A DNA stretch of 39,706 nt from Candidatus Woesearchaeota archaeon (GTDB taxonomy: Archaea; Nanobdellota; Nanobdellia; Woesearchaeales; JAGVZT01), in assembly GCA_018263355.1 (NCBI GenBank), contig JAANXH010000018.1:2602-42307 (forward strand), given 5' to 3'. A program made the translations under genes and the position numbers. Below are positions 1-39,706 of this stretch, one piece after another; position 1 is the first letter of the stretch, and each line of letters starts with the position of its first letter. The notes beneath the pieces are model-generated. The model saw only the letters and a list, made by a program, of their open reading frames with translations. It did no database searches and was not told the DNA's origin.

Positions 1-171
1 TACATCTCCTAACTTATGATTTAGTACAATGTCCATATGCTTATTAGATAGTAGTTATAATATAATAATTTTGTGTTTGACATTGATTTGAACCAGAAGA
101 GACAAAACTTAGAAAAAAATTAGTTCTAGTGGGTGTTGTAATAAAATATAACTTTCTTGCCTAAATACATC

Positions 172-390
172 CTAAATCTCCAATGAATCTTCCAACATCT
201 TCTCAAGATATTCGGGCTTTCTGTATATCCATTGGATTCCTTTGGGTCTGTATATTATTTTTCCACTTTTAAACAGGTACTCCAGAATAACTTTTAATGT
301 TTGGTGCATTACTTGTTTTGGTAGTTTTCTTTTTAGTTCTGGCAGTTTCATCGGAACATCACAATATTCCTTTAAAACATCCTCTACCAT
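172..390 (-). CDS. Small hypothetical protein, possible winged-helix (72 aa)
   Basis: ORF 172..390; basic helix-rich N-terminus followed by 'KSGKIIYRPKGIQWIYRKPEYLEKML', resembling a wHTH wing; 20-bp palindrome lies upstream of its start. Confidence 0.45.
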   Translation of the reverse strand: MVEDVLKEYCDVPMKLPELKRKLPKQVMHQTLKVILEYLFKSGKIIYRPKGIQWIYRKPEYLEKMLEDSLEI

Positions 391-432
391 TAATACAGTT
401 CTTAAATTTGGATATCTTTTGTGTTCTTGTAT

Positions 433-452
433 TTTATATCAATTGATATAAA
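433..452. promoter_or_regulatory. 20-bp perfect palindrome TTTATATCAATTGATATAAA, candidate operator
   Basis: Direct reading: TTTATATCAA|TTGATATAAA; located 43-62 bp upstream of the minus-strand ORF start at 390. Confidence 0.5.
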
Positions 453-570
453 TGATATACCTAAATATATAAATTTGTGCTTTTTGATTGGAGTGGTTAG
501 GATTAATTAAACAAATTCTTAGCTCTTATAAAAATATAAGATCCAACCAATTTTTCTAATTATGAACACA

Positions 571-723
571 AGCCCCAGAAGGGAGTCGAACCCTCAACCT
601 TTTGCTCACTCGAATGTGTCGTGGTCATCATGGATTATCCACACCACGTTAATGGGCTTTATGCCCATTGTGTTTTTATTATAAATTTACGAGGCAAGTG
701 CTCTACCATTGAGCTACCGGGGC
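571..723 (-). tRNA. tRNA-Thr(CGT) with an 81-nt intron at 37/38 (intron 607..687)
   Basis: Acceptor GCCCCGG/CTGGGGC, D-stem GCTC/GAGC, anticodon loop CTCGTA|A, T-arm GAGGG-TTCGACT-CCCTT, discriminator U; anticodon-loop CTCG pairs with intron CGAG as in a bulge-helix-bulge. Confidence 0.9.
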
Positions 724-731
724 TTTATTAC

Positions 732-890
732 CTACTCCATCTTGGCTAGTATTTTATCTTTTGATTTATATTGTTTTTGGCAATTACTGCAAACAATTAG
801 TTTTTTACCTTTTTCACTCTTAACATAGGTTCCAAGTGGTTTTTTTAAAAAATGTTTTTCTATTTTTTTCTTGCATATTTTACATTTCAT
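732..890 (-). CDS. 52-aa zinc-ribbon-like protein (MKCKICKKKIEKHFLKKPLGTYVKSEKGKKLIVCSNCQKQYKSKDKILAKME)
   Basis: Manual translation, below ORF-track cutoff; CxxC...CxxC. Confidence 0.6.
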   Translation of the reverse strand: MKCKICKKKIEKHFLKKPLGTYVKSEKGKKLIVCSNCQKQYKSKDKILAKME

Positions 891-1132
891 GTCCAGATGT
901 TATACTGATTGATTTATATATTTTTCTTGAGCAAAACTTCTTTTCAGTGCCTTATATTATCATTTCTGCTAAACTTCCACCAATAAGCAATCCTCGAGAA
1001 GATTTTAACTAATAGCTAATCTTGTCTTTTGTGTAGAGCCCTTAGTGCTGTGGTTGTTAGGCAAGGTAGATAATCACTCACGTGGTGCTGAATGTTATGG
1101 TAACTGCTCAAGTAATTGTTATAAGAAAAAAA

Positions 1133-3327
<2,195 letters not shown>

Positions 3328-3368
3328 TTATTGTTTCTATGAATAACGAGTATAAAAAGTTTATGGTT

Positions 3369-4298
3369 TTATTCTCTAAAAAATTCTGCTGCCTGTTCAG
3401 GACTTATTTGCTGAACAATAATATTTGTTGCATGTTCAAACCCACCGAATTTTGCTATTCTTGGCAGAATTTCTATGTGAAAATGTAAATCTTTATTCTT
3501 TAGAGCATTGTGCAGCACAAAATTGTACGATGCGTTTAGCTCTGCCAGCTTTAAAAGGATTTTTTTGAGCATCTGTGCCAGTTGTGTTAGCTGATCTTTA
3601 TTCAAATCTGTTATTGATCTTATGTGTTTTTTTGGAAATATCCATGTTTCAAAATTAAATCTGGGAGCATATGGACAAAAACTAACAAAATCATTATTCT
3701 CAAATACTCTTCTTTCACCCTCTTTTTCAGATTTAACTATATCACAATACAAACATTTCCCGTTTTCAAAACTAGCTTGCACCTGCTTTTTAATCATTGG
3801 AGGTTCTATATTGATAGCTGCTACTTGTGTATGCAAGTGAACCAAAGATGTGCCTGCATTTATACCTTGGTTTTTGAATATTACCACATATTTGTTTGTT
3901 TTTGACAGCTCTTTTATTCTTTGAACATATATCCTAAGAATTTCTGTTATATGCTCAATGCTTAGGTTATGCAGCTGCTTTTTGTGATCTCTGGTTTCAA
4001 CAATCACTTCATTTTTTCCAGCAGCTTTAGCAAAAGTATAGAATTTATTGTGAGTTTGTATTTTTAGATTACCCTTATCAAGAAATCCGAATTTGTTTGA
4101 AAACCATCTGATTTTCCACTCTTTGTTTTCTTCTACTCTGCCAATCTCAGGCGGAGTTTGATCTTCTTTTCCAGGACAAAATGGACAATTATCATCTGTA
4201 GTTTTTGCAACTGGTTGCTTAAAAGAGCGTGGTCTCTTGCTTCTTTTTGGAGCAATTATTGACCATCTGTCGAGAATATAATCTTTTCTTAATTCCAT
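3369..4298 (-). CDS. galT: Galactose-1-phosphate uridylyltransferase-like (HIT superfamily)
   Basis: 'MELRKDYILDRWSIIAPKRSKRPRSF', 'CPFCPGKEDQTPPEI', 'GTSLVHLHTQV', 'LHFHIEILPR'. Confidence 0.85.
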   Translation of the reverse strand: MELRKDYILDRWSIIAPKRSKRPRSFKQPVAKTTDDNCPFCPGKEDQTPPEIGRVEENKEWKIRWFSNKFGFLDKGNLKIQTHNKFYTFAKAAGKNEVIVETRDHKKQLHNLSIEHITEILRIYVQRIKELSKTNKYVVIFKNQGINAGTSLVHLHTQVAAINIEPPMIKKQVQASFENGKCLYCDIVKSEKEGERRVFENNDFVSFCPYAPRFNFETWIFPKKHIRSITDLNKDQLTQLAQMLKKILLKLAELNASYNFVLHNALKNKDLHFHIEILPRIAKFGGFEHATNIIVQQISPEQAAEFFRE

Positions 4299-6079
4299 AC
4301 TTTTTCCACTGCCAGATTGTGTGCTCTAAGATAATTTTCAACCATTTTTTTCCAATCAGCAAGTGCTGCTAGTTTCTTAGCCTGAATTTTGTTTTCAATT
4401 CGTTCCTGCTGAGTTAATTTTGAGTAGTCAAACATAACTTTTGTAAGATCCTTAACCACTTTTTCATGTGGCCTATTGTGTCTTTCTAAAACATAAACTC
4501 CAGGATATTGAGTAACAGATGTTTTGCTCTGAACATATTTTCCAAAACCAGCACAGTCTGTAGTTACAGATGCTACTCCCAAAGCTCCTGCTTCTAGTGG
4601 TGTGTATCCCCAAGGTTCATAGTATGATGGAAATACTCCTAAGTGTGAGCCACTCATACATTCATAATAACTCAAGTCTAAGAGTCTGTCTGCTCCGGTC
4701 AAATATATTGGATAAAATACTATTTTAACTTTATCTGATTTTTTGTTTAGAAGTTTGTGCGCTTTAAGGCTGTTTATAATTGGATCATGATGTTCATTAT
4801 GCAAATTATGTGTGCTTAGTGGTGGATTATGGTTTTTCTTAACTGTAAATTTCATTACTTTCCTTTTAATATCATGCATTAGGTCTTTTCCCAAAAGAAA
4901 GTTTTCTGAAAATGCTTTTTGTGAGACTAATGAATAAATTATTCTTTGTTGTATTTGCTTGGAAGAGTCTTCAATACTGTCTTTGATATCTGTAAAAGTT
5001 GTTTTATTTTCCAGTAAGCTTGATTTAATTCCTCTGATATTTCCCGGAACCCAAATAAATGCAAGAATTGTTTTTTTGCTTTTTGCTTTTTTTAGTTTTT
5101 GATTTAATTCGGACAGTGCATGAATAAAAACATCTATTCCTTTATCATGAAATTCATACCTTCCAGCCAAAAAGTAAATCAAAGTGTTTTGAATATCAAA
5201 CTTATGATGAGGAAAAAAGTAGTACATTGCAAATTCTTTTAATTTTTCCTTAAATAATCTGTGTTTGAAAGTGCTTTCCTCCAATGTTGGAAATTTTTCA
5301 ATATCTAGTCCGTTTAAAAGCAAAACATCTGGTTTTCTGCCAAGCAGTGCTTCAGCTTCAAGCCCAGTCACCTCACTTACTGTTGTAAATACATCTGCAT
5401 GTTTTGCACATTGGGTTTCCATCTGGTGCTTGTCAATTACTCCCAGTTCGCGGGCTTTTTGGTCTGGATCTATTTTTCCCATTAGTTCATATATGTTTTC
5501 GTCTACTCCTGTAATTGTTCTTCCAAGCATAGTTGCATGGGTTGTAAAAACAGTGCCAATTTTGACATTTCTTGATTTTAAGTATAAAAGCGCTGCCCCA
5601 CTGAGCCATTCATGACATTGTACAACCTGATTTTCTCTGCTGAGTTCACAAATCTCCTCTAGTAGCCTGCCAACTGCAAAAGACCAGACTATAGGTTCAT
5701 CAAAACTAAATGGACTATGCAAAGAATCAATTTTAAAATTATCCCATAATTCTCTTTTAATATTATTTTTATGTTTAAAATAACCTGAAAAGTCAATTAG
5801 AATTGTTTTTGGTTCACCTGGAACCATCCAAGTCCCATAATGACAGATTATACCTTCTTTTTTTAATTTTTGAAATATTTCTTTTAGATGGTCTGGTGCA
5901 ACCATTTCCTGGAATTCTGCTGCTGCTTTTTCAACAAAATAAGGACCTATTACATAGTAGTTTTGTTTGTAATAATGTTTTATAGGATTTACTTTTGATT
6001 TTACAACTGTATATATTCCACCAACTTTATTACATACTTCCCAGGATACTTCAAATAAGAAATCAGCTTCAGCCTTCAT
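4289..6079 (-). CDS. Glycogen synthase, eukaryotic-like GT3 family
   Basis: 'FLFEVSWEVCNKVGGIYTVVKSKV' and 'GSHLGVFPSYYEPWGYTPLEAGALGVASVTTDCAGFGKYV' match the glycogen synthase GT3 (GYS) signature. Confidence 0.88.
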   Translation of the reverse strand: MKAEADFLFEVSWEVCNKVGGIYTVVKSKVNPIKHYYKQNYYVIGPYFVEKAAAEFQEMVAPDHLKEIFQKLKKEGIICHYGTWMVPGEPKTILIDFSGYFKHKNNIKRELWDNFKIDSLHSPFSFDEPIVWSFAVGRLLEEICELSRENQVVQCHEWLSGAALLYLKSRNVKIGTVFTTHATMLGRTITGVDENIYELMGKIDPDQKARELGVIDKHQMETQCAKHADVFTTVSEVTGLEAEALLGRKPDVLLLNGLDIEKFPTLEESTFKHRLFKEKLKEFAMYYFFPHHKFDIQNTLIYFLAGRYEFHDKGIDVFIHALSELNQKLKKAKSKKTILAFIWVPGNIRGIKSSLLENKTTFTDIKDSIEDSSKQIQQRIIYSLVSQKAFSENFLLGKDLMHDIKRKVMKFTVKKNHNPPLSTHNLHNEHHDPIINSLKAHKLLNKKSDKVKIVFYPIYLTGADRLLDLSYYECMSGSHLGVFPSYYEPWGYTPLEAGALGVASVTTDCAGFGKYVQSKTSVTQYPGVYVLERHNRPHEKVVKDLTKVMFDYSKLTQQERIENKIQAKKLAALADWKKMVENYLRAHNLAVEKVWN

Positions 6080-6217
6080 ATTGCTATTCTTTTATTAGTT
6101 CTTTATAAACTTTTTATACTACTGTAGAGTATAACTAATAATTTATATGAAAAACTGCCTATTTAGGAGCAATTTTCCAAAAGCTTTTTAAATCCACATA
6201 GCAAATATATCCATGTA

Positions 6218-6541
6218 ATGGCACAAGAAGGCGATGATACACTTGTTTTAGGAGGAATAATTGAGCTTTCTGGTTTTCGAAAATTAAGAAGGGATCAATT
6301 AATTGTACTAAAGAAAATTGTTGGAAATTATGCAAGACAGTTTTCAGAAAGTTCTAAAAATTTTGAGAAGTTAAGCTTGCATATGAAAGAAATTCACAAA
6401 ACTGAAAAGTCTGAAAAATATGAATTGCATGGTATGGTTTTAGATAATGAAAAACAGTATAATTCTGAGGTAACTCACAGAAATCTTTTTGTGGCTCTAA
6501 ACAAAGTTTGTGAGAAAATTAAATCAATGATGAAAAAATAA
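6218..6541 (+). CDS. 107-aa hypothetical protein, possible HPF/RaiA-like fold
   Basis: Pattern 'LIVLKKIVGNYARQF...LSLHMKEIHKTEKSEKYELHGMVLDNEKQYNSEVTHRNLFVALNKVCEKIKSMMKK' parallels HPF/RaiA. Confidence 0.6.
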   Translation: MAQEGDDTLVLGGIIELSGFRKLRRDQLIVLKKIVGNYARQFSESSKNFEKLSLHMKEIHKTEKSEKYELHGMVLDNEKQYNSEVTHRNLFVALNKVCEKIKSMMKK

Positions 6542-6581
6542 TTGACTGATTTTGCATGTTTTTTAATAGTATCTTTGTAGG

Positions 6582-6768
6582 GGCAAAGTCAACTTAATGT
6601 TAGCCCCATAATACCGGTTCAGTCGCCAGTTTGCTAAACTCTCCTTGATATTGCATTAAGTCATATTAATAGACTGCAAACTGTTCCCTAATGACTCTTA
6701 AAAAGATGGTTGTCTCCTTCACTTAAATCAGGCATTAATGGCACTAACACAGAGTAGTTGACTTTGCC
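6582..6768. mobile_element. MITE-like foldback element, 187 bp, 13-bp TIR, 9-bp TSD
   Basis: TIR GGCAAAGTCAACT ... AGTTGACTTTGCC; direct repeats CTTTGTAGG at 6573-6581 and 6769-6777; further internal inverted segments (TGTTAGccCCAT/ATGGcaCTAACA; CAGTTTGC/GCAAACTG). Confidence 0.75.
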
Positions 6769-6813
6769 CTTTGTAGGTAACACTTATATATGTCACTAAT
6801 TTATTTTTTGTGA

Positions 6814-7854
6814 ATGGGATTGTCTAAAAAACAGATTCAAGAGTTAAGAAATGAATTAGATCATAGTTATAATCCATTATATTTTTTTGATGATGATCCA
6901 GATGGTCTTTGTAGTTTTTTATTATTTTACCGCTATGTAAGAGAAGGGCATGGGGTTGTGGTTAAAGCTAGACCTATTTTGGACAAACAGTTCTTAAGAA
7001 AAGTTAAGGAATATGGTCCTGATAAGATTTTTGTTTTGGATAAACCAGATATCAGCCAAGAGTTTATTGATAAGGCAAAAACTAAGATTGTCTGGCTAGA
7101 TCATCACGGATTAAAACAGCGTAATAATGTTAATTATTTTAACCCAATGCAAGATGAGGGGGATAATAGACCAACTAGTTACTGGGCATATAAAGTGGTG
7201 GAGCAAGATTTGTGGATAGCAATGGTTGGGATTATTGGTGATTGGTTTTTGCCTGATTTTGCTGATGAGTTTGCAGAAAAGTATCCAGATTTGCTTCCAA
7301 AAGGAATAAAAACTCCTGATGAAGCATTGTATGAGACAAGATTAGGAGAACTAATAAGAATTTTTTCTTTTGTATTGAAGGGAAAGACAAGTAAGGTAAA
7401 AAAGTGTATGAAAGTATTGACAAGAATTGACTCTCCTTATGAGATTTTGGAGCAGAAAACTGCTCAGGGAAAATATATTTACAAACAATTCCAAAAGCTG
7501 TACAAACCATATAATAAAATGCTTAATAGTGCTCTTAAAAATGCTAAAGTTATGGATAATTTATTTGTGTATACCTATAATAGTAGAAAGGTTTGTTTTA
7601 CAGGAGACTTGTCTAATGAGATTCTGCATAAAAATAAGGACAAGATTATAATTATTGGTAGGTCTAAAGGTGGGGAGATGAAGTGCAGTTTAAGATCCGC
7701 TACTAAAAAGATTCGACCTATTTTAAAGAAAGCTTTGGAAGGTATAGAAGGTTATGGAGGAGGGCATGAATTTGCGTGTGGTTGTTGCGTAAAGTTAGAT
7801 GACTGGGAAAGGTTTTTAGAACAGTTTAAAAACGCAATAAAATCCACTAACTAG
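6814..7854 (+). CDS. DHH-family phosphoesterase (RecJ-like)
   Basis: 'FFDDDPDGLCSFLLFYRY', 'IVWLDHHGLKQ', C-terminal 'GYGGGHEFACGCCV' (DHHA1). Confidence 0.9.
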   Translation: MGLSKKQIQELRNELDHSYNPLYFFDDDPDGLCSFLLFYRYVREGHGVVVKARPILDKQFLRKVKEYGPDKIFVLDKPDISQEFIDKAKTKIVWLDHHGLKQRNNVNYFNPMQDEGDNRPTSYWAYKVVEQDLWIAMVGIIGDWFLPDFADEFAEKYPDLLPKGIKTPDEALYETRLGELIRIFSFVLKGKTSKVKKCMKVLTRIDSPYEILEQKTAQGKYIYKQFQKLYKPYNKMLNSALKNAKVMDNLFVYTYNSRKVCFTGDLSNEILHKNKDKIIIIGRSKGGEMKCSLRSATKKIRPILKKALEGIEGYGGGHEFACGCCVKLDDWERFLEQFKNAIKSTN

Positions 7855-7956
7855 CTAATGATGTATATACAAACTCCTTGATATTCTCCCAGTTTTTGAG
7901 CATAAATTGAATTCATATTATACAGTTAATTGTTTCACTTAATCAAAATCTGAGAT

Positions 7957-8169
7957 TTACTCAAGTTCTGAATCTGCCTGGTCTATTAATTTTTTAAAGT
8001 CTTTCCATTTTTCTGCAGGCACTCTTACTCCTTGTTTTGTAAATCCTGTGTATCTTTCACTTGTGATGAATTTTCTTATAGTCAATCCTGGCTTACCATC
8101 ATATTCATCAATTCTGACTTTGATACTTGTAGATTCTGTTAGTTCTATTTCCCCAATATCTTTTTCCAT
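7957..8169 (-). CDS. PC4/YdbC-like ssDNA-binding coactivator (70 aa)
   Basis: 'VRIDEYDGKPGLTIRKFITSERYTGFTKQGVRVPAEKWKDFKKLI' is PC4-like. Confidence 0.8.
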   Translation of the reverse strand: MEKDIGEIELTESTSIKVRIDEYDGKPGLTIRKFITSERYTGFTKQGVRVPAEKWKDFKKLIDQADSELE

Positions 8170-8223
8170 TTTTTCTCCCCCACAAATTTTGTGCTTTCTA
8201 TATATTAAATATTTAGCAAGTAT

Positions 8224-9969
8224 TTATTTGTTTTGGCTTTTGTAGAGCTCTTCTACTTCATTTAGTGTTGAAGCATCAGCAAGTCCCCTATCATCCCTTA
8301 GTTTAGAGATGCTTGGGAATCTTAATGCATACCCTGAATTATAAGTTGGAGATTTTTGGATTTCTTGATAATTGATCTCAATTATTATTTCTGGTTTTAC
8401 TTTTACTGATCTGTTTTTTTCACTGATGATTAATGGTTTTAACATGTTTGTTATTTGCTCAAAACTTAAGCCCTCAGATGATTTTTCTTTTAATCCTGTT
8501 GATGATTTTCCTATTGTTAAAAGTTGCTCATCTTCTCCAACACATGATAGTGTGTAAGATGTTAGCCAGCCAGAACGTTTTCCTTTTCCCCATTCTGCCC
8601 CAACAATTACCAAGTCCAGGCTCTCCATTGTTGGTTTTAGTTTAACCATATATCCTACTCTTGAGCCTGGTTTGTAGGGTGCATTTAGATTTTTCATCAT
8701 AACTCCTTCTTGCTCATCTTTTAATGCTTGGCCATAAAATTTTTCTACTTTTTTAGTGTCTGATGTAATGATTTTTTTTGATAAGACTATTTTTTTATCT
8801 ACTTGATTGGTTATTTTTTCAAGGAGTTTTCTTCGTTTTTCAAAATCAACTTCTAACATCTGCTCACCATTGTAATAAATTACATCAAATAGGTTCAGCT
8901 CAACTGGAAATTCTTCTGCTGTTTTTTTGATATTGTATTTTCTTCTAATTCTTTGAGAAATTTTTTGAAATGGCTGATAGTCTTTTGTATCTGGGTCAAA
9001 TCCTACTGCTTCGCCTTCTATAATAAAATTTTTGCCCTTAACATTTTTTTTAACATACTCTACAATATGAGGAAATTGATTAGTTACATTTTCTAGTCTC
9101 CGGGTAAATATTTTTATTTTTTCTTTTTTGTGAATTTGCATTCTAAATCCATCATATTTGTATTCTATTTGACAAGGTTTGCCTACTCTTTCAAAACCTT
9201 TTTTTATATTTTGTACTTTTGGAGATAACATAACCAAAATAGGGTTTCCTATAATTATTCCAATTTCTGTAAGTTGTTTAAATCCTTGTTTTGCTTTTTT
9301 GGCAACTAAAGGGATATCATTTGTCAGGTCAATTGCTTTTTGAGTTGCATTTGTGTATTTGTTATATTTGTCTCTGTCCTCAATCTGCATGTCGTTTGAA
9401 TCTTGATCATAACTTATTTTTAGATCATCTGAAAAATATGCCCAGACAATTGCATCTCTTAGTGAACTTTTACCAACTCCAAACCTCATCTCTTCTAATA
9501 CAGTTCTAACAATGTATTTTGCTTCAGCTGGTTTTGAACTTGTTAAGAGCTGAGCCATTAATGCGATTTTTCTGTCAATTGACCCAGAACCTTCTAGCTG
9601 AGGTAGTTTTTTTATGTTATTATATACTTTGGAAACAGTTAGAGCAGAGCTAAACAATGTGGATTGGCTTTTGGTTTTTATCATTTCTGCTGCTACTAAA
9701 CCTAAATCTCCGTGTTTTTTCCAATAATTTAATATTTCATTTTCAGTCCTGCCTGAGGCTTTTTGAATTGCTTTTAAAACAATTTTTGATGCAACGCCGA
9801 GTTTAGAATTATCATAGCCTGGAAAAACCCTGCCATTGAGTAATAGCATTATTTTATCAATATCTTTATCTATTTGTTTTAGGAATTTGGATATTATGAA
9901 TGTTTTTTCAAGTCTTTTAGAGGTGTTTTCCAGTTTTTCATATACAGTAACCAGTTCAGAGTATTTCAT
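8224..9969 (-). CDS. lig: ATP-dependent DNA ligase
   Basis: Motif I 'EYKYDGFRMQIH', 'EGEAVGFD', 'EGVMMKNLNAPYKPGSRVGYMVKLKP', 'ALRFPSISKLRDDRG'. Confidence 0.96.
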   Translation of the reverse strand: MKYSELVTVYEKLENTSKRLEKTFIISKFLKQIDKDIDKIMLLLNGRVFPGYDNSKLGVASKIVLKAIQKASGRTENEILNYWKKHGDLGLVAAEMIKTKSQSTLFSSALTVSKVYNNIKKLPQLEGSGSIDRKIALMAQLLTSSKPAEAKYIVRTVLEEMRFGVGKSSLRDAIVWAYFSDDLKISYDQDSNDMQIEDRDKYNKYTNATQKAIDLTNDIPLVAKKAKQGFKQLTEIGIIIGNPILVMLSPKVQNIKKGFERVGKPCQIEYKYDGFRMQIHKKEKIKIFTRRLENVTNQFPHIVEYVKKNVKGKNFIIEGEAVGFDPDTKDYQPFQKISQRIRRKYNIKKTAEEFPVELNLFDVIYYNGEQMLEVDFEKRRKLLEKITNQVDKKIVLSKKIITSDTKKVEKFYGQALKDEQEGVMMKNLNAPYKPGSRVGYMVKLKPTMESLDLVIVGAEWGKGKRSGWLTSYTLSCVGEDEQLLTIGKSSTGLKEKSSEGLSFEQITNMLKPLIISEKNRSVKVKPEIIIEINYQEIQKSPTYNSGYALRFPSISKLRDDRGLADASTLNEVEELYKSQNK

Positions 9970-10080
9970 AATTAAAACAAAATAAGATTACTATAAAAAA
10001 CTTTTTAAGCAAAGAGCAGATAAAACCCAAAAATATATATACGTATTAAAAGTTGCATTATTATAAAAAAGAGTATTACT

Positions 10081-13000
10081 ATGACAAAGATAAATAAAAT
10101 TGTGATGCAGGGATTCAAATCTTTTGCAAAAAGAACTGAAATTGTTTTTGGTGATCATTTTAATTCTGTTTTAGGTCCAAATGGCTCAGGCAAATCCAAT
10201 GTGCTTGATGCAATTTGTTTTGTACTTGGGAGATTGTCATCCAAAAGCATGAGAGCTGAAAAATCTGCCAATCTAATTTATAATGGTGGAAAAACAAAAA
10301 AACCAGGCAAAAAGGCAAGTGTGTCAATATATTTTGACAATAGTAAGAAAACTTTCCCAAAAAAAGATAAGGAAATAAAAATTTCTAGGATAGTAAAAAA
10401 AACTGGTCAATCTGTCTATAAGATTAATGATAAGACAAGTACTAGGACTCAAATATTAGATTTGCTTTCCATTGCTAAAATTGACCCTGACGGATATAAT
10501 ATTATTTTGCAGGGAGACATAATCCGGTTTGTTGAAATGTCAACTGTTGAAAGAAGAAAGGTTTTGGAAGAGATTTCTGGAATTTCTATTTATCAGGATA
10601 AGAAACACAAGGCCATGAATAATTTAAACAAGGTTGAAGATAGCCTCAAAGAAGCTGAGATTATTCTTGCAGAAAGGGAAACTTATCTTAATGAGCTTAA
10701 AAAAGAGAGAAATCAAGCTGTTAAGTACAGGAATATGAAAGAAAAGATTGATAGCAGCAAAGCTACTGTGCTTAATCATCAGATAAAAGAAAAAAAAGAG
10801 AAAAAAGGAAAAAAGGAAAAAAAGAAGAAAAAGGCTGATTCCAGACTTGATAAGATTAACAAAGATATTTCTGATACTAAAAAAAAGATTAAAGAAACAA
10901 GAGAAGAAGTTGATAAATTAACAAAAGAAATTGAAAAAAAGGGAGAAAAAGAGCAAGTCCAGATTATGAAAAAACTGGAAGAATTAAGAGTTGATATTGC
11001 TACTAATAATACTAAGATTGAGAATCTAAAACAAGAGCTTGAAAAAATATCTTCCAGAAGAGAGCAGCTAGAGGCTGACAGCAAGGAGATTACATCAAAA
11101 AATAAAGGTATTGAAAAAAAGATAAATGAGTTGGAAAAGAAAAAAGAGCAGGTTGATAAGGAGCATAAATCAATTTTAAATACTATTGAGAAGTTTAAAG
11201 ATAAGCGTAATCTTGGAGAAATTCCAAAAATTGAAGAGAAAATTCAAAAAATTGATACAAAGGCAGAGAAGCTTCAAAAAGATGTGCAAAAGCTAAGAGA
11301 AGAGCAACAAGATTTACTCAGGGAGAAAGATAGGGTTGAGTATAAAATCACTACTTTAGATGATCGTATTGAAAAAGTGCAGGAGGTTGAAAAAGAGCAC
11401 AATAAAGAACTCAAATCACTTAAAGAAAAGAAAAAGTCTTTTAAGAAAATTACTGTTGAGTTAAATAAATCTCTTGCTGATGATTCAAGTCTTGCTGCAC
11501 AGATTGGCAAGAAAGAACAAAAATTAGCAAAATTAAAACAAGAGCTGTCAAGGTTTAAGGCCAGGTCTGTTGGGATTAAAGAAAAACTTTCTGCAAATAT
11601 TGCAATTAAAAAGATCTTAGAGCAAAAAAATAAGATCAAGGGCATTTATGGGACTGTTGGGGAACTTGGAACTGTTAGTACAAAGTATTCCATGGCTTTG
11701 GAAGTTGCAGCAGGTAGTAGATTAAACAATGTTGTTGTCAAGGATGATAAGGTTGCAGCAAAATGCATCAAATATTTAAAGAAAAATAAACTTGGCAGAG
11801 CCACATTTCTACCATTAAATAAGGTTAGAAGCTATAAAACCAGACCAGAAAATAAAAAACTTGCAAAATCTAGGGGGTGTCATGGATTAGCTGTTAATCT
11901 TGTTGATTTTAAGACTAAGTATAGAGTTGTTTTTAATTATCTTTTTGCCAACACATTGGTTGTGGACAATATTACTGTTGCAAGGAGAATTGGTGTTGGA
12001 AAAGCAAGGATGGTAACATTAGATGGAGATATTGCTGAACGATCCGGTGCTATGACTGGAGGATTTAGAAGGCGGAAATCAGGATTAGGTTTTCAGGAAA
12101 AGGAAACTTCTAAAAATATTAATGAAATTGAAGATCAGGTAAGAGAGCTTAGCAAAGCAGTTGAAGTTTTGGAAAAAAGAAGGCAGGAAAACCAAAAAAA
12201 TATTGTGGATTTAAGAAAAGAAAAAGCTGGGCTAGAAGGAGAGATTATCAAAATTGAAAAAAGTCTTCATTTAGAAAAAGGAGATGTAGATGTAAGTAAA
12301 AAAGAAAAAAGATTGTTAAATGAACAAAGCAAGCAGCTTGAGAAAACTATTGAGAAAAAGAATAAGGAAATTCAAAAATTAAATAAGAAGTTTGCAAAAG
12401 TAAAGGCTGAAAAGCAAAGTTTAAGAAATGATATTAGTGAGCTGCAAAACCCTGAACTGCTTGCAGAACTTAACACATTTGAAGATAAAAGAAATGAGCT
12501 TAAAGAAGAACTGATTCAAACAGAGCATGAAATTAAGTCTGCAAAAATGCAGCTTAAGGAGATGTATGGTCCTGAACTTGAAAAGATTGATAAAATTCTC
12601 AAGCAGCTTGATAAGGAAGAAAAAGGTTTTGAAAAGGATTTAAAAAAGACCAAGAAAAAGGTTGATAACCAGGAAACTGAGCTTAAGACAAAAGAGAAAA
12701 AGCAAAAAGCCTTTTATAAAAAATTCAAAGACCTATTTTCTAAAAGAGATAAACTTAATGAAAAACAAAGAGATCTTGAAATTAAAAAAGGAACTTTAGA
12801 AGAAAAAAGCAGGGATCTTGAAATGAAGATTAATAATTATGCACTTAAAATCGCAGCTATTAATGGAGAGCTTTCTGGACTTCTAAAAGAGTTTGAACAG
12901 TACCAAGGAGTTGTAATTATGAGAAAAAAGAATATTTCTGCTATTAAAGCTGAGATAACCCGATTTGAGAATATGGTCGAGAAAATGGGAAGTGTGAATC

Positions 13001-13575
13001 TTAAGGCTCTTGAAATCTACGATAGTGTGCAGGAAGAATATGAAGAATTACTTGCTAAAAAAGATAAACTTGAAGAGGAAAAAGCAGATGTATTAATTCT
13101 TATGGAGGAAATTGAGAGCAGAAAACAAGAGTTGTTTATGAAAACTTTTGATAGTGTTAATGAACATTTCCAAAACATATTCAAAAGATTAACTACAAAA
13201 GGAAAAGCTCACCTTGCGCTTGAAAATCCCAAGGATGTATTCGAGGGTGGTGTAAGGATTAGAGTAAAATTAACTGGACGCAGATTTATGGATATAAGAA
13301 GTTTATCAGGTGGAGAAAAGACCTTAACTGCCCTGTCCTTGATTTTTGCAGTACAGGAATATGATCCAGCTTCATTTTATGTTCTTGATGAGGTTGATGC
13401 AGCCTTAGATAAACACAATTCTGAAAAGCTTGCCAGACTAATTAGAAAGTATTCTCAAAATGCACAGTATATCATAGTCAGCCACAATGATGCAATTATT
13501 CAGGAAGCTGATAATTTATATGGTGTTTCAATGAATGAGCATTCTATTAGTAAGATTATTAGTCTGGAGATTTGA
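10081..13575 (+). CDS. smc: Chromosome segregation protein SMC
   Basis: Walker A 'VLGPNGSGKSNVLDAICFVLG', long coiled coils, hinge 'YGTVGELGTVSTKYSMALEVAAGSRLNNVVV', 'RSLSGGEKTLTALSLIFAVQ...FYVLDEVDAALD'. Confidence 0.97.
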   Translation: MTKINKIVMQGFKSFAKRTEIVFGDHFNSVLGPNGSGKSNVLDAICFVLGRLSSKSMRAEKSANLIYNGGKTKKPGKKASVSIYFDNSKKTFPKKDKEIKISRIVKKTGQSVYKINDKTSTRTQILDLLSIAKIDPDGYNIILQGDIIRFVEMSTVERRKVLEEISGISIYQDKKHKAMNNLNKVEDSLKEAEIILAERETYLNELKKERNQAVKYRNMKEKIDSSKATVLNHQIKEKKEKKGKKEKKKKKADSRLDKINKDISDTKKKIKETREEVDKLTKEIEKKGEKEQVQIMKKLEELRVDIATNNTKIENLKQELEKISSRREQLEADSKEITSKNKGIEKKINELEKKKEQVDKEHKSILNTIEKFKDKRNLGEIPKIEEKIQKIDTKAEKLQKDVQKLREEQQDLLREKDRVEYKITTLDDRIEKVQEVEKEHNKELKSLKEKKKSFKKITVELNKSLADDSSLAAQIGKKEQKLAKLKQELSRFKARSVGIKEKLSANIAIKKILEQKNKIKGIYGTVGELGTVSTKYSMALEVAAGSRLNNVVVKDDKVAAKCIKYLKKNKLGRATFLPLNKVRSYKTRPENKKLAKSRGCHGLAVNLVDFKTKYRVVFNYLFANTLVVDNITVARRIGVGKARMVTLDGDIAERSGAMTGGFRRRKSGLGFQEKETSKNINEIEDQVRELSKAVEVLEKRRQENQKNIVDLRKEKAGLEGEIIKIEKSLHLEKGDVDVSKKEKRLLNEQSKQLEKTIEKKNKEIQKLNKKFAKVKAEKQSLRNDISELQNPELLAELNTFEDKRNELKEELIQTEHEIKSAKMQLKEMYGPELEKIDKILKQLDKEEKGFEKDLKKTKKKVDNQETELKTKEKKQKAFYKKFKDLFSKRDKLNEKQRDLEIKKGTLEEKSRDLEMKINNYALKIAAINGELSGLLKEFEQYQGVVIMRKKNISAIKAEITRFENMVEKMGSVNLKALEIYDSVQEEYEELLAKKDKLEEEKADVLILMEEIESRKQELFMKTFDSVNEHFQNIFKRLTTKGKAHLALENPKDVFEGGVRIRVKLTGRRFMDIRSLSGGEKTLTALSLIFAVQEYDPASFYVLDEVDAALDKHNSEKLARLIRKYSQNAQYIIVSHNDAIIQEADNLYGVSMNEHSISKIISLEI

Positions 13576-13579
13576 GGTT

Positions 13580-14710
13580 TTAATCAGATAATTTTTCTAC
13601 AATCTCTAATATTTTATTAGAAGCGGTTTTCCAATCAAAGTTTTCTATTACTGTTTTTCTTGCATTTTTTGCTAATAGTTTTCTTTGTTTTTTGTTTTTG
13701 ATAAGATTATTTAGATGATTTTTCAATCCTTCTACATCTTTTTTACTGAAAATGAGCCCATTGTATCCATCACTTATGGATGTAACTGCCAGCCCAACAG
13801 GAGTGGTTATTACTGGCAAGCCACTTGACATTGCCTCAAGTGTAGAAAGTCCTGTTGTTTCTGTAAGTGAAGGCATTACAAAAATATCCATTGCATCATA
13901 ATAATCAGTTACATTTTCAACATAGCCTGTAAGTTTTATTTTATGCTTTCTTGAGTATTTTTGATAGTGTTTTCCATCGCCTACTAATAATAACAGTATG
14001 TTTTTTTGTTTCAGATTTTGAAATGCTTGTACCAATGTGTGGATGTCTTTTTCATCACTTAATCTACCACAGTACCCTATTACTGTTTTTTTTGGGTCAA
14101 TATCTAGTTTTTTCTTGGCCCTGGCTTTACTTTTAACTGGCTCGAATTTATTTGTATCTACTCCTAGCTCAACTGTTTGTTTTTCTGCCCTGATACCAGC
14201 ATTATTTAGTACATCTATTAGAGAGTCTGATGGGACAATTATAAGGTCACATAAATTACTTAATACTTTGGTAAAAAACTTCACACAGTTTGAAACAATC
14301 TTCTGAAACCAATTTGGACCCCCCATAACTAGTGACAATTGCTCCCAGCCGATTTGATGAAAGTACATTACAACTGGCTTTTTGTAGATTTTTGCTGTTA
14401 ATAGGGCAGATGCTCCAAGTAGAGGAAATGACTGGATAAAAACAATGTCTGACTTTCTTACTTCTTTGTTTAATGCAGGTTTGTATATAGGTGGGTAATA
14501 TACTGAACCAGCATTTATTTTTATAAATTTAATTACTGGGTAAAAGTCAAGTGGTGCTCCGCCAAATTGCCCAATATTCCCACCATAATTTGGTGCAATT
14601 ACTTTTACATTAAATTTTTCTAAAAGATCTGGAACCATTTTTTCCGAAAATCGGATTACCCCATCTACTTTGGGATAGAATGTGTCCATCACATAAAGCA
14701 TTTGTTTCAT
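13580..14710 (-). CDS. Glycosyltransferase family 4
   Basis: 'IGYCGRLSDEKDIHTLVQAF', 'DIFVMPSLTETTGLSTLEAMSSGLPVITTPVG'. Confidence 0.92.
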   Translation of the reverse strand: MKQMLYVMDTFYPKVDGVIRFSEKMVPDLLEKFNVKVIAPNYGGNIGQFGGAPLDFYPVIKFIKINAGSVYYPPIYKPALNKEVRKSDIVFIQSFPLLGASALLTAKIYKKPVVMYFHQIGWEQLSLVMGGPNWFQKIVSNCVKFFTKVLSNLCDLIIVPSDSLIDVLNNAGIRAEKQTVELGVDTNKFEPVKSKARAKKKLDIDPKKTVIGYCGRLSDEKDIHTLVQAFQNLKQKNILLLLVGDGKHYQKYSRKHKIKLTGYVENVTDYYDAMDIFVMPSLTETTGLSTLEAMSSGLPVITTPVGLAVTSISDGYNGLIFSKKDVEGLKNHLNNLIKNKKQRKLLAKNARKTVIENFDWKTASNKILEIVEKLSD

Positions 14711-15345
14711 CTTATCTTAAAAAACCTCTCTGCAAATTTTACTTGATGTGAAAATCCGTATATCAATGCTTTTGAATATATACTCCCCAATAAAAATATT
14801 AGTGATGCCCACTGGCTTGAATAACACTTTATTGCTTGTGTTTTTGTTTTGAATGTGTCTGAAATGTCAATGTATAATCTTGGATAAGGAATTCTTTTAA
14901 AGTTTAAAATATTCCAGATGTCAAACATATAGACCTCTGTTTGGATTTTAATATTATCTACAATTTCTAGAACAATGTTGCATACTGCTTGATGGTCTTT
15001 GTGAGGATCCTGCAGATTATGTGTGAATATTTTACTTGGTTTTTGTTTTTTTATTATTTTTTTTAGTTTAGTTTTAATTTTTTTGGCTTCTTGTTTAAAT
15101 TTACCTTCTTCTAATCCCAGATAGATTGATTTTTTAAAACCAAGAATTTCTTTTGCAGATTCTGCCTCTTTTTTCCTCATTTTTTTTGTCACATGTTTTT
15201 TTAGCCATTGATGTGATTTTTCCCCGTATGAGAATCTGATTACTGTCACATTTTTTCCTTGCTGAATGTATTTTGCTATTGTTCCACCAACACCTAGCAC
15301 AGCGTCGTCTGGATGTGCAGCAATCACAATAATGTTTTCAGTCAT
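14707..15345 (-). CDS. PIG-L/LmbE family deacetylase
   Basis: 'VIAAHPDDAVLGVGGTIAKYIQQGKNVTVI', 'HNLQDPHKDHQAV'; overlaps the GT4 start by 4 nt. Confidence 0.92.
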   Translation of the reverse strand: MTENIIVIAAHPDDAVLGVGGTIAKYIQQGKNVTVIRFSYGEKSHQWLKKHVTKKMRKKEAESAKEILGFKKSIYLGLEEGKFKQEAKKIKTKLKKIIKKQKPSKIFTHNLQDPHKDHQAVCNIVLEIVDNIKIQTEVYMFDIWNILNFKRIPYPRLYIDISDTFKTKTQAIKCYSSQWASLIFLLGSIYSKALIYGFSHQVKFAERFFKIR

Positions 15346-15526
15346 AACAGAATTTTATTGATAGATAGTTAATTAATGTTTTGGTTAAATTGGATGGGAA
15401 TATTTTTCGCAAGAAATATATATCCAGTCTTAAGTTTAAGTTTCATATTTATGAAGAGCTTAAGATAGCAATCAAATCTGCTAAAAAAATTAATTTCTAA
15501 ATTTAAATAAAGACTGGGATAAAATG

Positions 15527-15698
15527 TGGGACTGCTGGGACTTTCAATTTATTGGCTCTTTGCTATTAGCTGCCAATAGCTAATGGCTGACAGCCAATAG
15601 CCAATAATTTTTGAACCCAGGACACCACGGTTTCCTAGCATTGTGCGTTTGCACTTTGCACTTCAGCCGTGTGCTCTCCCAGTCTGAGCTACAGTCCC
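15527..15698 (-). tRNA. tRNA-Phe(GAA) with two introns: 15632..15660 (29 nt, 37/38) and 15541..15609 (69 nt, T-loop 59/60)
   Basis: Acceptor GGGACTG/CAGTCCC + A; D-stem GCTC/GAGC; anticodon stem CACGG/CCGTG, loop CTGAAG|A; T-stem CTGGG/CCCAG, spliced loop TTCAAA|T; T-loop intron BHB TTCA/TGAA with AAA and AGT bulges; mature length 74 nt. Confidence 0.85.
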
Positions 15699-15739
15699 AC
15701 TAAATACTGGAATAAAAAATCAATATTTATTACTTTCGG

Positions 15740-16150
15740 TTAAATTGTTTCTTCTTCAACTGCTAAATCTTCTTGAGTAATAGGTTCTTCTTTTTCTGGC
15801 TCTGTTGTTTTCTCTGTTTCCTCAGGCTCAGATTCTTCTGGTTTTTCCTGTTTGGACTTTCCAGACTCTAGAACTGTTAATGTTCCATTTCTTCCAGTTG
15901 ACGCCTGCATTTCTCCTCTGTATTCTTTTGCCCAACCCTGTTTTAACTCAATTTTATCTCCTTTACTGATTTTATCTGTATCTTCATTCCACAGACTCAT
16001 CTTAGCAGTACCTGATTCATCTTTGATTGTGATTGTACAAACTTTTCCTGTATTTCCAAATTTGGAAAATTCTCTTGTTTCTCCTTTATCCACAACATCC
16101 ACCACAAGCAAATCCACTGGTGTATTTGGTTTTAATTCAGATATTTTCAT
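15740..16150 (-). CDS. OB-fold ssDNA-binding protein (RPA/SSB-like)
   Basis: 'MKISELKPNTPVDLLVVDVVDKGETREF...GTAKMSLWNEDTDKISKGDKIELKQGWAKEYRGEMQAS' plus acidic tail. Confidence 0.85.
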   Translation of the reverse strand: MKISELKPNTPVDLLVVDVVDKGETREFSKFGNTGKVCTITIKDESGTAKMSLWNEDTDKISKGDKIELKQGWAKEYRGEMQASTGRNGTLTVLESGKSKQEKPEESEPEETEKTTEPEKEEPITQEDLAVEEETI

Positions 16151-17610
16151 TTTTTTACCTCCTTAAATAATACTTTTTTATTTAATAAATCCCATAATAC
16201 ATTTCTAAGCTCTTTTATTTTAACTCTTATTTGTTCTGTGGTGTCTCTATCTCTTATTGTAACTGTATTGTCTTTTAGTGTATCATAATCAACTGTAACA
16301 CAGTAAGGTGTTCCTACCTCGTCTTGTCTTGCGTATCTTCTTCCTATACTTCCACTGCGATCATAAAAACTATTAAAACATGTTTTAACTTCTTTGTACA
16401 CTTGTTTTGCTTTATCATCTACCCCATCTTTATTTACTAAAGGAAATACTGCAACTTTAATTGGAGATAATTTTGGGTCAAGTTTTAAAACAATATTTCC
16501 ACGTTCTTTATCATCTTCATATGCATCACTAATAAAAACTAAAAATGCTCTGTCCACTCCTTGTGATGGTTCTGCAACAACATACGGAACAATTCTTTCC
16601 TTATCTTCCTGTATGTACATAGTCATTTTCTTTTTTGAGTGCTTCATGTGCTGCTTTAGATCATAATCAGTTCTATTTGCAAGTCCTTGAAGCTCTTTCC
16701 AACCAAATGAGAATTTGTATTCTAAATCCCAGGTATCAAGAGCATAATGGCTCTTTTCTGTTTTCAGGTGCTGTCTTATTCTAAAATTATCTGGGGTTGC
16801 TCCCAGGCTAATAAACCATTTGTGCTCTAGAGCAAGCCAGTAAGCATGCCATTGTGTTTTGATTATTTGTTTATCAAGGGCTTGTTTAATTGTCATCTTG
16901 GTTCCTTTAGTCTTGCCCTGCGACTGGTCATCTGAAGATAAGATAATAATCTCATGATCTTGTACCTCTGCAATAAATGGACAATTATTAACATTTTTTG
17001 GATGTATAAAATATTCAATTTCCATTTGTTCAAACTCACGACACCTAAACAAGAAGTTTCTTGGAGAGATTTCATTTCTAAATGCTTTTCCCATCTGTGC
17101 AATACCAAATGGCAGTTTTAGTCTTGAAGTTTCTACTACTTGTTTAAAATCTACAAACATAATCTGTGCTGTTTCTGGTCTCAGATAAGCTTTTATTGAA
17201 TCTTTTTTTATTGGACCTACCTGTGTTGTAAACATTGGATTAAATTCTCCTTTGTCTACATATTCTCCATCACATTTCCCGCATTTTACTTTTCCAACTT
17301 CAAATCTATCAAGCTTACTTTTTGAACCGCATTTTTTGCACTCAACTGCAACATCCACAAAACTACTCACATGTCCTGATGCTTCCCATACTTTTGGATG
17401 TGTGATTATGCTTCCGTCTATTCCTACAATATCATCTCTGCTTTGTACATGAAATTTCCACCAGGAGTCTTCTGGAGTTCTGTGCTCTTCCGATCTTAAT
17501 GGTCCATAATCAAAAAAACCTGCCATCCCACCATATATTTCAGATGAGGGATAGACTAGACCTTTTTTCTTGCAGAATGCTGCTAATTTTTCTATATTTA
17601 TGTCTGACAT
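16147..17610 (-). CDS. glyS: Glycyl-tRNA synthetase
   Basis: 'CKKKGLVYPSSEIYGGMAGFFDYGPL', 'YLRPETAQIMFVDFKQV', 'PYVVAEPSQGVDRAFL'. Confidence 0.96.
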   Translation of the reverse strand: MSDINIEKLAAFCKKKGLVYPSSEIYGGMAGFFDYGPLRSEEHRTPEDSWWKFHVQSRDDIVGIDGSIITHPKVWEASGHVSSFVDVAVECKKCGSKSKLDRFEVGKVKCGKCDGEYVDKGEFNPMFTTQVGPIKKDSIKAYLRPETAQIMFVDFKQVVETSRLKLPFGIAQMGKAFRNEISPRNFLFRCREFEQMEIEYFIHPKNVNNCPFIAEVQDHEIIILSSDDQSQGKTKGTKMTIKQALDKQIIKTQWHAYWLALEHKWFISLGATPDNFRIRQHLKTEKSHYALDTWDLEYKFSFGWKELQGLANRTDYDLKQHMKHSKKKMTMYIQEDKERIVPYVVAEPSQGVDRAFLVFISDAYEDDKERGNIVLKLDPKLSPIKVAVFPLVNKDGVDDKAKQVYKEVKTCFNSFYDRSGSIGRRYARQDEVGTPYCVTVDYDTLKDNTVTIRDRDTTEQIRVKIKELRNVLWDLLNKKVLFKEVKK

Positions 17611-17642
17611 ATAGCTAGTTTATATATGATTGTTTAAAAATT

Positions 17643-18851
17643 TTATTGTTTTAGAAGCCAGGAAACCTCTGATTTGTCAAGTTCAAAGTATTTTGACATA
17701 TTTGATTTGAGTTTTTTGTCTTTTTTCATCATATTGACTATGTATGGCAAAGAGTGCTGAATTATGTCAGTGGATGATTCATGCATTTTTTCTCCAATTT
17801 TTTTTGCTATTGCTTTTCTCTTCTTCCGTGTCTGACTCATTCTCCAGAGTTTAAATATTCTGCTGCTTGGTTTGTATTTTGTATATTTTTTGTATTTTTC
17901 TTTTTTAGCTAAAGCAACTCCTGCTGTCATTAAAGTTTTTTGATAGACCATAAACCTCCAGTATTGCCATCTTCTTATCCTTCCCTTAAATACATCTGCT
18001 AAAGAGAGTGCATCATATGCTTTATACAGTTCAGCAGGTTTTGTGTATTCTTTTGGCAGATTTTCATCAATCCACATAAAACTTTTATCAAAGTCTTCAT
18101 CAATATTGTCCAAAGCTGAAATAGCTACATCAATATCAGTTGATTTAAAGATTCTTAAGAGTGCATCAAATATAGAATCTGTTTGATTTCTATCATCAAT
18201 ATTTTTTAGATTTTTGTCAATTGATACCTGTGCTATGCTTTGTAGATCATTTATTGCTGCTCTATAGTCTCCACCTGCTCTTCTTGCTATTGTTTTTAGT
18301 GTTTTGTCATCTACAGTAAGTTTTTCTTTTTTTGTAATTTTTTTTAACACGCTTTTAATTGAGATGTATGAAGGAGTTCTGAGCTGTACTTTTTCACATT
18401 TTTTTCTAAGTGTTGAAAATTTTGAGTCATAAATATCATTAGCTGTAAGTATTAGAGGAAAACTTGTGTTTTTAATAACCCTAATCAATTCCCTTACACC
18501 GCCTCTATCGTGGCGTCCAGACAATCCATCAATTTCATCCACTAAAATTAGTTTACTTTTGCTAAATAAACTTCTTTGTTTTGATGCTGAACCTACTACT
18601 GATTTAATTCCTTTTTTATTTCTCAGATCTGATGCATTCACTTCCAAGATTTCAAGGTTCATATCATTTGCAAGCGCATGTGCAATGCAGGTTTTTCCAC
18701 TACCTGTCTGACCATAAAGAAGAACTGCCTTTTTCTTTTGTTTTTTAAAGTTCAGCACATATGTTTTGAGCTGGTTCATGGCTTTTTTATGGCCTTGAAC
18801 CTGGCTTAGTTTCTTTGGGCGGTATTCTGATGTCCAAGGAAGATTTGTCAT
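17643..18851 (-). CDS. rfcL: Replication factor C large subunit
   Basis: 'PWTSEYRPKKLSQVQGHKKAM', 'LLYGQTGSGKTCIAHALAND', 'LILVDEIDGLSGRHDRGG'. Confidence 0.95.
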   Translation of the reverse strand: MTNLPWTSEYRPKKLSQVQGHKKAMNQLKTYVLNFKKQKKKAVLLYGQTGSGKTCIAHALANDMNLEILEVNASDLRNKKGIKSVVGSASKQRSLFSKSKLILVDEIDGLSGRHDRGGVRELIRVIKNTSFPLILTANDIYDSKFSTLRKKCEKVQLRTPSYISIKSVLKKITKKEKLTVDDKTLKTIARRAGGDYRAAINDLQSIAQVSIDKNLKNIDDRNQTDSIFDALLRIFKSTDIDVAISALDNIDEDFDKSFMWIDENLPKEYTKPAELYKAYDALSLADVFKGRIRRWQYWRFMVYQKTLMTAGVALAKKEKYKKYTKYKPSSRIFKLWRMSQTRKKRKAIAKKIGEKMHESSTDIIQHSLPYIVNMMKKDKKLKSNMSKYFELDKSEVSWLLKQ

Positions 18852-18970
18852 AATAGACTATAATTAAACTGAGTTTATTAATTTTTGTATGGATTTGTTT
18901 TACCAATTCGTTGTAAAAAATCTTTATATACTAAATCCATTTTTGTTTAAATGAACTTAGTCAGTTCCTA

Positions 18971-19906
18971 GTGAGCATTATGAAGAGGGGGCAATTAAAT
19001 TTAAAAACTGACAATTGGTCTATAGATTTCTGGCTCGATATTCCGATAGAAAGTGTCCAATTCCAAAAACAAGACTTTCATTTTTCAGAACCAGCAGAAG
19101 CCATGCATGTGAGAAATGATTTTTGGCTTCAGGTTTTGCTTGATACTCAGCAGAGATTAAATACTGCTAATGGAGGAGGCTATTATATTGATGATGATAT
19201 GTCTACTGGGGGCAAAGCCCTTTACTTAGAAGACGGCAATATTTTTCTTTGGGATGGAAATACTATCTCTCCCACAGGTAAACCCTATTTTGATGGTAAT
19301 ACTCTCTGGTTATATTATGCAATAATTAAGTATTCAGCGATTGTGGCATGCAAAAATCCACAGTATGCAGATGCATTTGAAACCCAACAAGTGCCAAGTG
19401 CTGGTCTTGAACTGGATGTGTTAATTCAAACAACTGACGGGATTGTGTTTTCAGAAAGAGGCATAGCTTCAATTTACAGTTCAGGATGGAAACATCCCTT
19501 TTGTGTTTGTCCTGACCAAGATCCTATCAAATCTTTAATCCTTGGTTTAGAAAATGAGATTGGTCTTACAAGTGGTCAGGATTATTCAATTGAAGATATC
19601 CAAGCATTGGCTTATGGAGAAACAATTTTTGAAAACTCAGCTCATGACAGATATCATATTTTTTGTTTTCTCCAAATAGACATGAGATCCTATGAATTAA
19701 AAGAAAAGTTTCAAAGAAGTGCTTTTATTCATGATATGCCAGTAATTGACAGTTCAATTGAAAGGACCTTACATTCACTAAAAACCAATGGAAGTGATTT
19801 GACTCCAGCTGCAAAAGCTTCAATTGCCTGTTATTTTATGAAGCATCCCAATCCAAACATTGGAATTGATGATATTAGAGAATTATGTGAGCAAGGTTAC
19901 TTCTAA
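18971..19906 (+). CDS. 311-aa Nudix-like protein with degenerate Nudix box
   Basis: 'LELDVLIQTTDGIVFSERGIASIYSSGWKHPFCVCPDQDPIKSLILGLENEIGL' follows Nudix layout, but REUxEExGU reads LGLENEIGL. Confidence 0.55.
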   Translation: MSIMKRGQLNLKTDNWSIDFWLDIPIESVQFQKQDFHFSEPAEAMHVRNDFWLQVLLDTQQRLNTANGGGYYIDDDMSTGGKALYLEDGNIFLWDGNTISPTGKPYFDGNTLWLYYAIIKYSAIVACKNPQYADAFETQQVPSAGLELDVLIQTTDGIVFSERGIASIYSSGWKHPFCVCPDQDPIKSLILGLENEIGLTSGQDYSIEDIQALAYGETIFENSAHDRYHIFCFLQIDMRSYELKEKFQRSAFIHDMPVIDSSIERTLHSLKTNGSDLTPAAKASIACYFMKHPNPNIGIDDIRELCEQGYF

Positions 19907-21273
19907 GCCCATGGTTGAAAAGGCTCAATAAGAAGATCCTCAAGATTTCCCCCATTTTTAATGATCTCTGCAACAGCCTTGCACATATTATTCTGGTGAT
20001 TAATACATGGGCTTCCAGTAAATAGATCCTCACAATGCATTTTTTGTTCTTTATCTCCATATTTGCTTATTCTTATTTTTCTCTGTTTATTTCTTAACTT
20101 TAGAAATTTACTTGGATCTTGAATTAGTGATGCCATCAATGTGTGTAAAAAAATTCCTTTTAATTTAGCTGTTTTTATTAATATGTCATCTCTTTGCAAA
20201 AGTCTGATATGCATTACTGGAGTGTTATAATCCTGAGGTTTATTTCCATATCTGTTAATTGCCAAAACCAATAAATAGCCTGGCGCATGAATTGATGCCA
20301 TCTGTTCTATTCCCAGAGCATATGTTGCGGTCTGCAGGTCAAATGAGTTTTTCTGAAATCTTGCTCTTTTAAAGTCTCCAACAACAATTTGGCCGGTGTT
20401 TGCAAGTGTTAATAATAGGTCTGCAGTTCCTTTAAATACATATTCTTTTATTCCAAAATCTCGCCAGTCCATTTCTAATGACCTAAACCATTCTTTGTAA
20501 TGGCTTCTTTCATATTGAAAAGTGGTCATATCCCAAACATCTAGGTTTTTTAGTTTTCCTCCTTGCATAAAAGTGATAAGTCTGTCCAAATCAGTGGATA
20601 AATCTATTAATTCTTCAGATTGTATTTTTAATGCAACTGGTTTTTCAGTATAAACATTTCTTGGAACTTCAAATTCCCAAAAATCAGGATGCTGGTGCAT
20701 GAGCAATTTTTCATGATAAGGAAGCTTGTGGGCTGATGCAATTATATGTCTAATAGTTCCTGCTAGAGTAGCACCCACATCCAGTATTTTAATTTGAGAT
20801 TCTTTTCCTCTATAGCTGTTAGCAATGTGTAGTACTTTTTCTTTTTCTAGATTTGATAAAAGCACAGATAATGGGCACTTTGAGCTACTGTATTGGCTGG
20901 GTCTGCCATGATAATGGGGCAGGGATTGTACTTGATCACTAAAATTTTGAGTCTGTGCGATTTGAAAGGGGATTATAGGATTATTTTGAGTTAGAGAACT
21001 CAATTTACCTTCTCTTTGATCTGAGGTAACAAAAAAATAGGGGAGATTGTTTAGCTGCATTACCATATCTTCTGCACCGATCATTGTATAGCCTTCAGCT
21101 TTTGCATCTCTCATAATTACTTCTCGCTCTGTTTGAGGAAGTGCAGCAATAAAATCAGCCATGCATGGAAATTCATTATTATAGCAAGTTTCTTGTTCCT
21201 GTGGGAGTGAACAAGCTAAACATAAGTATCTACTGCATGGTTCAACTGGTCTTTGCATTTTAAATATCCTCAA
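19903..21273 (-). CDS. RecB/Cas4/Dna2-like PD-(D/E)XK nuclease with predicted Fe-S cluster (456 aa)
   Basis: 'KGTADLLLTLANTGQIVVGDFKRARFQKNSFDLQTATYALGIEQ' gives GxxD (D285), DxK (D300-F-K302), QxxxY (Q314/Y318); C133 in 'SSSKCPLSVLLS' and C414, C423, C431 as 1+3 cysteines. Confidence 0.75.
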   Translation of the reverse strand: MRIFKMQRPVEPCSRYLCLACSLPQEQETCYNNEFPCMADFIAALPQTEREVIMRDAKAEGYTMIGAEDMVMQLNNLPYFFVTSDQREGKLSSLTQNNPIIPFQIAQTQNFSDQVQSLPHYHGRPSQYSSSKCPLSVLLSNLEKEKVLHIANSYRGKESQIKILDVGATLAGTIRHIIASAHKLPYHEKLLMHQHPDFWEFEVPRNVYTEKPVALKIQSEELIDLSTDLDRLITFMQGGKLKNLDVWDMTTFQYERSHYKEWFRSLEMDWRDFGIKEYVFKGTADLLLTLANTGQIVVGDFKRARFQKNSFDLQTATYALGIEQMASIHAPGYLLVLAINRYGNKPQDYNTPVMHIRLLQRDDILIKTAKLKGIFLHTLMASLIQDPSKFLKLRNKQRKIRISKYGDKEQKMHCEDLFTGSPCINHQNNMCKAVAEIIKNGGNLEDLLIEPFQPWA

Positions 21274-22312
21274 AACTAAGTGAATTTACTGATCCAAGCT
21301 GTTCATAAACAATGAATTGTTTTAATTTTCTTAATGCACTTTTTGAAGCTTCAGCTATTCCTGGGTTTGTTTCATTTTCCATTATACTAACTTCATAAAG
21401 ACTTTTTTGAGAATTTTTGCCGGCTCTTTTTAAAATATCAAATAAAGGTGAAGTTTTGCATAGATAAGGATATAGTATTGTTGTATCAGGAATAAGATCA
21501 ATAATACGTGAGTACATTCTGGATATTAAGATTCTATTGTATCTTGTGTACAAAGGTACCTTTTCTTTGTATTCTGTTATTGTCATTTCATTACTTCTAA
21601 AGAATCTGATTGCTGTTTGATGATCTATAAATGAAGGTAGATACCAATAAAAAACTGATTCATAATTACCTTCAAGAACAGTTGAACCCATAAGTTTTTT
21701 TCCTTTCATCCTAAGAATATCATTTACTTCTTGTTTAATATTTCTCTGGACACTATTTATTTGCAGATTTTCTCCAAAAATGTTTCTTAAAGTAAATCCA
21801 TCATATTCAACAATGGAGAGTACTGGAGCTATCGGAATAAAAAATATATCTCTGTCCCTGAAATTATAATCTCCTTTAGCAAACTCTTCTTTTATGTCTA
21901 ATCTTGCAAGCATATTTTTTAGCCTTGTACCCATTTCACTAAAAATACTTGTAATATCCACTCCCACTTTTCTTGGAACTTTTGGAAATATCTTTGCTGC
22001 AAATTCATCTTCAGTAAGTTTAATTGCTTCCTCAAAATCAACAACAGACAGGCTTGGCATAAATACTATAATTGCATCCTGGAATAATTCTCTTAAGTCA
22101 ATATAAGAAATCTTTTTATGATAAAGCATATATTGCTCTAATGGTCCAATAACATAATTATTTTGTAATGTTTGTTTAGCTTGCTTGTGAACTTCTTCTA
22201 GTTGAGTGTTTTCAAAAAGTTTGTCATCTATTGTTGTATATGCCTGAGCTATTGCAAGCATTCTTCCAGGGCCATTGCCCAATGGCTCTGTTAACACTTT
22301 TCCCTGATGCAT
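21260..22312 (-). CDS. Hypothetical protein (350 aa), operon partner of the PD-(D/E)XK nuclease
   Basis: Long ORF overlapping the downstream nuclease gene by 14 nt; no family recognised. Confidence 0.85.
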   Translation of the reverse strand: MHQGKVLTEPLGNGPGRMLAIAQAYTTIDDKLFENTQLEEVHKQAKQTLQNNYVIGPLEQYMLYHKKISYIDLRELFQDAIIVFMPSLSVVDFEEAIKLTEDEFAAKIFPKVPRKVGVDITSIFSEMGTRLKNMLARLDIKEEFAKGDYNFRDRDIFFIPIAPVLSIVEYDGFTLRNIFGENLQINSVQRNIKQEVNDILRMKGKKLMGSTVLEGNYESVFYWYLPSFIDHQTAIRFFRSNEMTITEYKEKVPLYTRYNRILISRMYSRIIDLIPDTTILYPYLCKTSPLFDILKRAGKNSQKSLYEVSIMENETNPGIAEASKSALRKLKQFIVYEQLGSVNSLSFEDI

Positions 22313-22366
22313 ATGCTATTAGAATAAAAAAGATTATATATACTTTATCCTTTTTACTACTTTATA

Positions 22367-25333
22367 ATGAGAGTCTCAAGATATTTCACTAAACAATTTG
22401 ATAACCAAACTTGGACTAAATTATTCTTCAGACATCATGATCTTAATTTAGGGCCTTTGATTATTCCAATGCCCACGATTTATGCAACTAAAAGAGCTAT
22501 ACCTATCCAAAGTAGAGATGATCCTGATTTAAGTTTTGAAAATATTGTTTCTGGAATAATAGATGAGGCTATTAAGCAAAATAATAACTCTGATGAGCAA
22601 GTTGAATATAGTGTACAAGAATTTCCTTTTACAGCAAGAAAAAAGAATGCACATATTCAGGTTTTTGGTGATTCCAGTGCTTTGGAAGATGCTCTAAGTC
22701 AGGGTCTTGCGAGGAAGTTTTTCAGAAGAAAAAATATGGGATATACTGAATGGCTTAGATTATTTTTTGATTGGACAAAACCAGTGGAATTGCATGAAGA
22801 TATTACTACAGCCCTAGAGTTGCAGAGCCAAGCACATAATTTAATGAGATTAATTGGTGATCATTTTTTATTTGATGCTGAAACAGGATTGATTAAGGCA
22901 GAGGATAAATTGAGAATCGCAGGTATGCAATCTAAAGAATATATTGATTTTCTTGCTGGAGACCGAAAGGCTATTCCTGATAACATGCAAAAAGTGTGGG
23001 ATCAAAGAATGGATGTCAAAAGAAATTTGTCAAGGCAAATTGGTCAATTGAGAAAAGGCTGGCAAAACTCAACATATGATCATTTGCCTGGAGAGGTATT
23101 TGCATTATTGTTAGACCTAAAAGATGTTGATTACCAAGTAAGACAATTAATTGAGCCTTTTGGTGGGTCTGTTGAGCAAAGCTTTAGACATTATTTGTAC
23201 CAATTATTCCTGCCAGGTTATGATATAATGAATTTAAAGTTTCTTGATCGAGCAGACGATTCTATTACAAATGTTGGATCTTGGGATATTGAAACCACTA
23301 AATATAGAGGAAGTATTAGAACTCCTGGCCAAAGAATTCCAAAAGATCCCAGAGTTTGGTTGATTGCTTTATCAGCCAACAGGGGCGTTCCAGAAGAATT
23401 TGCATATTTATTGGATAATCCCCTGTTTGAATTGCCTGACAGTATTGATTGGCCGGTAAGTGATATTGCTGTGGGTTATCTTGATATTGGTGCTGATCAT
23501 ATTGTTCTTGATTCAGAAGAAAAGATCCCATATATTTTTCAGCAGGACGCACATCATGTTGTAAGAACTTTCTCATTTTTACATCAAGTATTTCAACTTA
23601 GTGTTTCTGGTGGACATAATACCTGGAGCTATGATGCATCTAGAGCAATGAATCCAAATAGGGATTTAATTGCAATTGCTGATTTACATCCACTATTGGA
23701 AAAATATGATTTGTATAGAGATTTATTTACAAAAGATCAGGGGATGTGTAGGTTAAGCAGTGATAATTCTGGACCTGCTTACAGATCAAATGCTTGGCCA
23801 ACTCAGTTTGACTTTACTGCAAAACGAGCCGACACTCTAAATCCAGCAAGGTTTTATTTATCAGGTTTAACTCTTGATCAAACTCTTGAGTCACTAAGTG
23901 CTTTGATTCATTTTATAACAGGAACAGGATTTGGTTTCAAAAAATCAATTGTTGGTTATGATCAAGTAGAAGCAGCTGTGGCAAAAGGTGAACTTGGTGA
24001 TTCGGATGGTGCAAAAGAAGCAGTTGCATACGGAGCTGGAGATACAATTGGACAGTTGGATATTATGAATAATTTAGTGCCTATTTATGAGTTTATCTCG
24101 CAAACAATGAAAATTCCTTTTGATGATATTTTCCAGTCTCCACCAAAGAATGTTGCATCTCTTTTTTGGCAAAGAAAATTTGCACAAAAGAGCGGAATCA
24201 TAAAAAGTTATTTTGAATTAAAAAAATATGAGGAATTTGATTTACAAAAAAGTAAGAGAAAAGCATTAGAAATTGCATATTCAGGAACACAAAATTCTGA
24301 ACTTATAACCAGGAAAGGAGCTATTGAAAATGTAGCTATGCTTATGACTCCATTTTTTTCAGAGTCAACCCATGAAATAATTGAGCAGGATCCTGTTCTA
24401 GCAAGCTTACGTGAAAGATTAATCTCTTCGAATAATATTCTTGAAAAAGTAGTTTTACAAAAAATACTTGATAATCTAGCAGTTTATTATTTGCTTGATG
24501 CCAAGACTTCTTCACTAAATGGTAAGCCTGCTGATGGTGCACTTTACCACAGGTATGGTATTCAGGGAGGATATAATAATAATGCAAAATATTTATTAGA
24601 TATGTTTAGGCAGGGTATGATTGACCTGGCTGAGCCTCTTAATGAAAGAATTGTGAATTATACAGGAGATTATGTTTTTATTGATAATGATCCAGAGCTT
24701 ATCAAACAACTTGTAGATCTTGACTATACTTTTATTGGTGAGGGTGACGCAATTTCAGTTTCACCACATAGTATTATTTACCAGCTAAATAATGAGAATA
24801 ACAATCACCTTGCAGCTACAGGATTTAAAATTCAAAGTCCAAAAAAAAGGCATACTCCTGATTATTTATTAAAGGGATTTAATCCAAATTTTTATGATAA
24901 TTGGATTCATGATATTGCAGTTATTTGTTTAAATGAAGGATTAAAAAGAGCTGGTGAACATATTGAAGAACAGATTACAAATATGAAAAAACTACCAGCT
25001 GAAGAATTTTTTATGACACTAAAACCAGGTAAGAAGTTTAAGAACTATTCATTCCCTTACAGAAATACTCTCAGGTACAAGTTAGAGGATCTTGCAAATC
25101 TTGAACCTAACCAGAGCAGAGTAGTTGTGATTGGAAGTGATGATTGCAAACATATTGATCTTCAGATAGTTGATGCAAATGAACCAGATTCATGGAATCA
25201 GCAACCTTTTATCCCATTTTATCTGAAAATGGCATTTGATCCTAACAAAAATCTAATGAAACTGTGCAAATCTCTAGGTTTGAAACAGGTTGTTGATCAA
25301 GCTTTGAATTATCATCAAACTGATTTTACTTAA
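22367..25333 (+). CDS. Divergent B-family DNA polymerase homologue; exonuclease motifs intact, polymerase active site apparently inactivated
   Basis: ExoI 'SWDIETTKY' (D307/E309), ExoII 'HNTWSYD' (N418/D423), ExoIII 'YGAGD' (Y555/D559); motif A region 'IENVAMLMTPFFSES' lacks Asp (M660); motif C region 'IVNYTGDYVFI' lacks DTD; palm/thumb spacing otherwise resembles PolB. Confidence 0.8.
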   Translation: MRVSRYFTKQFDNQTWTKLFFRHHDLNLGPLIIPMPTIYATKRAIPIQSRDDPDLSFENIVSGIIDEAIKQNNNSDEQVEYSVQEFPFTARKKNAHIQVFGDSSALEDALSQGLARKFFRRKNMGYTEWLRLFFDWTKPVELHEDITTALELQSQAHNLMRLIGDHFLFDAETGLIKAEDKLRIAGMQSKEYIDFLAGDRKAIPDNMQKVWDQRMDVKRNLSRQIGQLRKGWQNSTYDHLPGEVFALLLDLKDVDYQVRQLIEPFGGSVEQSFRHYLYQLFLPGYDIMNLKFLDRADDSITNVGSWDIETTKYRGSIRTPGQRIPKDPRVWLIALSANRGVPEEFAYLLDNPLFELPDSIDWPVSDIAVGYLDIGADHIVLDSEEKIPYIFQQDAHHVVRTFSFLHQVFQLSVSGGHNTWSYDASRAMNPNRDLIAIADLHPLLEKYDLYRDLFTKDQGMCRLSSDNSGPAYRSNAWPTQFDFTAKRADTLNPARFYLSGLTLDQTLESLSALIHFITGTGFGFKKSIVGYDQVEAAVAKGELGDSDGAKEAVAYGAGDTIGQLDIMNNLVPIYEFISQTMKIPFDDIFQSPPKNVASLFWQRKFAQKSGIIKSYFELKKYEEFDLQKSKRKALEIAYSGTQNSELITRKGAIENVAMLMTPFFSESTHEIIEQDPVLASLRERLISSNNILEKVVLQKILDNLAVYYLLDAKTSSLNGKPADGALYHRYGIQGGYNNNAKYLLDMFRQGMIDLAEPLNERIVNYTGDYVFIDNDPELIKQLVDLDYTFIGEGDAISVSPHSIIYQLNNENNNHLAATGFKIQSPKKRHTPDYLLKGFNPNFYDNWIHDIAVICLNEGLKRAGEHIEEQITNMKKLPAEEFFMTLKPGKKFKNYSFPYRNTLRYKLEDLANLEPNQSRVVVIGSDDCKHIDLQIVDANEPDSWNQQPFIPFYLKMAFDPNKNLMKLCKSLGLKQVVDQALNYHQTDFT

Positions 25334-25420
25334 CACTGCGTATTAATACTTCAAAGTTTTACATAAAGTTTATAAAATATGTATATTTAATAAAAAATTA
25401 TGATATGTGTAGTAGTTGTG

Positions 25421-25434
25421 GTGGCGTGAGCCAC
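25421..25434 (+). promoter_or_regulatory. Small hairpin GTGGC-GTGA-GCCAC in the valS 5' region
   Basis: 5-bp stem capped by a GNRA-type (GUGA) tetraloop, about 50 nt before the valS start. Confidence 0.3.
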
Positions 25435-25486
25435 TCATTGTTCTCTAGTTAATTTTATATATCAGCTATAATTGGAGGTTAATAAA

Positions 25487-27874
25487 ATGAAAAAACGATA
25501 TGATGCAAAGGAGTCAGAGCCAAAGTGGAGAGAGTTTTGGGAAGAGGAAGGTATTTTTAAATTTAGTAAAGATTCAAATAAACCTGTTTATAGTATAGAT
25601 ACTCCTCCACCAACTGTTTCTGGCAGGATGCATCTTGGTCATGCTTTTTCATATTCTCAGCAGGATTTTATTGCCAGGTACAAGAAAATGGCAGGGTTTA
25701 ATGTTTTTTATCCTTTTGGAGTTGATGGAAATGGTCTTCCAACACAACTTTTAATTGAAAAAACAAAAAATGTCAGAGCTGTAGAAATGGGAAGAGAAAA
25801 ATTTAGGCAGTTTTGTATGAAAGTACTTGATGAAGAGATTATTGAAGATTTTATATCTGACTGGAAAAGGATTGGAATGAGTTGTGATTTTAATTTAATT
25901 TATGATACTATTAAGAATCTTCCAAGAAAGATTTCACAAAAGTCTTTTATTGATTTGTATAGAGCTGGGAGAGAATATAGAACTGAGGCACCTGCTATGT
26001 TTTGTCCAAAGTGCCAGACTGCAATCTCACAAGTTGAATGTGAGGATGCTGAAAAGTCCAGTTATTTTAATGATATTGTTTTTAAAGTGGATGGCGAGAA
26101 ATTAATTATTGCAACCACAAGGCCAGAGTTGCTGCCTGCATGTGTAGCTGTTTTTTACCATCCTGATGATAAAAGGTACAAGCATTTGCTGGGAAAAAAA
26201 GCAAAGGTTCCTTTGTTTGATCTAGAAGTTCCAATTATGGAAGATAAAAGAGCAGATCCAGAAAAAGGAACAGGTATTGTAATGTGTTGTACTTTTGGTG
26301 ATTCTACTGATTGCGAATGGCAAAAAGCCTATAATTTACCAATTAGAGAGGCTATTGCAAAAAATGGTAAGATGACTAAAATTGCAGACAAGTATGAAGG
26401 TTTGCATATGAAAAATGCCAGGAAGCAGATTATTGAAGATATGAAAACCAAAGGATTACTAAAGTCTCAAAAACCTATTACTCATGCAGTTAATGTTCAT
26501 GAGAGATGTGGCACAGAAGTTGAGTTTATCCATTCAAAACAATGGTTTATCAAGTATCTGGATTTAAAAGAAGATATGATGAAATGGGGTAAGCAGCTAA
26601 ATTGGTTCCCGGATCATATGAGGAACCGTTATGAGAACTGGGTTAAAGGATTAGCATGGGATTGGTGTATTTCAAGGCAAATTTATTTTGGCATTCCATT
26701 TCCGGTTTGGTATTGCAAAGATTGTGATGAAGTTATTGTTGCTAATGAAGAGGATTTACCAGTTGACCCTATTGTTGATCAGCCTCCAGTTGAAAAATGT
26801 CCAAAGTGTGGCTGCGCCAAAATTATCCCTGAGACAGATATTATTAATACATGGGCTACTTCATCATTAACTCCACAGATTGCAGCTTCTTTAGTTCCAG
26901 AGATGTATGACAAGATTTATCCAATGAATATTAGACCTCAGGCACATGATATTATTACTTTTTGGTTGTTTAATACTGTTGTAAAATCTCAGCTGCACAA
27001 TAATGTAAATCCATGGAAGGATTGTGTTATTTCTGGATGGGCTCTGGATCCTAAAGGGAAAAAGATGTCAAAGTCTAAAGGTAATGTTGTTGATCCAAGG
27101 ATTATGATTGAAAAATACAGTGCTGATTGTTTAAGGTTTTGGGCTGCTGGCTCAAAATTAGGAGAAGATTTACCTTTCCAGGAAAAGGATATGGTTACGG
27201 CAAAAAAAATGGTTAATAAACTATGGAATGCATCCAAGTTTGCAATTATGCATCTTGAAGAGTATTATGGTTCTAAAACAGAGCTGGAGGTTTTTGATAA
27301 ATGGATGCTTTCTAAAATGCAGAGTTTGATTAAAGAGTGCACTGATTCTTTTGATAAATATGAGTATTCTAAAGCAAAAGCTGCTGTTGAAAACTTTTTT
27401 TGGAATGTGTTTTGTGATTATTATTTAGAGATTGTCAAAGATAGGTTGTATAACCCAGATAAGAGAGGCAAGGAATCAAAGATTTCTGCTCAATATACAC
27501 TTTATTATTCTCTTTTGAGCATATTGAAACTGATTGCACCTATTATGCCTTTTATTACAGAAGAGATTTACCAGATGTTTTTTAGACAGAGGGAAAATAC
27601 CAAAAGCGTGCATGAATTAGAGTGGCCAGAGTTTGATGAGAATTTAGTTGATGCTCAGATAGAAGAGTTTGGAGATACAGGAATTGATTATATTGATTCA
27701 GTTAGAAAGCATAAAACTGATAATAAAGTGAGTTTAGCTGCTCCAGTTGAACTGGAAATTGATGAGAAATATAAAGATAAATTAGAACCTGTGCTTGAAG
27801 ATCTTAAAGCTGTGCTTAAAGCTGAAGAAATCAAGTTTGGTACTGATAAGATTAAATTGACAAAAAATATTTAA
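25487..27874 (+). CDS. valS: Valyl-tRNA synthetase
   Basis: 'SIDTPPPTVSGRMHLGHAFSYSQQDFIARYKKM', 'KKMSKSKGNVVDP'; ATG behind GGAGGT SD. Confidence 0.95.
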   Translation: MKKRYDAKESEPKWREFWEEEGIFKFSKDSNKPVYSIDTPPPTVSGRMHLGHAFSYSQQDFIARYKKMAGFNVFYPFGVDGNGLPTQLLIEKTKNVRAVEMGREKFRQFCMKVLDEEIIEDFISDWKRIGMSCDFNLIYDTIKNLPRKISQKSFIDLYRAGREYRTEAPAMFCPKCQTAISQVECEDAEKSSYFNDIVFKVDGEKLIIATTRPELLPACVAVFYHPDDKRYKHLLGKKAKVPLFDLEVPIMEDKRADPEKGTGIVMCCTFGDSTDCEWQKAYNLPIREAIAKNGKMTKIADKYEGLHMKNARKQIIEDMKTKGLLKSQKPITHAVNVHERCGTEVEFIHSKQWFIKYLDLKEDMMKWGKQLNWFPDHMRNRYENWVKGLAWDWCISRQIYFGIPFPVWYCKDCDEVIVANEEDLPVDPIVDQPPVEKCPKCGCAKIIPETDIINTWATSSLTPQIAASLVPEMYDKIYPMNIRPQAHDIITFWLFNTVVKSQLHNNVNPWKDCVISGWALDPKGKKMSKSKGNVVDPRIMIEKYSADCLRFWAAGSKLGEDLPFQEKDMVTAKKMVNKLWNASKFAIMHLEEYYGSKTELEVFDKWMLSKMQSLIKECTDSFDKYEYSKAKAAVENFFWNVFCDYYLEIVKDRLYNPDKRGKESKISAQYTLYYSLLSILKLIAPIMPFITEEIYQMFFRQRENTKSVHELEWPEFDENLVDAQIEEFGDTGIDYIDSVRKHKTDNKVSLAAPVELEIDEKYKDKLEPVLEDLKAVLKAEEIKFGTDKIKLTKNI

Positions 27875-28169
27875 GGAATAACTCAATTCATATTTTAGAT
27901 TAGAGGGCAGTGTTACAAATGGACTGATAGTGGTCAAAATTTGTCTGTGCCGTGGATGACATGAAATGACTTTTTTGTTATTCATGACAGGGCCAGACGT
28001 AGTTTTTCCACAGGAAAAACAGAGTAGGATTTTAAACCATATCAGTCACTCAGATACGCTGCGAATTAGAGATAGTTCTGTGAAAATTTACTTCTTCAAA
28101 GTGATAAAGAATAGTAAGTATTATATATTAGATTTAATTTCTATTTTAAAAGTTAAGGAGGTAATAATT

Positions 28170-28688
28170 ATGCCAAAACCGTATGTACCAGATGAGCCAA
28201 TAAGATTTAGAAGTTCAAATGGACGAGTTCCAGAAGTTACAGAACAACCAGATATTGAATCAGAATATTTACAAATTATGGGCAGAATTGCTGATCAGCA
28301 CAACAAAAATATTGCTGCAGTGATTCGCATGTATAGTTCAGATGTCTATTTGTGTGGAGAAGACACAGTAGTTTTTACACAAAGAGCACACAATTATTTA
28401 ACTGGAAATAGTCAAATGACTATTGATGATGTGTGCCAAGAGCCTGTTGGTAAACTAGTTAGATCAGATAATTCACTTAGTATGGAAAGGATTGAAGGCA
28501 AAGAACCTATTGTGATTATTAATTATGATGGCCAAGACAATTTAAACAGAGATACAGATGCCAAGAGGGTAGATGCAATATCTTACGCAGATTTACCTGT
28601 TGAATTGCAAAGAGAATATGAAAATAGGGTTGGCGAAGGTTATAGAGATACTTTTGAAGATATTTTGAAGGCTACCCTTAGGAGTTAA
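28170..28688 (+). CDS. Hypothetical protein (172 aa)
   Basis: AAGGAGGT SD just upstream of ATG MPKPYVPDEP; the longer 27966 start is less likely. Confidence 0.75.
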   Translation: MPKPYVPDEPIRFRSSNGRVPEVTEQPDIESEYLQIMGRIADQHNKNIAAVIRMYSSDVYLCGEDTVVFTQRAHNYLTGNSQMTIDDVCQEPVGKLVRSDNSLSMERIEGKEPIVIINYDGQDNLNRDTDAKRVDAISYADLPVELQREYENRVGEGYRDTFEDILKATLRS

Positions 28689-28720
28689 CTTTTTATACTC
28701 CAATTTTTTTATTATATTTT

Positions 28721-29107
28721 ATGATTAGAGTTATCTTGGACACGAATTTTCTTTTAATGCCTGCACAGTTTAAGATAGATATATTTCGAGAACTTACAAG
28801 AGTGATTTTTAAGGATTTTGAGCTGCATATTGTAGAGCCAACATTAAGAGAATTGGATAGTCTTATGAAAAAAGGAAAAGGAAAAAATAAGAGAGCAGCA
28901 AAGATGGGAAATCAGCTTATTGATTTTGCTAGTATAAATGTGATTAAAACCAAAGAAAAACATGTTGATAAAGCTATTATGAATATTGTTAGCAAAAAAG
29001 ATATTGTTTGCACTCAAGATAAACAACTTAAAGATTTTTTGATAAAAAAAGGGGTTAATGTGGTTATTATGAAAAAAAAGAGCCATTTGCAGCTAATTGA
29101 AGCTTAA
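28721..29107 (+). CDS. PIN-domain protein (FCF1/VapC9-like)
   Basis: 'RVILDTNFLLMPAQFKIDIFREL', 'VEPTLRELDSL', 'DIVCTQDKQLKDFLIKKGVNVVIM'. Confidence 0.9.
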   Translation: MIRVILDTNFLLMPAQFKIDIFRELTRVIFKDFELHIVEPTLRELDSLMKKGKGKNKRAAKMGNQLIDFASINVIKTKEKHVDKAIMNIVSKKDIVCTQDKQLKDFLIKKGVNVVIMKKKSHLQLIEA

Positions 29108-29151
29108 TATTGCATTATATATTGATTTTTTCCAAAAGGTTTAAAAATAAC

Positions 29152-29709
29152 ATGAGTCTACCACTTTATATGTTCTACAGAACCCAGATAAAGGATCATA
29201 TCAGAGTTCCTCCTAACTTGTTTGGAGACAAGGTTGAGGATGCAGTGTTAGAAATGGTTAAAAAAGAGTATGAAGGTCATATTTCAAAACAGATTGGAAT
29301 TGTTATTGATGCTTCAAAAGTTATTGATATTGGTCAAGGCACCATAGTTCCAGGAGACGGAGCTTCTTATTATGAAACAACTTTTGAAATCATTACATTT
29401 AAACCAGAATTACAAGAGGTTGTGCATGGCAAAGTCAAGGATATTGCTGATTTTGGTGCATTTTTAAATATTGGACCTATTGAAGGAATGATTCATATTT
29501 CACAGACAATGGATGATTTTGTAAGTTTTAGCAAAGAAAAATCACTGCAGGGCAAAGAAAGTAAAAAATCACTTAAAATAGGAGATAAGTGCGTTGCTCG
29601 TGTTATTGCTGTAAGTTATAAAGATATTAGTAATCCAAAAATTGGGCTGACTATGAGGCAGCCTGGTCTTGGAAGACAAGATTGGATTTATGAGGAAGAA
29701 GAAAAATGA
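29152..29709 (+). CDS. rpoE1: DNA-directed RNA polymerase subunit E' (Rpb7 homologue)
   Basis: 'MFYRTQIKDHIRVPPNLFG', S1 domain 'VVHGKVKDIADFGAFLNIGPIEGMIHISQ'. Confidence 0.95.
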   Translation: MSLPLYMFYRTQIKDHIRVPPNLFGDKVEDAVLEMVKKEYEGHISKQIGIVIDASKVIDIGQGTIVPGDGASYYETTFEIITFKPELQEVVHGKVKDIADFGAFLNIGPIEGMIHISQTMDDFVSFSKEKSLQGKESKKSLKIGDKCVARVIAVSYKDISNPKIGLTMRQPGLGRQDWIYEEEEK

Positions 29710-29888
29710 AAAAGAAAGTATGCAAATCATGTAAGATATTTGTTGAGGGTAAAACATGTCCTTTGTGTAAGAAAGATCAGTTTTCTACAAATTGGAAAGG
29801 AAGAGTTTATGTTCTTGATGTTAAAAAATCAGTGGTTGCAGAAAAAATTGGAGCAGAGGTTAAAGGCGAATACGCTATAAAGATTTGA
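29706..29888 (+). CDS. rpoE2: RNA polymerase subunit E'' / Spt4
   Basis: 'MKKKVCKSCKIFVEGKTCPLCKKDQFSTNWKGRVYVLDVKKSVVAEKIG'. Confidence 0.93.
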   Translation: MKKKVCKSCKIFVEGKTCPLCKKDQFSTNWKGRVYVLDVKKSVVAEKIGAEVKGEYAIKI

Positions 29889-30355
29889 AAATGGAAATTA
29901 TCTCAGAAAAGGATAAGCCATTGATGGCAAGAAAACAAGTTTGTGTAGAGATTACTTTTGATGGTCCAACACCATCAAGAAAAAAGGTCAGAAAACAAAT
30001 TGCAGATAAATTCAAGACTAAGGAAGAATTAGTTTTTGTACATCAAATTGATACTGAATTTGGATTTAGAAGAGCAAATGTTACTGCTAATATTTATAAG
30101 AAAAAAGAAGATATTAAGGAACCTAGTTATATTCATGAAAGGCACAAAAAAGAAGTAAAAGAACCAGAAAAAAAGGAGAGTAAACCTAAAAAGCAGGAAA
30201 AACCTGCAGAAGAGAAAGATCAAAAGCAGGAACAGAAAAAAGAGAAAAAAACTGAGGAGAAATCCAAGCCAAAAAAGCAAGAAGATGAAAAACCAAAAAA
30301 AGATACTCCTGACAAAAAGTCAGAAAAACACAAGGATGTGAAAAAAGATGACTAA
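29885..30355 (+). CDS. rps24e: Ribosomal protein S24e with a long charged C-terminal extension
   Basis: '[55 protein letters not shown]' followed by a Lys/Glu-rich tail. Confidence 0.92.
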
Positions 30356-30488
30356 GATTTGGGAAATGTATGAAAATGGAAAAAGTAAGAAAAAAGAGTG
30401 TCCTAAATGTGGTAAAGGTGTTTTTTTAGCAGAACATAAAGGCAGAATTTCTTGTGGCAAATGCGGTTATACTGAATTTAAGAAATAA
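30348..30488 (+). CDS. rps27ae: Ribosomal protein S27ae (46 aa)
   Basis: Manual translation [47 protein letters not shown]4 zinc ribbon; overlaps rps24e. Confidence 0.92.
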
Positions 30489-30574
30489 ATTATTATTTTT
30501 CTTATGTATTACTCTAGAATAATAAAATATATATAGATAAAGGATTTTGTAATTCTTGTAGGAGGTTGATCAAT

Positions 30575-30967
30575 TTGAAACAAGATATTTATTTACTAAG
30601 TGTTGGAAATAACCATTTTAGAGTCTATAGGGGAGATTGTCAAGAGATTCATAGAGCATATGATCATTGGTTAGGCGCACACCTAAATATTCAGCAGATA
30701 ACTGAATTAGATGATTTATTAGCAGGTATTGAGGCAGGTACTTTAGAGAAAAAAAGTGATATGGGTCATTTAGGTGTCCAATTGTTGATTCAGAATGTTG
30801 AAGAGGGTATATCACCTGAGGGTTTAGGATTATATGGATTGCATTCCGAACAAAGAGTGGATCTAGTTTTTGGTTCTGAACAAGGTATTATAGAAACCTT
30901 TGGAAGAACAGGTGAGCCAGATTACACCAAAATTGAAACATTGGATGATCTAAAAGACTTTCTATAA
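30575..30967 (+). CDS. Hypothetical protein (about 130 aa)
   Basis: ORF with TTG start behind GGAGG; no family recognised. Confidence 0.65.
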   Translation: MKQDIYLLSVGNNHFRVYRGDCQEIHRAYDHWLGAHLNIQQITELDDLLAGIEAGTLEKKSDMGHLGVQLLIQNVEEGISPEGLGLYGLHSEQRVDLVFGSEQGIIETFGRTGEPDYTKIETLDDLKDFL

Positions 30968-30997
30968 ATTATTTTTTTGTTTTAAATTACAAACAGA

Positions 30998-31843
30998 CTA
31001 AGCTAAGGATTTTGGTACAAATTCAGCTTGCACTTTATCATCAATACATCCTGGGAATTTAATTGTTACTAGTCTACAATTCAATCCATTTTCTACTGCG
31101 ATTTCTTTATGTATTTCACCTGGCAAGATTCCAAAAAAGCCTTCTGGTCCCATATTTGTGTCTCTTGGATCAGAAAAATCATAATTTGTTAAAAAACTTG
31201 GGTGAGTGTCGCCTTCTAGTGAATATTCAACATTATTTACTTCAGGTTTTTGTGTTTTCTGCACTCTTATTCTCAGCATATTTTCAGGAAAATAACCTTC
31301 TAAACTTGATTTATGGTAATGAGGCATCTGCCTTTCTGGGTCATTTAGATAAGCTGAACCAAAAAAACCATATGCTATTTCCAAAGGTACTATGCCAATA
31401 TCTTGCTCTGTCCAGTCACCACAGAACCAGCCTGTATTTGTGTCTGAAAAAAGATAAAGTTTCAGGGCCTCAAATTCAATATTATTTGGCTCCTGCGAAG
31501 GCTCAAACATAATGTATCTAAATGGAATCGGATCTGTTTCTCCTTGTTCTGCAAGTCCTGTTTGCATATTTGGATGTGGATCAATTGCAATTTTAGTCTT
31601 TGGTGCTAATCTAAATAAGGTTAGAGGATGAATTTGCTGATTATCCAGTAAAATTGGATCCTTAGTAAGAATATATTGAAGATTACCTCCTGATTTATGT
31701 TCCCCATATCCTAGGTTTGTTCCTCCACTTATTTTTAGTGAACTTTGGATTAATTCTGGTGGATTTTCCCCAATTTGTTTTGGTGTAAGCTCTCTATTTA
31801 TTGTAAAGTTATAATCTCCTGGCCCAATATGTTTATGTATCAT
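30998..31843 (-). CDS. Cupin-like protein (281 aa)
   Basis: 'MPHYHKSSLEGYF' fits HxH(x4)E; 'GFFGILPGEIHKEIAVENG' resembles cupin motif 2. Confidence 0.55.
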   Translation of the reverse strand: MIHKHIGPGDYNFTINRELTPKQIGENPPELIQSSLKISGGTNLGYGEHKSGGNLQYILTKDPILLDNQQIHPLTLFRLAPKTKIAIDPHPNMQTGLAEQGETDPIPFRYIMFEPSQEPNNIEFEALKLYLFSDTNTGWFCGDWTEQDIGIVPLEIAYGFFGSAYLNDPERQMPHYHKSSLEGYFPENMLRIRVQKTQKPEVNNVEYSLEGDTHPSFLTNYDFSDPRDTNMGPEGFFGILPGEIHKEIAVENGLNCRLVTIKFPGCIDDKVQAEFVPKSLA

Positions 31844-31987
31844 AAAAAAAGGAATGTAGCACAGATATTAAAACATTTGGTATGCAAAATTATTTTAGTG
31901 CTTATTTAATTTTGTGAATTGAACACTACTAATTAGTAGTTAAAACAGAAACATTTAAATATCACTTATTTTTACTATAGTACTAAC

Positions 31988-33505
31988 ATGAGTTCATCCA
32001 GTCCTCCAGCAGAATCTGAATTGGAAAGAAAGGCTAATACAGTAAGTGAAGCTGTTAAAAAGGCAGCTAGGAAAACTACACAAGCAGTTAGAAATTTCAG
32101 AGAAGATCCAGTTGGAGAATATTTAGAATCTATATTTGGGCATCTAACAGCTTACGGTTTACTAAGTTTTCAAAACTATAATGGTAATTCTCCTCTTTGG
32201 CCTCAAAGAACTGTAGTGGCTAGTTGTGTACTTGACTTTATTAATAATTATTTATATCATTCCTCAGAAAATCCTGGGAAGACATTGAAAACAATAGATA
32301 CAGTATTTAATGTTTGTCAAGGTGGGACAGGACTTGGCTTAATAGCAGATGGATTTGTAAATGGAGATGAGCCCAAGCTTATTATTAATCTTTTAAGTGG
32401 ATTAGTTGGAAAACCAGCAGATTTGCCTTATACTGGAAAAAGTGCTCTTCCTTCAATTTTTGCCGGCTCTCAGATGCTAAGAGCTGCAACAAGAAGAGCC
32501 AATATTAAAGAATCTCTTGAAAATCTTATTCCTTCAGGTATAAAAAAATGGTATAATGATACCCCATCAGGAAATGTTGTTGGTGATTTTGCTAGATACA
32601 GTTTATTGACAGCTTATGCTGTTTATTTATCAAAAGAAGGTTTACCAGTTAATCCTTTGGTACCAGTGGGGATTTTCAGTGGCGAAATAATTACTGATAC
32701 AGCAAAAGCTATTTCAAAAAAGTCAAAAAAGGGAATAAAGGCTGCAACAAGTGGTATTGAAATGTCTTATAACATATTTCAGTTAGGTTTTGCAGGAAAA
32801 TACGTTTTACAAGCATATAATGCTGATGAAGTAAGTCACCTAGTGTGGTCCATTAAAAATTTGGGTCATAAATTGGAAAGTTTGGCTAATCTTCCACTTT
32901 CTGGTGAATTTTCTGCAGATCCTGAAGTAACAGGGATTTCTCTTTTGTACACTCTTATGTTTACACATACCTTGGTTAAGACAGTTGCAAAGGATTTTGG
33001 GGGATATAGTCAAAAAATACAAATTGAAAAACCACAATTACCAGAGGTAAGTGCTTTAGGACAGAAAGTTAGAGGTGCTGGCACCGCGGCTCAAAAAGGT
33101 ATTGGTAGAGTAATACAAGGATTGAAAACAAGATTTTTTAATAAAGAGAAAAACACACACACACAAGAAGTTACCACAACCTATGGGGATCCTAATAAGT
33201 TATTGGGTGAGTATACGGAACTGCTTTCACAAAACTGTACAAATAAAGGAAAAAAGATGCAGACTCAAAAACTAACTGAAAATACGCTTTATGCTATACT
33301 TGATGGTGATCAAAGAGACTTAAAGGGGAATCTAGAAAAATTTGCACAAATTGTTAAATCTAATACCGACGGAAGAAGGTCAGATCCCAAATTGCAAGCA
33401 GTTAATTCTGCTTTAAACTTAATATATGACCAGGATGTAACAAAATACAAACCTGCAATTTTGAATTTAAGCAAAAGTATTCCAGGTATGAACATAGTAG
33501 CCTGA
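31988..33505 (+). CDS. Hypothetical membrane protein with apparent internal duplication (505 aa)
   Basis: Hydrophobic segments; two halves share 'xPxG...LTAY', '(F/Y)N..Q.G..G', 'LP.(S/T)G' landmarks in the same order. Confidence 0.75.
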   Translation: MSSSSPPAESELERKANTVSEAVKKAARKTTQAVRNFREDPVGEYLESIFGHLTAYGLLSFQNYNGNSPLWPQRTVVASCVLDFINNYLYHSSENPGKTLKTIDTVFNVCQGGTGLGLIADGFVNGDEPKLIINLLSGLVGKPADLPYTGKSALPSIFAGSQMLRAATRRANIKESLENLIPSGIKKWYNDTPSGNVVGDFARYSLLTAYAVYLSKEGLPVNPLVPVGIFSGEIITDTAKAISKKSKKGIKAATSGIEMSYNIFQLGFAGKYVLQAYNADEVSHLVWSIKNLGHKLESLANLPLSGEFSADPEVTGISLLYTLMFTHTLVKTVAKDFGGYSQKIQIEKPQLPEVSALGQKVRGAGTAAQKGIGRVIQGLKTRFFNKEKNTHTQEVTTTYGDPNKLLGEYTELLSQNCTNKGKKMQTQKLTENTLYAILDGDQRDLKGNLEKFAQIVKSNTDGRRSDPKLQAVNSALNLIYDQDVTKYKPAILNLSKSIPGMNIVA

Positions 33506-33565
33506 TCAAATTTATTCTTTTGTTCTAAGGAAAATTTTATATAACTGCTTTAAAATAGAAGATTC

Positions 33566-34093
33566 ATGAAAATAGCAGTAGGTTCAAAAAATCCTGTTAA
33601 GATTCGGGCAGTAAAGGTGGCATTAGCTAAAGTATGGCCTGAAAACAAAGTTATAGGTTTTGATGCACCTTCCAGGGTAAGTGAGCAGCCAAAAACAGAA
33701 AATGAAGCAATTCGCGGAGCTAAGAATAGAGCTAAGTTTTGTCTTGAAAATTACCAAGTTGATATTGCTGTTGGGATCGAAGGTTTTACTGTTGAATCTG
33801 ATCATGGGATGTTTGTATCTGCCTGGGTTGCAGTTTTAGATAATAATAATAACAACACTATTGGCTTAGGCAATGCAGGAAGATTTCTGCTTCCTAAAAA
33901 CATTTCAGCTAAAATTAGGGCTGGTGGTGAACTTGGACCTTTGATGGACCAGTTTTTTGGTGATACTAATCTTAAACAAAAGTCAGGCGCTGTAGGGGTG
34001 TTTACAAATGGTATTGTAAATAGAGACTCTATGCTTGAACGCGGAGTTATTCTTGCTTTAACTAAGTTTATGAATCCAGATTATTATAAATAA
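33566..34093 (+). CDS. yjjX: Inosine/xanthosine triphosphatase, YjjX family
   Basis: 'MKIAVGSKNPVKIRAVKVAL', 'SEQPKTENEAIRGAKNRA', 'DIAVGIEGF', 'KQKSGAVGVFTNGIVNR'. Confidence 0.92.
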   Translation: MKIAVGSKNPVKIRAVKVALAKVWPENKVIGFDAPSRVSEQPKTENEAIRGAKNRAKFCLENYQVDIAVGIEGFTVESDHGMFVSAWVAVLDNNNNNTIGLGNAGRFLLPKNISAKIRAGGELGPLMDQFFGDTNLKQKSGAVGVFTNGIVNRDSMLERGVILALTKFMNPDYYK

Positions 34094-34117
34094 ACTATTG
34101 ATTGAAAACACATAGAA

Positions 34118-35011
34118 TTAATTTTTACCTTGAAATACAAGTAAATCTTCAGTTGTTAGTTTTTTACCCTTTTTTATTTTTTTCTCTACTTCTAATTCCT
34201 TTTCTTTAAGACTCGCCTTAACTTGTTTTTGTTTATCTTCTTTAATTTCAATATCATGCTTGTCAAGCTCTACTTTTACTTTATTTAATTTGTGCAAAGA
34301 TTTTTTTAGTTGGTCATTTGCCTTTGTGAATTTAGTTTTTTTATCTAAGAAATCTTTACTTAGTTTTGCTTCTTTAACTCTTAGTTTATCAATTTTTTTA
34401 CTTAGTTTAAGCATTTCCTCGTGCTTTTCCTGACCTTTTTCTGCCAGATTTTCCACACTTGAATGAAATTCTTCTTGTTCTTTTTTAAACTTATCAATTT
34501 GCTTTGAACATTTTTTAGCTTTTTTGTATGCTCCATCTACTTCTTTTGTCTGATCAATCTGTTTTTTTAGCTCTTTGATTTGCTTCATGAGCTTTTTTTC
34601 TTTTTTAAAAGTTACTGCCTCTGTTTCAATTATTCTTTCTATTTTCTGGATTTTCTTTTTAAGGTGAGTTGGAGAAATCTTAATGTTGTGCTTTTCCATC
34701 TGAGCTTTTCGCTCTTTATCAAGTTTTTTGAATTCCTTGATTTTTTTTCGTATCTTTTTGCTTAATTCCTGTCTTTTATTTTTGTTTTTCTTAACTCTAT
34801 CTGTATATTTATCTCTACTTGACTTGATTTTCTTAATTTTTCTAATTACCCTAGAAATTTTCTTGGATACTTTCTGCCTTTTTTCAAAGGATTGTTCTTT
34901 TTCTCTGTTAAGACTATTAAGTTTCTTTTTTACTTTAGAGATATTTCTATTAGTTTCTTTTAATTCTCCAAGTAGTTCTTTTTTCTCTTTCTCTGTCAGC
35001 ATAGCAACCAA
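34118..35011 (-). CDS. Archaeal coiled-coil protein (COG1340-like)
   Basis: Almost entirely Lys/Glu/Leu heptad-like; placed next to P1-P0-L1. Confidence 0.75.
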   Translation of the reverse strand: MVAMLTEKEKKELLGELKETNRNISKVKKKLNSLNREKEQSFEKRQKVSKKISRVIRKIKKIKSSRDKYTDRVKKNKNKRQELSKKIRKKIKEFKKLDKERKAQMEKHNIKISPTHLKKKIQKIERIIETEAVTFKKEKKLMKQIKELKKQIDQTKEVDGAYKKAKKCSKQIDKFKKEQEEFHSSVENLAEKGQEKHEEMLKLSKKIDKLRVKEAKLSKDFLDKKTKFTKANDQLKKSLHKLNKVKVELDKHDIEIKEDKQKQVKASLKEKELEVEKKIKKGKKLTTEDLLVFQGKN

Positions 35012-35019
35012 CTAACATC

Positions 35020-35328
35020 CTAACCGAACAATGATCCAAGACCTTCTGCTGCTTCTTCCTGTGAAACCTTTTCTTCTTCTTTCTCTTCTTCTTTAGGTTC
35101 TTCTTTTCCAGGTTTTCCTTCTGATGCGGCAGCTGGTGCTGCAGCAGCAACCGGAGCAGCTTGAGTTATAGCCTTGTCAATGTCAACATCATTAAGTGCT
35201 GCAACCAGGGCTTTTATTCTGGCTTCATCTGCCTTAACTCCGGCAGCTTTAAGCACTTTTTTCATGTTTGCTTGATTAACATCTTGGCCTGCTTTATGCA
35301 GTAACATAGCTCCATACACGTATTCCAT
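35020..35328 (-). CDS. rpl12: Ribosomal protein P1 (L12p archaeal)
   Basis: '[31 protein letters not shown]', Ala-rich hinge, acidic tail ending GLGSLFG. Confidence 0.95.
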
Positions 35329-35331
35329 CTC

Positions 35332-36186
35332 TTATACCTCCTTGATCATAGATTTTATTAATTTTGATTGTGCATCTGCTTTTGATAAGATATTATTAAT
35401 TGTTTCATTTGTTAAAATATCTGTTTCAAGAGCAAGACAAAGAGCATTTTGATGCGCTTTGCTTAATAGTATCTTAATTGTCTCATCTGTAAAGATTCCT
35501 GTTTCCATTGCCAATGCTAAAGCATTTGCACTTGCCAATTGGATATTATCAATATACTCTTGTTCGTCAACAAATAAGATGTCTTTTTCATAAATAGTAC
35601 CATTATCATATGCAGCAACCAGATTCAGTCCAACTTCTACTGGCTCAATTCCAAATCTGGATAGTATTCCTGCTAATTTTTCATCAACAATATCTCCTTG
35701 TTTTGCTACAATTGTATCTTTTTCAATTTTTAATTTTCCATCCTGGATACTGGTTTTAATACCTACACTTCCCAATTCCCCTATAATTGGACCTGGCATG
35801 AATGATGTTGGTCCAGCGGAAATTTTAATATCATTAGGTGTTTCTTGTCCTGGTTTGATTGGCGCTTTTGATTTGTTTTTACTTATAACTGTTGCTAATT
35901 GAAATGGATCTTCTTTTGTAAACAATAAAGCTGGCATTCCTTCAAGACAAGGAATTATTTTTTCTAGATCTTTGTCTTTTGTTTTTTCAATAGCTATCTT
36001 CATTAATCTTCTTTTTGTCATAAAAAACTTGGCCTGCTCCCTTAATGTTTTTTTAATTCTCTGAAGCTGCTTTGCAGGCAGGTCTTTCATATTTAGGATA
36101 CCAATGATTTTGTATTCATCAAAGAGTTTGACAAGTTCTGCAACTGTTTTTTTCTTTGACTCTGCTACATCCCCTTTCTTTTTCAT
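35332..36186 (-). CDS. rplP0: Ribosomal protein P0 (L10)
   Basis: 'YKIIGILNMKDLPAKQLQRIKKTLR', 'AGPTSFMPGPIIGELGSVGIKTSIQDGKLKIEKDTIVAKQGDIV'. Confidence 0.95.
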   Translation of the reverse strand: MKKKGDVAESKKKTVAELVKLFDEYKIIGILNMKDLPAKQLQRIKKTLREQAKFFMTKRRLMKIAIEKTKDKDLEKIIPCLEGMPALLFTKEDPFQLATVISKNKSKAPIKPGQETPNDIKISAGPTSFMPGPIIGELGSVGIKTSIQDGKLKIEKDTIVAKQGDIVDEKLAGILSRFGIEPVEVGLNLVAAYDNGTIYEKDILFVDEQEYIDNIQLASANALALAMETGIFTDETIKILLSKAHQNALCLALETDILTNETINNILSKADAQSKLIKSMIKEV

Positions 36187-36836
36187 TTTACCCTCACCGG
36201 AGCCCCCATTGTTAATTTTAAAATGATTGATTTGATATTATTGTTAGAATTTGGAAGGTGATGCATAATTGAATCGTAAATTGTCATAAAATTATCAACC
36301 AACTCTTTCTCATCCATGTCTTCTTTACCTATTGCAAGATGAATCACAGGCGATTTTTTTGCAAATATTCTTATTGTTGTTTGTAGTTTCTCATATAATG
36401 GTGCAAGATTTGCATTAGGAGGAACAACACAACCAACTTTTGGGTTTGGCATTTTTCCTCTTGATCCTAAAACTCTTCCAAATGCAGTTGCAATTTTTGG
36501 CATGATGTTTGCCTGTCCAATAAAATAATCATGTTCAGATGCTAATTTTTTTGCCAGTTTTGGATCCTTTGCATATTTGTCAAATTCAGATACCATAATT
36601 ACTGTATCTACTTCACCTTCTGCTGCATCTTTTAATTCTGGCCCAATTAAAGCACATACTTTTATTTTTCGACCTAAAGTATGTTTTAACTGCAGAAAAT
36701 AATCCTGCTGATCATCAGATTTTTTTAGATCCAGATTTTTCAGATTAATTATTAAGTCTACTGTCTGGATAAAATTTCTTTTTCTAGATTCAGATTTTAC
36801 TTTTTGCAATAATTCTTTTACTTGTTTTCTTTCCAT
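36183..36836 (-). CDS. rpl1: Ribosomal protein L1
   Basis: 'FIQTVDLIINLKNLDLKK', 'LGSRGKMPNPKVGCVVPPNANL'. Confidence 0.95.
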   Translation of the reverse strand: MERKQVKELLQKVKSESRKRNFIQTVDLIINLKNLDLKKSDDQQDYFLQLKHTLGRKIKVCALIGPELKDAAEGEVDTVIMVSEFDKYAKDPKLAKKLASEHDYFIGQANIMPKIATAFGRVLGSRGKMPNPKVGCVVPPNANLAPLYEKLQTTIRIFAKKSPVIHLAIGKEDMDEKELVDNFMTIYDSIMHHLPNSNNNIKSIILKLTMGAPVRVK

Positions 36837-36975
36837 ATTACCCTCCTACCAAAGTAGTTAGCGGGTTAATCGCTAATTTATTAGTAGTAAGCATGTGTTT
36901 ATAAAGCTTTTGATTGGAATTCGTACTTTCCAAAGTCCAAAAGATTAATATTGATCAGTTATTTTAAATAAATGT

Positions 36976-37641
36976 ATGTTACTAAGTGATATAAAAAACA
37001 AGATTCCTGAAGAACTGTTTACTATATTAAAAAAGGATATAAAAGAATTAAGACCTGCGCAAGAAAAAGCTGTTGAAGCTGGTTTGTTTGATGAAAAGAA
37101 TCTAATTATTTGCACGCCTACAGCTTCTGGTAAGACTCTTATTGCAGAGATGGTTATGTTAAAAAGGATTTTAGAGAAAAAGGGTAAGGCTGTGTATATT
37201 GTTCCCTTAAGAGCATTAGGTTCTGAAAAGCAAAAAGATTTTAAAAAAAGATATGGAAATATTTGCAAAATAGCATTTTCATCAGGAGACATGGATTCAT
37301 CTGATTCTTATCTGGAAAATTATGATTTAATTATTACAACCAGTGAAAAACTAGATTCTTTAACAAGACATAATACACCCTGGATAAACGAGATTGCAAC
37401 TGTGATTGTTGACGAGATTCATTTGCTTAATGATCCTTCAAGAGGTCCTACTTTAGAGATATTGATTACAATGCTAAAACAAAGTCTGGAAAATGTTCAG
37501 TTTGTTGGACTGAGTGCAACTATAGGAAATCCAAAAGAGTTAGCTGAATGGTTAGATGCTAAAGCTGTTATTGATGATTGGAGACCAGTTAAACTAAAAC
37601 AAGGTGTTTACTTTGATGGAGAGATTAAGTTTAAAGATTAA
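36976..37641 (+). CDS. Hel308/Ski2-like helicase, N-terminal RecA domain only (221 aa)
   Basis: 'LRPAQEKAVEAGL', 'LIICTPTASGKTLIAEM', 'VIVDEIHLLND', 'VGLSATIGNPKELAEWLDA'; stops at the domain 1/2 junction. Confidence 0.88.
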   Translation: MLLSDIKNKIPEELFTILKKDIKELRPAQEKAVEAGLFDEKNLIICTPTASGKTLIAEMVMLKRILEKKGKAVYIVPLRALGSEKQKDFKKRYGNICKIAFSSGDMDSSDSYLENYDLIITTSEKLDSLTRHNTPWINEIATVIVDEIHLLNDPSRGPTLEILITMLKQSLENVQFVGLSATIGNPKELAEWLDAKAVIDDWRPVKLKQGVYFDGEIKFKD

Positions 37642-38278
37642 TAACAAGCACAATTTCTCCTTTTAGGATTTCTGCATTATGAAGTATTTGCTGTGGCTTT
37701 CCTCTGATGAACTCCTCAAACTTTTTTGTTAACTCTCTTGCCAAAACAACATCTGCATTTGGCATTATGCTCTGCATTGTTTTTAGTGTTTTTTTTATTC
37801 TGTGAGGTGATTCAAATAAGATAACTGTATGTTCGTATTTTTTGATTTTTTTAAAAAAATTTGATTTACCTTTTTTTGGAACAAAACCAAGGAAAGTAAA
37901 ATGATGACACGGAAGACCAGAACCTACTAGTGCTGCAAGAGTAGAACTTGGACCTGGAACAGGGATTACTTTTATGTTGTTTTTTATTGCTTCTCTGACT
38001 AGATAAAAACCTGGGTCTGATATGAGTGGTGTTCCTGAGTCTGAAACCAGTGCAATATTCTGACCTTTTTTTATTTCATGAATAAATTTTTTTGTTTTGA
38101 ATTTTTTGTTTTGGTCATTATAACTTGAGGTTTTTGTAGAAATGTTGTATTTTTGCTTTAGTTTAGAAGTTTGTCTTGTATCCTCAGCTGCAATCAGATC
38201 TACTTCTTTTAAAATTCTGACAGCTCGATAAGTTATGTCTTCTAAATTTCCAATAGGAGTTGAGATAATATATAGCAT
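37631..38278 (-). CDS. rsmI: 16S rRNA (cytidine-2'-O)-methyltransferase RsmI
   Basis: 'MLYIISTPIGNLEDITYRAVRILKEVDLIAAEDTRQTSKL', 'ALVSDSGTPLISDPGFYLVR', 'VPGPSSTLAALVGSGLP', 'ILFESPHRIKKTL'. Confidence 0.95.
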   Translation of the reverse strand: MLYIISTPIGNLEDITYRAVRILKEVDLIAAEDTRQTSKLKQKYNISTKTSSYNDQNKKFKTKKFIHEIKKGQNIALVSDSGTPLISDPGFYLVREAIKNNIKVIPVPGPSSTLAALVGSGLPCHHFTFLGFVPKKGKSNFFKKIKKYEHTVILFESPHRIKKTLKTMQSIMPNADVVLARELTKKFEEFIRGKPQQILHNAEILKGEIVLVINL

Positions 38279-38343
38279 GTATATGTTTCAAATAAAAAGA
38301 TTTATAAATTATTTTGTTTTGAAAATCATAAAGGGGTGTATTA

Positions 38344-39216
38344 ATGAAAAAAGTTTCTTGGGTATTAATTGGTATTGCAGGTTTTGTAGTATTGTGTTTT
38401 TTTATTGGGATTGTTGCACTGATTTCAACAGCGGACCTAGATTTTGCAAGTACTGTAGCAGTTATTCCAATTAATGGGGTGATTTCAACTCAGGAAGACA
38501 TGTTTTTTGGTGGCAGCTCATCAGGAGATATTGTTAGGTTTATTGAAAAAGCTGATAAAGATCCTAGTGTTCGCGCTATTGTGTTCAAGATTAATAGTGG
38601 AGGAGGAAGTGCTGTGGCTTCTGACGAAATTGGTACAGCTATTAAAAAAACTGATAAATTAACTGTTTCATGGATAAGAGATGTTGGTGCAAGTGGTGCA
38701 TATTGGATTGCTTCTACAACTGACTATATTGTGGCAAATAGAATGAGTATGACAGGTAGCATAGGTGTTATTTCCTCTTATTTGGAAGCACCAGGGTTTC
38801 TTGAAGATCACAATATTACTTACAATAGATTAGTTGGTGGAAAATATAAGGATGTGAGGGTTCCTTTTAGAAAGACTTCAGAAGAAGAGTTAAGGCTTAT
38901 GCAGCAAAAGGTTGATGTTGTGCATGATATTTTTATACAAGAAGTTGCAGATAATCGAGACTTAGATAAAGATGATGTAATAGAAGCTGCAACTGGGATT
39001 TACTATATTGGAACTGAAGCAAAACAGCTTGGTCTTGTTGATGAGTTAGGTGGAAAACAAGAGGTAAAAGATTATCTTAAAATGAAGCTGGATGCAGAGG
39101 ATCTAAAATTCAAAGAGTATGAAAAAAAGAGATCCTTTGTTGAGAGTTTTGGTATGATGATTTCACAACTAAAACTTGATATGAATTTATTTGGTATGTC
39201 CGGGGTCAGGATATGA
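38344..39216 (+). CDS. sppA: Signal peptide peptidase SppA (S49 family)
   Basis: N-terminal TM, 'IVFKINSGGGSAVASDEI', 'RDVGASGAYWIASTTDYIVANRMSMTGSIGVI'. Confidence 0.94.
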   Translation: MKKVSWVLIGIAGFVVLCFFIGIVALISTADLDFASTVAVIPINGVISTQEDMFFGGSSSGDIVRFIEKADKDPSVRAIVFKINSGGGSAVASDEIGTAIKKTDKLTVSWIRDVGASGAYWIASTTDYIVANRMSMTGSIGVISSYLEAPGFLEDHNITYNRLVGGKYKDVRVPFRKTSEEELRLMQQKVDVVHDIFIQEVADNRDLDKDDVIEAATGIYYIGTEAKQLGLVDELGGKQEVKDYLKMKLDAEDLKFKEYEKKRSFVESFGMMISQLKLDMNLFGMSGVRI

Positions 39217-39706
39217 AGGAAGACAAAACAAAGTATGTTTTTATATTTTTATTTATTGCACTCATGACTCTATCTTTTTTTATTATTAAACCATATATTA
39301 CTCCCATAATTGCAGGATTAATGATGGGTCTTGTTTTTTATCCAGTATATAAATTTCTAGTTAAAAAACTAAAAAGAGAAAACCTTTGTGCCTTAATCAC
39401 GACTATACTTGCTTTATTGCTTATTCTTGGACCTATGATTATAATTTTTCAGCAATTAGGATATCAAGCAAAAGTTGCTTATGTCTTGACCAAACAGAGA
39501 GTTATAAGTGGAAACCTGCTTGGAGAGGAAGTATGCAATACTGATAATGTTTTGTGTGATCTGAATAAATATTTTTTACAAATGTCTGAAAAAGAGGATT
39601 TTATTTACCAGAGAAATGAGTTTATTAATTATTTTGAGAGCCTTTTATGGAAAAACACACCTAATCTGGTTGTAGCAGTTCCAAAAGTGATTTTGTTTTT
39701 TTTTTT
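39213..39706 (+). CDS. AI-2E-like transporter/permease, partial (runs off window)
   Basis: Manual translation MKEDKTKYVFIFLFIALMTLSFFIIKPYITPIIAGLMMGLVFYPVYKFLVKKLKRENLCALITTILALLLILGPMIIIF; ATGA overlap with sppA. Confidence 0.8.
   Translation, partial: MKEDKTKYVFIFLFIALMTLSFFIIKPYITPIIAGLMMGLVFYPVYKFLVKKLKRENLCALITTILALLLILGPMIIIFQQLGYQAKVAYVLTKQRVISGNLLGEEVCNTDNVLCDLNKYFLQMSEKEDFIYQRNEFINYFESLLWKNTPNLVVAVPKVILFFF

Follow-up and report, generated by a model that had tools for sequence, protein, structure and literature searches.

The window analysed in the present study, a 39,706-nucleotide stretch of DNA from a Candidatus Woesearchaeota archaeon, carries three adjacent genes, hereafter named A, B and C. 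Gene A (22367–25333, + strand) encodes a 988-residue homologue of the family-B DNA polymerases (PolBs) in which the exonuclease residues are kept and the polymerase residues are lost; its reading frame runs uninterrupted between these coordinates, and its genome (1.17-Mb assembly, 60 contigs) contains a single copy. On the opposite strand lie gene B (21260–22312, − strand), which encodes an uncharacterized partner of 350 residues, and gene C (19903–21258, − strand), encoding a Cas4/RecB-like PD-(D/E)XK nuclease of 451 residues, whose ATG start is located one base past the stop codon of B. A and B start divergently on either side of an AT-rich spacer of 54 bp (22313–22366), which is probably a shared promoter region; similar short spacers were found at most of the other loci described below.

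No significant relative was found when the gene A sequence alone was searched against Pfam, PHROGs, NCBIfam, PADLOC, the PDB, and collections of genomes and viruses. Of the five weak matches obtained among 371 genomes of the phylum, four were real, and the match at L006/L011 was rejected as spurious, because the protein is unrelated and its locus pilus-like. Within the order, an alignment of these first relatives then matched 32 of 353 genomes; the matches in G027, G158 and G293 were canonical PolBs by their motifs. Further search rounds added distant members, and the final alignment contained 46 gene A family sequences. The family occurs in small-genome archaea related to that of the window, including the archaeon isolates DeMMO3_37 and DeMMO3_27, with intact reading frames and approximately 13–25% identity to the window protein (26-member alignment). 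Judging from genome size, gene content and the literature, these hosts are probably DPANN archaea. The gene A family is patchy in distribution and fast-evolving. A profile tally at E≤1e-10 could not be used to estimate its prevalence, because canonical PolBs match the same profile through their exonuclease domain.

Comparison of profiles tied the family to archaeal PolBs. A 21-sequence family profile aligned by hhalign with 22 canonical PolBs from related genomes at a probability of 99.2 and an E-value of 9.6e-20 over 498 columns, running from the exonuclease domain through the palm to the thumb, whereas the reversed-profile control gave an E-value of 0.35. A 26-sequence profile matched archaeal PolB structures in the PDB with E-values down to 3.7e-26, and the match to 2jgu was aligned across residues 103–727, most of its length. 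Pfam models picked up just a few family members, and weakly. In a tree of 67 sequences every canonical PolB was split from the gene A family with a support of 1.0; as the tree is unrooted, it shows two distinct groups and not the order of events. By homology, as seen in these alignments, the gene A family is part of the family-B DNA polymerase superfamily. An AlphaFold model of gene A, built on a shallow alignment of three sequences, was of low confidence (pLDDT 34).

All three exonuclease motifs named in the sequence-only reading are intact and align with the residues that are invariant in the 22 canonical PolBs. ExoI (D307-x-E309; 23285–23293, + strand) was present in 45/45 sequences with letters there, the Asp of ExoII (HNTWSYD, D423; 23615–23635, + strand) in 44/45, and the Tyr and Asp of ExoIII (Y555-G-A-G-D559; 24029–24043, + strand) in 45/46 and 46/46 respectively, compared with 22/22 for each motif in the canonical enzymes. 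The only invariant columns of the 26-member family alignment were D307, E309, D423, D489, Y555 and D559, all six being exonuclease-domain positions of canonical PolBs and invariant in 22/22 of these as well. In the wider 46-member set the six residues were conserved in 43–46 of 45–46 sequences. That this retention exceeds chance is well supported, and the predicted DEDDy-type exonuclease site of gene A is, by this pattern of conservation, under strong selection.

The former polymerase site showed the opposite pattern. In motif A (residues 651–665; 24317–24361, + strand), M660 replaces the catalytic Asp, as had been proposed from the window protein and as the joint alignment with canonical PolBs confirmed. 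This position is Asp in 1/45 and Tyr in 31/45 family sequences, versus Asp in 22/22 canonical PolBs, and the two motif-C Asps are retained in 5/45 and 3/45, again versus 22/22. For motif C itself (IVNYTGDY, residues 762–769; 24650–24673, + strand), the register depends on the method. The earlier placement of NYT under the canonical DTD was reproduced by the HMMER alignment to 2jgu (residues 764–766, with N764 and T766 at the Asp positions), but the profile–profile and joint alignments favoured T766-G767-D768, which puts D768 at the position of the second Asp. D768 is not conserved (Thr in L007 and Asn in L042), and motif A lacks its Asp in either register; the loss thus appears to extend to the whole two-metal polymerase site. 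With few exceptions, the gene A family has neither the motif-A catalytic Asp nor the motif-C DTD of an active PolB. In place of these motifs its members share other residues, Y-[LF]-T-P-F around residue 660 and I-N at 763–764, so the inactivated palm remains under constraint. The claim of an exonuclease-intact, polymerase-dead PolB homologue thus holds in the alignments of 26 and 46 sequences for the whole family and not for one protein only, and in this family a polymerase fold has evidently outlasted polymerization.

We considered whether gene A might still polymerize through D768 together with an unrecognized second carboxylate. Two of the alignments do place D768 under the second Asp of motif C, and PolB2, once called inactive, later proved to be active (PMC11791011). 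However, motif A is without Asp in 44/45 sequences, and D768 is kept in only 3/45 and is absent from the nearest relatives, which makes residual polymerase activity very improbable.

Canonical archaeal PolBs (2jgu, 1wns and the window genome's own enzyme, G000 C43) share with gene A the exonuclease–palm–thumb order, all of the exonuclease residues and approximately 500 similar columns; unlike them, gene A lacks the carboxylates of motifs A and C. The comparison with PolB2 made in the sequence-only reading was misleading. Although PolB2/Dpo2 is also an archaeal PolB paralogue with an altered polymerase site, its exonuclease has decayed, its polymerase works, and it is found in an operon with iRadA and PPB2 (PMC4104785, PMC11791011). 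The pattern in gene A is reversed: the exonuclease residues are essentially invariant, the adjoining genes are B and C, and no RadA-type Pfam match was obtained among the window genes scanned. Gene A is not PolB2. It also differs from the casposon PolBs, which are active and lie beside cas1, in that its polymerase site is lost and no Cas1 was found among the window genes scanned.

Inactivated PolB modules are known elsewhere. The C-terminal half of Pol epsilon is an inactivated PolB module of the replicase that serves without catalysis (PMC7544198); in poxvirus F12 the polymerase has been lost and the exonuclease probably too, although its authors allow for residual activity (PMC4304020). Gene A resembles both as an inactivated module and differs from F12 in having kept its exonuclease residues. 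By analogy with the Pol epsilon module, gene A could function chiefly as a structural or regulatory subunit that binds DNA, using its exonuclease fold for binding more than for cleavage. We regard this as improbable, since conservation centres on the carboxylates that bind metal and on the Tyr of ExoIII, as catalysis would predict, and scaffold modules usually lose such catalytic residues. In the inactivated B-family polymerases of the papers covered here, loss extends to the exonuclease or, probably, to both sites (PMC4104785, PMC11791011, PMC4304020 and PMC7544198). An exonuclease-intact, polymerase-dead group is not mentioned in the consulted passages of the last, a broad PolB survey, and none of the papers covered reports a family that strictly retains the exonuclease but no longer has the polymerase. 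A precedent for the conversion of a polymerase into an exonuclease comes from PolX, with a dead polymerase and an active PHP exonuclease (PMC12926913). The evolutionary logic is the same, a nuclease kept and a polymerase lost, but PolX belongs to the unrelated family X and its nuclease is of the PHP type. If our reading of gene A is correct, its family would be the family-B counterpart of this conversion.

Gene C has the motifs expected of a Cas4-type nuclease. Residues H176, D285, D300-x-K302, Q314 and Y318 were invariant in 15 C-domain sequences, corresponding to the H, G-x2-D, D-x-K and Q-x3-Y motifs, with the catalytic D-x-K (D300/K302, TTG-start numbering) at 20368–20376 (− strand). C133 and C423 were also invariant in these sequences, and C414 and C431 nearly so; the three C-terminal cysteine residues (C414/C423/C431) are encoded at 19981–20034 (− strand), and together with C133 they probably form an Fe–S cluster. 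Four of the 15 members matched PDDEXK_1 (E-value 7e-7) and a few matched Cas4 models (to 4e-5); the window protein matched curated nuclease models only weakly (0.056), and gene C gave no match in the PDB. The solo-Cas4 and PD-(D/E)XK nucleases have the same motifs and cysteine residues, and solo-Cas4 has been reported in these archaea without a link to a polymerase, a word absent from the main text of that survey (PMC5704561). Gene C differs from them in being fused or coupled to B and divergently paired with A. No relative of gene B could be detected, and since none of its residues is invariant, it shows no sign of an active site of its own. Its AlphaFold model (two sequences, shallow alignment) was of low confidence (pLDDT 36). 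A further ORF of 311 residues (18971–19906, + strand), of no detectable family and convergent with gene C with a four-base overlap, was rejected as a component of the system because it is without relatives at the other A-B-C loci.

The divergent A-B-C layout recurs in about 26 genomes, with B and C either split or fused as one protein of 660–950 residues (the window, L008-L010, L042-L045, L047, L049, L052-L054, L058, L061, L067, L068, L097-L101, L108, L118 and L120, and also G233, by contig ends). An independent search with the fused B–C protein matched 22 genomes, all of which except one marginal match also have A, and A was adjacent wherever the contig permits. The proposed linkage of gene A to a RecB-like nuclease was therefore upheld, the nuclease being Cas4-like. 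The conserved partner genes make the suggestion of a stand-alone exonuclease doubtful for the window lineage. Many family members, however, occur alone in core chromosomal neighbourhoods, showing that the partnership with B–C is not obligatory. This solo set comes mainly from one family of the order, and by inspection its neighbours look like genes for DnaG primase, RIO kinase and KH proteins. Inspection also revealed PCNA-like genes within a few hundred bases of A or of fused B–C (L107, L097, L054 and L058), a Rad50-like gene downstream at L099, and DnaG-like genes beside A at some loci.

The conserved pairing of A with a Cas4-like nuclease suggests a system for trimming or repairing DNA ends. 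We propose, with a probability of about 0.5, that gene A is a PolB-derived dedicated 3′–5′ exonuclease which, together with B and the Cas4-like C, processes DNA ends or flaps during repair, recombination or replication restart. A family-B DNA polymerase ancestor would have become a dedicated 3′–5′ DNA exonuclease, whose dead palm and thumb, judging from PolB architecture, may serve as a DNA-holding scaffold steering 3′ ends into the exonuclease site. B would probably act as a scaffold and C as the Cas4/RecB-like nuclease, both being transcribed divergently from the spacer shared with A; A would trim 3′ strands, and C would cut or degrade the other strand. The odds fall a little short of even that the whole family of archaeal PolB descendants consists of dedicated 3′–5′ exonucleases which join a Cas4-like nuclease and a novel partner protein in a previously undescribed DNA-end-processing complex. 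If so, small-genome archaea, in which repair is poorly known, would gain a testable DNA-processing module, and their Cas4-like nucleases would gain a partner.

The chromosomal context is consistent with a role in DNA maintenance. The window is ordinary chromosome, with genes for DNA ligase, SMC, an OB-fold protein, a clamp-loader-like AAA protein, aminoacyl-tRNA synthetases, ribosomal L10, PGK and GAPDH; the first four, and the PCNA-, DnaG- and Rad50-like genes seen by inspection elsewhere, support the end-processing reading. A 505-residue ORF at 31988–33505 (+ strand) had no Pfam match at an E-value of 1e-5. The base composition of A-B-C resembles that of the flanking genes, and searches of viral contigs, phages and plasmids detected no relatives; a mobile-element origin is thus unsupported. 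A-B-C could instead be a chromosomal system that defends these archaea against viruses or plasmids, in which A and the Cas4-like C would destroy incoming DNA. The patchy distribution, the strong sequence divergence and the Cas4-type nuclease would fit, and solo-Cas4 of these archaea has been proposed to act in defence on the basis of its neighbour genes (PMC5704561). Yet no defence genes were recognized beside the loci, the neighbours being core replication and translation genes whose base composition A-B-C resembles, and PADLOC did not match A at all and matched B only at chance level. We therefore consider a defence role unlikely.

Gene A does not replace a host polymerase, as PolB was present in 55/59 and PolD in 57/59 genomes examined. 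The retention of both, along with the PolB-type proofreading site, would suit an editing exonuclease acting in trans: A would remove mismatched or frayed 3′ ends that PolD or PolB leaves behind, perhaps via the sliding clamp. The solo members and the PCNA-like genes adjacent at several loci would also fit such a role, and about one-third of the family members (e.g. L007, L055, L059 and L064) end in a Q-x2-L-F-like C-terminus resembling a PCNA-binding peptide. On the other hand, this motif is missing from many members, the window protein included, canonical PolBs retain their own exonuclease residues, and the conserved Cas4-like partner is left unexplained, so that editing in trans seems rather unlikely. 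As for the end-processing reading, the solo members count against it, as do the patchy distribution and fast evolution of the family, which would also fit defence, and the unaltered presence of NurA. NurA was found in 13/21 A-B-C genomes, 6/12 A-only genomes and 11/26 controls, at least four of which (G003, G008, G037 and G086) carry distant A members, leaving the conclusion unchanged. NurA is neither depleted nor replaced, so its replacement by A-B-C is unsupported, and no sign of compensation points to a role in resection.

A second divergent PolB is present in the window's own genome (L103:4104-6641, − strand; G000 contig C40), and a similar gene was found in G001 (L105). It has kept motif A (EVDFSSMFP), has GIVDS at motif C, and its exonuclease motifs are unrecognizable by eye; its C-terminus contains a VRR-NUC-like segment (HHGMPDF...VECK). 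In these features the second PolB looks complementary to gene A.
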